A stretch of 64,000 bases of DNA from contig OX638316.1 of the NCBI GenBank assembly GCA_951812525.1, forward strand, positions 4,998,468 to 5,062,467, written 5' to 3'. Below the pieces are notes generated by a model. That model did no database searches. It was not told where the DNA came from and saw only the letters and a program-made list of their open reading frames with translations. The first letter of the stretch is position 1. Each line of letters opens with the position of its first letter. Both the position numbers and the translations under genes were made by a program. Shown piece after piece: positions 1 to 64,000 of the stretch. The DNA is from an uncultured Poribacteria bacterium. GTDB taxonomy: Bacteria; Poribacteria; WGA-4E; WGA-3G.

Positions 1-959
1 TACATTATCTGCGCGATAATCGCGTTCGTTTTCAGCCCTTCTTCACCGGTACAGCGGATGGGTTCACCTGTTTTGAGGTGATTGAGGAAATCTTCAACCA
101 GTCCCGTGTGTGTATGCGGCAGAGGCGTCTGATCCATCGCAATCTGCTCACCCGATTTTTCAAGTGTTAGGTTACCCGAATTCAACTCCGAACACCGTAA
201 GCTGCCTTCCGTGCCGTATACCTCAATATCGTCAATTGAGACACCGACATTCCAGTTGATGTTCGCAACAGCGTGCGCGCCGTTCTCGAAACGAAGCGTG
301 AACACAGCAGAATCATCGACTTCAATATCCAGATGCACTGCCTCCGCATACCCGTGGACAGATTCTATATCTCCCATCAAATACTGAAGAAGCGAGATAC
401 GGTGGCTACCGAGATCCATTAGAACACCGCCACCACTGACTTTAGGATCCACCCGCCAACTGCTCAGATCGTGGCGAGTCGGATCGTAGAAACCGGTATG
501 ATTGACGCGTGCCAGCACCACATCCCCGATTACCCCTTCATCCATCAACGCTTTCATTTTTACGATATTTGGATAGAAGTTGCGGTAATAGGCGAGCATT
601 AGCGTGACACCCGCATCGTGACAGGCATCCACCATCCGCTGACACTCCGCTACCGTCATCGCCATCGGTTTCTCGCAGAGGATGTGCTTCCCGGCTTGCG
701 CCGTGCGGAGGGTCTGTTCGCAGTGGAGGTATGGGTGTGTTGCGATGTAAATCGCGTTGATTTCGTCATCTGCCAGAAGATCGTCTACGTCGGTATAGAC
801 CCGTTTCGCGCCGTGTCTTTCGGCGAAGTCTTCTGCTTTGGCACGGTCTCGCCGCATCACAGCGATGAGTTCCGAATCATCGACACTGTAAAGAGGTGGT
901 CCACCCTTATATTCAGCGACATTTCCGCAACCGAGTATTCCCCATCTGAGCGTTGCCAT
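1..959 (-). CDS. Gfo/Idh/MocA family oxidoreductase (3' end outside window)
   Basis: NAD(P)-dependent oxidoreductase of the glucose-fructose oxidoreductase/inositol dehydrogenase type, probably acting on a sugar or polyol; substrate unknown. About 319 codons are visible and the frame runs open off the left edge. The N-terminus has the Rossmann signature GILGCGNVAEYKG (about residues 7-19). The EKP motif with the family lysine lies at about residues 96-98 (CEKPM), and a GGGVLMDLGSHR stretch in the C-terminal half matches the GG...D.G.H motif. The ATG at 957-959 gives the Rossmann motif its normal distance from the N-terminus. It is one of three such proteins in the window; its neighbours do not define a pathway. 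Confidence 0.9.
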   Translation of the reverse strand, partial: MATLRWGILGCGNVAEYKGGPPLYSVDDSELIAVMRRDRAKAEDFAERHGAKRVYTDVDDLLADDEINAIYIATHPYLHCEQTLRTAQAGKHILCEKPMAMTVAECQRMVDACHDAGVTLMLAYYRNFYPNIVKMKALMDEGVIGDVVLARVNHTGFYDPTRHDLSSWRVDPKVSGGGVLMDLGSHRISLLQYLMGDIESVHGYAEAVHLDIEVDDSAVFTLRFENGAHAVANINWNVGVSIDDIEVYGTEGSLRCSELNSGNLTLEKSGEQIAMDQTPLPHTHTGLVEDFLNHLKTGEPIRCTGEEGLKTNAIIAQIM

Positions 960-1255
960 GAAATCTGTTCCTTTCTCAATTGAGAGCGTGGTAGTGGCTG
1001 TTAGTATATCGGAAAGTCTCGGATGTGTCAACTGCGGTTGTCGATTGGCAATTAGCAATTCGCGGTTGGAAACCGTCGCCTACTGGATACTACCCTCGTC
1101 ATCGTATTGTAATTACACAACTGTTCTCGCACATGTGAGGTTTACTGACATCTTAACGGTATACATGTATCCGTATTGGTGTCATTTCTTTGCTTTGTTG
1201 AATGCCGGTGGGAAATCTGTTAGGATATTATAGAAAGAAAAATAGGAGGACGAAG
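960..1255. other. Intergenic region with a degenerate short repeat
   Basis: About 295 bp between two divergently read genes. Around 1040-1075 lies a copy of the short GATTGGCAATTAGC-like repeat that recurs throughout this window. I see no convincing gene or promoter. Confidence 0.5.
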
Positions 1256-1651
1256 ATGGCAAAAGAAACAACGCTTGAGAGAATTTATCCATTTTTTATT
1301 GTTAAAAGTCTTGCTGAATCGATTGACTTCTACAATCAAAAACTCGGTTTTGAGACGGATATGCTTGTCCCGGAAGAAAATCCATTTTTTGGGATTGTGT
1401 CCCGCGATAATGTGAGGATTCTTCTCAAACATATCACTGAGCATGTTCATCCGGTACCAAATCATACTCGGCACGAGTGGGCGAGATGGGACGCTTTTAT
1501 TCTCGTTTCGGATCCTGATACGCTGTTTGCTGAGTATCAGTCTCGTAGGTTGGCGTTTCACGAAACGCTTGCGGACACCAGCGACGGTTTACGCGCTTTT
1601 GAGCTTAAGGATCATGATGGTTATGTGTTATGTTTTGGAAAACCGCTTTGA
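1256..1651 (+). CDS. VOC (glyoxalase/bleomycin-resistance-like) protein
   Basis: 131-residue single-module protein of the vicinal oxygen chelate superfamily; function unknown. The N-terminal FFIVKSLAESIDFYNQKLGF is the usual first beta-alpha unit, and the C-terminal RAFELKDHDGYVLCFG is the usual closing strand with a conserved acidic residue. The ATG at 1256 is chosen because AGGAGGA lies at 1244-1250, 5 bp upstream; a longer reading from 1202 would cover this ribosome-binding site. It stands alone, so no pathway can be assigned. Confidence 0.85.
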   Translation: MAKETTLERIYPFFIVKSLAESIDFYNQKLGFETDMLVPEENPFFGIVSRDNVRILLKHITEHVHPVPNHTRHEWARWDAFILVSDPDTLFAEYQSRRLAFHETLADTSDGLRAFELKDHDGYVLCFGKPL

Positions 1652-1688
1652 AGGGAGATAGAATGGAAACAGAGTATGTAATGCTAAT

Positions 1689-1735
1689 TGTCTGAATCGC
1701 GGATTACACGGATTTCGCTGATTTGCGCGGATAAG
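1689..1735 (+). repeat. TGTCTGAATC dispersed repeat
   Basis: Copy of a short repeat beginning TTGTCTGAATC followed by GGATT units. Other copies lie near 8355-8404 (reverse strand), 56819-56862 and 63165-63192. All are intergenic. Confidence 0.6.
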
Positions 1736-1767
1736 AAGCACTTGCTGTTACATCGTTCCTTTTTACA

Positions 1768-2454
1768 TCAATATCCATTAATTTCCTTATTGTGGTCTTC
1801 AATGGCGGACCTATAGTCTCCACAGGCGTATTTCGCTACACCCCGATTCATGTAGGCAGGAACATGATCTGGCTTTATGCGGATAGCTAAATTGTAAGTA
1901 GAAATAGCCTTTTCATCCTCGCCCGTTTCGGAAAGGAGGTAGCCAATTGATAAAAAAGCGTCAGCAAACTCTGTGTCGGTTTTTCCTGATATGGCAGCGG
2001 TGGTGTTCTTGTTTTCGCTATCCGTTTCAACAAAGGTATTCTCCGCCAATTCTGGAAAGAGATCTACTAACTTTGGACAGTCTTCATCCTCATACACCTT
2101 AATGAGCATACCAACCAACGTCATTACCACCGATAAGGGATGGCTTTCATCTTCGCCAACACCATAGATTAAATCGTCCAGCACTTCTGAAAGTTGTTGA
2201 TATTCAGCTTTTGTTATCACGACGTGGTTAAGATCTTCATTTCGATTTACAATACCGGTTAATAGGTTTAGTAACCTTACAAGCCATTGCGATGCACTTT
2301 CCGAATATGGCACAACATTAACAGGTTTCTGAGCGGAAGATTGGGTAGATGTACGGGACATCTGTTTTGGCAAGCCGTGTGTGCTCAAGACTTCTTGTTC
2401 AAAAGGTGTGAATGTTGCAAATATATTTTGTGGAGTTTGCCTTCCAGTTGGCAT
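1768..2454 (-). CDS. TPR protein coupled to a HigB remnant; possible HigA-like region
   Basis: 228-residue soluble protein. Residues about 163-226 form two tetratricopeptide repeats (for example AISTYNLAIRIKPDH and AYMNRGVAKYACGDYRSAI). The middle (about 65-135) resembles the region preceding the HTH in HigA antitoxins of the COG5499 type, with an L..L...LI..YED..CP pattern; this is a weak eye-level similarity and an inference. The ATG at 2454 overlaps the stop of the upstream HigB-like frame as TAATG, the slot where an antitoxin normally sits. No HTH is visible. It could be an antitoxin derivative whose DNA-binding half was replaced by TPRs, or simply an unrelated TPR protein. Confidence 0.75.
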   Translation of the reverse strand: MPTGRQTPQNIFATFTPFEQEVLSTHGLPKQMSRTSTQSSAQKPVNVVPYSESASQWLVRLLNLLTGIVNRNEDLNHVVITKAEYQQLSEVLDDLIYGVGEDESHPLSVVMTLVGMLIKVYEDEDCPKLVDLFPELAENTFVETDSENKNTTAAISGKTDTEFADAFLSIGYLLSETGEDEKAISTYNLAIRIKPDHVPAYMNRGVAKYACGDYRSAIEDHNKEINGY

Positions 2455-2660
2455 TATTTGTTACCCCTCTTATTCCTTGCACCGTATTCAGCATGTGTTA
2501 GCACCCTATGAATAATAATTTGCTGAGATTCATATCGTATAATTGCAACAAGTCGCGCTTTGTTGCCGCCAATGTTGAAAACTGTGAAGGTAGTTTCTCT
2601 ATTACTGTATGGAACCTGTAATTTATAAGAGATTTCAAGAAAAACAAGACTGCAATACGG
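2454..2660 (-). pseudogene. 5'-truncated HigB-family toxin remnant
   Basis: An open frame on the minus strand ends at 2454 with a C-terminus typical of HigB mRNA interferases: TVFNIGGNKARLVAIIRY, then HRVLTHAEY near the end. The frame is closed by a stop at 2661-2663 and contains no ATG, GTG or TTG start, so the N-terminal half of the roughly 95-residue family is missing. The stop overlaps the next gene by one base (TAATG), the normal coupling of higB to its antitoxin gene. Most likely a dead toxin whose partner was kept or repurposed. Confidence 0.7.
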
Positions 2661-2806
2661 TTATTTGGTTTTTGGCTCTGTCCATTTTATTTAATCGCAA
2701 CTTTAGGATTAGATTGAGACGCAAACACACATCGCAATAGGTTCAGGATGGTGCATAGAACTCTATTCTTGATGCCTAGACTACTGCACTGCGATTACGT
2801 TTTTTC

Positions 2807-2835
2807 TTGTATTTGATGCCAGCCGGTGCTATAAT
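2807..2835 (+). promoter_or_regulatory. Sigma70-type promoter for hicAB
   Basis: TTGTAT at 2807-2812, 17-bp spacer, perfect TATAAT at 2830-2835, about 60 bp upstream of hicA. No strong Shine-Dalgarno precedes the hicA ATG. Confidence 0.6.
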
Positions 2836-2895
2836 TACAGAAAATGTTCGAGATAGGCTTATAGGTCACTAACCGACATCCAATAGATACCAATT

Positions 2896-3084
2896 ATGAA
2901 GTTTAGGCAGGTCATTAAAATGATTCAAGATGATGGATGGTATCTAGACCGAACGCGAGGGAGTCATAAACAGTATAAACATCCAACCAAACCCGGCATC
3001 GTGACGATCGCAGGAAAACCCAACGAAGATGTCTCCAAAGGGACACTCAATAACATTTTGAAACAGGCCCGTCTCAAGAATTGA
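2896..3084 (+). CDS. hicA: HicA family toxin (mRNA interferase)
   Basis: 62-residue protein with the double-stranded RNA-binding-like fold of HicA, which in the family cleaves mRNA and is neutralised by HicB. The diagnostic motif is RGSHKQYKHP at residues 21-30, with the catalytic histidine at about 24, followed by the TIAGKPNEDVSKGTLNNILK tail. Length is normal for the family. The antitoxin gene follows after 11 bp, in the usual hicA-hicB order. The gene appears intact, so this module is likely functional. Confidence 0.92.
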   Translation: MKFRQVIKMIQDDGWYLDRTRGSHKQYKHPTKPGIVTIAGKPNEDVSKGTLNNILKQARLKN

Positions 3085-3095
3085 AGGAAAACCTT

Positions 3096-3509
3096 ATGGA
3101 ATATGTTGTTATTTTTGAAAATGGCGAAACCAACTATGGGGCGTATGTCCCCGACCTCCCAGGATGTGCCGTTGTAGGTGAGACAATGGAAGAAGTCCGA
3201 AGACTGATCGCTGAAGCCATCGATTTTCATATTGAAGGGCTACAAGAATCTGGTTATGAGGTACCACAGCCTTCGTCTACACTACCTGTTCAAGATCCGC
3301 CTGGGATGTCATCAGAATTAATCGCTGTACAGAAAAAAGAACGACTTGAGGAAATTGAGGAGTTTTTTCGCGCTTTAGAGCAGAATTATGGAGAATACCA
3401 GAAGTATTTTGCAGCTCTGGCAACTTTGCCTCCAGAACCTGCACGCCCCGCAGCGGTCATAGAATATGGAAACTCAACTGTTGCCTATGGAGGATTTGAA
3501 GATGCCTGA
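3096..3509 (+). CDS. hicB: HicB family antitoxin with extended C-terminus
   Basis: 137 residues from the ATG at 3096. The first ~70 residues form the degenerate RNase-H-like HicB fold: YVVIFE, then YVPDLPGC, then ET.EE....I.EAI..HIEGL. The remaining ~65 residues (acidic, EEFFRALEQNYGEYQKYF) do not show an obvious ribbon-helix-helix or HTH domain and look partly helical. AAGGA at 3084-3088 is the likely ribosome-binding site. The 3' end overlaps the start of the protease gene by 8 bp, so the two are probably translated together. Its role would be to bind HicA and perhaps repress the operon. Confidence 0.88.
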   Translation: MEYVVIFENGETNYGAYVPDLPGCAVVGETMEEVRRLIAEAIDFHIEGLQESGYEVPQPSSTLPVQDPPGMSSELIAVQKKERLEEIEEFFRALEQNYGEYQKYFAALATLPPEPARPAAVIEYGNSTVAYGGFEDA

Positions 3510-4479
3510 CTGGAACGAGATCTTTGAAGATCTAGTAAGTGGCAGAAACACACCTGATGGTATTCGACGACGTTATCTCCAAGAACTTCATGAACTTACT
3601 GACCGAAATGTAATAATATATTATTCTGGTTGGGTAGAAAAACATGATTTGGATGGTGCACTGACTCAAATAAATTATGCAGATAAGACTGGATTTATGA
3701 CTGTTTTACGTGGTCTTGATCATCGTAAGGGGTTAGATCTAATACTGCATACTCCAGGGGGTATGGTTGGTGCCACCGAAGCACTTGTCCATTATCTTCG
3801 CGCCATATATGGAACAGACATCCGGGCATTTGTCCCAGATCTAGCTATGTCAAGTGGAACGGTAATCGCATGTGCCTGCAAAGAGATTTTCATGGGAAAA
3901 CATTCCACCCTTGGTCCAATAGATCCACAAATGATGATTCCACAAATTGCAGGCGCGATACCAGCACATGCAGTCATTGAAGAATTCGAACGCGCTTACA
4001 AAGAAATAAAGAAAGATCAATCTAAGATACTTGTATGGCAACCTATTCTGAACAAGTATCCTCCTGCTTTTCTCGTTCAGTGCAGAAAATCTATTGAAAT
4101 GACCAATGAGATGGTTACCGAGTGGCTCTGTACAGGTATGTTTGAAAATCAAGAAAATGCAAAAGCGAAAAGCGAGGAAGTCGTAGAACAACTCACAGAT
4201 TACAGGAGTTTAAAATCCCATTCTCGCCCTTTGCCACCGATGCGTTGTAGAGAACTTGGATTAAATATCCGTCTTCTAGAGGATGACGAAGTTCTACAAG
4301 ACGCTGTTCTCTCAGTCCACCATGCTTGCATCCATACCTTATCAGGTACACGGGCATATAAGATTATTGAAAATCATACTGGAAAAGCATACATCCCCTT
4401 AGTTGGTCTGCAAGAGAAGGGTAATAGAAAAAAAAACAAACCACAAAAAAATAAGCCGAACAAACGCAAACGAAGATAA
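3502..4479 (+). CDS. Serine dehydrogenase-proteinase-like ClpP/crotonase-fold protease
   Basis: 325 residues from the ATG at 3502, preceded by GGAGGA at 3489-3494. The family (SDH_sah, PF01972) has a ClpP/SppA-like fold with a serine nucleophile. Visible elements are LILHTPGG at about 80-87 (oxyanion strand), DLAMSSGT at about 113-120 carrying the candidate serine, and STLGPIDPQ at about 135-143. No signal peptide or membrane segment is visible. The C-terminus is strongly basic (lysine/arginine-rich last ~20 residues), suggesting nucleic-acid or ribosome contact. The start lies inside the end of hicB (8-bp overlap), implying co-translation with the HicAB module. The link to toxin control is an inference. 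Confidence 0.85.
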   Translation: MPDWNEIFEDLVSGRNTPDGIRRRYLQELHELTDRNVIIYYSGWVEKHDLDGALTQINYADKTGFMTVLRGLDHRKGLDLILHTPGGMVGATEALVHYLRAIYGTDIRAFVPDLAMSSGTVIACACKEIFMGKHSTLGPIDPQMMIPQIAGAIPAHAVIEEFERAYKEIKKDQSKILVWQPILNKYPPAFLVQCRKSIEMTNEMVTEWLCTGMFENQENAKAKSEEVVEQLTDYRSLKSHSRPLPPMRCRELGLNIRLLEDDEVLQDAVLSVHHACIHTLSGTRAYKIIENHTGKAYIPLVGLQEKGNRKKNKPQKNKPNKRKRR

Positions 4480-4516
4480 AAGTTTAGTCTACCAAACACT
4501 AGGCTGAAGCCTAACC

Positions 4517-4729
4517 CTAAGTTTCCGACACCTTCTCTGATACATTCAAACCGCCCGAGCACCAACTTCCAGAATCAAGCATCATATTCTTTAGGGAATG
4601 CTGGAGCGACTCATCGTGGACAATCTTAAAAAAATCCCATCCTAACTGATCTCGAATATCAGCAAATTTTGCCCACCCCTGAGAAACCAGATGCAACAAA
4701 ACAATATACGCTTCCATCTCTCTTTTCAT
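4517..4729 (-). CDS. Small protein of unknown function
   Basis: 70 residues, beginning MKREMEAYIVLLHLVSQG. The ATG at 4729 is preceded by GGGAGG 7 bp upstream, the main reason to accept it as real. The sequence is helical and soluble in appearance, with no recognised domain. It converges on the protease gene and has no visible partner. It may be a short remnant. Confidence 0.4.
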   Translation of the reverse strand: MKREMEAYIVLLHLVSQGWAKFADIRDQLGWDFFKIVHDESLQHSLKNMMLDSGSWCSGGLNVSEKVSET

Positions 4730-4731
4730 AG

Positions 4732-4935
4732 AATAACCTCCCAAAAATCATTAAGGTCCAACTCTTGTCGTTGAAGATCCAAGAACTCCAGGACACGTTG
4801 AGCGTCGAAAGTGAGAAGGTCGCAACAGAAAAGCAGAGCGTCGAAACCTATCAGTCCGACTACGGCGACATCCGTCCGAAACCGCTCAACGGGTTGCCAA
4901 GGTGGATCGGACGGCTGTTTCGCATACTTCAGTAG
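4732..4935 (+). pseudogene. C-terminal fragment of an unknown coiled-coil protein
   Basis: An open frame from just after a stop at 4729-4731 to the TAG at 4933-4935 has no ATG start but a convincing protein composition: a heptad-rich helix (LSLKIQELQDTLSVESEKVA) and a tail ending GLPRWIGRLFRILQ. It looks like the 3' end of a longer gene whose 5' part was lost at about 4740. Confidence 0.4.
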
Positions 4936-4944
4936 ACACCCTTT

Positions 4945-5790
4945 TTAGGGGTATTCCTTAGATGCAAGCGTTCCTAAATAGACAAAATCAAACCACTCTT
5001 GGAACAAGGCGTACAGCAACGGATCGTTTTCACGGAACCGCTTGTGATGATTCTCGCCAGACCCTGTCGGTAGCGTAAAGCGGTAAAACCAGCGCACCGC
5101 AGAATGTGCCCAATACTCGGTTGAACTTGAAAGTGCCGCATTCCCGCTGCTGCCGCCGCCGCGCCAGTATCCATCCCGATTCTCTACAGCATCGGCATAC
5201 GCTGCATCTAAACGCTCCTGAAACGTCGGATCTATCATGAGAATCGCCCAATGTATGGCATGTGCAAACTCATGCACAAAAATATCCATGTGAATTTCAT
5301 CTTTGCCTGGATACTTCTGAACAGGTGAGACACAATGCTGCAGACCGCAGAAACCGATTGCCCATTCAGGGGTATCCTTATATTCCGGTAGGGCGTTAAA
5401 TCCCTGATCCACATGAAAAAGTATCAGCGCGAAGTTTCTTTTCAGCACCCTTATATCTCCACTCGGAGTTGCTCTGGGACGTTTATTAGCTCTCAGTGCC
5501 ATGTGTTTGCGAAGTTCAGGATGCTTCGCGGTCATCGTTAATACAATCTCTCGCCCCGCATAAAAATACCGGTCGTCGATATAGGCATTGCCGATAATCG
5601 CTATACCGTCAGCGTCGATGTATTTTGTATAGTGCGCTTTGCGGGCGCGGATCTCCGAAATCCGAGTTCTGAGATACGGTGGCATCACATTCGAGACATC
5701 GTGAACCGGTCCAGCATCGGTTTCGATAATACCGTCGTCAAGCACATCGGCAAGATCCGATACATACTTATCTTCATCGCCCCACAACAT
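4945..5790 (-). CDS. HExxH zinc metallopeptidase-like protein, lacking its export signal
   Basis: 281 residues as read from the ATG at 5790. A zinc-binding HEFAH lies at about 173-177, within FVHEFAHAIHW, and a downstream glutamate in STEYWAH (about 235) is a good third ligand, giving a gluzincin-like pattern. The N-terminal ~120 residues precede the catalytic domain and hold a KYIDADGIAIIG segment. The reading has no signal peptide. A lipoprotein signal sits just upstream in another frame (5802-5948), and the metallopeptidase frame remains open and protein-like beyond its ATG (ALDVQ before M), so a frameshift splitting one lipoprotein gene is likely. Confidence 0.75.
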   Translation of the reverse strand: MLWGDEDKYVSDLADVLDDGIIETDAGPVHDVSNVMPPYLRTRISEIRARKAHYTKYIDADGIAIIGNAYIDDRYFYAGREIVLTMTAKHPELRKHMALRANKRPRATPSGDIRVLKRNFALILFHVDQGFNALPEYKDTPEWAIGFCGLQHCVSPVQKYPGKDEIHMDIFVHEFAHAIHWAILMIDPTFQERLDAAYADAVENRDGYWRGGGSSGNAALSSSTEYWAHSAVRWFYRFTLPTGSGENHHKRFRENDPLLYALFQEWFDFVYLGTLASKEYP

Positions 5791-5801
5791 TATCTGAACG
5801 T

Positions 5802-5948
5802 CTAATGCGGTGGACCGAGTTCTTCGGTCGGTTCATCGCTGACGACCACTCTGACGGTATCAAGGATCGGTGCGAGTGGCGCATCCGCACACCCGTAGAA
5901 ACAGAAAATGATCAGTATCCCATAAAAAGCAGCGTGTAAGTTCTGCAT
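5802..5948 (-). pseudogene. Lipoprotein signal peptide, probably the N-terminus of the metallopeptidase
   Basis: 48-codon frame from the ATG at 5948 to the TAG at 5802-5804. It starts with a classic type II signal: hydrophobic GILIIFCFYGC with a lipobox ending at Cys20, then ADAPLAP and a short linker. It ends 11 bp before the metallopeptidase ATG, in a different frame. Either a small lipoprotein or, more likely, the separated N-terminus of the metallopeptidase. Confidence 0.6.
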
Positions 5949-6019
5949 GGCAAACTCCTTTTTTAAAAACGCTCATAAATACCCCTACAACGCATTTCCT
6001 TTCCCGCCCCTATGGTATA

Positions 6020-6237
6020 CTCTTTTTATTAAAGAACTGAAAAAACGTGTTATCATTGAATCGGTTATCAAAGAACTCAAGACCCAGACGCAACTCGAAC
6101 ATACTCGGCATAGAAGTCTGCGAAACTTCCAAGTCAACGCGATTGCTGCGTTGATCGCTTACACTTATTTGCTGAAGAAACCGACGCTGAAACTGCGAAA
6201 ACTTCAGGACGTAAAAGATTTACCTATGTCTTTTTAA
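6020..6237 (+). mobile_element. IS982-like transposase C-terminal remnant
   Basis: The frame reads RVIIESVIKELKTQTQLEHT, then RHRSLRNFQVNAIAALIAYT and a KKPTLKL tail. This matches the C-terminal end of IS982-family DDE transposases (IE....QLK...QIEHTRHRS...F.VN..A...AY). The catalytic domain and 5' end are missing and I see no terminal inverted repeats. It abuts the disrupted lipoprotein/metallopeptidase locus. Confidence 0.75.
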
Positions 6238-6267
6238 TCCCTAAAACTTTTTTCAAACTCACGTTAT

Positions 6268-7086
6268 TTAAATGTTACCCAGACCTACTTGTGCAGTACT
6301 TGGACTGGTGTCGTCCTCTGTAAGATCTGATATTAGCCGCATCGCCTCATTATAGTCGGCAAGTGCGGACTCATATCGCCTAGAAGCCGACGCCACATCC
6401 CCTTTAGTAATTTCATACTTGCTAAGATTCCGCTTTGTCTTGCCACGGTTGTAGTAGGCTGCGACATAATCCGTATTCAGATGGATCGCTTTATCGTAAG
6501 CTGAAAGTGCCTCTTCTCCTCGACCTTGCTCGTTATGGAGATACCCAATGGAGAACCATGCCCTAGCAGCAAGATCGTTGTCATGTCCTTCCGCATGATT
6601 AGCGATGTCGCGCCATTTTTGAAGGGCATCATCAATTCTCTCATCGTTCTGGAACCTATAAGCATTTGCCAGAGCCTTATCGTAAAAAGATGCCTTAGAA
6701 TTCCGCTCAACACGCCGTACGACTTTTTCAACCAATGCGTATTCCTCAGATTTCTTATCTTCAAGTAAAAAGGTGATGTCTTCGCTGGTTCCCAAGACTT
6801 CTTGAATTGATGGTAGATTACGGCGACGTATTAAGGCAATAACTGCAGCAATACCACCTACAAACACGCCAATACTACCCATGGCAGCAATTATGTAGAA
6901 AATAATCTCTTTGGAGTCCATCCCATTTCTTACCAATCCACCGTGTTTATCGTACCACTTAGCAACCTTATGAAGAGTATTCAACACAGTGTTATGTAAA
7001 TCAAACCGAATCAGGTCAGGGTTATACAGCAGGCACATTGCAATTATTGTGCCGATTTTCACAAAAAATTGCAATACCTGTGCCAA
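6268..7086 (-). CDS. Membrane-anchored TPR protein
   Basis: Up to 272 residues. A transmembrane helix lies at about 63-86 (IIFYIIAAMGSIGVFVGGIA); an N-terminal hydrophobic stretch at about 8-20 may be a second. The rest is cytosolic with tetratricopeptide repeats from about 120 to 240 (ALANAYRFQNDERIDDALQKW; AWFSIGYLHNEQGRGEEALS; AYYNRGKTKRN). The start is uncertain: the longest reading uses TTG at 7086 without a clear Shine-Dalgarno, and the ATG at 6921 (just before the helix) is an alternative. It is distantly similar in layout to the TPR protein at 1768-2454. Function unknown, probably scaffolding. Confidence 0.7.
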   Translation of the reverse strand: MAQVLQFFVKIGTIIAMCLLYNPDLIRFDLHNTVLNTLHKVAKWYDKHGGLVRNGMDSKEIIFYIIAAMGSIGVFVGGIAAVIALIRRRNLPSIQEVLGTSEDITFLLEDKKSEEYALVEKVVRRVERNSKASFYDKALANAYRFQNDERIDDALQKWRDIANHAEGHDNDLAARAWFSIGYLHNEQGRGEEALSAYDKAIHLNTDYVAAYYNRGKTKRNLSKYEITKGDVASASRRYESALADYNEAMRLISDLTEDDTSPSTAQVGLGNI

Positions 7087-7372
7087 ACTGTTGAAAGTTC
7101 AGGAACATCTTGCCCGATCATCCACCTATAACACAGATGGCCACTAAGTTTATCAAAAAATGCGAAGTGCTAACATTTTTCCAAAGAAACTGTTTCGCTA
7201 AAGCATGGAAAGCAGTTTGTAATTTTCCGCACTACTAACACGCATAAATTGCAGACACAATTCGCATAAATTGTATATCAAATACAAAAATTGCATGTCA
7301 GCTATTAGCATTTTTTCGTAATGTACCCTTCAATGGAAGAACCTTCACAGACGCTTCATCAAAAGAGACCTT
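7087..7372. other. AT-rich intergenic region
   Basis: No gene is visible. Two copies of CGCATAAATTG lie about 20 bp apart near 7242-7275, and ACAATT/AATTGT arms surround CGCATA; these are similar in composition to the direct repeat at 21182-21219. Confidence 0.4.
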
Positions 7373-7394
7373 CGAGGTAAGAAACCTCGCCAGC
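7373..7394. repeat. CGAGGT...ACCTCG hairpin repeat
   Basis: Short inverted repeat ending AAACCTCGCCAGC. A fuller copy (GCGAGGTTGAGAAACCTCGC) is at 47411-47433. Confidence 0.6.
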
Positions 7395-7416
7395 ACCACA
7401 AACTAACAGGAATCAA

Positions 7417-7443
7417 CGCTAAATGCGCCTGTGGCATTTAGCG
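7417..7443. repeat. Perfect 10-bp stem hairpin
   Basis: CGCTAAATGC and GCATTTAGCG flank a 7-nt loop. There is no T-tract, so it is not an obvious terminator. Confidence 0.5.
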
Positions 7444-7481
7444 CGTGGTACAAGACATTCGCGAATGTAAACCTATTTCCA

Positions 7482-7668
7482 TAATTCACGACTTGTGCCA
7501 GTTAACTGATTGTTTTTGTTGTTTTCACAGGTATTTGGTTTGTGAAACAAACATATCGTCCCTACGGGACTCAAAGGGGTCGCAACGCATGAGAAACAGA
7601 TGTAAAAATAGTGGTTCTGTGAAACTATGTTTTACAAACAGTTATTTAGCACAAGTCGTATAATTCAC
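7482..7668. repeat. MITE-like imperfect palindrome
   Basis: The two ends of this ~187-bp stretch are imperfect inverted repeats over about 50 bp. The best part is ACGACTTGTGC at 7488-7498 matching GCACAAGTCGT at 7649-7659; TAACTG and TTTCACAG blocks also match. The centre contains a GTTTGTGAAACAAAC palindrome and a GTCCCTACGGGAC hairpin. It carries no convincing gene. Confidence 0.5.
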
Positions 7669-7694
7669 CATAACCCTATTTTTTCCTTGACTCC

Positions 7695-7723
7695 TTGACT
7701 TATGTTAATAAAAATGGTATAAT
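7695..7723 (+). promoter_or_regulatory. Strong sigma70-type promoter without an obvious gene
   Basis: TTGACT at 7695-7700, 17-bp spacer, TATAAT at 7718-7723. From here to about 8095 I find no recognisable coding sequence, so any transcript would be non-coding or encode a short unknown peptide. Confidence 0.5.
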
Positions 7724-8095
7724 ATATTTATCGTGAAACCTATAGAAAATACAAAGAATCTGGAATCAAGAAAGATATTACACGTTTCGCCAATTTTTTT
7801 TATGACGAAAAATTACGAAAAAACGCCCTTAAACCTATACAGCACCTGGGTTTACAGTTCAAATCATAAAGTTACCAAAAGTTACCGTATGGTAACATTT
7901 TAAGACAACATCACAACACATTTTTTCCAAGACGTAGGTTAGGTTGAGCGATATACAAAATATAGGAGTATGTCAAAGATTTTCTACATCTCAACGGTTC
8001 TATTTGTCAAACCAACATTGCAAAACTCAACATAATATACAAATCCCTACTACTTTCCGTATACCTTTCCCCTACTTTCCCCTACTTTCCCTACC

Positions 8096-8345
8096 CCTTT
8101 CTGTATACCTTTCTGAACCCCTTTCTGTATACTTTTCTGAACCCCTTTCTGAACCCCAACGGCTACCTATACCGATCCATCAAAGCGTACAGACCCTCCA
8201 TGACAAGTATGAAAATTTCATAGTAACTATTAAACTAACCTTCCGACAAAACCGCTATAAACCCAGGCACCACCTATATTCATAGCCTCTATCCACCTCC
8301 CTTAGTTTTCACGCTTTACTATGAAAACTGTGAAATTAAAGGTTC
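8096..8345 (+). repeat. Composite repeat element, copy 1 (12-bp array plus conserved block)
   Basis: Five 12-bp units (CCTTTCTGTATA or CCTTTCTGAACC) occupy 8096-8155, preceded by shorter CCCTACTTTC units from about 8066. A conserved block follows at 8206-8285 and a third conserved patch at about 8302-8340. All three parts recur in the same order, on the other strand, at 54775-54992. One frame through the block ends with NRYKPRHHLYS and a stop at the position corresponding to that in copy 2. Confidence 0.65.
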
Positions 8346-8545
8346 ACCACATAAATCTCTTATCTTGAAAATCCATGAATCCCGAAAATCCTGATTCAGA
8401 CAATTTACCAATCGCCAATCGCTAATCGCCAACTACCTTTCTCTGACCGCTGATTGCTGACTGCTATTCCTCTGACTTCCCACCCCCAACTGCTGAAAAC
8501 CAACACACAAAAACTGAATACCCCTGCTCCCAACAACATCTCTCC
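8346..8545. other. Degenerate intergenic repeats
   Basis: Contains a reverse-strand copy of the TGTCTGAATC repeat (about 8355-8404) and several CCAATCGCTAATCGCC-type units (about 8407-8470). No gene is visible. Confidence 0.5.
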
Positions 8546-8574
8546 TTGAAAACTTATCCAAAACACTGTATGAT
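8546..8574 (+). promoter_or_regulatory. Sigma70-type promoter of the first cassette
   Basis: TTGAAA at 8546-8551, 17-bp spacer, TATGAT at 8569-8574. The spacer ends AAAACACTG and closely resembles that of the promoter at 10594-10622. Confidence 0.6.
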
Positions 8575-8659
8575 GGAAGTGCGGACACGCACAGACCATA
8601 GCGACGAAGTGGTATCACAGAAAGCACTACAATACATCAGCAGGAATGAGAATGGCTAA
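8573..8659 (+). pseudogene. Relic tail of a phosphopantoate--beta-alanine ligase gene
   Basis: A 28-codon frame running into TAA at 8657-8659 ends HSDEVVSQKALQYISRNENG. The intact ligase downstream ends YSNEAVLKKALEHISRCGNG. The stop/start overlap with the next gene (ATGGCTAA) is also identical. So the first cassette once held a full ligase gene, and a deletion fused its promoter region to the last ~20 codons. It may now serve as a translated leader for the membrane protein gene. Confidence 0.75.
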
Positions 8660-10577
8660 CGGAAACGGGAAACGGAACCTTGTTAAACCGCATATTCTAC
8701 TGATTGGGTTGGCTCTCGTTGCTTTTAATAGCTACTGGTGCCTGATGGGAACAGAGGTGTGGCATTCTACGCAGCTGACGATCGCCTCGCTGTTCTTTAA
8801 TGCGGTTTTTACGCTCCTCGTCTTCGTGCTTGTCAACCTACTGCTCCAGCGGTTCATACCACGTCTGGCGATGTCACAAGCAGACTTACAAACCATCTAT
8901 GTTATGGTGGTGATGGTATCAACGATCAGCGGACATACCATGATGGGTTACCTCATCCCCGTCCTCACGCATACATTCCAGTTCGCAACCCCCGAAAATG
9001 AGTGGTTATCGCTCTTTGGAAATAGTATCCCCAATTGGATTGCAATCAAAAGCCCGCGTATCTTAGATGGGTTCTACAACGGAGATTCAACCCTTTATAA
9101 TTCTGCCACGCTAAACGCATGGATATCGCCAGTGCTTGCTTGGTCGAGTTTCGTCATCGCGCTCTGGTTGACGTTATTAGCAGGAACGATCTTTCTCCGT
9201 AAACAGTGGACCGAAAACGAACGCCTGAACTATCCGATCGTCCAGCTTCCGTTGGCACTCACGAGTAACCCGAAACGCTTTTTTACTTCGCCGTGGATGT
9301 GGCTCGGATTTGCGATTGCGGGGAGTGCAGAATTGCTAAATGGATTGAGTTTCCTGTTTCCAGAGATTCCTTCCTTACCCATTAGAAACAGAATACTTGG
9401 ACAATTCAGCTCAAAACCGTGGAGTGCGATGGGACCGATCCGCATCTCCCTTTATCCATTTAGCATCGGGTTGATGTTCTTCACGCCACTGGACCTATCT
9501 TTCTCATGCTGGTTTTTCTGGTTCCTGACCCGTCTTCAGATGGTAGTGACAGATATGCTCGGCGCACGCGATATCTATAGGTTTGAACAACAGACGGGTG
9601 CTTGGATTGCATTCGGACTTATTCCATTGTGGATGGGACGACGGCACTATGGACGTATTATCCGTAAAGTTTTCGGGATCGCACAACGCCGTGGCGAACT
9701 ACCCCCTGACGATTCTGGTGAACCGATGCGTTACCGGACTGCTGCGGGACTGTTCACGGTAGGGTTAATGTTCCTTTTCTTCTTTTGTTTTCAAATGGGG
9801 ATGTCCTTCTGGGCGATTGGACTCTTTTTTCTTTTCTACTTTCCGATGGTTATCGGTATCACCCGTATTCGCGCCGAAATTGGTCCACCACTTCATCAAC
9901 TCATCCTTGTCGATCCAGGCAGGACGGCGGTATTGGCGTTAGGCACACGCCGACTCGGCACAGCCAATTTAACAGGATTTACGTTCCTCTACCCGTTTGT
10001 CCGATGCTTCCGGGCGCATCCAACACCGAGTGAGCTGGAGGCGTTCCGTCTGGCAGAGCGGAGCCGTATTGGGTATCGGCAACTTCTTATTGGGATGATT
10101 TTGGCGATTGTGTTCGGTATCCTGATAACATTTTGGGCGTACTTGCACGTCCTTCACGATATGGGTGCGGGAAGCAAAGCACGCGGCTGGATCGTCTATA
10201 TGGGGTGGGAGACGTTTAACCGCCTGCAAACCTGGCTTGTGAGTCCTCAGGAGACAAGCGTACCGGAACTTGGTGTCATCGGCAGCAGTTTTCTGTTCAC
10301 GATATTCTTGATGATTATGAAGATCCGATTTCTGTGGTGGCCGTTACATCCTGCCGGTTACGTGTTAGTCAGTGGTACTGGAATGGGGAGATTGTGGTTT
10401 ACAATCTTCTTGGGTTGGTTAGCAAAGGCAATCGTGTTAAAGATTGGCGGTGTGAAACTCTACCGACAAGCGATACCGTTCTTTTTGGGGCTAATCTTGG
10501 GAGATTATACACTCGGATGTATCTGGAGCCTCATCGGGTTGGTACTGGAGATACCAACCTATATTGTGTGGCATTAA
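8652..10577 (+). CDS. DUF6785/DUF6784 family polytopic membrane protein, copy 1
   Basis: 641 residues from the ATG at 8652; the paralogue's start supports this choice over 8646. The protein has about a dozen hydrophobic segments, the first at about 14-33, and a soluble loop with RKQWTENERLNYPIVQLPLA near residue 180-200. The family is known from Poribacteria, Planctomycetes and related groups, but its transported substrate is unknown. It is roughly 85-90 percent identical by eye to the copy at 11602-13527, and a more divergent homologue is at 32732-34660. The start overlaps the stop of the relic ligase frame by 8 bp, so translation is probably coupled. A transporter role is an inference. Confidence 0.85.
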   Translation: MANGNGKRNLVKPHILLIGLALVAFNSYWCLMGTEVWHSTQLTIASLFFNAVFTLLVFVLVNLLLQRFIPRLAMSQADLQTIYVMVVMVSTISGHTMMGYLIPVLTHTFQFATPENEWLSLFGNSIPNWIAIKSPRILDGFYNGDSTLYNSATLNAWISPVLAWSSFVIALWLTLLAGTIFLRKQWTENERLNYPIVQLPLALTSNPKRFFTSPWMWLGFAIAGSAELLNGLSFLFPEIPSLPIRNRILGQFSSKPWSAMGPIRISLYPFSIGLMFFTPLDLSFSCWFFWFLTRLQMVVTDMLGARDIYRFEQQTGAWIAFGLIPLWMGRRHYGRIIRKVFGIAQRRGELPPDDSGEPMRYRTAAGLFTVGLMFLFFFCFQMGMSFWAIGLFFLFYFPMVIGITRIRAEIGPPLHQLILVDPGRTAVLALGTRRLGTANLTGFTFLYPFVRCFRAHPTPSELEAFRLAERSRIGYRQLLIGMILAIVFGILITFWAYLHVLHDMGAGSKARGWIVYMGWETFNRLQTWLVSPQETSVPELGVIGSSFLFTIFLMIMKIRFLWWPLHPAGYVLVSGTGMGRLWFTIFLGWLAKAIVLKIGGVKLYRQAIPFFLGLILGDYTLGCIWSLIGLVLEIPTYIVWH

Positions 10578-10593
10578 TGAGACACATCACCAC

Positions 10594-10622
10594 TTGAAAA
10601 CTTCCTTAAAACACAGTATAAT
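10594..10622 (+). promoter_or_regulatory. Promoter 1 of the second cassette
   Basis: TTGAAA at 10594-10599, 17-bp spacer, TATAAT at 10617-10622, about 250 bp upstream of the ligase gene. It is embedded in a roughly 50-bp stretch that is repeated at 10765-10820. Confidence 0.6.
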
Positions 10623-10777
10623 AGACAGAAAATGTAAGTCCAACCCGGTAGGCACGGTTTTGCGGCGTACTCGACCAAATGCGAGGTGCATTCCTAACCG
10701 TGCCGGAAACGAGAAAAAAGGTGTCAAACTCCATATATTCTTAAAACTAAATGCCCCTAAATGAGGCACATCACCTC

Positions 10778-10806
10778 TTGCAAACATACACAAAGCACGA
10801 TATAAT
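10778..10806 (+). promoter_or_regulatory. Promoter 2 of the second cassette
   Basis: TTGCAA at 10778-10783, 17-bp spacer, TATAAT at 10801-10806, about 70 bp upstream of the ligase start. The preceding GAGGCACATCACC matches GAGACACATCACC before promoter 1, showing duplication of the promoter segment. Confidence 0.65.
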
Positions 10807-10816
10807 AAAGGCAAAA

Positions 10817-10856
10817 TGTAAGCTAAGACAAATTGTGCTTTTATAGCACAATTTTG
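10817..10856. repeat. TGTAAGCTAAGACAAATT hairpin repeat in the ligase leader
   Basis: Contains a perfect 10-bp stem: AAATTGTGCT at 10830-10839 and AGCACAATTT at 10845-10854, loop TTTAT. The same repeat family occurs at 32575, 54994 and 63212, so it is a dispersed element even though it could fold in this mRNA leader. Confidence 0.6.
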
Positions 10857-10874
10857 TGCTGAGGTGCTATTTAA

Positions 10875-11609
10875 TTGACTGACGTTCCGAAAACACACCC
10901 CCGATACCTTTCATTGACGTTACGAGATACCATCGTTGCAGGTGTGGAGCAAGGGATTACTTCTGTCCACGGGCTTATCGCGCACGGGCGTGGTGAGGCT
11001 TTTGACTATCTCATAGGGGAGGCGACTCAACCGTTCGCGATCGAAGCGATCCACGCTGCTGCTGCGATGCTCCGTTTGGCAGAACACCCTGTTATTTCGG
11101 TCAACGGGAATGTGGCAGCATTGGCACCGGATGCGCTCATTGAATTGGGACAGGTGCTCAGCGCACCGTTAGAGGTGAATATCTTTCACACGGAAACAGG
11201 ACGGGAACAGCGAATTCAGGAACACCTCTTACATCACGGGGCACCGGATGTTCTCATGCCTACAACCGAAGCGCAACTCTCCTATATTGACTCCAATCGG
11301 AAGTTTGTACATCCAGAAGGAATTTTTAAGGCGGATGTCGTCTTCGTGCCGCTTGAGGACGGCGACCGATGCGAAGCACTCCGAAAGATGGGCAAAGAAG
11401 TTGTGACGGTCGATCTGAACCCGTTGTCGCGGACAGCACAGCAGGCGAGTATCACAATCGTAGATAACGTTGTGCGAGCACTACCGTTGTTGTGTGAAGA
11501 GATTCGGGAATTTAACAATCTCACAGCAGAGAACACTGTGACAAGATATAGTAACGAAGCGGTGTTAAAGAAAGCGTTAGAGCACATCAGTAGGTGCGGG
11601 AATGGCTAA
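10875..11609 (+). CDS. Archaeal-type 4-phosphopantoate--beta-alanine ligase
   Basis: 244 residues. In archaea this enzyme (EC 6.3.2.36, PF02006) joins 4-phosphopantoate and beta-alanine with ATP, replacing bacterial PanC in coenzyme A synthesis together with pantoate kinase. Family blocks are present in order: HGRGEAFDYL (37-46), SVNGNVAAL (75-83), PLEDGDR (159-165), DLNPLSRTAQ (180-189) and TIVDNVVRA (194-202). The start is a TTG at 10875 with GAGGTG 8 bp upstream. The last ~25 residues extend beyond the core and overlap the membrane-protein start. Two promoters precede it. No pantoate kinase, PanB or PanC is in the window, so pathway completeness cannot be judged. A bacterial copy suggests ancient transfer. 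Confidence 0.9.
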   Translation: MTDVPKTHPRYLSLTLRDTIVAGVEQGITSVHGLIAHGRGEAFDYLIGEATQPFAIEAIHAAAAMLRLAEHPVISVNGNVAALAPDALIELGQVLSAPLEVNIFHTETGREQRIQEHLLHHGAPDVLMPTTEAQLSYIDSNRKFVHPEGIFKADVVFVPLEDGDRCEALRKMGKEVVTVDLNPLSRTAQQASITIVDNVVRALPLLCEEIREFNNLTAENTVTRYSNEAVLKKALEHISRCGNG

Positions 11610-13527
11610 TAGAAATGGCAAACAGAATCTCGTCAAACCGCATATCCTACTGATTGGGTTGGTCCTCGTTGCTTTCAATAGTTACTGGTGCCTCATGGGG
11701 ACGGAGGTGTGGCACTCTACGCAGCTGACGATCGCATCTCTGTTCTTCAACGCCGTTTTTACCCTCCTTATCTTCGTCCTTGTCAACCTACTGTTCCAAA
11801 GATTTCTACCGCGTCTGGCGATGTCGCAAGCAGATTTGCAAACCATCTACGTGATGGTTGTGATGCTAACGACCATCAGCGGACACACGATGATGGGCTA
11901 CCTTATCCCCGTCCTCGCGCACACCTTTCAGTTTGCCTCTCCCGAAAATGAATGGATACCGCTATTTGGGCATCACATCCCGACTTGGATCGCTGTTAAA
12001 AGCCCGCGTATTTTGGACGGGTTCTACAACGGAGATTCTACACTCTATACCCCCGCTAATTTAGACGCATGGATACCGCCTGCACTGGCTTGGTCGAGTT
12101 TTGTGATTGCACTCTGGCTGACTTTACTGGCAGTAACGGTCTTTCTTCGGAAGCAGTGGACGGAAAACGAACGTCTGAACTATCCGATCGTCCAACTCCC
12201 GTTGGCGTTGACAAGCAACCCAAAACGCTTTTTCACCTCGCCGTGGATGTGGCTCGGATTCGCACTCGCAGGGAGTGCTGAATTGTTGAACGGTTTGAAC
12301 TACCTGTTTCCCGATATACCCGCGCTACCGATCAAAGGGAAAACCATCGGACAATTCAGTTCAAAGCCGTGGAGCGCGATGGGACCGATCCGTATCTCTT
12401 TCTATCCGTTTAGCATTGGGTTGATGTTCTTTACGCCGCTGGATCTCTCGTTTTCGTGTTGGTTCTTCTGGCTAATTAGTCGTATTCAATTGATTGTAAC
12501 AGATGCCCTTGGAGCACGGAATATCTATCATCTCGAACAGCAGACAGGGGCGTGGATCGCGTTCGGGTGTATTCCGTTGTGGATAGGTCGGCGACATTAT
12601 GGACGCATTCTTCGGAAGGTTTTCGGGATCGCACAACGTCGCGGTGAAATCGCACCTGACGATTCTGCGGAACCGATGCGCTATCGTACAGCGGCAGGTC
12701 TGTTCATTGTGGGGATGTTGTTTCTCTTCTTTTTCTGTCATCAGATGGGGATGACCTTCTGGGCGATTGGACTCTTTTTCCTATTCTACTTCCCGCTGGT
12801 TATCGGTATCACCCGTATCCGCGCTGAAATTGGACCGCCGTTGCACCAACTCATCTTCGTTGATCCGGGACGAACGATGGTTCTTGCATTAGGCACGCGC
12901 CGACTCGGTGCTGCGAATCTGACGGGGCTAACGTTTCTCTACCCATTTGTCCGCTGTTTTCGAGCGCATCCGACACCAAGTGAATTAGAGGCATTCCGCT
13001 TGGCGGAGCGGAGTCGTATCGGGTATCGGCAACTGCTCATTGGGATGATTTTGGCGATTGTGTTCGGAATTTTGATAACGTTTTGGGCATATCTGCACGT
13101 CCTCTACGATATGGGTGCGGGAAGCAAAGCACGCGGCTGGATTGTCTATATGGGGTGGGAGACGTTTAACCGCCTGCAAACCTGGCTTGTGAGTCCACGC
13201 GAGACGAGTGTCCCTGAACTGAGTGTTATCGGTAGCAGTTTCCTGTTTACGATATTTCTGATGATTATGAAAATCCGATTTCTGTGGTGGCCCCTGCATC
13301 CAGGGGGTTATGTGCTTGTGAGCGGAACAGGGATGGGTGGCTTGTGGTTTCCAATTTTCCTCAGTTGGTTAGCGAAGGCGACTGTGTTGAAACTTGGGGG
13401 TGTGAAACTCTATCGACAAGCGGTGCCTTTCTTTTTAGGGTTGATCTTGGGGGATTATACGCTTGGGTGTGTGTGGAGCTTGATCGGATTGGTGTTGGAG
13501 ATGCCGACCTATATTGTTTGGCATTAG
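11602..13527 (+). CDS. DUF6785/DUF6784 family polytopic membrane protein, copy 2
   Basis: 641 residues, near-identical in layout to the protein at 8652-10577. It starts at an ATG that overlaps the ligase stop (ATGGCTAA), so the two are translationally coupled. Hydrophobic segments run along the length, with RKQWTENERLNYPIVQLPLA preserved and a conserved ITRIRAEIGPPLHQLI stretch around residue 400. Differences from copy 1 are scattered substitutions with no frameshift, so both copies seem to be under selection. Coupling to a coenzyme A precursor ligase raises the possibility of pantothenate or beta-alanine related transport, but nothing in the sequence proves it. Confidence 0.85.
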   Translation: MANRNGKQNLVKPHILLIGLVLVAFNSYWCLMGTEVWHSTQLTIASLFFNAVFTLLIFVLVNLLFQRFLPRLAMSQADLQTIYVMVVMLTTISGHTMMGYLIPVLAHTFQFASPENEWIPLFGHHIPTWIAVKSPRILDGFYNGDSTLYTPANLDAWIPPALAWSSFVIALWLTLLAVTVFLRKQWTENERLNYPIVQLPLALTSNPKRFFTSPWMWLGFALAGSAELLNGLNYLFPDIPALPIKGKTIGQFSSKPWSAMGPIRISFYPFSIGLMFFTPLDLSFSCWFFWLISRIQLIVTDALGARNIYHLEQQTGAWIAFGCIPLWIGRRHYGRILRKVFGIAQRRGEIAPDDSAEPMRYRTAAGLFIVGMLFLFFFCHQMGMTFWAIGLFFLFYFPLVIGITRIRAEIGPPLHQLIFVDPGRTMVLALGTRRLGAANLTGLTFLYPFVRCFRAHPTPSELEAFRLAERSRIGYRQLLIGMILAIVFGILITFWAYLHVLYDMGAGSKARGWIVYMGWETFNRLQTWLVSPRETSVPELSVIGSSFLFTIFLMIMKIRFLWWPLHPGGYVLVSGTGMGGLWFPIFLSWLAKATVLKLGGVKLYRQAVPFFLGLILGDYTLGCVWSLIGLVLEMPTYIVWH

Positions 13528-13580
13528 GTATTCAGTTCTCAGTTATCGATTTTTCGTTCACAAGAGAGTATAAAACACAC

Positions 13581-15389
13581 CTACCTACCGCTTTTCTCCT
13601 GCCCCTTGTATTGCAACTGATACAACCGATAATAGATGCCTTCCTGCTGTAATAATTCGTTGTGTGTGCCAGTCTCTCGGATTTCACCGCGGTGCATGAC
13701 GATGATTTTGTCGGCATTTTGGATGGTCGAAAGGCGATGTGCGACGACGACAGAGGTCCTGTTTTGCATCAGGCGGTTGAGTGCATCTTCAATCAGGATT
13801 TCGGTTTCGGTGTCAACGCTTGAGGTAGCCTCGTCAAGGATGAGGATACTCGGATCGGAGGCTAAGGCACGTGCAAAGGCGACCAACTGTTTCTGCCCAA
13901 CAGACAATCCAGCACCATCTTCCTTGATCTCGGTGCCGTAAACCTCTGGCATCTTCTGAACGAACCGATCTAAATGGACATCTCTTGAGGCGCGCGCCAC
14001 CTGTTCGGAAGAGATTGACGGGTCACCCAAACTGATATTGCGTTCAATCGAGTCAGAAAAGAGAAAGATATTCTGTTGCACAATACTGATTGCCTCCCGC
14101 AGCTCCTCTAAGTTCATCTCTTGGATGTCAACACCGTCAATCAAGATCTGCCCCTTATTAATGTCATAGAATCGGCAGAGCAGGTTGATAATAGAGGTTT
14201 TGCCTGCACCGGTGTGTCCTACGAGTGCGACCTTTTCACCGGGTGTCACTTTGAATGAGACATCCCGCAGGACGTAGTCATCGTCATTATAGGCGAACCA
14301 GACGTTACGGAATTCAATCTCGCCTTTCTGCTCTTCAGAGCCACTTTTAGGGACAGTCGAAGTAATAGTGGGTTGCGTATCAAGCAACTGGAAGATGCGT
14401 TCGGAGGATGCCATGGCGTTTTGGAAGATGGTATACTTTTCGCTGAGTTCACGGACGGGCCAGAAGAAGCGTTCGGCATAGCGAATGAATGCGAGCAATA
14501 CCCCAAAGGTTAGCGCGCCTTGCACAATTTGCCCGCCGCCGTACCAGATAATCACTGCTGTTGCGAGGGAAGCGGTTACTTCAATCAGTGGGTGAAAGAT
14601 CGAAAAATAGAAGATACTCTTCAAATTGGCAGCGAGGTATCGTCGGTTGCGTTCGTTAAAGCGGAGATGACTCCGTCGCTCTTGTGCGAAAAGCTTCATT
14701 GTCGTCATTCCGACGATGTTTTCCTGTAAAAAGGCGTTGATGCGTGCGAGCTGCTTACGTTGCTCACGAAAGGCACGGCGCGAATAGATTTGATAGACAA
14801 GCGTTGCGCCGAAGATAATCGGTATCACGGAGAATGTCACAAGGGCAAGCTTCCAGTTATAGAGCAGCATTGCCACCATAATTCCCAAGATATTGAGTAG
14901 GTTCGCGAAGACAGAAATAACACCTGAGGAGAAGAGTTCATTGAGTACCTGGACATCACCCATGACGCGGGTCATCAGTCTACCGACCGGGTTTCTATCG
15001 AAAAACTGCACATCTAGGCGTTGTAGATGTGAAAAGAGGGTCTGCCGCAGATCGTGCATGACGTGCTGCCCGATCATTTGCATGTGGTATTCCTCAAAGT
15101 AGCTAAATACAAATTCGCTAATCAACCCCACGACGAGAAAAATCGCGATCGTGCTTAACCCATCCAATACCCCCGGGGTGATATGCCGGTCAATGGCGAT
15201 TTGCGTCAGATAGGGTCCGACCAATCGGGCGAGTGTATTTCCGATGATGAGCAATCCAATGACGAGCAGTTGGAATTTGTAGGGTTTGAGGTACGCCAAG
15301 AGACGTTTCATCAACACCCGGTCATAGACTTTTCCGAGGTCTTGCTCCTCATCACTATATTCGTAAAGATCGCCTCCCATACCAAACAC
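13581..15389 (-). CDS. ABC exporter half-transporter (consensus ATPase site partner)
   Basis: 602 residues: six-helix ABC transmembrane domain (to about 320), then a nucleotide-binding domain with Walker A GHTGAGKTS, signature LSVGQ, Walker B ILILDEATSSVD with a canonical catalytic glutamate, and the AHRLST switch histidine. It resembles the YheH/TM288 side of heterodimeric exporters. It lies 14 bp downstream of its partner at 15404-17194, in one operon read leftward. The dimer probably extrudes lipids, peptides or drugs; the substrate cannot be told from sequence. Confidence 0.9.
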   Translation of the reverse strand: MFGMGGDLYEYSDEEQDLGKVYDRVLMKRLLAYLKPYKFQLLVIGLLIIGNTLARLVGPYLTQIAIDRHITPGVLDGLSTIAIFLVVGLISEFVFSYFEEYHMQMIGQHVMHDLRQTLFSHLQRLDVQFFDRNPVGRLMTRVMGDVQVLNELFSSGVISVFANLLNILGIMVAMLLYNWKLALVTFSVIPIIFGATLVYQIYSRRAFREQRKQLARINAFLQENIVGMTTMKLFAQERRSHLRFNERNRRYLAANLKSIFYFSIFHPLIEVTASLATAVIIWYGGGQIVQGALTFGVLLAFIRYAERFFWPVRELSEKYTIFQNAMASSERIFQLLDTQPTITSTVPKSGSEEQKGEIEFRNVWFAYNDDDYVLRDVSFKVTPGEKVALVGHTGAGKTSIINLLCRFYDINKGQILIDGVDIQEMNLEELREAISIVQQNIFLFSDSIERNISLGDPSISSEQVARASRDVHLDRFVQKMPEVYGTEIKEDGAGLSVGQKQLVAFARALASDPSILILDEATSSVDTETEILIEDALNRLMQNRTSVVVAHRLSTIQNADKIIVMHRGEIRETGTHNELLQQEGIYYRLYQLQYKGQEKSGR

Positions 15390-15403
15390 AGGCGGATCCT
15401 CCT

Positions 15404-17194
15404 TTAGAGTTCCTCAAGTTCATCTTGTAAAAGTTGTGTTTCGTAAATCCCAGCGTAGATGCCGTTGTGTTCAAGCAGTTGTTCGTGTGTGCCAGTCTCA
15501 GCAATGCTACCGTCATTGAGAACGATAATGTGGTCGGCATTCTTGACCGTAGAGATACGATGTGAAATGAGGATAGTGGTGCGATCCTTCATGATTTCAT
15601 CAAGACGGCTGAGAATGGTGTCCTCGGTCTGTGTATCGACATTCGCGAATGCGTCATCAAGGATAAGAATTTTCGGTTTAATGATAATTGCGCGTGCGAG
15701 TGCGCTCCGTTGGCGTTGTCCGCCTGAGATGGTTATCCCGCGTTCACCAAGAAAGGTTTCCAATCCATCTGGGAACTCTTCAATCTGATCAAGGAGATCG
15801 GCGGTGCGTGCAGCGTCTCTGACTTCCTCATCGTTCGCTGTTTCAAGACCGTAGGTAATGTTATTCCGTAAATAATCAGAGAAGAGAAATGGCTCTTGCT
15901 CGACGAATCCGATATTGGAACGGAGGACTTTCAGAGGTACATCCTGAATATCCACTCCGTCAATAAAGACGGTGCCACGTTCTGCTTGACGGATGCGCGG
16001 AATGAGGTTGACGAGAGTAGACTTGCCCGACCCAGTTCCACCAACAATAGCGAGTGTCATACCGCGTTCAATTTTGAGGTTGATGTCCTTAAGCACAGAG
16101 GTGCCATCAGGGTAAGCAAAATTGAGGTGCTTAAATTCAATCTCACCTTCAATACTATTAATCCCCCATTTCACCTGTTCACCATCGAAGATTTCGGGTT
16201 TTTCGTCAAGGATAGCGTTCATGCGACCCATAGAAGCTGCACCGCGTTCAAAGGTATTAACAATAAAACCGAGGGTGATCATTGGACGGACGAGCATCAT
16301 CAAGTAAGCACTAAAGGCAACGAAATCGCCGAGTGTAATTTTTCCTTCGATCACATGGCTTCCACCCATCCATAGCAGAACAACGCCGCCGATTCCGGGT
16401 AGAAAGCGGAAAAGTGGAAAAAAGAATGCCATCAGTCGGATCTGTTGGTGGTTACGGTCGACAAAATCGTGATTCAATTTCTGAAAGTGATCAACCTCAC
16501 TCGTCTCAAGGGTATATGCCTTGACGACGCGTACACCGGATAAATTCTCCTGTACTTTGGTGTTCAGGATGGAAAACCCCTCTTGAATGGCTTCGTAGCG
16601 GGCATGTAACCGCTTTCCAAGAGAGCGGATTAAGACAGCAAGTATTGGGTAAGGCAGCAATGCAACAAGGGTCAAGGAAGCATCAATTCGCAGCATGATG
16701 ACAAGTGCGAGTCCAAAAAATACGATTGCATCGGCGGTATACATAACGGCACTGCTGAGCACCATTCGAATGGAGTTCAGGTCGCTGGTTGCGCGCGTCA
16801 TCAAATCACCCGTGCGGACATTATCGTAATAGGCGGCGGAAAGTTTTTGGAGATGGAGAAAGAAGTCAGCTCTGAGGTGAAACTCCATCTGCCGTGCGAC
16901 CCCTTGGATAATGCGCCGCTGGCCGAAGCGCAGAATACCCGCAATGAGCGCGACACCAAAAATGAGGAGTGCGAAAAAGAGGATCCGTTCCGGAGATACT
17001 GTAAAGTCTGGCTCTCTGAATGCACGCTCTAATTCATCAAAAACCATCTGGAGGATCTTCGGACTGATGAGGAGTATCCCATTCGTCAGAATCACAAGAC
17101 AGAAGCTGAATGTGATGGCGTATTTATACCGAATGACATATTTCTTGAGACCTAATAGACTACGAATGGTGGGACTCCTTTCCGGCGAGTGCAT
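15404..17194 (-). CDS. ABC exporter half-transporter (degenerate-site partner)
   Basis: 596 residues with the same architecture as its neighbour: transmembrane domain to about 320, Walker A GGTGSGKST, signature ISGGQ, Walker B ILILDDAFANVD and SHRIST. The residue after the Walker B aspartate is Asp in place of the catalytic Glu, the hallmark of the degenerate subunit in heterodimeric exporters (YheI/BmrC/TM287 type). First gene of the pair. Upstream 17195-17350 carries short repeats and no clear promoter on this strand. Confidence 0.9.
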   Translation of the reverse strand: MHSPERSPTIRSLLGLKKYVIRYKYAITFSFCLVILTNGILLISPKILQMVFDELERAFREPDFTVSPERILFFALLIFGVALIAGILRFGQRRIIQGVARQMEFHLRADFFLHLQKLSAAYYDNVRTGDLMTRATSDLNSIRMVLSSAVMYTADAIVFFGLALVIMLRIDASLTLVALLPYPILAVLIRSLGKRLHARYEAIQEGFSILNTKVQENLSGVRVVKAYTLETSEVDHFQKLNHDFVDRNHQQIRLMAFFFPLFRFLPGIGGVVLLWMGGSHVIEGKITLGDFVAFSAYLMMLVRPMITLGFIVNTFERGAASMGRMNAILDEKPEIFDGEQVKWGINSIEGEIEFKHLNFAYPDGTSVLKDINLKIERGMTLAIVGGTGSGKSTLVNLIPRIRQAERGTVFIDGVDIQDVPLKVLRSNIGFVEQEPFLFSDYLRNNITYGLETANDEEVRDAARTADLLDQIEEFPDGLETFLGERGITISGGQRQRSALARAIIIKPKILILDDAFANVDTQTEDTILSRLDEIMKDRTTILISHRISTVKNADHIIVLNDGSIAETGTHEQLLEHNGIYAGIYETQLLQDELEEL

Positions 17195-17261
17195 GTTGCC
17201 GTGGGGTATATACTTTATATTTTGACGTAAATCTTGGATATGTGTTTAGTCAAGTTTTGGA

Positions 17262-17296
17262 GTTGGCTATCAGCTGTCAGCTATCAGCTGTCAGTT
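17262..17296. repeat. GCTATCAGCTGTCAGC tandem repeat
   Basis: Two and a half tandem copies of a TATCAGCTGTCAGC unit. Related degenerate units occur near 1040, 8407, 47337, 58797, 60058 and 63098. Confidence 0.6.
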
Positions 17297-17356
17297 AAAG
17301 AAGTCTCTTGATTTAAAGAGGCTATCTCTTAACGAAAACCGATTTATAAAAAGATA

Positions 17357-17385
17357 TTGACACTATTTCTTCAGAAGTTTATGAT
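17357..17385 (+). promoter_or_regulatory. Sigma70-type promoter of the gnd operon
   Basis: Perfect TTGACA at 17357-17362, 17-bp spacer, TATGAT at 17380-17385, 36 bp upstream of the start codon of the 6-phosphogluconate dehydrogenase. Confidence 0.75.
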
Positions 17386-17421
17386 ATTTGAAACGGATTC
17401 TATTATAGGAGGAAAATAAAT

Positions 17422-18885
17422 TTGGCAGCAGATATTGGACTCATCGGATTAGCAGTGATGGGCGAAAACCTTGCACTAAATATGGAAAGCAAAGGCTTTG
17501 AAGTAGCGGTCTTCAACCGCACCCTCTCACGCGTTGACGCTTTCATAGCAGGTGCTGCAAAAGGGAAAAATATCACTGGGACACACTCCATTACAGAACT
17601 GATTGAGAAACTGGCAAGCCCTCGAAAAATTATCCTAATGGTAAAAGCAGGGGAACCGGTTGATGCGTTTATCGCTCAATTAGCTCCACACCTCTCCACA
17701 GGCGATCTCATTATCGATGGTGGAAACTCGAATTTTAATGACACTGTTCGTCGGCATGCGACATTAGCTGAACAGGGTATCCTGTTTATCGGCACGGGTA
17801 TTTCCGGTGGGGAAGAAGGTGCGTTAAAGGGACCGGCAATGATGCCGGGAGGTTCAGCTGAGGCTTATGCACTCGTGGAATCGATTTTTACAAAGATTGC
17901 GGCTCAGGTAGACGGCACACCGTGCTGTTCGTATATCGGACCGGATGGGGCAGGGCATTATGTCAAGATGGTGCATAACGGCATTGAATACGGTGATATG
18001 CAGCTGATCTGCGAAGCTTATTCGCTAATGAAAGGCATCTTGGGGATGAATGCTAAGGAGATGCACGAGGTCTTCAGTGAGTGGAACGGCGGCGAATTAA
18101 ACTCCTACCTCATTGAGATTACGGCTGACATTTTCACGCAACTCGATAGCAACGGTACACCGTTCGTTGATGTCGTGTTGGATCAAGCCGGACAGAAGGG
18201 TACTGGCAAATGGACGAGTATTTCAGCACTGGACCTCGGTATATCCGCACCGACTATTGCGGAGGCGGTTTTTGCGCGCTGTATCTCTGCGATTAAAAGT
18301 GAACGTGTTGCGGCAGAACAGGTTATCCAAGGACCTTCTGGCACATACGAAGGCGACCGAGATGAAGCACTAAAGGCGATTCATGATGCGCTTTACGCCG
18401 CGAAAATCTGCTCTTATGCTCAAGGCTTCGCCTTAATGCGGGAAGCAAGCGATGAGTTCGGTTGGGATTTGGATCTCGGTAAGATTAGTCTCGGCTGGCG
18501 TGGTGGGTGTATCATTCGTGCGAAATTCCTACATCGGATTGCAGAGGCGTTCGAGCGAACCCCTGACCTACCCAACTTGCTACTTGATTCGTATTTCAGA
18601 GATGTGATTGAAGCAGCTCAACCCAACTGGCGGAGTGTTATTAGTACAGCCACACAGCTTGGGGTTCCTATTCCGGCGTTCAGTTCGGCTTTAGCGTATT
18701 TTGATAGCTACCGCAGCGGCAGGCTCTCTGCGAACCTGATTCAAGCGATGCGCGACTACTTCGGCGCACACACCTACCATAAATTAGATTCAGACGGCAA
18801 CACGATTCTCGGAAAAGACGGGGAACCGACGGTATTCCATACCGAATGGATGCTGGAAGGTCGCCCTGAAGTTACTGTTGATTAA
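17422..18885 (+). CDS. gnd: 6-phosphogluconate dehydrogenase (decarboxylating)
   Basis: 487 residues, full length for the NADP-dependent long form. It converts 6-phosphogluconate to ribulose 5-phosphate and CO2 in the oxidative pentose phosphate pathway. Visible motifs are the dinucleotide-binding GLIGLAVMGENLALN at about 6-20, the FNRT ribose-phosphate contact that favours NADP, the IDGGNSNFNDT signature, GTGISGGEEGA and the catalytic-lysine stretch GHYVKMVHNGIEYGDMQ. Start is TTG at 17422 with AGGAGG at 17407-17412. The HAD gene follows after 9 bp. Confidence 0.96.
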   Translation: MAADIGLIGLAVMGENLALNMESKGFEVAVFNRTLSRVDAFIAGAAKGKNITGTHSITELIEKLASPRKIILMVKAGEPVDAFIAQLAPHLSTGDLIIDGGNSNFNDTVRRHATLAEQGILFIGTGISGGEEGALKGPAMMPGGSAEAYALVESIFTKIAAQVDGTPCCSYIGPDGAGHYVKMVHNGIEYGDMQLICEAYSLMKGILGMNAKEMHEVFSEWNGGELNSYLIEITADIFTQLDSNGTPFVDVVLDQAGQKGTGKWTSISALDLGISAPTIAEAVFARCISAIKSERVAAEQVIQGPSGTYEGDRDEALKAIHDALYAAKICSYAQGFALMREASDEFGWDLDLGKISLGWRGGCIIRAKFLHRIAEAFERTPDLPNLLLDSYFRDVIEAAQPNWRSVISTATQLGVPIPAFSSALAYFDSYRSGRLSANLIQAMRDYFGAHTYHKLDSDGNTILGKDGEPTVFHTEWMLEGRPEVTVD

Positions 18886-18894
18886 GGAGCATTC

Positions 18895-19791
18895 ATGGAT
18901 CACGGACCACAACAAGCACTATACGATTTTGAACCGAAACATGAGTTTTTTGTTGGGATTGATTCAGACGGTTGTGTCTTCAATAGCATGGAGGTTAAGC
19001 ACAACGACTGCTTCAGTGTGAACCTCGTCAAGCATTTCGGTTTAGCATCTATTTCACGGCAGGTTCATCAGGTATGGGATTTTGTGAATCTCTATTCAAC
19101 GACGCGCGGCACGAACCGATTTAAGGCAATTCTACTGACGTGCGATTTCTTACGCGAGATGCCGCTCGTGAAGAACATGGGTGTCGCTGTGCCGGAACTT
19201 CCCTACTTAAGAGAATGGTCTGAAACCGAAACGAAACTTGGGAATCCAGCACTACAAGCGGTAATTGATAACGCAACTGGAGAACGCCGAGACGAACTGA
19301 GTCAAGTAATGGAATGGAGTCTCGGTGTGAATGAGAGTGTCGCAGAGATTGTTTATAATCTACCACCGTTTCCTGGGGTGCGCGAGACGTTGCAACGGCT
19401 TCAGGGCAGAGCAGATGTCATTGTCGTGTCTGCTACACCAGATGAGGCACTCATACGGGAATGGGCGGAACACGAAATTGATACTTATGTTGCAGTGATT
19501 GCCGGGCAGGAGATGGGGACGAAAACGGAACATCTCACGATAACGACGAAAGACAGGTACGCTGAAAACCGTGTCTTGATGCTCGGTGATTCTCCTGGTG
19601 ATCTGAAAGCCGGACGAGACGTGGGAGCTCTGTTCTTTCCTGTCAATCCGGGTTCTGAGGACGCATCGTGGCAACTGTTTCTTGACGAGGCAATGGAAAG
19701 GTTTTTCAACGGACAATATGCCGGTGCTTATGAGTCTGCATTGATTGAGAAATTCCAGGAATTGTTGCCAGCAACGCCTCCGTGGCAGTAA
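18895..19791 (+). CDS. HAD-superfamily hydrolase
   Basis: 298 residues. HAD motif I is FFVGIDSDGCVF at about residues 17-28 (nucleophile Asp and DxD), motif II VVSATP near 180, and motif III/IV MLGDSPGDLKAGRD near 225. A large cap insertion (about 30-150) separates motif I from the Rossmann core. It starts 9 bp after gnd with AAGGAG in the junction, so the two are co-transcribed. A phosphatase acting on a phosphosugar or phosphoglycolate-like compound is plausible, but the substrate is not identifiable. Confidence 0.85.
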   Translation: MDHGPQQALYDFEPKHEFFVGIDSDGCVFNSMEVKHNDCFSVNLVKHFGLASISRQVHQVWDFVNLYSTTRGTNRFKAILLTCDFLREMPLVKNMGVAVPELPYLREWSETETKLGNPALQAVIDNATGERRDELSQVMEWSLGVNESVAEIVYNLPPFPGVRETLQRLQGRADVIVVSATPDEALIREWAEHEIDTYVAVIAGQEMGTKTEHLTITTKDRYAENRVLMLGDSPGDLKAGRDVGALFFPVNPGSEDASWQLFLDEAMERFFNGQYAGAYESALIEKFQELLPATPPWQ

Positions 19792-19899
19792 AAAAGAAGA
19801 TAGGTGGAAAAAGGAGGGAAGTATGGAAAGAGGGCACTTACCTGTTCCATGTTTCCCTCTTCCATCTTGCTAATCACATTATGAAAGGACGGTTAGTTT

Positions 19900-20850
19900 A
19901 TGAAAATTCTACTTCAAAGAGGTCTTGAAGGCGCGCTTCTTGAGAGATTGGAAGGCATCCTTGGCGACGAACACACCTACGTCGTTCCGAGTTCAACGGA
20001 GGAGCTTATCGCAGAGGGTAAAGATGTCGATATTTTTTACGGTTACTGCAGCGAGGACCTCTTCCCACATTTCCCTAACATCAAATGGATCCAATCTTCG
20101 AGTGCCGGTATGGATCGGCACATGTATCCGGCGATCCGCGAGAGCGATGTCATTTTGACGAACGCTGCAGGATTGTATGCAACGCACGTTGCTGACCAAG
20201 CATTCGCGCTCCTGCTCGGATTAGCACGCGGTATCCACGAATCCGTTCGGAACCAGGATAAACACCAATGGGGTGGTGCCAGAACAATGCCGATGATTGA
20301 GATTGATGAGTTCAAAATCGGTATCGTTGGGATGGGTGGTATCGGGATGCAGATGGCGAAGCGCGCGAAAGGGTTCGATATGTACGTTATGGCTGTTGAT
20401 GCTTATCGTACGGATAAACCGGACAATGTTGATGAACTGCTGCCGATGGATCAACTTTCAAATATGATGAGTCAGGTAGATGTTGTTATGATTGCATGTC
20501 CATTAACTGAAGAGACGCGCGGGTTGATTAATAAGGACAACCTATCCGTGATGCAACCGACGGCGTTCTTCATCAACGTCGCCCGTGGTCCGATTGTTAA
20601 CGAGCCTGATCTGATTGAGATTCTGCGAGCTGGAACAATCGCTGCTGTGGGTTTGGATGTGACTGAGGTCGAACCGCTTTCGGAAGATAGTCCGTTGTGG
20701 GATTTTGATAACATTATTATCTCGCCGCACTCTGCGGGTGGTTCACAGCACCGCATGCGTCGCATTACTGAGTTTTTCTTGGATAACTTGGAACGGTATC
20801 TGAAGGGTGAAGAGTTGCGGAATGTTGTGAATAAGCAACTTGGATTTTAG
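19900..20850 (+). CDS. D-isomer-specific 2-hydroxyacid dehydrogenase
   Basis: 316 residues, NAD-dependent, oxidising or forming a D-2-hydroxyacid. The NAD-binding motif is IVGMGGIGMQMAKRAKGF (about 141-158). Catalytic residues fit the family: Arg in NVARGPIVNE, Glu in VTEVEPL and His in ISPHSAGG. A shorter N-terminal catalytic lobe with the SSAGMDR substrate loop precedes it. Separated from the HAD gene by about 110 bp that hold an inverted repeat, so it may be transcribed separately. A strong terminator follows. Confidence 0.9.
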   Translation: MKILLQRGLEGALLERLEGILGDEHTYVVPSSTEELIAEGKDVDIFYGYCSEDLFPHFPNIKWIQSSSAGMDRHMYPAIRESDVILTNAAGLYATHVADQAFALLLGLARGIHESVRNQDKHQWGGARTMPMIEIDEFKIGIVGMGGIGMQMAKRAKGFDMYVMAVDAYRTDKPDNVDELLPMDQLSNMMSQVDVVMIACPLTEETRGLINKDNLSVMQPTAFFINVARGPIVNEPDLIEILRAGTIAAVGLDVTEVEPLSEDSPLWDFDNIIISPHSAGGSQHRMRRITEFFLDNLERYLKGEELRNVVNKQLGF

Positions 20851-20871
20851 TAAGCATATCTCTATTTCTCC

Positions 20872-20908
20872 CAGTGCCTTGATCTTGAGATTGAGGCACT
20901 GTTTTTTT
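20872..20908 (+). terminator. Intrinsic terminator
   Basis: CAGTGCCT at 20872-20879 pairs with AGGCACTG at 20894-20901, followed by seven T. It ends the hydroxyacid dehydrogenase transcript. Confidence 0.85.
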
Positions 20909-20959
20909 ATGTATGAAAGCATGTGGCTTGCTGTAAACAGTGAAAAAAAAATCAATGAA

Positions 20960-21118
20960 TGAATTTAGCGAGATATGCCAAACTCGCTCTTTCCATAGTC
21001 ATCTGTCACAAAGGCGTGAACTATGAGATTACACCGCCCACGGTGTAGGTTGCTCGGATTACGAAACTTGCCATTCATATCCTAGGTTGAACGGGCAGGC
21101 GTTTGTGCCTGCCCTTTT
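20960..21118 (+). ncRNA. Candidate structured small RNA ending in a terminator
   Basis: Four successive hairpins in ~150 nt with no gene: AGCGAG/CTCGCT (20967-20988), CATAGT/ACTATG (20994-21025), TACACCG/CGGTGTA with a CCCA loop (21030-21047), and the terminator GGGCAGGC/GCCTGCCC plus TTTT (21093-21118). A terminator here is unexplained by any coding gene because the upstream gene already ends at 20908. No strong promoter is evident; TTGCTG at 20928 is a weak candidate. No known RNA family is recognised. Confidence 0.4.
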
Positions 21119-21181
21119 CTTCGGAAGTATGCCTTGACTATAGGTGTAATATTCCGCTTCCCCTCCCTTCGACATCAACCT

Positions 21182-21219
21182 CACAATTTTTGCATAATAC
21201 CCCACAATTTTTGCATAAT
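21182..21219. repeat. 17-bp direct repeat with 21-bp period
   Basis: CACAATTTTTGCATAAT occurs at 21182-21198 and again at 21203-21219. Two helical turns separate the copies, and the pair lies about 230 bp upstream of the sigma54 promoter, a plausible place for activator binding. Confidence 0.5.
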
Positions 21220-21425
21220 GTGCTGCCATATTTGCGTCCTGTATAGCAAAACAGAAGGAATACAAACAGATCTCATCCGTTCAGAGCGGTAGTTTCTCAG
21301 AGAACAGCGAATAGCCCACCTATTTGACAAATCCAGTGTAAGTCAGTGCTATAGACGCCTTACGGTGAAAAATATGCGTGGATTCCAGCGGTTTTTTCAC
21401 AAACATTGCGTTTCCTTGAGGATCT

Positions 21426-21441
21426 TGGCACAAAACTTGCT
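21426..21441 (+). promoter_or_regulatory. Sigma54 (RpoN) -24/-12 promoter
   Basis: TTGGCACAAAACTTGCTT contains GG at 21427-21428 and GC at 21439-21440 with exactly 10 bp between, and matches TGGCAC-N5-TTGC. It would give a ~60-nt leader for the ClpB-like gene at 21514. Confidence 0.7.
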
Positions 21442-21513
21442 TCAATTAGTCTCAAAACCATTGTAGGAAATAACCACTCTGTTGTTCGAGTTTCAGTTAA
21501 GAGGTAATAGCCG

Positions 21514-23373
21514 ATGGACTATATGAACGCTTATTACTATGCTGATCTCACCCTGAGAATCATTCACTCTGCATGGAATTTCGCAGACCGTAGGGGAGAT
21601 GAAGTACTGCCTAGAGACTTAATAAGAGCACTCAACAAACACACTGAGGGCGAAGGATTAAACAAATTTGGTAGAGATTTAACCCAAGAAATAAGAAATG
21701 ACAAACAAAGAACAATAAATAAAATAATTGACCCGGTTGTTGGCAGAGATGATGAGATTGAGCAGCTCATCGAAATTCTATGTTGTCGTCGAAAGAATAA
21801 TCCTGTGCTCTTAGGAGAAGCAGGTGTTGGTAAGACAGCAATTGTAGAAGGATTGGCACAGCGAATCGTTGATAAAGAGGTGCCACAGAACCTTACAGAA
21901 AAGAGGCTCATCGCCCTCAATTTGTCTGATGTCGTCGCCGGAACCGAATACCGCGGTCAATTTGAAGAACGGATTAAAACGATTCTAACCGACATTGAAA
22001 AGAAAAAACGAAAAATCATTCTCTTTATTGACGAACTTCATACCATAGTTGGGGCAGGTTCAGCAATCGGTACACTTGATGCTGCTAACATGCTAAAACC
22101 TGCGTTAGCAAGAGGTGATTTGCGATGTATCGGTGCGACGACATTCTATGAATATCGCAAATATATTGAAAAGGACGCTGCTTTAGAACGCCGATTTCAA
22201 CCTCTTCAAGTGGATCCGCCATCTGTTGAAGATACCATTAATATGTTGCACAAGTTAAAGGTCCACTACGAAAACTATCATAAGGTTCAGATTCAGAACA
22301 ATGCCATTAATGCTGCAGCGGAACTATCAGATCGGTATATCTCTGGCCGCTTTCTGCCAGATAAAGCAATTGAATTGATTGATCGAGCATCAGCTCGGGT
22401 AGGGATAAAAACCGACAATAAATCGCATAAACCCCCTAAGGTGAAAGCCGAGGATATCGCTAAAATTGTGGAGAAAATTACAAAAATCCGGGTTAGTCGG
22501 CTTATGGAAAGCGAAAAACAGAAATTGCTAAAGATGGAAACGCGGTTGCGCGAAGAGGTTATTGGGCAGGATGAGGCAGTGGCTGCTATTTCCAATGCCA
22601 TTCGACGAGCCCATGCTGGACTCCGAGACCCGAACCGTCCGATTGGTTCATTTCTCTTCATAGGACCTACTGGTGTTGGGAAAACACACCTCGCGAAGAA
22701 ACTCGCCGAATTTCTATTTGATGATGTCAACGCCATGATTCGCCTTGATATGAGCGAATACGGAGAGAAATATACTGTCTCCCGATTAATTGGTGCGCCG
22801 CCAGGATACATCGGCTACGACGAAGCTGGACAACTGACAGAGGCTGTCAGACGGCACCCTTATTGTGTTATTCTGCTTGACGAGGCTGATAAAGCAGACC
22901 CCAGCGTGCGCAATGTTTTACTCCAAATGCTTGACGACGGAAGAATGACAGACGGACAGGGGCGAACGGTTGATTTCAAGAACACTGTTGTCATCATGAC
23001 TGCCAATAGTATAGGAGCGGGTTTCCCACCAGAATTCCTGAATCGCATTGACAGCCAGATTATCTTCAAACAACTTGGCAATGAAGAATCGAAACAAATC
23101 ATCGCGCTGGAGATAAAGCAGTTGAATTCCCGTTTTGAGAAGAAGAAAATGCAATTCACAGTATCCGAACAGGCGAAAGAGGAATTAGTGAAAGTTGGGT
23201 TTGATAAGAACGAAGGAGCGCGGCATCTTCGGCGAACGCTTGAAAACTGTATTCTTGACAGAGTGGCAACTCAGATATTAGATGGCACATTTAAAGAAGG
23301 TGATACTATTCAAGCTGAGTTTACAGATGGTGCATTTGTTTTTAAAAATGGAGAGCCATCTGATGCAAAGTAG
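21514..23373 (+). CDS. Compact ClpB/Hsp100-like double AAA+ ATPase
   Basis: 619 residues versus about 860 for ClpB. A reduced N-domain (about 1-60) leads into D1: Walker A GEAGVGKT, Walker B ILFIDE, arginine-finger region ALERRF. D2 has GPTGVGKT, VILLDEAD and FLNRID. Between D1 and D2 only about 30 residues are present, so the ClpB coiled-coil M-domain is missing; no IGF/LGF ClpP-binding loop is visible and the segment after TANS in D2 is shortened. It is therefore a disaggregase or unfoldase-like machine without the usual DnaK-coupling arm. Its promoter is of sigma54 type. It stands alone; the next gene is convergent. Confidence 0.9.
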   Translation: MDYMNAYYYADLTLRIIHSAWNFADRRGDEVLPRDLIRALNKHTEGEGLNKFGRDLTQEIRNDKQRTINKIIDPVVGRDDEIEQLIEILCCRRKNNPVLLGEAGVGKTAIVEGLAQRIVDKEVPQNLTEKRLIALNLSDVVAGTEYRGQFEERIKTILTDIEKKKRKIILFIDELHTIVGAGSAIGTLDAANMLKPALARGDLRCIGATTFYEYRKYIEKDAALERRFQPLQVDPPSVEDTINMLHKLKVHYENYHKVQIQNNAINAAAELSDRYISGRFLPDKAIELIDRASARVGIKTDNKSHKPPKVKAEDIAKIVEKITKIRVSRLMESEKQKLLKMETRLREEVIGQDEAVAAISNAIRRAHAGLRDPNRPIGSFLFIGPTGVGKTHLAKKLAEFLFDDVNAMIRLDMSEYGEKYTVSRLIGAPPGYIGYDEAGQLTEAVRRHPYCVILLDEADKADPSVRNVLLQMLDDGRMTDGQGRTVDFKNTVVIMTANSIGAGFPPEFLNRIDSQIIFKQLGNEESKQIIALEIKQLNSRFEKKKMQFTVSEQAKEELVKVGFDKNEGARHLRRTLENCILDRVATQILDGTFKEGDTIQAEFTDGAFVFKNGEPSDAK

Positions 23374-23449
23374 TAGCCTCTTTCAACGTTGCACCTTCCC
23401 CAACCCTAGAACCCAAACAATGGGCTGCGCTGTCAAGCAATAATCCACT

Positions 23450-25558
23450 CTATGAACCATCAGATTCAATCCGCACGGCGCAGAATTTCAGCTCTGGCTG
23501 CTTGGATACCGGATCAAAAGCTGGATTCGTGACATAATTCGCATTGGTTTCGGCATGGAAGAGATCACCCCAATGGAATGGTGTGAAGAGTAGTCCACGC
23601 CGGATTGCTTCTGTGACACGTGCCTTTGCATAACACCTTCCGCGTCGCCCAACAAGATATATCCACTCACCGTCTTGAATATCGTTCTCCACTGCATCGT
23701 CTGGATGGATTTCCACAAAAGGATCAGGGTCTTTCCGAACCAGCTGCGGAACCTTGCCCGTCCGAGTACGGGTATGCCACTGGCTCTCAACACGTCCAGT
23801 TGTCAATCCGAGTGGGAACTCTTCATTTATCTTTTCATCAGGTGGCTGATAGATTGGCGTTTTAAATTGTGCCTTTCCAGACTCGGTGAAAAATCTTCTA
23901 CGCGTGTATCGGCGTGCCGTGCCGGGATGCCGTGGATGCGGACAGGGCCAGCGTAGGGATGTCTTGGCAAGACGTTCATTTGTCATCCCCATCTGATCGC
24001 AGGGCGTGCCTGCTGTCAAGAGTCGATACTCATCCCATACATCTTCAGGCGTGTAGAAATCGAAATTCGCCTTGAACCCCATACCTCTGGCGACCTGCGT
24101 AAATATCCACCAATCCGGCATCGCTTCACCGGGTGGTGTAAGGAATTGATCGCTTCGGACGACGAGCCGTTCGCTGTTTGTCATTGTGCCTTGCTTTTCA
24201 CCCCACTGCGCGGCGGGGAGCAACACGTCGGCGTATTCCGTTGTCTCTGTCGGATAATAACAGTCCTGTACGATGACCAGATCTGCCTTGCGGAGTCCTG
24301 CTTGTGATACCTTTGTATCGGGCATGCTGACTGCGGGGTTCGTACAAGCGATCCAGAGGGCACGCACCTTGCCTTCTGCCGCTGCCTCAAACATCGGCAC
24401 CGCCGTTAACCCTGGATTTGAGTCAATACTTCCGGGTGGTACTCTCCACGCACCCTCCAAATAGGCACGATGCATGTCATTGGTGACGACGCGGTAGCCC
24501 GGCAACTGGTGCGACAAATAACCGACCTCTCTTCCGCCCATCGCATTCGGTTGCCCTGTTAGCGAAAACGGACCGGCACCTCTTACACCAACTTCACCTA
24601 ACTGGAGATGCAGGTTGATGAGAGCGACATTTTTGTCAACACCGCTTGTGCTTTGATTCGTACCTTGACAGTAAAAACTGAGTAGACGGCTCGGTTTAGA
24701 AAGGTATTCAACAATCTCGTCAATACGTGCGGGGTGAATATCGCAAGTAGCGAGAAGTTCGTCTTCGTCAAGACTATTCAAATGGTTCTCATAGGCACTG
24801 AAGTTTTCAGTATTCCTGCGGACGAAGCGTTTATCGATGCGTCCCATTGCGAGGAGACGTTTGGCGATGAGTTGAAGAAAAGCGACATCGCTCCCCGGGG
24901 CAAGGGGGACATGGATATCCGAGAAGTCGGCTGTCTTGGTGCGGCGTGGATCTACGGTGATAATCCGTGTATTTGGCTCAAGTGCCCGCCGTTTCCGAAT
25001 CATTTGGAAAAGTACGGGATGATTTACTGCCATATTTGCGCCGATAATCAGGAATACATCCGCCTCCTGAATATCGTCATAACAGGTCGGCGGTCCATCT
25101 GACCCAAACGATTGCATATAGCCGACCACCGCGGAAGACATACAGAGTCGACTGTTCGTATCCACGTTATTCGTCCGGAGGAATCCCTTGAACAATTTGT
25201 TGAAAATGTAGGAAGCCTCTGTGTCCAACTGCCCAGAACCGTAAAACGCGATGGAATCTTTGCCGTGCTCCAATTGAATTTCGTGAAGCCGGTTTGCTGT
25301 GAAAGCAATAGCCTCGTCCCACGAGACCTCGCGCGGCGGTTCACCGCGACGATCGCGAATCATGGGATAGGCGAGCCTTCCATCATGATTTTGAAAAACC
25401 TGTTTGAGATGTGCACCTTTTGGACAGAGCATACCGTAGTTTGGAGCGACATCGTCGTCCGCTGAAATCCTCATAACCTTGTTATCACGGACGGTTGCGC
25501 GGATGACGCAACCGACCCCACAATAAGGACATACCGCTTTTCCTGTTGAATTCTGCAT
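23450..25558 (-). CDS. nasA: Assimilatory nitrate reductase, molybdopterin catalytic subunit
   Basis: 702 residues, monomeric NarB/NasA type reducing nitrate to nitrite in the cytoplasm with ferredoxin or flavodoxin. The N-terminal [4Fe-4S] cluster ligands are C10, C13 and C17 (CPYCGVGC) and C45 in LCPKG. The molybdenum cysteine is in SRLCMSS near 139. Molybdopterin-binding GANMAVNHP and the C-terminal MopB domain (from about 580) are present. No Tat signal, which fits an assimilatory enzyme. Last gene of the nirA-narK-nasA unit. Confidence 0.92.
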   Translation of the reverse strand: MQNSTGKAVCPYCGVGCVIRATVRDNKVMRISADDDVAPNYGMLCPKGAHLKQVFQNHDGRLAYPMIRDRRGEPPREVSWDEAIAFTANRLHEIQLEHGKDSIAFYGSGQLDTEASYIFNKLFKGFLRTNNVDTNSRLCMSSAVVGYMQSFGSDGPPTCYDDIQEADVFLIIGANMAVNHPVLFQMIRKRRALEPNTRIITVDPRRTKTADFSDIHVPLAPGSDVAFLQLIAKRLLAMGRIDKRFVRRNTENFSAYENHLNSLDEDELLATCDIHPARIDEIVEYLSKPSRLLSFYCQGTNQSTSGVDKNVALINLHLQLGEVGVRGAGPFSLTGQPNAMGGREVGYLSHQLPGYRVVTNDMHRAYLEGAWRVPPGSIDSNPGLTAVPMFEAAAEGKVRALWIACTNPAVSMPDTKVSQAGLRKADLVIVQDCYYPTETTEYADVLLPAAQWGEKQGTMTNSERLVVRSDQFLTPPGEAMPDWWIFTQVARGMGFKANFDFYTPEDVWDEYRLLTAGTPCDQMGMTNERLAKTSLRWPCPHPRHPGTARRYTRRRFFTESGKAQFKTPIYQPPDEKINEEFPLGLTTGRVESQWHTRTRTGKVPQLVRKDPDPFVEIHPDDAVENDIQDGEWIYLVGRRGRCYAKARVTEAIRRGLLFTPFHWGDLFHAETNANYVTNPAFDPVSKQPELKFCAVRIESDGS

Positions 25559-25657
25559 TTTTAACCATCGGATTTCTGTTATGATTTTTCTGTGGTCAAA
25601 ATCGGGTTTTTGGTTAGTTTTAAGAGTGTATATTATAAAAATAACTATACCGCTTGG

Positions 25658-25697
25658 AGTTCATTTGAGCAGTCTCAAGGCTCTGCCCAAATGAACT
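25658..25697. repeat. 15-bp inverted repeat between transporter and nitrate reductase genes
   Basis: AGTTCATTTGAGCAG at 25658-25672 pairs with CTGCCCAAATGAACT at 25683-25697, one G-T pair, 10-nt loop. On the transcribed (minus) strand no T-tract follows, so it is more likely an mRNA processing or stability hairpin than a terminator. Confidence 0.55.
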
Positions 25698-25711
25698 TGA
25701 TCGAATCAAGA

Positions 25712-27064
25712 TTAGGATAACGCACCGGCTTCGGTCTTCAGACGCTGCCTCTCGGCAAGTGCGGCATCAAATGCCTTTTTCTCAGCAGCTTGGGTCGACG
25801 GTGAGAATCTCACCAACACTGTGGTAAACGAGGCGACTGCAACCATTATACCGAGATATAACAAGCCCTGTTGCATTGTGATATTCTCAGCACGGAACAG
25901 GAAACCTGCAGCAACGGCACCGGCGTTTCCGCCTGCCCCAACAATACCGGCAACAGCTCCTAACGCCTTTCTATTGATAAAAGGAACGATTCCAAATGTT
26001 GCGCCTTCGGACATTTGTACAAAAAGGCTGAAGACAATCATCGTCCCAACGGCAAGTACAAGGACCGCCATCTGCGAGAAGATCATCAGCATGATACCTT
26101 CGCCTAACAAAACGACGAATAGAAACATGACGCGCCCACGAAGTCCCATCTTCTTTGCAAAGAAATCGGAGAACATGCCCCCAACGGTCCGCGCGAAGAT
26201 ATTCATCATCCCGAACAATCCAGCGATGAGTCCTGCAGTCTTGACATCCAACTGGAAATGGTCGTGATAGTAGAGTGCAGCGACATTGTTAATAGTGAGT
26301 TCCACGCCGAAACAGGCGGCATAGATAATAAAGAGTGCCCAGACGCGGTAGTCTTTAATCGCCAGCATGAAAGACTCCATGCCTTTGCCTTTAGAGGGTT
26401 CAAGTTCACCGCGTTCACGGAGTTCCTTGTAGTTGCCACCCGGTGCATCTTTGGTAATGAAGTAATAGGCGAATCCAGTGATAAATAGTGCGATGCCCGG
26501 AATAATCATTGCGAGTCGCCATCCGAGGAATTTGTCCACGCCGAAACTGAGAACAGCTGTAAAGATGAGAGGCATGACCATCTGCGTAACACCGCCACCG
26601 AGATTACCCCAACCTGCTGTTGTAGCGTTCGCTGTCCCAACGCAATTCGGTGCGAACATCACTGAGGTGTGATACTGCGTGATGACGAACGAAGCACCGA
26701 TCGCACCGATTGCCAGTCGAAATAGCAGAAATGTCTCGTAATTCTGAGCGAGCCCGATACCCATTACAGGCAGTGAACCGAGAATCAGGAGCCATGTATA
26801 CGCCTTTCGAGAACCGATTTTGTCGCAAATCGGTCCGATTAAAACACGTACTAACACCGTAATCGCGACGGAGGCGATAATTGTATTACCAATCTCCGCT
26901 TTTGTTAACATCAGGTCTTCACGGACAATTGCCATGAGAGGGGCAATGCCGAACCAGCCAAAAAAGGCTAAGAAAAAGGCAAACCATGTGGTATGGAAGG
27001 TACGCATCTGGACTGTTTTTAAGCTAAAGAGATTTATTTGTGTTGCTTTATTTTTTATATCCAT
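25712..27064 (-). CDS. narK: Nitrate/nitrite MFS transporter
   Basis: 450 residues, 12 predicted membrane segments, nitrate/nitrite porter branch of the major facilitator superfamily. Supporting features are TTWFAFFLAFFGWFGIAPLM in helix 1, RVLIGPICDKIGSRK (the family loop with the nitrate-contact arginine region) and the glycine-rich nitrate signatures TTAGWGNLGGG and GIVGAGGNAGA. It sits between nirA and nasA in one leftward unit and supplies nitrate to the assimilatory pathway. Confidence 0.93.
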   Translation of the reverse strand: MDIKNKATQINLFSLKTVQMRTFHTTWFAFFLAFFGWFGIAPLMAIVREDLMLTKAEIGNTIIASVAITVLVRVLIGPICDKIGSRKAYTWLLILGSLPVMGIGLAQNYETFLLFRLAIGAIGASFVITQYHTSVMFAPNCVGTANATTAGWGNLGGGVTQMVMPLIFTAVLSFGVDKFLGWRLAMIIPGIALFITGFAYYFITKDAPGGNYKELRERGELEPSKGKGMESFMLAIKDYRVWALFIIYAACFGVELTINNVAALYYHDHFQLDVKTAGLIAGLFGMMNIFARTVGGMFSDFFAKKMGLRGRVMFLFVVLLGEGIMLMIFSQMAVLVLAVGTMIVFSLFVQMSEGATFGIVPFINRKALGAVAGIVGAGGNAGAVAAGFLFRAENITMQQGLLYLGIMVAVASFTTVLVRFSPSTQAAEKKAFDAALAERQRLKTEAGALS

Positions 27065-27216
27065 AAGCTTCTACAACTTTCGAATAGCGTATCTGAATCT
27101 ATTCCTAGTTGAAATTTCCTTTCTCTAATGTGTGTTAATCTTATAGTAGATTTTATTATTATTGATAAACCCTGTACAGAGGCGGAAAACCGGCGAGGTA
27201 GGTGGAGTGGACCCAC

Positions 27217-28806
27217 TTACCTCCGTGAAAGATAGGGAATAAGTCCCTCAAGTACTTGCGGTAAATCGTCGCAAGGCACATTCTCCAATAACTTAGGGGC
27301 GACTTTAGGGTTCGCACTGGCATCCCCCTTGAAAAACACGTCAACGGCATCGGTAACGATGCCATCAATTTTAATTTTTTTACCGAGGAGTCCAATGTCT
27401 GCGGCGGCGTGATTGCCACATCCGTTCGGGCATCCCGACCAGTGTATCGTAAGCGGTTTGGTATTGCCGAGTTTTGCTTCTAAATGTCGGACTGCTTCCA
27501 TAGCCCGCTCTTTAGTTTCAATAAGCGAGAAGTGGCAGTAGTCAATACCTGTGCAACTTACCATACCGCGCATGATTTCCGAAGGGTCATAGCGGAGATC
27601 CTGCAGGAGCGGTTCTGCGGTTAAGTCCCCAATTTTCTCGTCCGGGACGTTGGTAATAATCAGATTCTGTCCCTGTGTGAGGCGGATATCTCCATTCCCG
27701 TATTTATCTGCGAGACGGGCTACTTCAAACAGTTGTGTTGTTGTGATACGACCGACAGGTACAACAAGTCCAACGTAGTTGAGGTGTGGCTCTTTCTGCG
27801 AAAAGATACCGGTGTGGTCGGTTTTCTTTTTGCCGCGCGCATCTTTCCCAGCGGTCAGGAGTGGCTGTCTTTTATGCCGCCGCTTTTCTACTTCTTCTCG
27901 GAATTTTTCCACACCCCAATCCGCAATCAGAAAAGCGAGACGCGATTTATTTCGGGCTGTCCTGGCTCCGTGGTCTCGGAAAATTAGTGTAATATCAGCA
28001 CACAAGATTGCAGCTTCCTGAGGCGTAATAAAGACATCAAGTGGTTGCGCGAGTGTGTAGCCGCCAGATCCCATCTTTCCACCGACAGCGACATTGAACC
28101 CGTGCCTCTCTTGACCATCAATTTCTTTCACGGCAGGCGTAAGTGCAATGTCCTGCGAAGCGGTATGAGTGCAGTTGTCCAAACATCCTGTGATGCCTAC
28201 ATTAAATTTGCGGGGAATATCGGTAAAGTCTTTATTCCCAACAAAAAGCCTTGTAAACTCTCTGGCGACCTGCGAAGCATCAAACAATTCATTGGGGGTC
28301 AGCCCAGCAACGGGACATCCGATGACCCCGCGAATATTGTCAAAACCTGTTTGGAGCGAACCTAATCCGACCTCCTCAAGCCGATTCCAGATGTGCTGGA
28401 CATTCTCAATTGTGAAACCTCGGAGTTGAATCTGCTGCCGTGTCGTGAGATCCACAAATCCGGGTCCGTGTGCCTCACTGATCTCGGCAATCGCGCGAAA
28501 CTGTTCGGCGTTACTAAAACCGCTGGACATACGAAGACGCATCATAAATGCACCCGGTGTCTGTTTTCGATAAAAGACGCCTACCCATTTAAGTCGGTCG
28601 CGTTCGTTCGGTGGAATTGATTCCCATCCATTCCGAATGTAGTTCGGGATGTCATTAATCACCTCAAGTCCGTTTTTCTCCTGCTTGAGGGTTTCGGCAG
28701 CATTTATCTTCGACTTTCTTTTTTTTGCAGTTGCTGAAGCCTTCAAACTCGGTGCTGAACGCACTTTTCGGCTTGTCGAAATAACTTTCTCTTTTGTTTG
28801 GTTCAC
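27217..28806 (-). CDS. nirA: Ferredoxin-dependent nitrite reductase
   Basis: 529 residues, with a lysine-rich N-terminal ~35 residues that is probably disordered. It reduces nitrite to ammonium using siroheme and [4Fe-4S]. The cluster/siroheme ligands are visible as SCTGIDYCHFS and SGCPNGCGNH, and the duplicated ferrodoxin-like halves begin at about 55 and 330 (LTTRQQIQLRG; LTQGQNLIITN). No FAD or NADH domain, so electrons come from ferredoxin. The start at 28806 is preceded by AGAAGGAGATTC. First gene after a long attenuator-like leader. Confidence 0.92.
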   Translation of the reverse strand: MNQTKEKVISTSRKVRSAPSLKASATAKKRKSKINAAETLKQEKNGLEVINDIPNYIRNGWESIPPNERDRLKWVGVFYRKQTPGAFMMRLRMSSGFSNAEQFRAIAEISEAHGPGFVDLTTRQQIQLRGFTIENVQHIWNRLEEVGLGSLQTGFDNIRGVIGCPVAGLTPNELFDASQVAREFTRLFVGNKDFTDIPRKFNVGITGCLDNCTHTASQDIALTPAVKEIDGQERHGFNVAVGGKMGSGGYTLAQPLDVFITPQEAAILCADITLIFRDHGARTARNKSRLAFLIADWGVEKFREEVEKRRHKRQPLLTAGKDARGKKKTDHTGIFSQKEPHLNYVGLVVPVGRITTTQLFEVARLADKYGNGDIRLTQGQNLIITNVPDEKIGDLTAEPLLQDLRYDPSEIMRGMVSCTGIDYCHFSLIETKERAMEAVRHLEAKLGNTKPLTIHWSGCPNGCGNHAAADIGLLGKKIKIDGIVTDAVDVFFKGDASANPKVAPKLLENVPCDDLPQVLEGLIPYLSRR

Positions 28807-28844
28807 CTTTGAATCTCCTTCTGAAACAGGTGGGATCCCTAATT

Positions 28845-28865
28845 GGTGCGATTGGAAACCGCACC
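28845..28865. repeat. GGTGCGGTT...AACCGCACC hairpin repeat (variant)
   Basis: Variant copy GGTGCGATTGGAAACCGCACC of a perfect hairpin repeat also found at 49253-49273 and 60126-60146. It lies within the nirA leader. Confidence 0.6.
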
Positions 28866-28884
28866 TACCGAGTTAGAGACATCC

Positions 28885-28932
28885 AAAAAAAAAGCATCTA
28901 CTGGTGAGCATATAGTTTCGGCTTACAAGTAG
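28885..28932 (-). terminator. Leader terminator upstream of nirA
   Basis: Read on the minus strand, CTACTTGTAAGC (28932-28921) pairs with GCTCACCAGTAG (28909-28898) at 10 of 12 positions around an 11-nt loop. ATGC and nine T (28893-28885) follow. It lies ~80 nt before the nirA start and would stop transcription unless antitermination occurs. Confidence 0.6.
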
Positions 28933-28951
28933 CGCGAAAGCTCAACCAAAT

Positions 28952-28986
28952 AGACACCTGTGTCTGCTCCCAAACCACCTTTGGTT
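28952..28986 (-). promoter_or_regulatory. Tandem hexaloop hairpins, candidate ANTAR target
   Basis: On the minus strand, hairpin 1 is AACC-AAAGGT-GGTT (28986-28973) and hairpin 2 is AGAC-ACAGGT-GTCT (28965-28952), 7 nt apart. Both six-base loops have A at position 1 and G at position 4, the signature described for RNA bound by ANTAR antiterminators. They precede the terminator at 28885-28932 and lie directly downstream of the gene for a NasT-like ANTAR protein. Confidence 0.75.
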
Positions 28987-29071
28987 GGGGTTGGTATTCT
29001 TATGTATTTTATTCCCTGTCCAGTCGTGCAAAATACGTTAGTCTGTATTCGGCAAAACTGGCAATTCTAAT

Positions 29072-29103
29072 GTGTACACTTTGCTCCTTTTTGGAGTGTA
29101 CAC
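29072..29103. promoter_or_regulatory. Two GTGTACAC palindromes, operator-like
   Basis: GTGTACAC at 29072-29079 and 29096-29103, both followed by TTT, 24 bp apart. Between them lies CTCCTTTTTGGAG. Located between nasT and the nirA leader, so a dimeric regulator site is plausible. Confidence 0.45.
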
Positions 29104-29133
29104 TTTCAAAACGAAATAAATCAGATCTCGTTT

Positions 29134-29736
29134 TTACAATTTGTTTGTCAACACCTCCGACACCGACAAGACATCTTGTGAAACTTCTGCAAGCCGTTTT
29201 CTACGATTCATCGCCATCTTTCGCAAAATTTGATACGCCTGTGCTTCGTTACAACCACGTTGTTGGGCAACGAGTTCCTTTGCACGTTCAATAATCTTGC
29301 GTTCGGCAAGGCTAGTCTTGGTCTTCTGAAGTTCTTCCTGTAATGCCCGGAATTCATAAAATCGGGCGACAGCTGCTTCGATGATGGTTTTAACTCGTGC
29401 ACCAGTGAGTTCCCCGACGGCATAAGCGGACACACCGGCACGTGTTGCTGCTTGAATCGTCTCCGACCGCTCATCACGTGAAAACATGACTGTCGGACAC
29501 GGATAACTTTCGTGGAGAGAGGCGACCCAATTGAGTATTGATTGTCCTGGAAAGTCAACCCCAATCAGTATGATATCGGGATTCACGCGCGAGACCTGAC
29601 CCACCAAGCTTTCCTGCAGACGTAAAGGTGCGGCAACCTTGTACCGACTTACCTTTAGGATCTGGAGCAATGAAGATGCCCGTTCCTGATCGTTATCAAT
29701 GATTAAGACTTTTGGCATTGAGGTGCCTGTTTCCAT
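29134..29736 (-). CDS. nasT: NasT-like ANTAR-domain antiterminator
   Basis: About 200 residues from the ATG at 29736; GGAGG abuts this ATG and AAGGG lies slightly further upstream, while the ATG at 29718 is an alternative. The N-terminal receiver-like domain starts KVLIIDNDQERA with the acidic pair. The expected phospho-acceptor position reads IILIGVDFPG, with Gly where Asp is normal, so it may be a pseudo-receiver. A coiled linker (FRALQEELQKTKTSLAERK) leads to the C-terminal ANTAR RNA-binding domain (AQAYQILRKMAMNRRKRL). In the family NasT binds leader RNA and lets transcription pass a terminator when nitrate is present. No NasS partner is in the window. Confidence 0.88.
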   Translation of the reverse strand: METGTSMPKVLIIDNDQERASSLLQILKVSRYKVAAPLRLQESLVGQVSRVNPDIILIGVDFPGQSILNWVASLHESYPCPTVMFSRDERSETIQAATRAGVSAYAVGELTGARVKTIIEAAVARFYEFRALQEELQKTKTSLAERKIIERAKELVAQQRGCNEAQAYQILRKMAMNRRKRLAEVSQDVLSVSEVLTNKL

Positions 29737-29811
29737 CCTCCACCCTTCCCTAGTCAATTTCGCGTGAATGTGCTGAAACAACAAGGAATATGAACCTTAC
29801 TTACAACATTA

Positions 29812-29826
29812 GCAAAAACCTTGCCA
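29812..29826 (-). promoter_or_regulatory. Sigma54 (RpoN) promoter of nasT
   Basis: On the minus strand TTGGCAAGGTTTTTGCTAA has GG (29825-29824) and GC (29813-29812) with exactly 10 bp between. It predicts a start about 65 nt before the nasT ATG at 29736. Confidence 0.65.
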
Positions 29827-29984
29827 AAAGTATGAATTACTGATTTCTCCTAAGTGGACAGGGCTTCCGCTAAACGAAGATTCGCGCCGGAAGATCTTTT
29901 CTGCCTATTTTTTTAGCAGAAAGCAGGAACGCTTTCCTATTTTTTGGGCAATACGGGTTTATAGTGCTGTGAGTGTTGGACGAT

Positions 29985-30650
29985 TCAGTTACCTGCTACT
30001 GACATGCGTTGCACAGTGTAGATGGAGACTTGGGCAGTCTTTCCATCCAGTGTGACAGGACAGGTAGACTTTCGATAGCGGAATCCGTTATCACGGATTA
30101 ATTTGAAAAACCCGACCGCGTTTTTGCGATCCGGTTCGGAAAAGAGGGCAATGCCGTTGGGGGTAAGATAATTCTGAAGTAAGGTTACAATCGGTGTCCA
30201 GTGGTGTTCCTCATAAATGACATCGGCGGCGAGAATATAGGGAAATTTGCAATTGAAGCAGGGCGTATTCCAGTCCATCTGGACGAAATCAGAATTTTGC
30301 CTAACACCATTTTGCTCGGCGTTGCTTTCTGCGAAATGGAGTGCCTCGTGTTCTGCATCGGTGAAAATCACCCGCGCACCCATCTGACACGCGACGATTC
30401 CTGTGAGTCCAAATCCACACCCGATCTCTAAGACTTGTGTCCCCTTTAGACGCGCTCCGAGATTTTCCACATGGTGTGCCAAGGCAATGGATGCCTCCCA
30501 GAGGTAGGTCCAGTACGGGAGATAGAGTTTACCCTCATCGTCTTCTCGGCTGAGTTGTTCAAGAAACCAATCTGGTTCTTTTATCAGTGTGAGTTGGACC
30601 CGACCGGTTTTCAACTTAATGATGGTACTTGTTAGTGGATAATCTCTCAA
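29985..30650 (-). CDS. Class I SAM-dependent methyltransferase (METTL/NNMT-like)
   Basis: 221 residues. SAM-binding motif I is QVLEIGCGFGLTGIVACQMG near residue 69-88, motif II RVIFTDAEHEALHFAESNAE, and a post-motif QMDWNTPCF...ILAADVIYE matching the methyltransferase-16 group of protein-lysine and related methyltransferases. The N-terminus (KEPDWFLEQLSRED...YLPYWTYLWEAS) also fits this group. The substrate is not identifiable. Upstream of nasT in the same direction but separated by ~250 bp. Confidence 0.85.
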   Translation of the reverse strand: MRDYPLTSTIIKLKTGRVQLTLIKEPDWFLEQLSREDDEGKLYLPYWTYLWEASIALAHHVENLGARLKGTQVLEIGCGFGLTGIVACQMGARVIFTDAEHEALHFAESNAEQNGVRQNSDFVQMDWNTPCFNCKFPYILAADVIYEEHHWTPIVTLLQNYLTPNGIALFSEPDRKNAVGFFKLIRDNGFRYRKSTCPVTLDGKTAQVSIYTVQRMSVAGN

Positions 30651-30718
30651 TGGGATTTACGTTCCTTTAGGATACGCGAAGAGCAGTTGCAGGGCAGAAT
30701 CTTCTTTCAAGTGGGAAC

Positions 30719-31753
30719 TCAATGGTTACTGCTACTAAAAAGTTTGGCGATCTCGTCTGTCTGAAAAATAGGTAACGGTTGTTGTGTACCGGTGGCATCT
30801 TCCAGCCAGAGTTCACCCTCAGACGGCAGAAACTTTCCGATGATGTCGGCGTTAATACCAGCCGTGGCGAGGGTTTGGCAAATCGTTTCGCCCTTTTCGG
30901 GTGCCGATGCAATTAACATGGCACCAGATGAAATGACACCAAGCGGATTGAGTCCAAACATATCACACAAAGTCCGTGTTATGTCTCCATACAAGACTGA
31001 CGAGCCGAGCAGCTTATCTGAATAGACAACCACTCCTAACCCGGCTGCGGTTGCCAACTCATACGCCGCAGTTGAGACACCACCTTCTGTGACATCGTGC
31101 ATAGCGTGTACGCCGCCTGTGGCGGTTGCGATTTGAGCGTCCTTTAGCACAGAAATTCCGGGATGTGTGAGATAGTTTTTCGCCTGCTCTAAGAATTGGG
31201 CATCGTACGTTTCACGCAATTTCGCTTCACGCTCGCGTGCGATGATTGCAGTCGCTTCGATACCGAGTCCTTTTGTGAGAATTAAAGCATCTCCCACACG
31301 GGCATCCGCTGAGGTGAATAAGGCGTTTTTATGGGTCACTCCCATCATTTGTCCTACGACGACGGGTTGTGTCACGGCTGGTGTAACTTCGGTATGTCCA
31401 CCACACAGCACGATGTTAAACTCGGTACATGCCTGCGTGAGTTGGGTCATGATGTCGCGAACCATTGCAGGTGTCGTTGCGTTTTCGGGTAACAATAGGG
31501 TTACCAGCAACCATTTCGGCACTGCTCCCATTGCTGCAATGTCGTTGCTATTGACGCATACCACATACCACCCAATATCTTCAGTCGCAAAGGTGATTGG
31601 ATCACTGGTTGCAACGAGATAGTTGTCTCCTAATTCGATGACTGCTGCATCTTCACCGAGTTGTGGACCGACAATCAGGTCTGCGCTTCTATTGTGTGTG
31701 GGTAGAAGTTCTTTTAAAAAATCGTGTTTCAGTTTTCCAACGGGTAGGTTCAT
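30719..31753 (-). CDS. AIR synthase/HypE-related protein
   Basis: About 344 residues from the ATG at 31753 (a GTG at 31768 is also possible). The PurM/HypE/SelD fold is recognised from GEDAAVIELGDNYLVATSDP, the CVNSNDIAAMGAVPKW stretch, LCGGHTEVTPAV, LILTKGLGIEAT and the MHDVTEGGVSTAAYELA motif of the C-terminal domain. It lacks the Cys-terminated tail of true HypE and no hydrogenase genes are nearby. It is probably an ATP-dependent enzyme of the AIR-synthase-related group; reaction unknown. Confidence 0.85.
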   Translation of the reverse strand: MNLPVGKLKHDFLKELLPTHNRSADLIVGPQLGEDAAVIELGDNYLVATSDPITFATEDIGWYVVCVNSNDIAAMGAVPKWLLVTLLLPENATTPAMVRDIMTQLTQACTEFNIVLCGGHTEVTPAVTQPVVVGQMMGVTHKNALFTSADARVGDALILTKGLGIEATAIIAREREAKLRETYDAQFLEQAKNYLTHPGISVLKDAQIATATGGVHAMHDVTEGGVSTAAYELATAAGLGVVVYSDKLLGSSVLYGDITRTLCDMFGLNPLGVISSGAMLIASAPEKGETICQTLATAGINADIIGKFLPSEGELWLEDATGTQQPLPIFQTDEIAKLFSSSNH

Positions 31754-31820
31754 AGCTTTCAGTTCCACAGGAAAGGAACGCGGGTATTAGGCAAACATAA
31801 CCTTGTAGTGATCCGAAATC

Positions 31821-32411
31821 CTAATCAGGAAATGTGACGAGTTCGTAGATTTCCTGTATGGGCAATTCACATTGGATTGAAATGAGCGGTAGAATTTCCT
31901 CACGTTTTTGGAAATCAGTGAAAATCCATTGTCTTTCTTGGCGACGGTAGTGTTCAACACGAATCTGGTCTTGGGAGACAAGGACGTATTCTTGCAATGA
32001 CGTGAGTTGTCGGTAGTGTGCGAATTTTTCACCGCGATCATAGGCTTCGGTTGTGGGTGAAAGAACTTCTACTAAAATAATAGGATTAAGAAGCGTGTCA
32101 AAGACATCATCTTCAAAACGAGGTTCATCACAAACGATAACGACATCTGGATAGAAGTAGGATGCTGTGGCGGGTGTGCTCACGCGCATGTCGTTGGCGT
32201 AAGTTTCGCATCCGCTACCCCTTAATAAGGTACGGAGTTCACCAGATATATTACCTGTAATGAGATTATGTGCGCGGCTCGCACCGGACATGGCGATTAG
32301 TTCACCGTTTAGGTATTCATGCCTGATTATTTCGGAGTCGGGGAGTGCTTTGCGCTCTAAAGCGATGTATTCTTCTGGCGTAAGGTGTGTTTGTGCTGCA
32401 GGCGTTGCCAT
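31821..32411 (-). CDS. Uma2 family (DUF820) restriction-endonuclease-fold protein
   Basis: 196 residues. Members have a PD-(D/E)XK-like nuclease fold and are multiplied in cyanobacteria and Planctomycetes; biological role unsettled. Visible are LTPEEYIALER at the start, HEYLNGELIAMSGAS, the acidic strand YFYPDVVIVCDEP and the family core VEVLSPTTEAYDRGEKFAHYR, with a plausible D...E.K-like cluster. The gene stands alone. Confidence 0.88.
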   Translation of the reverse strand: MATPAAQTHLTPEEYIALERKALPDSEIIRHEYLNGELIAMSGASRAHNLITGNISGELRTLLRGSGCETYANDMRVSTPATASYFYPDVVIVCDEPRFEDDVFDTLLNPIILVEVLSPTTEAYDRGEKFAHYRQLTSLQEYVLVSQDQIRVEHYRRQERQWIFTDFQKREEILPLISIQCELPIQEIYELVTFPD

Positions 32412-32731
32412 GATTCTCTCCGGGGATTTGCTGAGTAATTTGCATTATAGCGTAACGCTGAGAGGATGTCAAGAAGTGATAGAGGGATTTAGTGTCATTT
32501 AGTTTTCGACTTTGTACCCATTTTGGTTAGAAAGTCGCGATCAGGAGATCGCTCCTACAGGAAGAGTCAGGAAATGTAAAACTAAGACAAATTTTCCCGC
32601 GTAAATCAGAATCAACGGTATTCATGCCTTATGGCATTCCCCAGGCATTCTGCGGGCAAAATTTGGAAATCCTCCTATAGATAGCGGTTAGCGGCAGGTT
32701 AGAAACCTCTCCCACCGTAAAAAGAAAAGGG
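32412..32731. other. Intergenic repeat cluster
   Basis: No gene. It contains a GTCGCGATCAGGAGATCGCTCCTACAG-type hairpin repeat at 32534-32560, a TGTAAAACTAAGACAAATTTT repeat from 32575, and a GGTTAGAAACCTC hairpin near 32697-32710. Confidence 0.6.
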
Positions 32732-34660
32732 TTAAATAAAAATTTTGTAGGTTCGTAAGCCGGATGCGGGACCGATGATTGCCCAGATGCTGCCGATGAC
32801 GTAATCACCTAAGATTAAACCCAAAAAGAGGGGTGCGACCTGGCGATGGAGTCTCAAGCCACCGTGCCGTAGAATCATTAGTTTCAGAAACCACGCCACG
32901 AAGAAAGCGAACCAGAAGTAGTCCATCGCAAAACTAATCGCGAGTGCATAGCCTGCAGGGTGGAAGGGCCACCACAGGAAATGCATGCGCATATACATCA
33001 TTACGAACGTCAGGAGTGCTCCGATGCTCATAAAACCGATGCCGATGAGGTTGGGTTCGGTGGGGTTATGTAGCCATCGCTGAAGCCGACTGAACGACTC
33101 TCTGCCGACCCAGCCTTTGAACCCACCGGCTTTCGCGACTGCGCCGTTTCGGAAGGTAATGTCAAGATTCGCCCAAAAGGTCACTAAAATGCCGACGATA
33201 ATTGCTATTAACATCGCCACCCATAAACGTCTGTTGCCCATTCCAGTGGATTCTGCGAGTTTGAACGCCTCAATCTGATTCGGCATCGGATGATTACGGT
33301 AACCGCGATTGAACCAGTAGAAAAGCGACATGATGGTGAGACTGCTTGTGTCAAACTGCCGAGTGCCGCCGACGGTTGCAAGCATATCGTGCGGATTGAC
33401 GTAGTAAATTTCATGCGGCGTGCCGAGTTCCGCCCTGACCCGGGTGATGGCAAACGAGAGTAGAAAATAGACCCCGAAGAAAACACCCGCAACCCATAAC
33501 GCCATCCCTGCCATAGAGGCGAAAATTCCGAGGGCTACGAGCGATCCGAGAATACCTAAGAACGCAGCACGATACGGCATCGGTTCGTTGGAATCATCAA
33601 TATTGGATTTAAATCCAAAGACTTTTTTCAACACCTGAGCAAAGTGTCGCCGTGTGACCCAGATAGCAAGCAAGAAGAGCGCGATCCACGCACCATACGC
33701 CTGTTCATTCAACGCAGGAAAATAGCGTGTGCCGAGTGCTGCACCTATGACAAATTCAGCCAAACGAACGACAAAGAAAAACCAACACGAAAACGAGAGG
33801 TCAAGTGGTAAGAAAAACGCTAAGCCTACCGCAAAGGGGTAAATGGAGATCCGAGTGCCACGAATAACATTCCAGGGACGATCGGTGAAAATATTTTGGA
33901 ATACAGCAGTTCGCTTGATATAAGGAATTTCAGGAAACTGCGGGAATAGGTAGTGAACGCCGTTAACAACCCCGATGACCACGGCTATACTAAAACCTAC
34001 CCACATCATCCGGTTTTTTAGCAGTCGGAGCCCTCCGTCTTCTGAGAGTTGCAGCGGAAGTTGTATGATGGGATACGCTAGTTTTTCCTGTTCCGCCCAC
34101 TGCTTTCGGACGAGCGTGTTGATGCAAAGCATCATGAACATCATGATGAGGAAAAAGAGTCCCCAAAACGCCAAAGGTTTAACCCAAACCCAAAAGTTAT
34201 GTTTCGTATAGAAGGTGGCTTCGCCCTCGTAAAATCCTTGAAGGCTTAGCGTATCGGAGACGGTGAGCCAAGCGGGAAGATACCGGAAAAAGAGTGTCTG
34301 CCACTCATTTTCTTCTGTGGCGAATCGGAAGGGATGGGCGATACTGCCGAACATGTTTTGCATCGTATCGTGCCCTGCAAATGTGCAAGATATCGCCACC
34401 ATGATGTAGACAGTGAGCAACTCTCCCTGCTGTAGCATCTGCCGCGGTGCGATGCGTTTCAACACAATATTAGCAACCACACAGACGAACATGATGAAAA
34501 CAGGTTGGATAAAAAGCGGCAGGCACGAACCGTCGAGTGAATAGTACTTCACCTCAACAAGCGTCATCCAATAGACGTTGACTGGGATGAATAAAATCCC
34601 TAAGAGAAGCGATCTACCTGTAACGCGCGCTGATGAGATGACATTTTCACGAGTTTGCAT
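32732..34660 (-). CDS. DUF6785/DUF6784 family polytopic membrane protein, divergent paralogue
   Basis: 642 residues with the same length and hydrophobic profile as the pair at 8652-13527. Shared landmarks include the NPHD-to-YWF region before the RNHPMPNQIEAFKLAE stretch (compare RAHPTPSELEAFRLAE), the RKQWAEQEKLAYPIIQLPL loop and ITRVRAELGTP. It is clearly older than the duplication of the other two and has no ligase partner. The next upstream gene (methionine synthesis/MTHFR) ends 31 bp before it and may be in the same transcript. Confidence 0.85.
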   Translation of the reverse strand: MQTRENVISSARVTGRSLLLGILFIPVNVYWMTLVEVKYYSLDGSCLPLFIQPVFIMFVCVVANIVLKRIAPRQMLQQGELLTVYIMVAISCTFAGHDTMQNMFGSIAHPFRFATEENEWQTLFFRYLPAWLTVSDTLSLQGFYEGEATFYTKHNFWVWVKPLAFWGLFFLIMMFMMLCINTLVRKQWAEQEKLAYPIIQLPLQLSEDGGLRLLKNRMMWVGFSIAVVIGVVNGVHYLFPQFPEIPYIKRTAVFQNIFTDRPWNVIRGTRISIYPFAVGLAFFLPLDLSFSCWFFFVVRLAEFVIGAALGTRYFPALNEQAYGAWIALFLLAIWVTRRHFAQVLKKVFGFKSNIDDSNEPMPYRAAFLGILGSLVALGIFASMAGMALWVAGVFFGVYFLLSFAITRVRAELGTPHEIYYVNPHDMLATVGGTRQFDTSSLTIMSLFYWFNRGYRNHPMPNQIEAFKLAESTGMGNRRLWVAMLIAIIVGILVTFWANLDITFRNGAVAKAGGFKGWVGRESFSRLQRWLHNPTEPNLIGIGFMSIGALLTFVMMYMRMHFLWWPFHPAGYALAISFAMDYFWFAFFVAWFLKLMILRHGGLRLHRQVAPLFLGLILGDYVIGSIWAIIGPASGLRTYKIFI

Positions 34661-34691
34661 AGTTTACGAATCGCGAGTATCGGAATAATTG

Positions 34692-36557
34692 TTAACGGTA
34701 GGTTTTAACGATTTCTGAGATGACGCTGGCTCTGTTTTTCCAATTCATGCGGGCAGGGGGGATGAGGTAAATACCGTCAATCTTGCATTCATCCTGATTT
34801 CGGATATCCCGAATTAATTCCAAACATAATCGGATACCGAGTTCGTGTGCGGCGGTATCTCCAAGGTCCCGGAATTTGTCAACGATAAACTGTGGGATGT
34901 AAAGCCCCAAATTGTCGCGTAGATAGGATGCGGAGCGGAAACTTGTGAGTGGCAATATACCGTAAAGCATCTTTATACCGAGATGCTCGGTTGCCTGCTG
35001 GGTGCGAACGATATCCTCATAAATCCAGACAGGTTGTGTATAAGCGAATTTTGCGCCCCGCGCGACCTTATTTGTGAGGTGTTTGACATGGGGTCGAAGG
35101 TTCTCAGCAACTGTGAATCCACCGCCGTAATAGAATCCACAGGGATCACCGATCGATGAACCGTCAGCGAGTTCACCTTGGTTCAACCGAGCGATGAGTT
35201 CCATCAGCTGAACAGCACCGCGAACATCCGGTACGAGACTAGCGGCTTCATAGGGACCGGCTTTCGGATGATCCCCGGACAAGGCGACAATCCCGCGGAT
35301 GCCCATCGCCTCCGCCTCAAGCAAGTGTGATTGCATACTGATGAGATTACGTGAGCGGGTTGTCCAGTGGATGAGGGTTGGAATTTGTGTTGCCTGCTGA
35401 AGCCGATACGCCGTTCCAACAGCCCCGATATTCACTGCTGCACCGGAATTATCGGTCACATCAAACAGATCGACACCAATTGCGGCGAGGTTTTTTGCTT
35501 CCCGCAACAACGCCCGAAATTGTGGGAATGTATTGGCGCGCATCTCTACACTGACGATGCGCTGGCGCGTTTCAAATACTTGCTGTACAGGGTTATTGGT
35601 AGGGGCTTTGGATGTTGACTGAATCTTTGGCAGGACGAAGATACGCGACTCGCGTCTTACAGGTTCGCGTCCTGCAACTGCCTGACGGATTTTTGCCGTA
35701 TATGCGGGTGTTGTACCGCAGCAACCACCAATCATGTTTGCGCCGAGTTCGATTAACTTTCCGACGTAGTCGCTGAACACCTCAGCCTCGACTGTATAAG
35801 AGAGTGCGATTTCGCCTTGTTCCACTCTCGGATTGCCAGCATTCGGCTGCACGACGATAGGTGCCTTAATGACAGGTGCAAGGCGTTCCATCGCTTCAAC
35901 GAGATCGTGCGGTCCTCTACAATTGATACCAACTGCATGCGCGCCGAGTTGTTCCAACTCTTGTGCAAAGACGCGAACATCTAGTCCGGTGCCTACAGTT
36001 CCACCGGAAATGCCACTGATTTCAACAACGACAGGGACATCATAAGTGAGTGCTTGCTTGGTAGCGATTTCTGCTTGCTTTGGAGAGACGAAAGTCTCAA
36101 GAACGAGGAGGTCAACACCTTCATCAACAAGCGCGTCCATCTGCTCTTTGAAGAGTCGTCGGATTGCCCTAGTGGAAGGGGTTGGGGTATCTAAAGTTTG
36201 AAAAGGAATCTGCCCTACAGAGCCGGCTATGTAGCATGTTTCCGGCACCGCAGCGCGTGCGAGTATTACACCAGTCCTGTTAATTTCCTCAACCTGATCA
36301 GCCAAGCCATGGACTGTCAATGCCTCTCTGTTCGCTTGATAGGTATTTGTCTGGATAACATCGGCACCTGCGTCGGCGTAAGCGCGATGAATCGCTGCAA
36401 CTTCCTCGGTATGTTCTATAGAAATATTGCAGGCATCGACACATTGCAGATGTAAGGGAATCCGTTTGCGGAGTTCGGTTCCGATAGCACCATCGCACAC
36501 CAGAATCTGATGTGCAAGGGCTTCTATGAAGTTATTTTTTTTTGAAGTAATAGCCAT
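34692..36557 (-). CDS. Bifunctional homocysteine S-methyltransferase / methylenetetrahydrofolate reductase
   Basis: 621 residues, YitJ-like fusion. The N-terminal ~300 residues form the homocysteine-binding barrel with zinc cysteines in GINCRGP and GGCCGTTP. The C-terminal half is a MetF-like flavoprotein barrel (LSGDHPKAGPYEA; YYGGGFTVAENLRPH; AKFAYTQPVW). It would make 5-methyl-THF and methionine from homocysteine. Start at 36557 reads MAITSKKNN; DGAIGTEL appears at about 22-29 as expected. No SAM riboswitch is visible upstream. Confidence 0.92.
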   Translation of the reverse strand: MAITSKKNNFIEALAHQILVCDGAIGTELRKRIPLHLQCVDACNISIEHTEEVAAIHRAYADAGADVIQTNTYQANREALTVHGLADQVEEINRTGVILARAAVPETCYIAGSVGQIPFQTLDTPTPSTRAIRRLFKEQMDALVDEGVDLLVLETFVSPKQAEIATKQALTYDVPVVVEISGISGGTVGTGLDVRVFAQELEQLGAHAVGINCRGPHDLVEAMERLAPVIKAPIVVQPNAGNPRVEQGEIALSYTVEAEVFSDYVGKLIELGANMIGGCCGTTPAYTAKIRQAVAGREPVRRESRIFVLPKIQSTSKAPTNNPVQQVFETRQRIVSVEMRANTFPQFRALLREAKNLAAIGVDLFDVTDNSGAAVNIGAVGTAYRLQQATQIPTLIHWTTRSRNLISMQSHLLEAEAMGIRGIVALSGDHPKAGPYEAASLVPDVRGAVQLMELIARLNQGELADGSSIGDPCGFYYGGGFTVAENLRPHVKHLTNKVARGAKFAYTQPVWIYEDIVRTQQATEHLGIKMLYGILPLTSFRSASYLRDNLGLYIPQFIVDKFRDLGDTAAHELGIRLCLELIRDIRNQDECKIDGIYLIPPARMNWKNRASVISEIVKTYR

Positions 36558-36572
36558 GTAAGAGAAAAGCGC

Positions 36573-36637
36573 GCTTGCGCAGCGAGGTGTTTTTGCTAAG
36601 GTTTTGCCCCAAGAACCTCGCTAACGGCGCGCCTTCC
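36573..36637. repeat. Long compound hairpin repeat
   Basis: Nested arms: GCGCGC near both ends, and AGCGAGGT against ACCTCGCT inside. About 65 nt in total, upstream of the homocysteine methyltransferase gene. Confidence 0.5.
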
Positions 36638-36656
36638 TAAGTTTACGAAACAGGTT

Positions 36657-38273
36657 CTATTTTATTATCTCTCCTGCGCTTTCCGCGGGGATATAATAAT
36701 AACCAAAAATGATGCACATTTCATCCTCAGAGGTAAGTCCGAATATGAGCGGTTCATTCGTATCGTAGTTGTTGTGCGTACACTGGAACCTGAGCCCATC
36801 GTCTGGACCTAAACGGAGAATAGGCTCAAACCGGGTAATAGGAGCATTGTCATAAGCGATACTCCGATGCAATAAATCGCCTGTTGACCTCTGGTTGATT
36901 TCAAACAGCTCCCCGTGCCTATGCATGTGAGAGGTCAATAAGAAGACGCTCAATTCTGCAGCTGGATCGTGTCCTCGGCGCTCCAGTTCATCTTCAACGT
37001 ACCACGTCATCTTGGAGACGCGTGTTACGCCGGGTGGCACGTTAATCGATCTGTTAGAAACGAAGATTTCAATTGCCTCGTACTGTACCTCTTCCTCTGG
37101 AATCGTATAAATATTGACATAAGTTTCGCCAATCAACGTTTCGTCACCGAGGAGGTTGATGTAGTGGGAATTGAGGTCGTAAACAGTATCGCCGGGCATT
37201 CGTAGCCCTACACCTTCCGGGAATTCAAATAGGGTATCATCGGTTTGTGTGCCGACGACGAAGAGCCTATCAACCCCGAAATTGCCGAGCACTTGTGGAT
37301 CTTCTGGGTCAAGTTCACGGAAAGGATCCGCAGAATTGACACCGATTCCAGGTGTGATGCCTCTCTCTGGTACACCATTTGCTAAGCCTTCTTCAGTGAA
37401 TCGATATATGATGAAGTGATGGCTGCCAGCGGGATAGAAAATCTCCACTCTGTTAATAAAGATGTCTCCCTCTACTGGATTTCCGCTTTCATCAGTGATT
37501 TGGGTGGCGTAGTAGATTTCACGTTCTGTACCGGGTTCGATTTGGAAAGGTGGCAGACGGAGTTGATACCCTTCACCGGGCAGTGGTGGCGCGGGTGGTT
37601 CAAAGACTTCGTCAGGATCGCGTAAGACACCGAGATCCCCGATTCCTACTACTTTGCTGTTCTGAGGCGCGCCCGCTTCAATCCATGTGCGAATTGCCTC
37701 TATTTTGCCATTATGGAGGACTCCACCGCCAAACGGCATTCTGGCACCTTGCTCTGGGGCTGTGGGTCCAATCAGTTTCGTCAGGAGAAAACTGTTGTCT
37801 GGATTGCCAGGATCTACCAGTTTCATACCCGCAGCTGCCGCCGCAGGATTCTGTGGGACTCGTCCAACCAAATCTTCATAAGAGAGACCGTAGGTGAGAC
37901 TTAGACTACCAGCGTTCGCAGGGGCGGCATGACAGACGCTGTTTGCACAACTCTTATCGAAGATATATTCCTGAATATCGTGATATGCTGCATTTTCATC
38001 CGGCGCAGTTTGTCCAAAACTGCTGCTGACCCGAACGAGGTCCAACACATTAACAATCCCATCGCGATTGACATCAGGATCCTGCGCTGCATTGCGATCT
38101 CTGGGTTGCCCAAAGGAAGTAGCAACAAGTACGAGATCCTGGATGTTCACGACACCGTCTTTGTTAACATCCTCCAACAGGGTCGGGAGATCACTATGCC
38201 CAAGCGCAAAAAATGACACACCACCTACCATTAAGAGAATGAATATGGAATGAATTACTCTTTTTAATATCAT
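36657..38273 (-). CDS. Secreted copper type II monooxygenase-like protein with dockerin-like repeats
   Basis: 538 residues. A signal peptide (about 1-26, IFILLMVGGVSFFALG) is followed by two dockerin-like calcium repeats (DVNKDGVVNIQDLV; DVNRDGIVNVLDLV). Next comes a cytochrome-c-like segment with CANSVCH, a CX4CH spacing, and GARMPFGGG. The C-terminal half resembles PHM/DBH copper monooxygenases: SHHFIIYRF, SHMHRHGELFEI with an HxH-type copper ligand set, and a final EDEMCIIFGYYY with the methionine ligand. Likely extracytoplasmic oxidation; substrate unknown. The heme motif is noncanonical and might not bind heme. Confidence 0.8.
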   Translation of the reverse strand: MILKRVIHSIFILLMVGGVSFFALGHSDLPTLLEDVNKDGVVNIQDLVLVATSFGQPRDRNAAQDPDVNRDGIVNVLDLVRVSSSFGQTAPDENAAYHDIQEYIFDKSCANSVCHAAPANAGSLSLTYGLSYEDLVGRVPQNPAAAAAGMKLVDPGNPDNSFLLTKLIGPTAPEQGARMPFGGGVLHNGKIEAIRTWIEAGAPQNSKVVGIGDLGVLRDPDEVFEPPAPPLPGEGYQLRLPPFQIEPGTEREIYYATQITDESGNPVEGDIFINRVEIFYPAGSHHFIIYRFTEEGLANGVPERGITPGIGVNSADPFRELDPEDPQVLGNFGVDRLFVVGTQTDDTLFEFPEGVGLRMPGDTVYDLNSHYINLLGDETLIGETYVNIYTIPEEEVQYEAIEIFVSNRSINVPPGVTRVSKMTWYVEDELERRGHDPAAELSVFLLTSHMHRHGELFEINQRSTGDLLHRSIAYDNAPITRFEPILRLGPDDGLRFQCTHNNYDTNEPLIFGLTSEDEMCIIFGYYYIPAESAGEIIK

Positions 38274-38300
38274 TGAAATTTAACCTCCAGATATTGGATG

Positions 38301-39026
38301 TTAGCGCAATTTACTTTGCGTTGTATTTTCAAAAAGTTCAGTTTTTGAAATGAATCGGTATTTTAAGAGGGTCCATGCGGCAGAAAATCCATCCGCCCAG
38401 AATCGGAGTTTCTTACCTTGCTTCTTTGTGCGCGGAAAATAAGAGACTGGGACTTCATAAATGCGATAGCCCGCGCGCAAAATTTTCGCCGTAACCTCGG
38501 GACAGAATTCAAACCCCTCACATGTAAGATTTAAACGGGTAATCAATTCCGCTGTAAAGGCTTTATAGCCGGTAGATTCATCGGTAATCCGGCATCCGTA
38601 GAGGAAATTCGTATAAGTAGCCAGTACACGATTGGCGATGAAGTTACAGAGACTGGCATTCCCTCGTCCATTCATAAACCGTGAACCGTAAACAACTTGA
38701 ACGTCCTCTTTTTCAAGAGGTTTCAAGAGTTTAGAGAGATCCGTCGGGGATAACTCCATGTCGGCATCCTGAATAACTACGGCTTCCCCCTCAACATGGG
38801 GAAGTCCACTCCGGATTGCGAACCCTTTACCTCTGTTTTCCTGGTAATGCACGACGGTTAACTGATGCACCTCACACAATTGCTCAAGTGCCTTGTAAGT
38901 ACCATCGGTGGAACCGTCGTTGACAACAATAATCTGTTTTTCAATTGGCAATGAACGCACAGCCTCGACTACAGGACCGATCGTTTGCTCTTCGTTAAAC
39001 GCAGGAATGATTACAGATACCAACAT
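38301..39026 (-). CDS. Family 2 glycosyltransferase (polyprenyl-phosphate type)
   Basis: 241 residues. GT-A fold with VIIPAFNEEQTIGPVV at the N-terminus, VNDGSTDGT, the DAD-type metal motif QDADMELSP, and the C-terminal YRIYEVPVSYFPRTKKQGKK typical of dolichol/undecaprenyl-phosphate sugar transferases. No membrane segment, so it works at the inner face of the membrane. It precedes the monooxygenase gene by about 28 bp, suggesting co-transcription. Confidence 0.9.
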   Translation of the reverse strand: MLVSVIIPAFNEEQTIGPVVEAVRSLPIEKQIIVVNDGSTDGTYKALEQLCEVHQLTVVHYQENRGKGFAIRSGLPHVEGEAVVIQDADMELSPTDLSKLLKPLEKEDVQVVYGSRFMNGRGNASLCNFIANRVLATYTNFLYGCRITDESTGYKAFTAELITRLNLTCEGFEFCPEVTAKILRAGYRIYEVPVSYFPRTKKQGKKLRFWADGFSAAWTLLKYRFISKTELFENTTQSKLR

Positions 39027-39053
39027 CGTTCATCACGCCTCCGTCGAAGCACG

Positions 39054-39845
39054 TTAGAGCAGTGATTTCACCATACCGCCGTCTACTTGAATTGTTGTTC
39101 CGGTTATGTAGCTTGCGCGTTCCGATGCGAGAAAAACAACTAATGCTGCAAATTCAGCAGGATCACCGATCCTGCCGAGCGGGATATCCGCCGTCATCCT
39201 TTCGAGTGCCTCATCGAACGTGATCCCGGCTTCCTCTGCCCGTACCGTTGCGAGCTGCTGGATGCGATCGGTGAAGATAATACCGGGACAGACATTGTTG
39301 ATAAGGATTTTCTCCGGTGCTAACTCAGTTGCGAGGGTTTTCGCAAAGCCAATCACACCTGTCCGTGCCATGTTCGACAACATGAGATTATCCACAGGCT
39401 GTTTAACGGAAACAGAGGTAAGATTAATAATTCGTCCGCCGCCGCGTGCCTGCATTGTGGGGACAACAGCACGACAGAGGTTGATCGTGCTCATTAGGTT
39501 TAGATTGACAGCATCTTGGTAATCCTGTGCACTGAGATCGTCAAACCGTCCTGCTCTGGGACCGCCTGCGTTGTTGACTAAAATATCGATACCGCCGAAG
39601 TGTTCAATCGCTGTGTTAATGAGGGTTTCGACTTGCGCTGGTTGGCTAACATCGGTCGGGACGGCTAATACTTCAGTACCGGTCTGGTTGCGAATGTCGT
39701 CTGCTGTTGTCTGTAGTTCGTCTCTGTTTCTGGCGCAGATCGTGACCTTTGCGCCTTCCTGTGCCAAACCGAGTGCGATTGCGCGCCCAAGCCCTTTGCT
39801 TGAAGCACCTATGACCGCTATTTTATCTGTGAGTCCAAGATTCAT
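39054..39845 (-). CDS. SDR family oxidoreductase lacking the YxxxK pair
   Basis: 263 residues. The cofactor motif is modified as VIGASSKGLGRAIA and NAG is intact (LVNNAGGP). A serine is present in INLTSVSVKQ, but where YxxxK is expected the sequence reads SNMAR. This fits the atypical beta-ketoacyl-reductase-like subgroup known to lack the catalytic tetrad. The C-terminal SYITGTTIQVDGGM is standard. Catalytic activity should not be assumed. It is 27 bp upstream of the glycosyltransferase. Confidence 0.88.
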   Translation of the reverse strand: MNLGLTDKIAVIGASSKGLGRAIALGLAQEGAKVTICARNRDELQTTADDIRNQTGTEVLAVPTDVSQPAQVETLINTAIEHFGGIDILVNNAGGPRAGRFDDLSAQDYQDAVNLNLMSTINLCRAVVPTMQARGGGRIINLTSVSVKQPVDNLMLSNMARTGVIGFAKTLATELAPEKILINNVCPGIIFTDRIQQLATVRAEEAGITFDEALERMTADIPLGRIGDPAEFAALVVFLASERASYITGTTIQVDGGMVKSLL

Positions 39846-39964
39846 ACGTCCTTAATATGGGTTTGCAAGCAACGTCCTACAACACCCTACATCCTTTCAA
39901 AATGCGGAATTGACCCGATTTTAGGTCAAATATGATTTAAGTATAACCCTTTTCGTGGATAATG

Positions 39965-40270
39965 TCAAGGGTATTTAGTTGTCAGTTTATGGTGCACGAC
40001 AGCATTTCTGCTTGCATCTGCTTCAAATCGAAAAGTTTTCCTGTCGAACCCATGACCTACCATAATGCCTGCATAACCCCGTTGTATGTGCTTTATTAAT
40101 CTGTCCATTTTTGCGTCTATGTCTGGTTGGGGCGCGCGGTCGCGTGGAAGAAAGTAGATGAGCCGCACGATGGGTCGGGAGTCCTGGGCAAAACTCAGCG
40201 GTAAAAAGCTCAAGAGGAGTATTAAAGAAAAAAATAGACGTAAAGTTAAAGAGAGGTGTTTAAATTGCAT
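39965..40270 (-). pseudogene. N-terminal remnant of a metalloprotease paralogue
   Basis: About 101 codons from the ATG at 40270. A signal peptide (LFFSLILLLSFLPLSFAQ) is followed by RPIVRLIYFLPRDRAPQPDI and HGFDRKTFRFEADA. These match the start of the large protease at 41832-44792 (RPIVRLIYIYPSDRDPQPYI; HGFGRKTFVYETEA) line by line. The reading stops before the catalytic domain. It occupies the same position after an FGE-like gene as the intact protease does after the FGE remnant. Confidence 0.75.
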
Positions 40271-40373
40271 GCGCTTATTAAAGCCTCCTTCAACGATTTG
40301 TAGGTTCAACCTGAAACAAGAGTAATCTTCGCTTCATAACTAAAGGGTCTACAGTTCCAATCTTGCATCACCG

Positions 40374-41702
40374 TTAGTTAGGAGGTAAATCCGTCACACA
40401 ACGGAAACCGACACTGTTGTTTAGGCTGGCTGGATCGAGTCTGAAACGAACGGCATTTCGTACGCCATGGACGGTAACGAGCCAAGAACCACCACGCAAG
40501 ACGCGCGGGGACAGAACACTCGGAAAGGTATCGACTATGCCTTCCATAGTATCTATACCTGAAATGGGATTTGTCCGAGGCGACACTGCATAGAAACCAG
40601 CATCATATTCGTCAAGACACCACTCCCATACATTTCCAGCCATATCGTATAAACCGTATTCATTATCGGGATAATTTCCAACAGAAGCAGTGTGCGCGTG
40701 ACCATCATCTGCCTGCTCATCTGCCCACCAAAAGTGCGCAAGGTTCTTATCGGCGAAATTACACTGCTTCCCGTCCGGCACCGTGTTGCCCCAAGGATAT
40801 GTCTGCTCAGGGACACCCCCGCGTGCGGCTTTCTCCCATTCCGCTTCGGTCGGCAGGCGTTTACCTTTCCACTTTGCATACGCCATTGCATCGTGCCAAT
40901 TCACAAAAACGATCGGATGCTGATCGGTTGGGGAATAGCGAGAAATCTCATCCCAGTCAGGCATGCGATGTCCCGTTTGTTGAACAAACCTCCGATATTC
41001 GCCAACCGTCACCTCGTGTATGTCTATATAAAATGCATCTAGGTAAACAGTGTGGACAGGACGTTCATCGTCGTTTGCCTCATCCACATTGCTACCCATT
41101 TCAAATTCCCCTTCAGAAATTAGTGCCATTCTATCTGGCACCGGGAGTTCGACTGTATAAGCAAGCGTGTGTGTCCCAGTATCCCACTTCATTACAAGAT
41201 TGAGTTCTCCTCGAGGGAAGGGGCCTGATATAGTTGCAATTTTGCCAGAGACCTGGACTTCTCCGGGTGTCACACTCAGGTGTTTTGGATTTCCATTAAA
41301 TGTAACTATAAGGATTGTGTCTGGTAATAACAGACTCTCCCTAAGTGGATTCACAGAAACGATCTGGACTGGCGCAGGTTTAACTGTATAGACGAGGGTA
41401 TGCGACCCACCCTTCCACGTTATTGTAAGATTAATCCCACCAACGATAAAAGGTCCCGATATAGTAGTGGTTCGACCAGATCGGAAAATTACGCCTTGCG
41501 TCACGCGTAGGTCCTCTGGCACACCGTCAAATGAAACTGTAAGCGTCGCGTTTGATAGCAGCGTGCTTCCACTCGCGGGATTCGCTGAAACGAACTGAAC
41601 GGGTCGCTGATCATTTGCTTCATTCACACTGTCTGCGCCACATCCAAGGATCGCAACGGTCAAAATACCTACTAAAACTGAGAGAGTTATCAAATTTTTC
41701 AT
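40374..41702 (-). CDS. FGE/SUMF1-like lipoprotein with two Ig-like repeats
   Basis: About 442 residues from the ATG at 41702. A lipoprotein signal ends in AILGC. Two tandem ~75-residue beta repeats follow (FVSANPASGSTLLSNATLTV; IVSVNPLRESLLLPDTILIV). From about 205 a formylglycine-generating-enzyme-sulfatase domain begins: MALISEGEFEMGS, HPIVFVNWHDAMAYAKWKGK, RLPTEAEWEKAARGG, YGLYDMAGNVWEWC, RVLRGGSWLV and SVGFRCV. The two active-site cysteines of true FGE are not present in the VRNAVRFRLDP region, so it is likely a binding or non-FGE member of the family. Anchored outside the cytoplasmic membrane. Confidence 0.87.
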   Translation of the reverse strand: MKNLITLSVLVGILTVAILGCGADSVNEANDQRPVQFVSANPASGSTLLSNATLTVSFDGVPEDLRVTQGVIFRSGRTTTISGPFIVGGINLTITWKGGSHTLVYTVKPAPVQIVSVNPLRESLLLPDTILIVTFNGNPKHLSVTPGEVQVSGKIATISGPFPRGELNLVMKWDTGTHTLAYTVELPVPDRMALISEGEFEMGSNVDEANDDERPVHTVYLDAFYIDIHEVTVGEYRRFVQQTGHRMPDWDEISRYSPTDQHPIVFVNWHDAMAYAKWKGKRLPTEAEWEKAARGGVPEQTYPWGNTVPDGKQCNFADKNLAHFWWADEQADDGHAHTASVGNYPDNEYGLYDMAGNVWEWCLDEYDAGFYAVSPRTNPISGIDTMEGIVDTFPSVLSPRVLRGGSWLVTVHGVRNAVRFRLDPASLNNSVGFRCVTDLPPN

Positions 41703-41831
41703 ATTTTTTAATAATATGCCTATGAGCAACATCTGCTTACAGGATCAAACTGCGTCGCGACTTTTGTTGGATATTCAATCTATCTTTTTATGCTTCATCA
41801 ATGTGCACCAGCACATAAACCGTTCGGCATG

Positions 41832-44792
41832 TTACTTCATTATCAGCATCTTCCGCGTTGCCGTGAAATTTCCAGCCGACAGTGTATAGAAATAGACACC
41901 ACTCGCAACAGCCTCACCGTGTTCATTTCTGCCATCCCAATATGCCGAACGGTTTTTGTTATCATACATTCCTGCAGGTCGATGCCCCAATGCCAACGTC
42001 CGCACCAAGGCACCATTCACGGAATAAATGTGTAATGTTACTTCCCCAGCCTCCGACAACTGATAAGGTATCCATGTCTCAGGATTGAAGGGATTTGGGT
42101 AATTCGGCAGGAGTCCTGTCTCTTTCGGAAAAAAATCAGCGAGCCACTGTTCTAAAACAGTGATACCTTTGAGAAACATTGCGTCTGTGCTGTTGCGTAA
42201 TTTGGCTTCTGTGATCCAGTGCTGTAGACTTGCCACAGTCCATTGTGTATCAAGAGCAGGTGCTGCGGGTGCTGCTTCGAGTGCTGCTAAAACTAAGCGC
42301 AAATCTTCGTTATTGACTTTACCATCACCATTGACATCGGTATTAGGCATCAAACCAGGTGCGGGTACTGCACCGAAACTGGAGGCAACAAGGACGAGAT
42401 CTTCTACATCAATACCTCCGTCCCCGTTAACATCTTCAGCAACTCTACGTGGTAGCGTGGTAGCAGTAGCCGTAAAGCGCACGTGTGACGGGATACCAGT
42501 GGCAGTTGCCCGGATGGTACTTGTGTCAAGGTCCCATCCGAGTGTTAGATTTGCGCGTGCCTTGCCATCGGCATCGGTTACGGTTTTTGTTGGGTTGAGC
42601 ATACCCCCACCAGTATCAATGGTAAATGTAACAGTCACATCCGGCATAGGTCGTCCACGTTCATCCTGTACTTCCAAAACGAGCGGAGATTCCAACCTCT
42701 GCCCTGCCAGATCTCTTTGTCGGTCGCCTGATATCTTCAGGAGTGCTGGGTATGCACGATTGTCAAACACAACCTGGGTTCCTTTCGCCTGCAGAGCAGG
42801 AATGTGCATGTTGATAGAAGCAAAACTCAGTGGATTGCCAATAAGATACAATCCAGTGCTGTCCAAATGTGTCTCTGTTAGGTTTAACGTCAACAATGGA
42901 GACACATCGGCGATGTCATTGTAGTCAAGCACTAGACGATCAAGCTGTATGAGTTCTGAAAATGCAGATATATCGGCGATGTTGTTTCTCCCAAGATTTA
43001 GTGCAGTAAGTTGTGTGAGTGTTGAAAGCGCCGACACATCGGAAATAAGGTTGTCCCGAAGCCATAGATTTGTCAGTTGCGTGAGTGTTGAGAGCGGGGA
43101 CACATCAGAGATAACATTGCGGTGAAGACGCAAATCTATCAGTTGTGTGAGTGTTGAAAGCGCCGACACATCAGAGATAACGTTGCCGCTAAGATTCAAA
43201 TCTACCAGTTGTGTGAGTGTTGAAAGCGCCGACACATCGGAAATAAGGTTGTCCCGAAGCCATAGATTTGTCAGTTGCGTGAGTGTTGAGAGTGGGGATA
43301 CATCGGATGTGCGGCTGAGACTAAGGTTCAGATATGTCAGTTGCGTGAGTGTTGAGAGCGGGGACACATCAGAGATGGGATTGCTGTTAAGACTTAGATT
43401 TGTCAGTTGTGTGAGTGTTGAGAGTGGGGACACATCGGAAACACGATTGAGGTCAAGACTTAGATTTGTCAGTTGTGTGAGTGTTGAGAGTGGGGACACA
43501 TCAGAGACACGGTTGCGGTCAAGATTCAGATTTGTCAGTTGTGTGAGTGCTGAGAGTGGGGACACATCAGAGACACCGCTGCGGCTAAAGTTCAGATTTG
43601 TCAGTTGTGTGAGTGTTGAGAGTGGTGCTATATCGGAGATAGGGTTGCCGACAAGCGTTAGATTTGTCAGGCGGGCTGCATGTTCAAGTCCGGTGAGATC
43701 TTTTACGCCCTTATTACGTAAATCAAGGGACAGGAGATTTAGGATCATGTGCGTTGTGAACCTTTCACCCGGAGATAGTTGAAGGGCTGCTCGCACGGCT
43801 GCTGCTAAATTCGCGTCTGGGATTGATACAGGTTCAGGCGGTGGAAGTAGCGAAGTCAGATTAACTGGATAAAGATGTTTTCTTGTGTTTCCATGCACAT
43901 CAATACTTGCCGCCACCACTTGACGTGTCGTTGGCCCCAGTAGGATATCGATAACAAATTCAACCGTGCTGCTGCGGACTCCTTTTAATTCCTTGTAATC
44001 TAATAAGGAATCACCTTCATGCCCAACCAAGGGATCTCGTGTCTGGAGCTGCAACTGATGGAGACCATCCGGATCTTCCACTTTAAAGCGGAAACGAAAG
44101 GTGGTCGGGGCTGCCACGAGCGTTGGCGGTTCAAGCATCTCAATTGTTGCCCTTTGGTCGAGCGGGGTTGTGGTAGCATTGAAGGCGGGAATTACATCCA
44201 ACCACTTCGCAGCACAGAAGGAAGTAATCATAGGGTCCACGATACCTAAAACAGATTTCCAATTGCCGCCAAAGGGGCGGTAATCGTGACCGAGTCCAAA
44301 GGCGTGTCCAAGTTCATGGACAGCAGTCAACACAAGACCGAGACACCCGGAACTGACGGTTGCCATTCCTGTCCGCCCGTTTCCACCACCCTGCCCACAC
44401 GGATAGGACCAATCTACATCTACCATATAAAAATTGATGAAATTAGGAGAGATCAGCCGAGCAGGAAGGCCTTCGCGGTATTTACGATCCTGATCGAGTT
44501 CTGCGTAGGTATATTGGCTCTTCCAATGATGGACGACGGCTTTTCCGTGTGCCTCGGTTTCGTAGACAAATGTTTTCCTGCCGAACCCGTGGTTTTCCAT
44601 GTGTTGTGCATAGAATTCCTGCACGCGCTTTATCAAACTATCCATCTTTTCATCTATGTACGGCTGTGGGTCTCTGTCACTCGGGTATATATAGATGAGT
44701 CGCACGATGGGGCGCGGCTGGTTTTGGGCAAAACTTACAGGCAAAATACATTGCATGCCGATGAGTATGAAAAAGAAACATCTAATAAACAT
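41832..44792 (-). CDS. Secreted metzincin-like protease with LRRs, Ig-like, dockerin and sorting domain
   Basis: About 986 residues from the ATG at 44792. Order: signal peptide (FFFILIGMQCILPVSFAQ); protease domain with HELGHAFGLGHD (zinc HExxHxxGxxH); twelve 22-residue leucine-rich repeats of the SDS22/internalin type (LTNLWLRDNLISDVSALSTL); a Big-1/invasin-like module (DERGRPMPDVTVTFTIDTGG); a dockerin-like pair (DVNGDGGIDVEDLV, DVNGDGKVNNEDLR); and a C-terminal FlgD/type-IX-like sorting region (LLPNYPNPFNPETWIPYQLS to TRKMLIMK). It is a large exported adhesin-protease, presumably binding host or matrix glycoproteins. Confidence 0.9.
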   Translation of the reverse strand: MFIRCFFFILIGMQCILPVSFAQNQPRPIVRLIYIYPSDRDPQPYIDEKMDSLIKRVQEFYAQHMENHGFGRKTFVYETEAHGKAVVHHWKSQYTYAELDQDRKYREGLPARLISPNFINFYMVDVDWSYPCGQGGGNGRTGMATVSSGCLGLVLTAVHELGHAFGLGHDYRPFGGNWKSVLGIVDPMITSFCAAKWLDVIPAFNATTTPLDQRATIEMLEPPTLVAAPTTFRFRFKVEDPDGLHQLQLQTRDPLVGHEGDSLLDYKELKGVRSSTVEFVIDILLGPTTRQVVAASIDVHGNTRKHLYPVNLTSLLPPPEPVSIPDANLAAAVRAALQLSPGERFTTHMILNLLSLDLRNKGVKDLTGLEHAARLTNLTLVGNPISDIAPLSTLTQLTNLNFSRSGVSDVSPLSALTQLTNLNLDRNRVSDVSPLSTLTQLTNLSLDLNRVSDVSPLSTLTQLTNLSLNSNPISDVSPLSTLTQLTYLNLSLSRTSDVSPLSTLTQLTNLWLRDNLISDVSALSTLTQLVDLNLSGNVISDVSALSTLTQLIDLRLHRNVISDVSPLSTLTQLTNLWLRDNLISDVSALSTLTQLTALNLGRNNIADISAFSELIQLDRLVLDYNDIADVSPLLTLNLTETHLDSTGLYLIGNPLSFASINMHIPALQAKGTQVVFDNRAYPALLKISGDRQRDLAGQRLESPLVLEVQDERGRPMPDVTVTFTIDTGGGMLNPTKTVTDADGKARANLTLGWDLDTSTIRATATGIPSHVRFTATATTLPRRVAEDVNGDGGIDVEDLVLVASSFGAVPAPGLMPNTDVNGDGKVNNEDLRLVLAALEAAPAAPALDTQWTVASLQHWITEAKLRNSTDAMFLKGITVLEQWLADFFPKETGLLPNYPNPFNPETWIPYQLSEAGEVTLHIYSVNGALVRTLALGHRPAGMYDNKNRSAYWDGRNEHGEAVASGVYFYTLSAGNFTATRKMLIMK
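42970..43660 (-). repeat. 66-bp tandem repeats encoding the LRR array
   Basis: About ten near-identical 66-bp units. The units around 43021-43090 and 43219-43287 are identical over more than 66 bp, three units (198 bp) apart, indicating recent unit duplication or gene conversion. Confidence 0.8.
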
Positions 44793-44825
44793 GATTATGG
44801 TGAAATCTCCTTCAATACACGTGCT

Positions 44826-45000
44826 AAATTCCAGTAAACCTTTCACACACGGGAAGCAGACACTGCTATCCGTGCTGTTGGGACTTAGGGTGCATCGAAT
44901 GGCACCTTCATCTGTCTCTTTATCTTCCCATCAAAAGTGCGCGAGATGCTTATTAGCGATTGCCTCAACGACAGCGCGGTAAGACACAGGATATCGCACC
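44826..45000 (-). pseudogene. Decayed FGE-like gene fragment
   Basis: On the minus strand a frame reads AIANKHLAHF-stop-WEDKETDEG and then AIRCTLSPNSTDSSVCFPCV. The intact FGE-like protein has ADKNLAHFWWADEQADDG and AVRFRLDPASLNNSVGFRCV. So two distant parts of an FGE gene are joined by a deletion, with a Trp codon turned to TGA. It ends just upstream of the intact protease gene. Confidence 0.7.
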
Positions 45001-45001
45001 A

Positions 45002-46027
45002 CTATGGCATAGGAACACCCCACTCTTCGGCACAATCGCGAAGATTCTGATAGATGGTATCGGGGATATCAATGCCGTTTGCGCGGCGTGTACGGGTATT
45101 GACTTCAAAATCGCCAGGTACTAACACCTCATCGAAACCGGGTGCTGGTGGAACCGACTTGATGCTATCTAAGAAAGCACGGACTCCTTTTTGGTACTCT
45201 TCAAGCGGTATGAAAGCGTTCACATCAATCACTTGCATATAGAGACCGCCCATCTGTCCAGCATCAATGTTAAACGTTCCTCCCAATCCACCGAGCAGAC
45301 AGACGAAAAGAGAAAGGGCATAGCCTTTGTGCCTGCCGAAAGCGAGGAGATGTCCACCGTCGCGGTATTCGTCAGTTTTGACGGTGGGGTTTCCGTGTTT
45401 GTCAACAACACATCCCTCTGGTAGATCTCGATTTTCACTGTCAGCAACGTAGGTTTTGCCGTTTGCGATCATACTGGTTGCGAAGTCGATGAGAAATGGT
45501 GTGTCATCACCTGTCGGGACACCGATAGCGATTGGGTTCGTGCCGAGTGCACCTACTGCACCGCCGAAGGGGAGAATGCGTCCGCCGCCTTTTGCCCCAC
45601 CGCCGACGGTAATCATTCCGATGCAACCCGATTCAGCGGCTTCCTGTGCGTATTCACCGACCCTGCCGATATGTCCAGTCTGTGTGAGCGTCGCAAAACA
45701 GGTTCGCGCACTTTTCGCCTTCTCAATGGCGCGGCGGATCGCATAACGTGCTGCATAATGCCCAAAACCACCCCCGCTATTAATATGAAGTGTATTGTCC
45801 GTTTCACGCAGCACTTCGGGTTCGGCAGCTGGACGGATACCGCCACTTTCAATCGCATCAAGATACGAAGGGATACGCAGTACACCGTGGGAATCATGAC
45901 CAGCGAGATTGGCTTTTATCAAAATCTCGGCGACATCATCAGCGATATGCCGTGGGGTGTCTGCGGCGAGGAACAGGTTTCTTGTGAATGTCTGGAGCTG
46001 CGAGACTTCAAAAATATGCCTTTTCAT
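45002..46027 (-). CDS. Ldh family (malate/L-lactate/ureidoglycolate-type) oxidoreductase, copy A
   Basis: 341 residues of PF02615, NAD(P)-dependent 2-hydroxyacid dehydrogenases with a non-Rossmann fold. Landmarks: ADDVAEILIKANLAGHDSHG, LRIPSYLDAIESGGI, HIGRVGEYAQEAAESG and PIAIGVPTGDDTPFLIDFAT. The GAGACTGTTCATC leader provides the ribosome-binding site. It follows a close paralogue (46084-47157) by about 55 bp, a tandem duplication probably in one transcript. The substrate is not identifiable. Confidence 0.9.
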   Translation of the reverse strand: MKRHIFEVSQLQTFTRNLFLAADTPRHIADDVAEILIKANLAGHDSHGVLRIPSYLDAIESGGIRPAAEPEVLRETDNTLHINSGGGFGHYAARYAIRRAIEKAKSARTCFATLTQTGHIGRVGEYAQEAAESGCIGMITVGGGAKGGGRILPFGGAVGALGTNPIAIGVPTGDDTPFLIDFATSMIANGKTYVADSENRDLPEGCVVDKHGNPTVKTDEYRDGGHLLAFGRHKGYALSLFVCLLGGLGGTFNIDAGQMGGLYMQVIDVNAFIPLEEYQKGVRAFLDSIKSVPPAPGFDEVLVPGDFEVNTRTRRANGIDIPDTIYQNLRDCAEEWGVPMP

Positions 46028-46083
46028 GATGAACAGTCTCCTGTAAGCCGAATGTAAGAAACGCCAAATTTAGCGGCGTGTGG

Positions 46084-47157
46084 CTAAATTTCATAACGAG
46101 CTTTGTCTTCCGCCTCAGTTATCTCCTCACCGATAGAAATGCCGAGTTTATCTGCACATTCCTGGAGTTGATTGAGAATGGTATCGGGTATTTCAACACC
46201 ATCCATTAATCTTTGGGTTCGGGACTGGTGTTCAAAATCACCGGGGACCAATACTGCGTCAAATCCGGGTGCGGGTGGCGTAGATTTGATGCCGTCTAGG
46301 AAGGCGCGGACACCTTTCTGGTATTCTGCGACGGGTGTGAAGGCGTTGACATCAATTGCCTGCATGAAAATGCCGTTCATTGAACCTTGTTCCACATCAA
46401 ATGTTCCTGCTAAGCCGCCGAGGAGACATGTAAACATAGCGAGTGCATAGCCTTTGTGCTTCCCAAATGCGAGGAGTGAGCCACCATCGTAGAAATCAGC
46501 AGGCTTGACACTCGGATTCCCGTTTTTATCGAGAATACAACCTTCGGGTAAATCAATACCTTTGCTCCGAGCGACCTGTATTTTCCCTTCGGCAACCATA
46601 CTGGTGGCGTAATCAACGATAAACGGACTGTTATCTCCGGTTGGTACGCCGATGGCAATCGGGTTTGTCCCAAAAGCACCCTCTGCACCACCAAAAGGCA
46701 CGGTAGGTCCTCTGCCTCTACCGCCTCCACCAACAGTGATGAGTGAAATACATCCGGCTCTCGCTGCTTCTTCGGCATATTCGCCTAAACGTCCGATGTG
46801 ACCGGTGTTGAGGATGCTGATAGAGCAGGAGGCAGCAGTTTTTGCCTTCTCAATGGCTTTCTTGATAGACCAGCGTGAGGTGTAGTGTCCGAAGCTGCCT
46901 TGACCATCAACACTCAAGGTATTAGCGGTCTCTGCGAGAACCTTGGGCTCTGCGTTCGGCTTTAGGGATCCACCATCAATGCCACGCAAATAGGCGGGGA
47001 TACGTAGCATGCCGTGGGAATCGTGCCCCGCGAGGTTAGCGTTGACGAGGATTTCAGAGACATCCTCTGCGACGTGCCGTGCCACACCCGCAGCGACGAA
47101 TATGTTGCGCGAAATTGCATGGAGATGCGGAGCCTGAAGGATATGTGTCTTTTCCAT
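46084..47157 (-). CDS. Ldh family oxidoreductase, copy B
   Basis: 357 residues, about 60-65 percent identical by eye to copy A, with a ~15-residue C-terminal extension rich in acidic residues (GEEITEAEDKARYEI). The same family blocks are present: NANLAGHDSHGMLRIPAYLR, HIGRLGEYAEEAARAG, PIAIGVPTGDNSPFIVDYAT and FGKHKGYALAMFTCLLGG. The two copies may form a heteromeric enzyme or act on related 2-hydroxyacids. Confidence 0.9.
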   Translation of the reverse strand: MEKTHILQAPHLHAISRNIFVAAGVARHVAEDVSEILVNANLAGHDSHGMLRIPAYLRGIDGGSLKPNAEPKVLAETANTLSVDGQGSFGHYTSRWSIKKAIEKAKTAASCSISILNTGHIGRLGEYAEEAARAGCISLITVGGGGRGRGPTVPFGGAEGAFGTNPIAIGVPTGDNSPFIVDYATSMVAEGKIQVARSKGIDLPEGCILDKNGNPSVKPADFYDGGSLLAFGKHKGYALAMFTCLLGGLAGTFDVEQGSMNGIFMQAIDVNAFTPVAEYQKGVRAFLDGIKSTPPAPGFDAVLVPGDFEHQSRTQRLMDGVEIPDTILNQLQECADKLGISIGEEITEAEDKARYEI

Positions 47158-47592
47158 ATATCGGGTCCTTTGATAATATTAAAGTCGGTTAAGAGTCTGG
47201 GAGATTCTCAAAAACTATGCTCTTATTTTATGGTATCTGTTTTTTTTGTCAATAGAAAAAGGAAGCCGCAAGGGTATCGAGTTTTCAACACTTAGTTAGC
47301 GGTTTTCGGTGGTCGGTAAAAAGAGTCCAATGGTGGCGATCAGCTATCAGCAGTTAGTAGTTGGAAAAGTGATGTAGCACCATAGATATGGTATGTAGTC
47401 AGCAGAAAAGGCGAGGTTGAGAAACCTCGCCAGCAAAAGAAATGAGAGTCGCGATCGGGAGATCACTCCTACAGCGAAAGAAATGAGAGTCGCGATCGGG
47501 AGATCGCTCCTACAGTGAAAGAAATGAGTCGCGATCGGGAGATCGCTCCTACAAGAATTTTAATCTTCGCAAGTGCCCCAAAAACTGAAACG
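47158..47592. other. Intergenic region with stacked short repeats
   Basis: No gene. It contains TATCAGCAGTTAG-type units (about 47337-47362), the GCGAGGTTGAGAAACCTCGC hairpin (47411-47433) and a three-copy array of the GCGATC hairpin. Confidence 0.6.
47448..47553. repeat. Three-copy GCGATC-GGGA-GATCGC hairpin array
   Basis: GTCGCGATCGGGAGATC followed by (G/A)CTCCTACA starts at 47448, 47489 and 47528, periods 41 and 39 bp, linked by GAAAGAAATGAG. Each unit is a hairpin with a GGGA loop. Single or variant copies lie at 32534, 55092 and 56879. Confidence 0.75.
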
Positions 47593-49059
47593 CTATTCAA
47601 ACCCGCTCCTCTGCGCAGCGGTAGGCGGCCGAGTCGGAACTTCCTTCTTGATTAACGCTGATTCTGGCACATAACCGGAGTAGTCAGCGATTCCGCCGTG
47701 TGTCAACGCATACATCACAATGTTGGTCATGAAACGATAGACACCGGGCGAATAGTGGATACTACGGGTCGCGAGACTGATGGTCTCCATAGCACACATG
47801 TAGTCGCGACGGATAACGATGACGGAGAGTTTTTCACCGACGGAGATGCCTTCGAGATAGTTCCGTTTCGGTGGACGTGTGCCCCACCAGAAGATGTCGT
47901 ATCCGATAGGAGGACCGCCCATTTCATAGAAGTTATTATAGATTTCGTGATTGTTGGAAATTCGCTCAACATGATATTCTGGCATGGCATAGCGCATCTG
48001 TGCGAAGAAGAGCCGAACCATTGCCTGTGCAGGAGCGTTTACACCGCAGTCGTCAAAGACGAGGAATCCACCTTTTTCGACGAGGTAGCGACGCATACCA
48101 GCGGCTTCAGCCTCAGTGAAACGACCGGCTATTTTACCAGTCCTATGTCCCTTCCCGAAGAGGGTACGAGAGAGGGCGAGGGATGGATCATGTCCTGTCA
48201 GAAAAGCAAGCGGTGTTTTGAAGAGGTTGGTATCGGTGAGTTTCAGTCCGCCACCTTCAACGTTCATGTCGGTTTTGATTTTCGTACGCTCGTTGAGCCA
48301 CCTCGTCAATGCGTTGAGAGAAGAAGCATCAGCCCACCAATCTGAGAGATTGTGGCGGATTCGTGCGAAGCGGAATACGCCGCGGATGTCTCTACCCTTA
48401 CCGATAACACGACCTCCCGGTTCTCCCTTCGGTAGTGGTAGAATCTTATGCTTAGAAAGGATCATATTTTCAACGACATCACCGAGTGCGTCGCGCGCTG
48501 CGCCGACGTTTTCGACCATTGCGAGACCCGGTGGACGCTCAAATGTGATTTTTAACTCTCCAGCAATACCACGGGAAACGCGCTTCGTCTGAGCGGACGG
48601 CACGGTTAACACGGGAGAAGAAAACGCTAAAGCATTTGGCGCATCGGAAGCGAGTGGATTAGTATGCGCCATATACATTGGTACTGCGGAATTCGGTGGA
48701 ACTACTCTTGGAAGGCTCGGATCAACTGGAGCCTCTACTTTGATGGTTTGGTTTGAAAATTTGAGGACTGTCCGAGATTGGAAATCCAATCTGTGGGAAA
48801 ACATCATTGTTGTACGGGGTTGGACTTGAACATATCCAATCTCAGTGTTTCGGTCCGCGACGGTCGGCTTAATAACAGGTTTTGGAACAAATTTCCCGAT
48901 CTTCGGCTTCGGTGGCTCCTCGGGTTGGAGGATTTCGATACCCACCAAATTTTTAAATTGCTCCGTTTGCGTCAGTAGATAGAGTCCAGCAACAAACGCG
49001 ATGATGGCGTGAAACACCACTGCAATCACAAAAGCATACGAGGTTACTTTGCGGTTCAT
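47593..49059 (-). CDS. DUF4159 domain protein with TonB-like N-terminus
   Basis: 488 residues. An N-terminal membrane anchor (about 6-30, YAFVIAVVFHAIIAFVAGLY) is followed by a proline-lysine-rich stretch (EEPPKPKIGKFVPKPVIKP) as in TonB/energy transducers. The C-terminal half is DUF4159: FRFARIRHNLSDWWADAS, LTGHDPSLALS, RYLVEKGGFLVFDDCG and YDIFWWGTRPPKR. Such proteins accompany MoxR/DUF58 or ExbBD genes elsewhere, but none is here. The role is unknown, probably at the inner membrane facing the periplasm. Confidence 0.82.
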   Translation of the reverse strand: MNRKVTSYAFVIAVVFHAIIAFVAGLYLLTQTEQFKNLVGIEILQPEEPPKPKIGKFVPKPVIKPTVADRNTEIGYVQVQPRTTMMFSHRLDFQSRTVLKFSNQTIKVEAPVDPSLPRVVPPNSAVPMYMAHTNPLASDAPNALAFSSPVLTVPSAQTKRVSRGIAGELKITFERPPGLAMVENVGAARDALGDVVENMILSKHKILPLPKGEPGGRVIGKGRDIRGVFRFARIRHNLSDWWADASSLNALTRWLNERTKIKTDMNVEGGGLKLTDTNLFKTPLAFLTGHDPSLALSRTLFGKGHRTGKIAGRFTEAEAAGMRRYLVEKGGFLVFDDCGVNAPAQAMVRLFFAQMRYAMPEYHVERISNNHEIYNNFYEMGGPPIGYDIFWWGTRPPKRNYLEGISVGEKLSVIVIRRDYMCAMETISLATRSIHYSPGVYRFMTNIVMYALTHGGIADYSGYVPESALIKKEVPTRPPTAAQRSGFE

Positions 49060-49252
49060 TTGCTTTTACCTCCAAAACATAATAACTGTTGATATATGGG
49101 TAAGAGCAATTTCTGTGCCAAAGCTAAGAACGCTGAATTTGTGGAAAATCTGTGGGTTTAGCGGGTCAAACTGCACGAAAAAGGACAGTTGGGTTGCACA
49201 AATAGGTGCTGCGGTGGGATCGAAGTGAAGAGATGTTACAAATTGCGGAACC

Positions 49253-49273
49253 GGTGCGGTTGAAAACCGCACC
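49253..49273. repeat. GGTGCGGTTGAAAACCGCACC hairpin repeat
   Basis: Perfect 9-bp stem with GAA loop; another perfect copy at 60126-60146. Both are followed by TACTC. Confidence 0.75.
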
Positions 49274-49299
49274 TACTCGGTTAGGTGGAGATAGAGAAT

Positions 49300-50460
49300 C
49301 TATCCTCTATACAGGATTCGCATCTGCTGGATGACTTTCGGCAATTTGGCAATGACTGCATCAATTTCGGCTTCAGTTGTGTTTCTACCGAGCGAAAAAC
49401 GGACGGTACCTTGTGCTAGTCTTGGCGGTAAGCCGAGAGCAGCGAGGACATGAGACGGTTCCATAGAACCAGACGTACACGCAGAACCGGTCGAGACACA
49501 GATGCCCTCCATATCTAAGCGCAAGATGAGACTTTCACCCTCCACAGACTCAAAGGAAACGTTAAGGGTACCGGGCGCGCAGTGGTCAGGATGCCCGTTG
49601 TAGTGCAGCCGATCAATGTGTGCATTTAAGCCGTCACGTAGGCGATGCGTTAAGCGATCGAGATGTCGGGCATAGGAATCCTGTTCCTGTTTGGCAAGGT
49701 CAGCAGCAGCACCAAGCCCGACAATAGCAGGAACATTTTCAGAGCCAGCACGTCGGTTGCGTTCATGTGAACCGCCGTGGACGAGGTTGGCGAGTCGGGT
49801 ACCGCGGCGGATATAGAGAACACCTATGCCTTTAGGCGCATAAATTTTGTGTCCGGAGAAGGCGAGGAGGTTTACGCCGCACTCCTGAACATTCATCTCC
49901 AATTTGCCGACCGATTGCACGGCATCTGTATGGAAAGGGATATCGTGTTCCTGTGCGATCTCGCAAATCTCTTCGAGGGGTTGGATGGTGCCGTTCTCAT
50001 TGTTGACGTGCATGATGGAAATCAACACTGTGGTATCACGAATTGCCTCGCGGAGTTGGTCAACGCTAATCCGACCGTATCTATCTACCGGAAGATAGGT
50101 TACCTCAAAATCGCGCTGTTCCAGATATTGACAGGTGTGCAAAACGGCGTGATGCTCTACAGACGAGGTGATGATATGGTTCCCTTTGCCTCGACTCTTT
50201 TGCAATTCGCTTAAGCCTTTGATGGCGTGGTTATCCGCCTCGGTGCCGCTCCCAGTAAAGACAATCTCACTTGGACTCTTGGCACCGATGAGTTCGGCGA
50301 CCTGTTCGCGTGCGGTATCAATAGCGGTCCGTGCTTCGCGCCCATAGGCGTGGATACTGGAGCCGTTGCCGAATGCCTCCATCAGATAGGGCATCATTGT
50401 GTCCCGGACTTCAGGACGAAGTGGTGTTGTGGCGTTGTAATCGAGATAGATGCGTTCCAT
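49300..50460 (-). CDS. Cysteine desulfurase (IscS/NifS type)
   Basis: 386 residues from the ATG at 50460, with GTGGGG upstream. PLP-dependent enzyme that releases sulfur from cysteine for Fe-S clusters or tRNA thiolation. The start reads MERIYLDYNATTPLRPEV. The PLP lysine is in AFSGHKIYAPKGIG, the preceding HTDAVQSVGK holds the PLP-stacking region, and the catalytic cysteine is in VSTGSACTSGSMEPSHVL. No iscU, mnmA or iscR is adjacent. It ends a leftward run starting with the ThrRS gene. Confidence 0.94.
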   Translation of the reverse strand: MERIYLDYNATTPLRPEVRDTMMPYLMEAFGNGSSIHAYGREARTAIDTAREQVAELIGAKSPSEIVFTGSGTEADNHAIKGLSELQKSRGKGNHIITSSVEHHAVLHTCQYLEQRDFEVTYLPVDRYGRISVDQLREAIRDTTVLISIMHVNNENGTIQPLEEICEIAQEHDIPFHTDAVQSVGKLEMNVQECGVNLLAFSGHKIYAPKGIGVLYIRRGTRLANLVHGGSHERNRRAGSENVPAIVGLGAAADLAKQEQDSYARHLDRLTHRLRDGLNAHIDRLHYNGHPDHCAPGTLNVSFESVEGESLILRLDMEGICVSTGSACTSGSMEPSHVLAALGLPPRLAQGTVRFSLGRNTTEAEIDAVIAKLPKVIQQMRILYRG

Positions 50461-50509
50461 GTTTTTTCCCCACGTTGCGATCCGAAGATCACACATACAG
50501 AGGTGTGGT

Positions 50510-51844
50510 TCATTCGTATGTTCGGTAATTCAGAACGGTTATGCGATTCGAGTCAATTTTAACATCTGGAAGGGATTCTCGTCGGCTGACCCGTCCGTTT
50601 GCATTTAAAAATGAGAAGTTAAGCGTATGGTTGCCTGCGGGAAGCGACATCCGCACCATATAAATCTGATTCGGAAGTGTCTTCCAAGAGCGTGTATCCG
50701 CCTGCTCGGTCACAACACCAGCAAGGTTCACAAGGAGCCCTAAAGCTTCATTCTCCTTGTTTGCCTTTCGGTAGAGCAAATATTTTCCTACAGCACGGAG
50801 TAAGGTTCGCAAGAGAATGCCAGGACGCTGAGCATTGAAGGTTTGAATTGCGATATTCTCCACATCTTCCACGATTATCCCCCTTGCCTTCGCCTCCGCA
50901 GTTGCAACTTCAACCCCGACGAAGTGAGGGCGATAGGAACTAATTGTCGGAATCGCGACGCGTAGAAGATATTCTAATTCGACATCCTCATAGATCCTTC
51001 CTTCGCGTCCCATAAGCGTCGGCACAAATTCTTTATCTTCCACATCGTCTTTTTTGAGGATAGGAAACATCAACGCCTCTTCACTCTTGGGCGGAACGTA
51101 GCCGCTCTCATAAAAGAGAACCAGTTCGCCATAGTTTTTGGGATGTTCAGGTGGTTCACCGTACTGCCTCCGATAACGCTCAAACTCATCGGTAAACCCG
51201 AGTCGGCGCGCCAATCGCACCAAGGAATAGCCGATGTCGTCTGGCATTTCCACACCGATTTTCTCGGCAGCGTTCTGATAGTATTCGGCGGCCTGCTTGT
51301 AGGAAATATAGGCATCATTCCACTCGCCTGCGGCTTCAAATAGTATACCAGAAAGGCATGCCAGAAACCCGGCACCGAAGAAATCATACTTTTCGTTTTC
51401 ACCCTTGAAGTAGTTGATCAGGCTCGTGGCACGACGGCATTCTACCAATGCTCCATCTAATTGACCTTGGTAGATATAGTTGAGCACCCGATAATAGTGA
51501 CTCAGAAGCCGTTCATATCGGGTACCGGTATATGGACGCAATTTGTCGGAGGTGACCAGCGAACCTACCTCTTTTGAAACACTTCTGGTATAGCGATCCT
51601 CTGCAATATCTCCCGCCTGATCAAAGGCTTCACTGCTTTCAGGAAAGTGATTGGCGTAATGAGCAACTAGTCCCAGTTCAAACTGGTAAGGGATATCCGA
51701 ATTTTTCGGTGCATGTTTCTGAAGATAGGTATAAGCATCCTCTGGCTGTCCGCTCTCCAATGGTTCTATGACTTCTTGAAACTTATAGCCGCCACAGCCT
51801 ATCATCAGAGAAATAACAAGCAGAAAGGGGAGTGTTTTGATCAT
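50510..51844 (-). CDS. COG3014-like TPR lipoprotein
   Basis: 444 residues. A lipoprotein signal ends LISLMIGC (lipobox, Cys about 17). The N-terminal half is made of TPR-like helical hairpins (YTYLQKHAP; AFDQAGDIAEDRYTR; YISYKQAAEYYQNAAEK). The C-terminal part is beta-rich (PAGNHTLNFSFLNANGRVSR). The family is commonly encoded next to LpoB-like lipoproteins, as here (51972-52640), suggesting a joint role at the outer membrane in cell-envelope assembly; this is by association only. Confidence 0.8.
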   Translation of the reverse strand: MIKTLPFLLVISLMIGCGGYKFQEVIEPLESGQPEDAYTYLQKHAPKNSDIPYQFELGLVAHYANHFPESSEAFDQAGDIAEDRYTRSVSKEVGSLVTSDKLRPYTGTRYERLLSHYYRVLNYIYQGQLDGALVECRRATSLINYFKGENEKYDFFGAGFLACLSGILFEAAGEWNDAYISYKQAAEYYQNAAEKIGVEMPDDIGYSLVRLARRLGFTDEFERYRRQYGEPPEHPKNYGELVLFYESGYVPPKSEEALMFPILKKDDVEDKEFVPTLMGREGRIYEDVELEYLLRVAIPTISSYRPHFVGVEVATAEAKARGIIVEDVENIAIQTFNAQRPGILLRTLLRAVGKYLLYRKANKENEALGLLVNLAGVVTEQADTRSWKTLPNQIYMVRMSLPAGNHTLNFSFLNANGRVSRRESLPDVKIDSNRITVLNYRTYE

Positions 51845-51971
51845 GTATTTTTATATTTTTAAACGAATAGCGGTAGGCGGGCACTGAGACCCGCCAAAAC
51901 AAGAACTATCAAACAGGAAGAAGGACAGAAATCCGTCATGTAAATCCACGGGGATGGTGTGACGGATTATC

Positions 51972-52640
51972 CTACAATTTAAATTTGTCGCGCCCGACGA
52001 ATTTTTTAATTTTTTTCTGACCGATCCAGATTTTCTCGTTTGTTTCAATGTTCGTCAGCGTGAGATCCGTTTGATAGAAAACGACTTGATCGCCTCCCTC
52101 ACGGTCTTCGATAGTGTTGATTTCACCCGTCATCATGTAATCGGCACCGAGCTCGCGTCCCATGCGTTTAATAGTTTCGATCGCAGCGAATTCCCCTTGC
52201 TGGGCACGTTCTTCGCGAATTTCGCTACGCTCACTCGCACTGGAGACGGTGCGGACCTTTCCAGAGTTGATAAAGGCACGTTCAATATCTGTTACAAACG
52301 TAGCGACAGGAATATGTTCCATACTCTTATTGCGAATGCCACCGACAATCACGACGGGTTTTCCACCGGTGCTTATACCATGATCGTTAATCCAAGGATG
52401 GTTTAAGCAGTCTCCAATGATCTCATTGGCAACCATACGCGAATCTGTGTCGTTCCAACGTCCAGAGAGATCAATTGTGGTATCGGCATCAACGCGGGTG
52501 ACCTGCTTGGAGGAGCTACAACCAGTAAAAAGCATTATTCCGGTGAGGAGAAAGCAGGCGATAAAGCAAATTTTGGATTGCCAGCTGCTCCGAAAGGCAG
52601 GGGCAGTGACGACAGGGGTAGTTGTCAAAATTTTATGCAT
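51972..52640 (-). CDS. LpoB-like penicillin-binding protein activator lipoprotein
   Basis: About 222 residues from the ATG at 52640, chosen because AAGGAG lies upstream; the longer frame to 52733 overlaps the end of thrS. The lipobox is MLFTGC after a hydrophobic signal. The mature part has LSGRWNDTDSRMVANEIIGD, VVIVGGIRNKSMEHIP, ADYMMTGEINTIEDR and EKIWIGQKKIKKFV, matching the LpoB domain (PF13036). In enterobacteria LpoB activates PBP1b; here only the domain is certain. Confidence 0.85.
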   Translation of the reverse strand: MHKILTTTPVVTAPAFRSSWQSKICFIACFLLTGIMLFTGCSSSKQVTRVDADTTIDLSGRWNDTDSRMVANEIIGDCLNHPWINDHGISTGGKPVVIVGGIRNKSMEHIPVATFVTDIERAFINSGKVRTVSSASERSEIREERAQQGEFAAIETIKRMGRELGADYMMTGEINTIEDREGGDQVVFYQTDLTLTNIETNEKIWIGQKKIKKFVGRDKFKL

Positions 52641-52732
52641 GTAGGTATGCTCCTTTTTGGGATAAGTTATTTTTTTTGTATATGTTGCGCGGGGCAGTCG
52701 CGACCCGAAGATCGCGACTACTAAACTACTCA

Positions 52733-54520
52733 TTAAAAATCTAAGTCGACTTCTTGAACAATTTTGTCAACGAAGGTATCAAGTGGCATTGCGCCAATGT
52801 CGCCCTCATCTCGACTACGGACACTGACGGTGCGGTTCTCCTGCTCACGTCCACCGATAATTAGCATATATGGGACACGTTGCAAACGGGCAAGACGGAT
52901 TTTCGCGCCAATTTTGTCGTCGCTGTTATCCAATGTAACACGGCATCCCTTTTGCAATAGAAGTTGCTCGACTTCTCCGGCATAGTCAACAAAGCGTTGA
53001 CTGATAGTCATTACGACACACTGGACGGGGGAAATCCAGGTTGGAAACGCCCCAGCATAATGTTCAATGAGCATCGCAATGAAACGTTCAAAACTACCAC
53101 AAATCGCACGGTGGATAACCACAGGTCGCTTTTCGGAGCCGTCTGGTGCGACATAGATAAGTTCAAAACGTTCGGGCAGCTGAAAATCGAGTTGGACAGT
53201 GGCACACTGTACGTCACGGTTCAATGAATCACGAACTTGAAAATCGAGTTTAGGACCATAGAACGCAGCCTCGCCAGGATCAATAGTGTACTCAACCTGA
53301 TTGTTTATCAACACATCTTCAAGAATCGTTTCTGCGCGGTTCCAGACATCAACATCGCCCATAAACTTCTCAGGGTTGCGTGTGCTTAAATCGCATCGGA
53401 ACGGCAAATCAAACGTGCCGTAGATACGACTGAAGAGTCCGAGAATACGCTCATACTCGTCAGCAATTTGGTCTTCAGTAACGAAGTTGTGAGCGTCATC
53501 TTGACACATTTGACGGACGCGCGACAAGCCGGTTAGCGTGCCTGTGGATTCGTTGCGATGTAAAACGCCTTGGTCGTGCAGACGGTAGGGCAAGTCGCGA
53601 TAACTATGGCGCGCACTTTTATAGATTAGCATGTGTGCCGGGCAGTTCATTGGTTTAAGGGCACTCACTGATCCACCGTCCTCGCTTTCGATGAGGAACA
53701 TGTCGTCTTTAAAGTGTTCCCAATGCCCAGAGGTTTCCCAGAGACTACTGTCATAGATGAGCGGTGTCCGTACCTCTTGATACCCTTCAGAGAGATAGAG
53801 TTTGCGTACCTTTTCAGACAAGAGATTATAGATGAAGGCACCTTTGGGCAGCCAAAAAGCACTGCCGGGAGATTCGGGATGCATCTGGAAAAGTTCCAAT
53901 TCGCGTCCCAATCTGCGATGGTCGCGTTTGGCGGCTTCTTCGCGCTGTGTCAAGTATGCCTGAAGGTCGGCTTTTGTCTCCCATGCGGTACCGTAAATTC
54001 GTTGTAACTGCTCGCGATTGCTATCACCGCGCCAATAGGCTCCAGAAACGCGGAGCAGCTTGAAATACCGGCATTCGCTTGTTTTGTCAACGTGCGGTCC
54101 CTTACAGAGATCAGTGAAATCGCCGTTGTGATAGATAGAGACACCCTCGTCAGCAACACCTTCATCGCTTGCACTGACTTCCCGATCGGAAATTCCGTCG
54201 ATTAATTCGAGTTTGAATTTCTGGTCCCGCTCACCAAACCATTCGCGGGCGTCGTCGTAGGTCCAGGTTTCCTGTTGGAAAAGCACATTGGCTTTAATCA
54301 TTGCCTTCATGTGCTTTTCGATTTCGGGAAAATCGTCGGGTGTAATGGGACGTGGTACTTCCATATCGTAATAGAACTCGTTTTCAATCGGGGGTCCGAT
54401 TGCGAGTTTAACGGTATGTTCACCATCTGGAAATAGTTGTTGGACGGCATACGCCATGATATGCGCGGTTGAATGGCGTAGGCGTTGTAAGTAGTCTTCA
54501 GGTTGATTGGATTCACGCAT
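52733..54520 (-). CDS. thrS: Threonyl-tRNA synthetase without TGS domain
   Basis: 595 residues. It begins directly with the editing domain (LRHSTAHIMAYAVQQLFPDG), so the ~60-residue N-terminal TGS domain of typical bacterial ThrRS is absent. The editing-site residues are present (HSTAH; CRYFKLLRVSGAYWRG). Class II core: motif 2 RVRQMCQDDAHNFV, zinc ligands in MNCPAHML and motif 3 HRAICGSFERFIAMLIEHY. The anticodon-binding domain ends the protein. No start upstream restores a TGS domain. Essential for charging tRNA-Thr. Confidence 0.95.
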   Translation of the reverse strand: MRESNQPEDYLQRLRHSTAHIMAYAVQQLFPDGEHTVKLAIGPPIENEFYYDMEVPRPITPDDFPEIEKHMKAMIKANVLFQQETWTYDDAREWFGERDQKFKLELIDGISDREVSASDEGVADEGVSIYHNGDFTDLCKGPHVDKTSECRYFKLLRVSGAYWRGDSNREQLQRIYGTAWETKADLQAYLTQREEAAKRDHRRLGRELELFQMHPESPGSAFWLPKGAFIYNLLSEKVRKLYLSEGYQEVRTPLIYDSSLWETSGHWEHFKDDMFLIESEDGGSVSALKPMNCPAHMLIYKSARHSYRDLPYRLHDQGVLHRNESTGTLTGLSRVRQMCQDDAHNFVTEDQIADEYERILGLFSRIYGTFDLPFRCDLSTRNPEKFMGDVDVWNRAETILEDVLINNQVEYTIDPGEAAFYGPKLDFQVRDSLNRDVQCATVQLDFQLPERFELIYVAPDGSEKRPVVIHRAICGSFERFIAMLIEHYAGAFPTWISPVQCVVMTISQRFVDYAGEVEQLLLQKGCRVTLDNSDDKIGAKIRLARLQRVPYMLIIGGREQENRTVSVRSRDEGDIGAMPLDTFVDKIVQEVDLDF

Positions 54521-54774
54521 TGTGATCTACTCTCATATATCAAATCATGTAGGTTTAAAAATTGTTCACAATAGACTTAACGTCTTTTCGTGTACGGTGT
54601 TTACGATAATTATTGTAACCCATCCGATGGAGAAATGCCAATTATTTTCACAAGGCGACGATGGAATAGTGTTATGTTGGATATCGCTATATGGATTTAG
54701 GAAATGTGCTGACTGAAATAAGAAAATGTTTTGGAAGTGTGAAGGGTTATAGGACTCCCCTCAACCCAACCTAT

Positions 54775-54992
54775 GAGAATCCTGAATTTCATAGTTTTCA
54801 CAGTAAACCGGAGAAATGACGGTTTTGGAAAAATGCTATAAACATAGGTGGTGACTGGGTTTTTGGCGATTATGGGAATGGTCAGTTTCATAAGGTACTA
54901 TGAAAATTACATAGGTAAAGATACTGGTGAACATACTGGTGAACATACTGGTGAACATACTGGTGAACATACTGGTGAAAGTACTGGTTTAA
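54775..54992 (-). repeat. Composite repeat element, copy 2 (12-bp array plus conserved block)
   Basis: Six 12-bp units (ATACTGGTGAAC, last two degenerate) at 54921-54992 adjoin a conserved block at 54836-54916 and a further patch to about 54775. Read on the minus strand, block and patch match 8206-8340; the minus-strand frame ends NRQKPSHHLCL at the same stop position as copy 1. Confidence 0.65.
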
Positions 54993-54993
54993 A

Positions 54994-55052
54994 TGTAAAG
55001 CTAAGACAAATTTTGCTTGAATAGCACAATTTGGAGATCCGCCCTACAGGAG
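54994..55052 (+). repeat. TGTAAAGCTAAGACAAATT dispersed repeat
   Basis: Copy of the repeat seen at 10817, 32575 and 63212, here with imperfect AAATTTTGCT/AGCACAATTT arms and a GATCCGCCCTACAGGAG tail. Confidence 0.65.
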
Positions 55053-55132
55053 TGAGAGAAGCGTCGGGAAATGGAAAGCAAAGTGAGAAGGGTCGGGATC
55101 AGGAGATCCCTCCCACAGAAGTGAGAGAAGAG

Positions 55133-55206
55133 TGGGCGGTACAGGACTTGAACCTGTGACCTCTTGCATGTCAAGCAAACGCTCTAGCCACCTGAGCTAA
55201 CCGCCC
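55133..55206 (-). tRNA. tRNA-Val (GAC)
   Basis: Cloverleaf on the minus strand: acceptor GGGCGGT/ACCGCCC, D-arm GCTC...GAGC, anticodon stem TTTGC/GCAAG around TTGACAT (anticodon GAC), T-arm ACAGG-TTCAAGT-CCTGT. The discriminator is A and CCA is not encoded. Confidence 0.95.
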
Positions 55207-55224
55207 ATTTATCGAGAGAGATGA

Positions 55225-55299
55225 TGGAGGTGGCGGTCGGAATCGAACCGACGAATAAGAGTTTTGCAGACTCTGGCCTTACCACTTGGCTACGCCACC
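55225..55299 (-). tRNA. tRNA-Cys (GCA)
   Basis: Minus-strand cloverleaf with acceptor GGTGGCG/CGCCACC, anticodon loop CTGCAAA (GCA), T-arm GTCGG-TTCGATT-CCGAC, discriminator T and encoded CCA at the 3' end. Confidence 0.95.
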
Positions 55300-55308
55300 G
55301 GAAGAAGA

Positions 55309-55383
55309 TGGAGCGGGAGACGAGATTTGAACTCGCGACCTCCACCTTGGCAAGGTGGAGCTCTACCACTGAGCTACTCCCGC
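55309..55383 (-). tRNA. tRNA-Gly (GCC)
   Basis: Minus-strand cloverleaf with acceptor GCGGGAG/CTCCCGC, D-arm GCTC...GAGC, anticodon stem CCACC/GGTGG around TTGCCAA (GCC), T-arm GCGAG-TTCAAAT-CTCGT, encoded CCA. Confidence 0.95.
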
Positions 55384-55527
55384 ATCACTTTGACAATCCA
55401 CACAGAAAGATTCTACGGAATCAAAAGCGTATATAGTTTACCATACTTGCGCGTGAATGTCAAGTTAATTTTTTATTAAAATAGCAGAAATATAAATTTA
55501 TGTCAAAAATTATTCACACGCCTTAAC

Positions 55528-56733
55528 TTACGTCCGATAATCGGCGTTAATTCGGATATAGTCGTAGGAATAATCGCAGGTCCACATCGTAATTTCAGTG
55601 TCCCCAGCACGAAGATCGATGGTGATGCGCACGGGATCTTGCGAGAACAAGCCGGTCGCCTTGTCCTCATCGTATCCTGCATCCATTCCGTCCTTGACGA
55701 GTCGATAATCGGCGAGCCAGACATCGACCTGATATGGGTCGAATTCTGCGCCGGATTTACCTATCGCCATCATGATACGACCCCAATTGGCATCGTTCGC
55801 GAAAACAGCGGTTTTGACGAGCGGTGACTCGGCGACAGCGCGGGCTGCCTTTTCCGCATCATCGCGATTTTTGGCGTGTTTAACAACTACTTCAACAAGC
55901 TTGGTTGCGCCTTCCCCGTCGCGAGCGAGCATCTTCACCAATTCAGTGCAGACAAACAGCAGCCCCTCACAAAATGCTTCGTAATTTTCCCCGGCTGCTT
56001 CAACAATATCGGTATTACCCGCCCGTCGGGTTGCGAGGATTAGGACAGTATCATTTGTGCTACGATCTGTGTCAACGGTTAAGAGGTTATAGGTATCATC
56101 TACAACGCGATTTAAGGCTGTCTGGAGCGTTTCGGCGTTAATTCGGGCATCCGTTGTCAGATAGGAGAGCATGGTCGCCATATTCGGTGCAATCATACCA
56201 GAACCTTTTGCAATTCCGGCAATCCTCACTGGTGCACCATTAATCTCTACCTCTATAGAGACAGATTTCGGGTGTGTATCGGTCGTCATAATCCCTTCAG
56301 CGGCATCACTTCCACCTTCGGTGCTGAGTGCGCTTGCAGCAGTTTGAATCCCGCTCTCGATTTTGTCCATGGGCAACTGCTGCCCGATAACACCGGTTGA
56401 GGAGACGAGAACAAGACTTGCATCTATGCCGAGTTGCCCGGCTGTTGCAGCAGCCATCTGTCGTGCGTTCGCCATACCGACTTCGCCGGTGCAAGCGTTG
56501 GCGTTTCCGCTATTGACGATAACGGCTTGTGCCTGTCCGTCGCTGAGGTGCTCGCGGCATACCAAGACGGGTGCAGCGGTAACGCTATTCTTTGTAAAGA
56601 CACCGGCGGCGGTTGCGGGGGTATCGGTAACGATGAGTGTCATGTCCTTTGCATCTGCTGCTTTAATACCTGCGTGAACACCTGCTGCACGGACCCCTTG
56701 AACAGCGGTAATCCCACCTTCTATCTGTTTCAT
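55528..56733 (-). CDS. argJ: Bifunctional ornithine acetyltransferase / N-acetylglutamate synthase
   Basis: 401 residues from the ATG at 56733 (AAGGAG 6 bp upstream). It recycles the acetyl group from N-acetylornithine to glutamate in arginine biosynthesis. Landmarks: GGITAVQGVRAAGVHAGIK, VNSGNANACTGEVG, SSTGVIGQQLPMD, the autocleavage site KGSGMIAPNMATMLSYLTTD (nucleophilic Thr in ATML), DTDRSTNDT and ANDANWGRIMMAIG. No other arg genes are nearby. Length is normal. Confidence 0.95.
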   Translation of the reverse strand: MKQIEGGITAVQGVRAAGVHAGIKAADAKDMTLIVTDTPATAAGVFTKNSVTAAPVLVCREHLSDGQAQAVIVNSGNANACTGEVGMANARQMAAATAGQLGIDASLVLVSSTGVIGQQLPMDKIESGIQTAASALSTEGGSDAAEGIMTTDTHPKSVSIEVEINGAPVRIAGIAKGSGMIAPNMATMLSYLTTDARINAETLQTALNRVVDDTYNLLTVDTDRSTNDTVLILATRRAGNTDIVEAAGENYEAFCEGLLFVCTELVKMLARDGEGATKLVEVVVKHAKNRDDAEKAARAVAESPLVKTAVFANDANWGRIMMAIGKSGAEFDPYQVDVWLADYRLVKDGMDAGYDEDKATGLFSQDPVRITIDLRAGDTEITMWTCDYSYDYIRINADYRT

Positions 56734-56818
56734 GAAACGCTCCTTAGGAAAAAATGTAGGGTAAATTATAATACATTTGGCTGGAATTGTCAAGTTAGTT
56801 GTCAGTTGTCGATTGCGG

Positions 56819-56905
56819 ATTGTCTGAATCAAGATTTTCAGGATTTTAGGATTTGCAAGATAGATTGGGCAGGGAAAAGTCGGGAACCGGAGTTCCCTCC
56901 TACAG
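56819..56905. repeat. TGTCTGAATC repeat followed by a GCGATC-family variant
   Basis: TTGTCTGAATCAAGATTTTC-type repeat at 56819-56862, then GTCGGGAACCGGAGTTCCCTCC at 56879-56905, whose arms GGGAAC/GTTCCC have co-varied from the GCGATC form while keeping the hairpin. Confidence 0.6.
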
Positions 56906-56942
56906 AAGTGCTAAATGCCCCTAGGATTGGTTTGATTTTCAC

Positions 56943-56970
56943 TTGACATTCGCTTGGATGTGCGTATAAT
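56943..56970 (+). promoter_or_regulatory. Sigma70-type promoter
   Basis: TTGACA at 56943-56948, 16-bp spacer, TATAAT at 56965-56970 (a second TATAAT at 56975-56980). Serves the oxidoreductase at 57015. Confidence 0.7.
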
Positions 56971-57014
56971 TAGGTATAATCTTTTCTATGAACTTCGGAC
57001 TTTGGAGATGTACT

Positions 57015-58016
57015 ATGGCAAAAATACGGATGGCACAATACGGTACTAAACATGGACATGCAAGTGGGAAGCTGCAGGCGATGCTTGTAAATCCTGATGT
57101 TGAAGTTGCGGGGGTGTTTGAACCCGACACGGAACAACGCGCAAAGCTTCAAAATAACGGCGGCAGATTTGCTGATGCCCACTGGTATACCGATGCTGCG
57201 GAGATGCTCAATGATGATAGCATCGTTGCAATCGCTTCGGAAGGAAACAACGCAGAAAGTTTGGATCAGACTGAGGCGATTGTGAACGCTGGTAAGCACG
57301 CCTGGTATGACAAACCGGCGGGTGAAAACTGGGAACAGTGGCAACGGGTCATTAATACTGCCCAAGAAAAGTCCCTACTGGTCCAGATGGGGTATATGTT
57401 GCGGTATCACTCCGCCTTTAAGCAGGTTGCTGAGTGGGTAAAATCAGGTTTCTTAGGCGATGTTTTTTCGGTTCGCGCGCACATGTCAACCAACATCCCT
57501 CACGAATCACGCAAGCGCATTAGTCAACATGTCGGCGGTATCTTTTTTGATTTAGGTGGACATGTACTCGATCAGGTCCTGTGGCTTCTCGGACGACCGG
57601 AAAAGGTGACCTCTTTCCTCCGAAACGACGGAGGTTCGCTGGAACCCTTCAAAGACAATACATTGACGGTGTATGAATTTGAAAACGCAATGGCATTCAT
57701 ATCAATCTCTGCTTTGGAACCACGTCCGGTTGCCCGTCGGTTCGAGGTATACGGTAGCGCAGGGAGTGCTATCATCGTTGAACCCTTTGAGCCGGGGTTG
57801 AAGATTCGCCTTTGCTTAGAGGAAGCAAAAGGCGGATATGCAGAAGGTGAACAGGTCGTCGAGATAGATGGTGAAAGCCGTCAACGGACCTATGAACTGG
57901 AGCTTGATGCGTTTTTGGCGACGATCGCAGGGACACAAGCCCCGGATCGTCCTGTATCTCATGAATTGCTGGTGCAGGAGACGCTCTTGCGAGCGACAGG
58001 GGTTATCAAGGACTAA
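57015..58016 (+). CDS. Gfo/Idh/MocA family oxidoreductase
   Basis: 333 residues from the ATG at 57015 (GGAG 8 bp upstream). The N-terminus is atypical, RMAQYGTKHGHASGKLQ in place of the GxGxxG loop, as seen in a subgroup that may bind cofactor differently. The family lysine is in WYDKPAGEN (DKP for EKP). The C-terminal domain has GGIFFDLGGHVLDQVLWLLG. It is paired with a convergent ThuA gene; ThuA and Gfo/Idh/MocA proteins are often neighbours in sugar-utilisation loci. Confidence 0.88.
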   Translation: MAKIRMAQYGTKHGHASGKLQAMLVNPDVEVAGVFEPDTEQRAKLQNNGGRFADAHWYTDAAEMLNDDSIVAIASEGNNAESLDQTEAIVNAGKHAWYDKPAGENWEQWQRVINTAQEKSLLVQMGYMLRYHSAFKQVAEWVKSGFLGDVFSVRAHMSTNIPHESRKRISQHVGGIFFDLGGHVLDQVLWLLGRPEKVTSFLRNDGGSLEPFKDNTLTVYEFENAMAFISISALEPRPVARRFEVYGSAGSAIIVEPFEPGLKIRLCLEEAKGGYAEGEQVVEIDGESRQRTYELELDAFLATIAGTQAPDRPVSHELLVQETLLRATGVIKD

Positions 58017-58078
58017 ATCGAAGAAAGTATGGTCTATGTTAATAGATCGGATAAGGATTCTGCTTAAATAAACGAAAC

Positions 58079-58099
58079 GGCGCGCGAATAGCGCGCCGT
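58079..58099 (-). terminator. Intrinsic terminator between convergent genes
   Basis: CGGCGCGC (58079-58086) and GCGCGCCG (58092-58099) with GAATA loop. On the minus strand it is followed by TTTCGTTTATTT, so it best serves the ThuA gene. Confidence 0.65.
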
Positions 58100-58110
58100 A
58101 GAGATAGGAG

Positions 58111-58776
58111 TTAGTCTTCCAATCCCGCCGCCCATTTGATACACCCGATGATGTGTTCGTGGAACCATTTTTGATCCCATAACTCATCAGGATGGCCAAG
58201 TGCTGTATACATCACCCGCCCTTTACCGTAAGTATGACACCATCCGAGGGCATAATCGTGGTCTTCGCGGTTGCCGCGGGAAAGGTCAATAGAATCATTG
58301 TCCAAGCGCATGAGTACCCGCGTTTTGTTGCGATCCCAGTTTCTGAAGGTATAAATTTCATCAACGACTTTGAAACTGCTGCCGAGCATACGCGTTGACG
58401 GGTGGTTGGAATCTTCGACGATAACATTCACTTCTTGGTGCCACGGGTGTCCAGCGAAATAGCCGCCGAGCATCTCGCCGTATTCGGGCCAATCGTAGCA
58501 GGTATCTGTAGCGTTATGGATGCCAAAGAAGGCTTTTCCGTTGCGTACGAAACTCAGGAGTGCCTCTTTTTGCGCATCGTCAAACGATAGATTACCGGTC
58601 GTTGCGAATGCAACCATGTCCTGCTTTTCAAGATTTTCAGCGTTAATCAGTTCGCAACGGTGTGTTGTGACAACATTCCAACCGTTTTCTGCACCAATCT
58701 GTTTCAGTGTTACTTCCGCATTCGGTAGATAAGTGTGCTCAAAGCCAGCAGAATGGCGCAACATGAGAATGTTCAT
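58111..58776 (-). CDS. ThuA domain protein
   Basis: 221 residues of the trehalose-utilisation (ThuA, PF06283) family, with a class I glutamine amidotransferase-like fold. Landmarks: NILMLRHSAGFEHTYLP, DMVAFATTGNLSFDDAQKEA, FFGIHNATDTCYDWPEYGEM, GGYFAGHPWHQEVNVIVED and GRVMYTALGHPDELW. No catalytic Cys nucleophile elbow is evident, as usual for the family. Probably linked with the adjacent oxidoreductase in sugar metabolism. Confidence 0.9.
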   Translation of the reverse strand: MNILMLRHSAGFEHTYLPNAEVTLKQIGAENGWNVVTTHRCELINAENLEKQDMVAFATTGNLSFDDAQKEALLSFVRNGKAFFGIHNATDTCYDWPEYGEMLGGYFAGHPWHQEVNVIVEDSNHPSTRMLGSSFKVVDEIYTFRNWDRNKTRVLMRLDNDSIDLSRGNREDHDYALGWCHTYGKGRVMYTALGHPDELWDQKWFHEHIIGCIKWAAGLED

Positions 58777-59106
58777 AGAAAACTCCTTTTTGATGGCTGT
58801 TAACTATTGGCCATTGGTAGTTAGCGTCGGAGGAACGGTAGCCTGTCTTAAGTTGTCAGTTTTGGGTTAAAGAGATTTTTGACTTACCTAAGCCACCTTT
58901 TAGCGAATAACCAATATGGGAACCGCCAATTGAACAACCTGATAAATTTTTAAAGCGAAATATCTTGCGTTATTATACAAAATAACAGGAAAAAATGTTA
59001 AACTATTTTGTGGTGTATCGTAACATACAGTCACGCGCCCGCGCTAATGTCGGTCAGTAAGGTTTGAATACCCATCTATAAGATTGAATCAGTCAGGAGA
59101 ATGAAC
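58777..59106. other. Intergenic region, repeats and upstream region of the Mrp gene
   Basis: Short GTTAACTATTGGCCATTGG-type repeat units to about 58870, then AT-rich DNA with a GTTATTATACAAAATAAC palindrome near 58969. AGGAGA lies just before the Mrp start. No convincing -35/-10 pair. Confidence 0.45.
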
Positions 59107-60057
59107 ATGAGATTTTTAAAAAAAGGCGACAGTAAAAAACCGGAACCTCCATCAACTTCAACAGCAAAAGAGCATCCAGAATTGAAGGTGATTAGCGGTT
59201 CACAAATCCCTGGACGGCAAGCACAACAACCGAATCCACAACAACAACCGCAGCAACAGAATATCACGTTACCAAACATAAAACATAAAATCGCAATTGC
59301 GAGTGGAAAGGGTGGTGTAGGGAAATCGACTGTCGCCACGAACATGGCAATTTCGCTTGCAAACGCCGGTGCGAAAGTCGGTTTGATGGATGCTGATGCT
59401 TATGGACCGAGTATCCCAACGATGATGGGAATTCAAGAACGTCCCCGAACGAGTCCAGAACGCAAACTTGTACCGCTGGTTCGGCACAATATTAAACTGA
59501 TGTCAATCGGGTTCATGGTGCCCGAAGAACAGGCGATGATCTGGCGGGGTCCAATGTTACACAGCGCGATCCGTCAATTTCTGAGTGACGTAGAATGGGG
59601 TGAACTTGATTATCTGATTATTGATCTGCCCCCTGGGACAGGAGATGTTGCCTTATCTTTAACACAAGCAATCCCCCTGACTGGAGCAGTTATTGTTACG
59701 ACGCCACAAGATGTTGCACTTGCGGACGTGCGGCGCGGTGTGGCAATGTTTGAACGCCTCGGTGTGCCGATTTTGGGCATTATCGAGAATATGAGTTACT
59801 TTCTCTGCCCGCACTGTAACGAAAAGACTGAGATTTTCAGCGCGAACGGTGGTAGGAATACGAGTGAGCGATTTGGTGTTGCATTCTTAGGGCAGATTCC
59901 GCTTGATGCTGAAGTTTGTACGGCTGGGGACATCGGGGTCCCGATCGTCGCTGGGAATCCAGATTCTCCGCAATCGGAAGCGTTTGGTGATACAGCGAAC
60001 GAATTGGTAACGGTTCTGGAGGAGAGTGGTGAGGAAGACGAATTGACGATTCTTTAG
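59107..60057 (+). CDS. mrp: Mrp/NBP35-family Fe-S cluster carrier ATPase
   Basis: 316 residues from the ATG at 59107; AGGAGA is 6 bp upstream, whereas the ATG at 59101 is too close to it. The N-terminal ~55 residues are a low-complexity Pro/Gln linker (QQPNPQQQPQQQ) replacing the usual DUF59 domain. The deviant Walker A is SGKGGVGKST, followed by DADAYGPSIPTMMG, DYLIIDLPPGTGDVALSLTQ and the cluster-binding CPHC. It loads and delivers Fe-S clusters. Confidence 0.93.
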   Translation: MRFLKKGDSKKPEPPSTSTAKEHPELKVISGSQIPGRQAQQPNPQQQPQQQNITLPNIKHKIAIASGKGGVGKSTVATNMAISLANAGAKVGLMDADAYGPSIPTMMGIQERPRTSPERKLVPLVRHNIKLMSIGFMVPEEQAMIWRGPMLHSAIRQFLSDVEWGELDYLIIDLPPGTGDVALSLTQAIPLTGAVIVTTPQDVALADVRRGVAMFERLGVPILGIIENMSYFLCPHCNEKTEIFSANGGRNTSERFGVAFLGQIPLDAEVCTAGDIGVPIVAGNPDSPQSEAFGDTANELVTVLEESGEEDELTIL

Positions 60058-60125
60058 CGGTTGTTAGCGATTGGCAATTGGCGGTTGGCAGTTTTTATGG
60101 ATTCGGTGATTGGTTAGAAAAAACA

Positions 60126-60146
60126 GGTGCGGTTGAAAACCGCACC
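60126..60146. repeat. GGTGCGGTTGAAAACCGCACC hairpin repeat
   Basis: Perfect copy of the hairpin at 49253-49273. The flanking 60058-60100 carries GCGATTGGCAATTGGCGGTTGG-like units. Confidence 0.75.
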
Positions 60147-60198
60147 TACTCTATTTTAAGAAAGAAGTTGGCTGCGAGGAAAAAATACATTAAACGAC

Positions 60199-60227
60199 TT
60201 GACAGATTGTGCGTTTTGTGTTAAAGT
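60199..60227 (+). promoter_or_regulatory. Sigma70-type promoter
   Basis: TTGACA at 60199-60204, 17-bp spacer, TAAAGT at 60222-60227, about 80 bp upstream of the SelA-like gene, which also has an AAGGAGG ribosome-binding site. Confidence 0.65.
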
Positions 60228-60307
60228 GTGCTTAGATTTCTCACCCAAAACCGTTAACGCTTTCTCATTAGGAGTTATAGAGAACCTTTACATAAGGAGG
60301 CTATCTC

Positions 60308-61429
60308 ATGGCGAATACAAGTTGGGGAAACGTCTATAAAAAACTCGGTGCGCGCCCCGTGATTAACGCGACAGGAAATCAAACCGTGCGCGGTGGGTCA
60401 ACACCTTCAGCAGCCGTCCGCAAAGCAATGAGCGAAGCCGACGCCAGCTACGTCGAAATGGCAGAACTGCTGGAAAAGACCGGACAATTCATAGCAGAGC
60501 GACTGGGCGTTGAGGATGCTTATGTCACCGCTGGGTGCTATACTGCGCTCGTCTTGGCATCAGCAACAGTGATGACTGGGAACGATCCTGACAAAATGGC
60601 ACAACTGCCAGACACCACCGGGCTTAAGGATGAAATCGTTTTTCAGAAGATGCAACATTACACCTATGATCGTGCGTTTACGATCCCAGGGAGTAAACTC
60701 ATTTACGTAGGGGATGACGACGGTTGCACGGCTGAGGCGCTAGAGGCTGCTATCAATGAAAACACGGCGGCAATCGCATATCTCATTCAAGCCGAACATG
60801 AAAAAGGGGTGTCATTAGCAGATGCGACTGAGATTGCTCGCTCGCACAACCTACCGCTGATTGCCGATGCAGCTGCCCAAATCTATCCGCTTGATTATTT
60901 CCGACGGAATGCTCAATCAGCTGACCTCGTCTGTTTTGGTGGCAAGTATTTCAACGCACCACATTCGACGGGTTTTGTCTGTGGAAGAAAAGACATGATC
61001 GAAACGGTGCGGGGACATGGGTTCATTGGACCGAGACCTGTTGGACGCGGCATGAAAGTAGACAGGCAGGAGATTATCGGTTTAGTGACTGCTATCGATA
61101 TCTGGTTATCCACCGATCATGATAAACGCTTAAAGGAACAGGACTCCAGATATGAGGCATTAGAACATGAACTCGCGAACGTTGACGGCGTATCCTGCGA
61201 AGTTCACTATCCAGAAAGAAGCCATACACTGTCGAATCTGCATATCAATATCGATGCTGCTATTACTGGTAAGGATGCGGCAGAAATTACAGATGCACTT
61301 GACGCTGGCACACCAAGGATTAAAGTGAACGCACAAGGCAAAAAAGCCATAGTGATTAACGCGTATACTCTCAACGCAGGCGAGGAGTATATCATCGCAA
61401 ACGCTTTACGACATATATTGAGTTCGTAG
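60308..61429 (+). CDS. SelA-like PLP-dependent enzyme (fold type I)
   Basis: 373 residues. Similar to the selenocysteine synthase-related group that includes D-glucosaminate-6-phosphate ammonia-lyase. The N-terminal LGARPVINATGNQTVRGGS replaces the SelA N-domain. The PLP-binding aspartate is in LIADAAAQIYP and the Schiff-base lysine in CFGGKYFNAPHSTGF. There is no selB or tRNA-Sec in the window and the protein is shorter than true SelA (~460), so an amino-sugar or amino-acid lyase role is more likely. Confidence 0.87.
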   Translation: MANTSWGNVYKKLGARPVINATGNQTVRGGSTPSAAVRKAMSEADASYVEMAELLEKTGQFIAERLGVEDAYVTAGCYTALVLASATVMTGNDPDKMAQLPDTTGLKDEIVFQKMQHYTYDRAFTIPGSKLIYVGDDDGCTAEALEAAINENTAAIAYLIQAEHEKGVSLADATEIARSHNLPLIADAAAQIYPLDYFRRNAQSADLVCFGGKYFNAPHSTGFVCGRKDMIETVRGHGFIGPRPVGRGMKVDRQEIIGLVTAIDIWLSTDHDKRLKEQDSRYEALEHELANVDGVSCEVHYPERSHTLSNLHINIDAAITGKDAAEITDALDAGTPRIKVNAQGKKAIVINAYTLNAGEEYIIANALRHILSS

Positions 61430-61450
61430 CGTCTTTATTTTTAACATGGA

Positions 61451-61477
61451 GAGGCGGGGTTTCCCACCCGCCTCTTT
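61451..61477 (+). terminator. Intrinsic terminator
   Basis: GAGGCGGG (61451-61458) pairs with CCCGCCTC (61467-61474), followed by TTTCT. It ends the SelA-like transcript. Confidence 0.75.
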
Positions 61478-61494
61478 CTGAAACACTCTCCTAA

Positions 61495-61516
61495 AGCCTC
61501 GTATTGAGGCTTTTTT
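61495..61516 (+). terminator. Second terminator, possibly bidirectional
   Basis: AGCCTC/GAGGCT with GTATT loop and a run of T. It lies between convergent genes and could also stop the leftward transcript of 61533-61964. Confidence 0.7.
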
Positions 61517-61532
61517 CATTTTTACAACCGCC

Positions 61533-61964
61533 CTACCAGAAAGTGTAATCCGCCCACGGTCTTATCTTAACGACCCCTAATAAACAGAACACCGCAGCAC
61601 CACCGAGTGCTCCCTTTGCGGCGGCACTTAATCGCAGGTTGCGCGTCTTCGCCTTGTAGGTATCCGTATAAATAGTGATATATTCTGCTGATTTACCGAG
61701 AAGCCGATCGGCAGGTGGCACAGGCTGGTAGACATAGGCACCGCCGATGGCTATAGCACCGAGCGGAAGATTACCGGCTACTCCTAAAATTCCACCGGCA
61801 GCAAGCCAAACTGCTGTGTTTACATCATCTTCGGCATCATATTCAGCAGCGGTTCTTGCGTCAGTGAATGTCGTGCTCTGTTGTGCTATCGCCTGTAAAG
61901 GAAAATTGACGATCAACCCTGACATTAAAACAACCAAAATATGGAATAGCAGCCCTCTTTTCAT
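61533..61964 (-). CDS. Exported small membrane protein of unknown function
   Basis: 143 residues. A signal peptide (LLFHILVVLMSGLIVNFPLQ ending AIAQ) is followed by a polar stretch, a hydrophobic glycine-rich segment (VWLAAGGILGVAGNLPLGAI) and another at about 115-132 (AAKGALGGAAVFCLLGVV). The layout resembles small exported proteins with two membrane hairpins. I do not recognise a family. It is co-directional with the oxidoreductase upstream (30-bp gap). Confidence 0.7.
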   Translation of the reverse strand: MKRGLLFHILVVLMSGLIVNFPLQAIAQQSTTFTDARTAAEYDAEDDVNTAVWLAAGGILGVAGNLPLGAIAIGGAYVYQPVPPADRLLGKSAEYITIYTDTYKAKTRNLRLSAAAKGALGGAAVFCLLGVVKIRPWADYTFW

Positions 61965-61994
61965 TTCAATCCCTTTCCAAACAATATCATACTT

Positions 61995-63050
61995 CTACAC
62001 CGATGGAATCTCAATCGCTCGGCGTTCTGTGGTCGCTTTACGTGCTGCCTCAATAATCGCGAGGTTGTGATACGCCTTTTCCGCAGGCACGGGTAGTGGG
62101 GCCTCGGCAGCAAGTGCTTTAAAGGTCTCTGTGAAATAGCGGACATGCCCACTCGCATCTTTCTGTTCGGCTTCGTTAAACCCAGAGAGTTCCAACTGTT
62201 TCCATCCATCTGCTCTTGTGAAACGGCGGAGTGCGTCTTCTACATTTACGCGATGTCGGACTCGCAGCGATCCGTTTTCAGCGTGCATTTCGCACCATCC
62301 GAAATCTGTGGCAGGCACACACCACGCCCCTGAGACTGTCGTGATTCCCCCATTTTCATGCTCACAGAGCAACATAGCGATGTCATCAACATCTATATCC
62401 AAGCGGAGGGTCTGGACGCGGGCTTCCACATAACGGACGGGTGATTGCATGAGGGTACAAACGGAGTAGATTTCGTGGTAACTGGTGTCAATGATACAGC
62501 CGCCGCCTTTCGCTTTACTGGCGCGCCACGCGAACGCCGGTGTTGGGTGATCCGCCGAGAAGTCTGTCGGTTTCAATCCCATTCCAACGCTCCGTCCAAA
62601 ATGAGATTCACCGAGTGCATCCAGTTCTGTCATCGCTGCTCTCATGCCTGCGGTGAAGATATAGTTATGCACGACTGTGTAAGGTACGCCGTTACGACGC
62701 ACGGCTGCCAGAATGTTATCCGCTTCTTCCAAATTCGTTGCCATGGGCTTTTCGGAAATAATAGCGACGCCTGCGTTGGCGGTTTCGATTACTTGCTCGG
62801 CATGCAGTGAATGGGGTGTGGCAATTGTCACGACATCGATCTTCGCGTGTTCCAGCATTTCGCGATAATCTGCCCACCGGTTTTCTGTAGGCACATTGAA
62901 ACGTTCACCAATGTTTTGCAGATTTTCTGGGACGACATCGGCGAGGGCAGTTACCTGAACAGTGTCGGTGAGCGCACTATAGGCACGGGCATGTGTGTTT
63001 TGTACAATGCCGCCGCAGCCAATGAGTCCTAAGCGAATCGGTTTTTCCAT
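61995..63050 (-). CDS. Gfo/Idh/MocA family oxidoreductase
   Basis: 351 residues from the ATG at 63050 (AAAGGAG 7 bp upstream). Rossmann loop RLGLIGCGGIVQNTHARAY at about residues 6-24; the EKP lysine motif is in ISEKPMATNLEEADNIL near 95-110; and CIIDTSYHEIYSVCTLM gives the C-terminal D...H pattern. Probable sugar or polyol dehydrogenase of unknown substrate. It is more canonical than the protein at 57015. Confidence 0.92.
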   Translation of the reverse strand: MEKPIRLGLIGCGGIVQNTHARAYSALTDTVQVTALADVVPENLQNIGERFNVPTENRWADYREMLEHAKIDVVTIATPHSLHAEQVIETANAGVAIISEKPMATNLEEADNILAAVRRNGVPYTVVHNYIFTAGMRAAMTELDALGESHFGRSVGMGLKPTDFSADHPTPAFAWRASKAKGGGCIIDTSYHEIYSVCTLMQSPVRYVEARVQTLRLDIDVDDIAMLLCEHENGGITTVSGAWCVPATDFGWCEMHAENGSLRVRHRVNVEDALRRFTRADGWKQLELSGFNEAEQKDASGHVRYFTETFKALAAEAPLPVPAEKAYHNLAIIEAARKATTERRAIEIPSV

Positions 63051-63463
63051 TGCGTTTCTCCTTTGTGTAGAGTTTAGCATATTTTGGGATTATGTCAAAG
63101 GCAATTGGTAGTTGGCGGTTGGCGGTTGGCGGTTGGTAGGTGAAGGCTTCTAACCTTGCTGTGTTGTCTGAATCAGGATTTGCAGGATATATGTGATAGA
63201 TCGGCGAGGGATGTAAAGCTAAGACGAATTTGCTCCTAAATCATAATTTGGAAATCTCGTCTACCGGAGAGGGTAAAACCGATAATGAAAAGGAAAATTA
63301 AAACTGAATATCCCTAGGTCGTGTGGGATAATGTTCACAAGAAACAATTTTTGTACGTAGGTTAGCATCAATTGTAACTTTGCCTTGACTACCTCGCATT
63401 AAATGTGCTATTCTTTAACAAGTAACAGTATTTTAAACACTCGCTCATTTTGAGGACAAGTGA
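63051..63463. other. Intergenic repeats and promoter of the HNH gene
   Basis: Contains GGCGGTTGGCGGTTGG units (63098-63140), a TGTCTGAATC repeat (63165-63192), a TGTAAAGCTAAGACGAATTT repeat (from 63212), and a promoter with TTGACT at 63385-63390 and TATTCT at 63409-63414 (18-bp spacer). Confidence 0.6.
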
Positions 63464-63676
63464 ATGAAAAAGAGAGCATATAGTAGATACCGGAAATCAC
63501 GGCGATGGCATAGCAAACGCAGGACGATTATGAAGCGGGCGGGCTATAAATGTCGAAAATGTGGGAGACCTGCGACGCAAGTTCATCACGAGACCTACAG
63601 ACGCGTTGGCAGAGAACGACTCAGCGATTTGACTGCAGTATGTGGTGGGTGCCATAAACGGATTCATGGGAAGTAG
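63464..63676 (+). CDS. Small HNH nuclease-like protein
   Basis: 70 residues. A strongly basic N-terminus (KKRAYSRYRKSRRWHSKRR) leads into a minimal HNH fold: CRKCG, then QVHHETY, then CGGCHKRIHG, i.e. two CxxC zinc knuckles and the catalytic histidines. GAGGA precedes the ATG. It could be a stand-alone nicking or restriction nuclease, or part of a mobile or defence unit with the gene that follows 70 bp downstream. Confidence 0.82.
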   Translation: MKKRAYSRYRKSRRWHSKRRTIMKRAGYKCRKCGRPATQVHHETYRRVGRERLSDLTAVCGGCHKRIHGK

Positions 63677-63745
63677 AAGTAGCTATTGACACTGAAAGAA
63701 ATGACCTTTGAAGGACAAGAGTCAATGATACGATAGGAGGAAAAG

Positions 63746-64000
63746 ATGTCAGAAAACCGTCTTGTCACAATTGCGAAAAACAAGCCTGACAAGAAATTAT
63801 ATCAAACACGTGCTCGATCCATATTGCCCATCCTTGTGCGGCAAGCGATGGCTAGCCAAAAGATTTTCTATTCAGATCTGGCGCAGGAACTTAACCTACA
63901 TCGCCGAGTTCTCAATTATCCACTCGGTTGTATTGGGGATACACTTTTGGAACTGGGCGAACTATGGCAGGAAGAAATACCACCGATACAAGGGATTGTA
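63746..64000 (+). CDS. Unknown protein, N-terminal 85 residues (runs off window)
   Basis: Open frame from the ATG at 63746 with AGGAGG 5 bp upstream to the right edge. Residues about 22-82 (ARSILPILVRQAMASQKIFY then YSDLAQELNLHRRVLNYPLG and IPPIQGIV) look like a winged-helix/MGMT-type C-terminal-like module with an ILVRQA...Y.DLA pattern. I recall similar N-termini in proteins encoded near HNH nucleases, but cannot verify this. Function not assigned. Confidence 0.65.
   Translation, partial: MSENRLVTIAKNKPDKKLYQTRARSILPILVRQAMASQKIFYSDLAQELNLHRRVLNYPLGCIGDTLLELGELWQEEIPPIQGIV

Follow-up and report, generated by a model that had tools for sequence, protein, structure and literature searches.

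A likely replacement of PanC and PanK by an archaeal-type pantoate kinase and phosphopantoate ligase in a lineage of Poribacteria, with a probable OPT-like DUF6785 gene at the ligase locus

Introduction

Two described systems come closest to the locus reported here. In the archaeal branch of coenzyme A (CoA) synthesis, as described for Thermococcus kodakarensis, pantoate is phosphorylated by a pantoate kinase (PoK) before it is condensed with beta-alanine by a 4-phosphopantoate--beta-alanine ligase (PPS), and both enzymes are called 'unique to the archaea' (Shimosaka et al. 2019, PMC6650551). The bacterial route uses PanC and a pantothenate kinase (PanK) such as the type III enzyme CoaX. According to the same source, both routes start from pantoate and beta-alanine and end at 4'-phosphopantothenate (PMC6650551).

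The stretch of DNA analysed here, referred to as the window, comprises the final 64 kb of a single 5,062,467-base contig from an uncultured member of the Poribacteria, and it carries a PPS gene of the archaeal family that overlaps a gene for a DUF6785 membrane protein. Poribacteria are known from marine sponges. The reading that we favour, with a probability of roughly 0.84, is that PoK and PPS replace PanC and PanK in one poribacterial lineage, and that the DUF6785 protein is OPT-like, is carried on the PPS transcript and has no direct role in CoA synthesis. The two enzyme families are the same as those of the archaeal branch, and the step order given for T. kodakarensis (PMC6650551) would hold for Poribacteria as well. 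PPS and PoK genes adjoin in two poribacterial families, a further likeness to the archaeal branch; unlike that branch, the host is bacterial, and in the family of the window PoK and PPS lie apart. The PanC and CoaX route is present in sister families of the same phylum.

The annotation of the single gene is not new. NCBI automatic naming already covers several poribacterial PPS proteins, either as phosphopantothenate/pantothenate synthetase or as 4-phosphopantoate--beta-alanine ligase. A PoK-PPS route in bacteria was not found reported in the literature on PPS, pantoate kinase and Poribacteria, a search that covered subscription titles little and leaves absence unproven. Likewise, no publication on an exchange of PanC and CoaX for PoK and PPS was found when literature on phosphopantoate transfer and on Latescibacteria was included.

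The PPS gene and its neighbours

Judged by its sequence, the ORF is a full-length, complete member of the archaeal PPS family, with a predicted ligase activity. In Pfam profile searches it matches PF02006 at 225.2 bits (cut-off 26.4), and it passes the NCBIfam equivalog model NF041123, '4-phosphopantoate--beta-alanine ligase', at 303.1 bits (cut-off 300). Residues 1-238 of 244 align with two PPS enzymes of known structure, 3wdk (E 8.9e-67) and 4mb0 (E 3.6e-65). A first-pass annotation of the window had recognised an archaeal-type ligase in a bacterial context from five motifs of the archaeal CoA-pathway ligase. All five are present in the translation, family membership holds at the PF02006 score, and the nearest named homologues belong to Candidatus Poribacteria. 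The genome of the window (hereafter the own genome, G000) has one PPS copy.

Table 1. Coordinates of features in the window, in the own genome and in other genomes and loci discussed in the text
Feature	Sequence	Position	Strand	Details
Upstream DUF6785+DUF6784 paralogue	Window	8646..10577	+	643 aa
Intergenic stretch 5' of PPS	Window	10578..10874	+	No Rfam family at gathering threshold
PPS, 4-phosphopantoate--beta-alanine ligase (archaeal family)	Window	10875..11609	+	244 aa, TTG start
PPS/DUF6785 overlap	Window	11602..11609	+	8 nt; ATG at 11602; PPS stop TAA 11607-11609
DUF6785+DUF6784 polytopic membrane protein	Window	11602..13527	+	641 aa; PF20581 537 bits, PF20580 114 bits
Three tRNA genes in a row	Window	55133-55383	-	Rfam
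CoaBC gene	Own genome	832613-833161
PoK homologue	Own genome, C1	1581928-1582767		411 bits to PoK profile A1
PanB gene	Own genome	3122377-3123129
PanB, PanC and PanD in a row	G059, C499	11397-13390
Apparent single CoaBC-PoK ORF	L055	5912-7912		666 aa
PPS directly before CoaX	L063	6047-7557

A riboswitch ahead of PPS was considered and rejected; at the gathering threshold the only Rfam matches in the window are three tRNAs.

A second DUF6785 gene, whose product is 88.6% identical to the downstream copy, lies just 5' of PPS, and the local order is therefore DUF6785-PPS-DUF6785, with tandem paralogues on both sides of the ligase gene. The first-pass annotation had omitted this upstream copy. Many of the loci L002-L028 also have a DUF6785 copy 5' of PPS.

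Among the 46 comparable Poribacteria loci (L002-L047), 42 have a DUF6785 gene directly 3' of PPS. The overlap of the PPS stop with the start of the membrane protein gene, noted at first pass, is confirmed in the sequence. A candidate DUF6785 start overlaps the PPS end in 41 of the 42 loci with the pair (41 of 46 overall), and because candidate starts recur there so regularly the overlap is above chance. A run of ORFs 3' of the pair also recurs in many loci (L002, L003, L008 and others; clusters c4, c5 and c6). One ORF of this run has DNA-methyltransferase-like motifs by eye, and the run is possibly a restriction island.

CoA-route genes in the own genome

A PoK homologue lies on the same contig as PPS, 3.4 Mb away, between a sulfatase gene and an unassigned ORF. 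It has a GHMP kinase domain (PF00288, 56.7 bits), and its best NCBIfam model is the pantoate kinase model NF040725, at 160.4 bits and below the cut-off of 380; the best model outside the pantoate kinases is a mevalonate kinase at 42 bits. By these scores the protein likely works like a pantoate kinase, and it is not filed as NF040725. Genes for PanB and CoaBC were found as well (Table 1).

Profile searches gave no match in the own genome for PanC, CoaX or type I PanK. In 14 control genomes the same searches matched PanC in 9, CoaX in 7 and type I PanK in 10 (4 over the cut-off). There was also no match in the own genome for the ApbA_C domain of ketopantoate reductase, and none for PanD either there or in 66 of the 67 phylum genomes with PPS and/or PoK. 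The first-pass annotation had named pantoate kinase, PanB, PanC and PanK as the genes to look for, and the searches recovered the first two and neither PanC nor a type I or III PanK. Its concern that the gene pair might be unique to a genome with a complete PanC/PanK route is not borne out: the pair recurs in other loci, and the own genome gave no match for PanC, CoaX or type I PanK.

Distribution in the phylum

The searches for PPS, PoK, PanC and CoaX covered the whole phylum set of 84 genomes. PoK was counted only above 300 bits; the weaker matches are short, score 19-29 bits and resemble other GHMP kinases. PPS is present in 63 genomes and PoK in 66, with 67 having at least one of the two and 62 having both. 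Unlike genomes with the PanC and CoaX route, these 67 have no CoaX (0/67), and PanC in one case only (1/67, G059). The other 17 genomes have neither PPS nor PoK; PanC is found in 13 of them and CoaX in 13 (either in 14, both in 12). The three genomes with none of the four genes (G005, G006 and G010) are 61-79% complete.

The carriers of PoK and PPS belong to family f1, which is that of the window, to f2, and to genera g6 and g8 of f3. Neither gene occurs in family f4 or in genera g5 and g7 of f3, which places the exchange within one order. One member of the pair is missing in five of the 67 genomes: PPS in G027, G058, G060 and G077, and PoK in G030. Completeness is below 90% in G027, G060 and G077 and not below 90% in G030 and G058. 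PanB is found in 76 of the 84 genomes; PanD is found in 7 of 84 and is scarce beyond the PPS lineage too, which leaves the supply of beta-alanine without an assigned gene in most of the phylum. In G059, PanB, PanC and PanD stand in a row on one contig. This genome otherwise has the PPS route, with its other PanB on a different contig, and it is listed at 6% contamination; the contig with the row is probably foreign.

Because the distributions are nearly exclusive, it is likely that PanC and CoaX were swapped for PoK and PPS in one lineage. This half of the favoured reading is strong, with the enzyme activities predicted from sequence.

Gene order and phylogeny

In all nine f2 and f3 genomes with both genes, PoK is directly 5' of PPS. 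Among the 53 f1 genomes with both, the genes are on different contigs in 46 and on the same contig but at least 0.2 Mb apart in 7, and PPS usually sits 5' of DUF6785. The order PoK-PPS is also seen in the poribacterial loci L048-L054, in L056 (Latescibacterota) and in several DPANN archaea, in whose loci CoaBC often precedes the two genes. In two of these DPANN loci, L055 and L058, CoaBC and PoK appear to form one ORF (666 aa in L055; 675 aa, cluster c9, in L058) directly before PPS, possibly encoding a fusion protein.

The PPS tree has 64 rows, namely 55 of 80 loci, the window and 8 further proteins; the archaeal rows are those nearest the query, and the sample is biased accordingly. The 22 f1-type rows in the sample group together in a single clade (100/99), and L048-L054 fall outside it; on this ground the adjacent PoK-PPS order is taken to be the earlier arrangement, and the separated one, with PPS next to DUF6785, to have arisen in f1. 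Poribacteria, Latescibacterota and DPANN, together with L063 and L076, form a clade of 49 rows (100/97), with other archaea and Chloroflexota outside. The comparison with archaeal sequences called for at first pass groups the poribacterial PPS with DPANN. In the PoK tree (22 rows), Poribacteria and Latescibacterota form a clade (100/100), as they do when DPANN is added (100/100). The concatenated tree (23 rows) joins the bacteria, Chloroflexota included, at 97/99, and bacteria with DPANN at 100/100. A donor inside DPANN was considered and is not claimed. DPANN as one clade is not rejected (p-AU 0.406), and for that reason we claim only that, in this query-biased sample, the nearest archaeal relatives of poribacterial PoK and PPS are DPANN.

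Beyond Poribacteria, one or both genes are represented in Latescibacterota-titled and Chloroflexota-titled records, by a protein named Gemmatimonadota and in two oddly titled bacterial records. Of the six non-poribacterial genomes with PPS loci that were searched for PoK, four have it (Latescibacterota, two of three Chloroflexota and a record titled Akkermansia); no PoK was found in the third Chloroflexota genome or in the record titled Klebsiella. A record titled Nanoarchaeota (L055) has both genes. In the record titled Akkermansia muciniphila MAG (L076, genome G089), the PPS is 66% identical over residues 2-212 and the PoK match reaches 260 bits; this PPS groups with a Nanoarchaeota PPS (99/94), which is on a long branch. 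In the record titled Klebsiella pneumoniae MAG (L063, genome G085), which is probably mislabelled, PPS lies directly before, and apparently overlaps, a type III pantothenate kinase gene (PF03309, 237.6 bits).

Proposed route and alternatives for PPS

In the proposed route, PanB would form ketopantoate, and a reductase, to which no gene is assigned, would convert it to pantoate. The predicted PoK would then phosphorylate pantoate to 4-phosphopantoate, and PPS would join this with beta-alanine to give 4'-phosphopantothenate, bypassing PanC and PanK. CoaBC would lead onward from there to CoA. The route would neither yield nor consume free pantothenate (vitamin B5). It appears likely that PoK and PPS were acquired side by side, in a unit akin to that of DPANN, that in the f1 ancestor this unit was split and PPS placed before a DUF6785 gene, and that DUF6785 has since been carried on the PPS transcript.

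That the substrate of PPS is 4-phosphopantoate rather than pantoate is suggested by the presence of PoK and by the adjacency of the two genes elsewhere. The alternative is that PPS is a pantothenate synthetase acting on unphosphorylated pantoate, in company with a pantothenate kinase of an unfamiliar kind. The name of the NCBIfam model NF010324, 'phosphopantothenate/pantothenate synthetase', spans both reactions, and the PPS of L063, which stands directly 5' of CoaX in a genome where PoK was not found, may act in this way. In Poribacteria, however, 66 of the 67 genomes of the lineage have PoK and not one has CoaX, and the PoK-PPS adjacency in f2 and f3, in Latescibacterota and in DPANN fits a phosphopantoate substrate; for the lineage as a whole this alternative is very unlikely. 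Still less credible is that the contigs with PPS come from archaea and contaminate the bacterial assemblies. Sponge samples do hold archaea, but the gene of the window lies within a single multi-megabase contig, PPS with the same neighbour recurs in the multi-megabase Poribacteria-titled records L002, L009, L015, L022, L034, L045 and L046, and its occurrence across the phylum is exclusive with CoaX. Contamination is accordingly rejected.

The DUF6785 protein

The predicted fold of the DUF6785 protein matches the OPT transporter fold over most of its length. The match is to barley Yellow stripe 1 (PDB 7wsr and 7wst), with which sequence identity is 10%; a Pfam search at E up to 1 matched no OPT family, and a sequence-profile search at E up to 10 matched no PDB chain. 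The protein is likely an OPT-like transporter, with transport predicted from the modelled fold, and an OPT-type fold carries no information on CoA. At least 14 matches to the family occur in the own genome, and all 84 genomes of the phylum have matches; a predicted OPT-like transporter has thereby expanded. A literature search for DUF6785, or for DUF6784 with oligopeptide transporter, found no publication.

The first-pass annotation had proposed a functional link to CoA, in which DUF6785 is co-translated with PPS as a partner of the pathway and might, for instance, import a CoA precursor. Retention of the overlap in 41 of 46 f1-type loci, where the outer neighbours vary, is the best argument against a protein with no CoA role and is more than would be expected of a useless link; steady expression of DUF6785 from a housekeeping promoter is one use that would fit it. 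A transporter fold and the missing PanD and ApbA_C ketopantoate reductase make precursor import conceivable, and the three f1 genomes without PPS (G027, G058 and G060) are also without the linked DUF6785, which fits a missing contig and also joint loss. Against the link, relatives of 72-74% identity occur in the PanC genomes G024-G026 and in G015, which has CoaX. All four are without PPS, and the survey of neighbours proposed at first pass found no recognised CoA-pathway gene beside these relatives. The nine genomes with adjacent PoK and PPS have only distant matches (best E values between 1e-160 and 1e-176; identity 45-46% for G014, the one of the nine that is listed), and in the window's own family G031, G034 and G038, at 95-96% completeness, have PPS but lack the DUF6785 orthologue. 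The many family members in the own genome also speak against a dedicated partner. As a leading reading, DUF6785 as a CoA gene is rejected, with relatives present in PanC and CoaX genomes and only distant matches in the genomes with adjacent PoK-PPS; we consider it improbable. A narrower form, slightly less probable again, is that the whole lineage lives on the archaeal branch, and so neither makes nor is able to use vitamin B5, and that DUF6785 imports beta-alanine or beta-alanyl peptides in place of the missing PanD. For the absence of a direct CoA role, which we favour, the case is made by negative evidence and one match of a predicted fold.

Implications

The fold match offers a testable class for the unnamed DUF6785/DUF6784 family.

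A bacterial phylum with PoK and/or PPS in 67 of 84 genomes stands against the description of these enzymes as 'unique to the archaea' (PMC6650551). It also provides a clean case in which an essential two-step route appears to have been exchanged inside one phylum, with the old route kept by sister families. A pathway tool that relies on PanC and PanK would class these bacteria as auxotrophic for vitamin B5, and one that counts on B5 as an intermediate would err as well, because the predicted route has no free pantothenate. Sponge symbionts, for which B5 auxotrophy is scored in a sponge microbiome study (PMC10947273), are a setting where the PoK-PPS route could matter.
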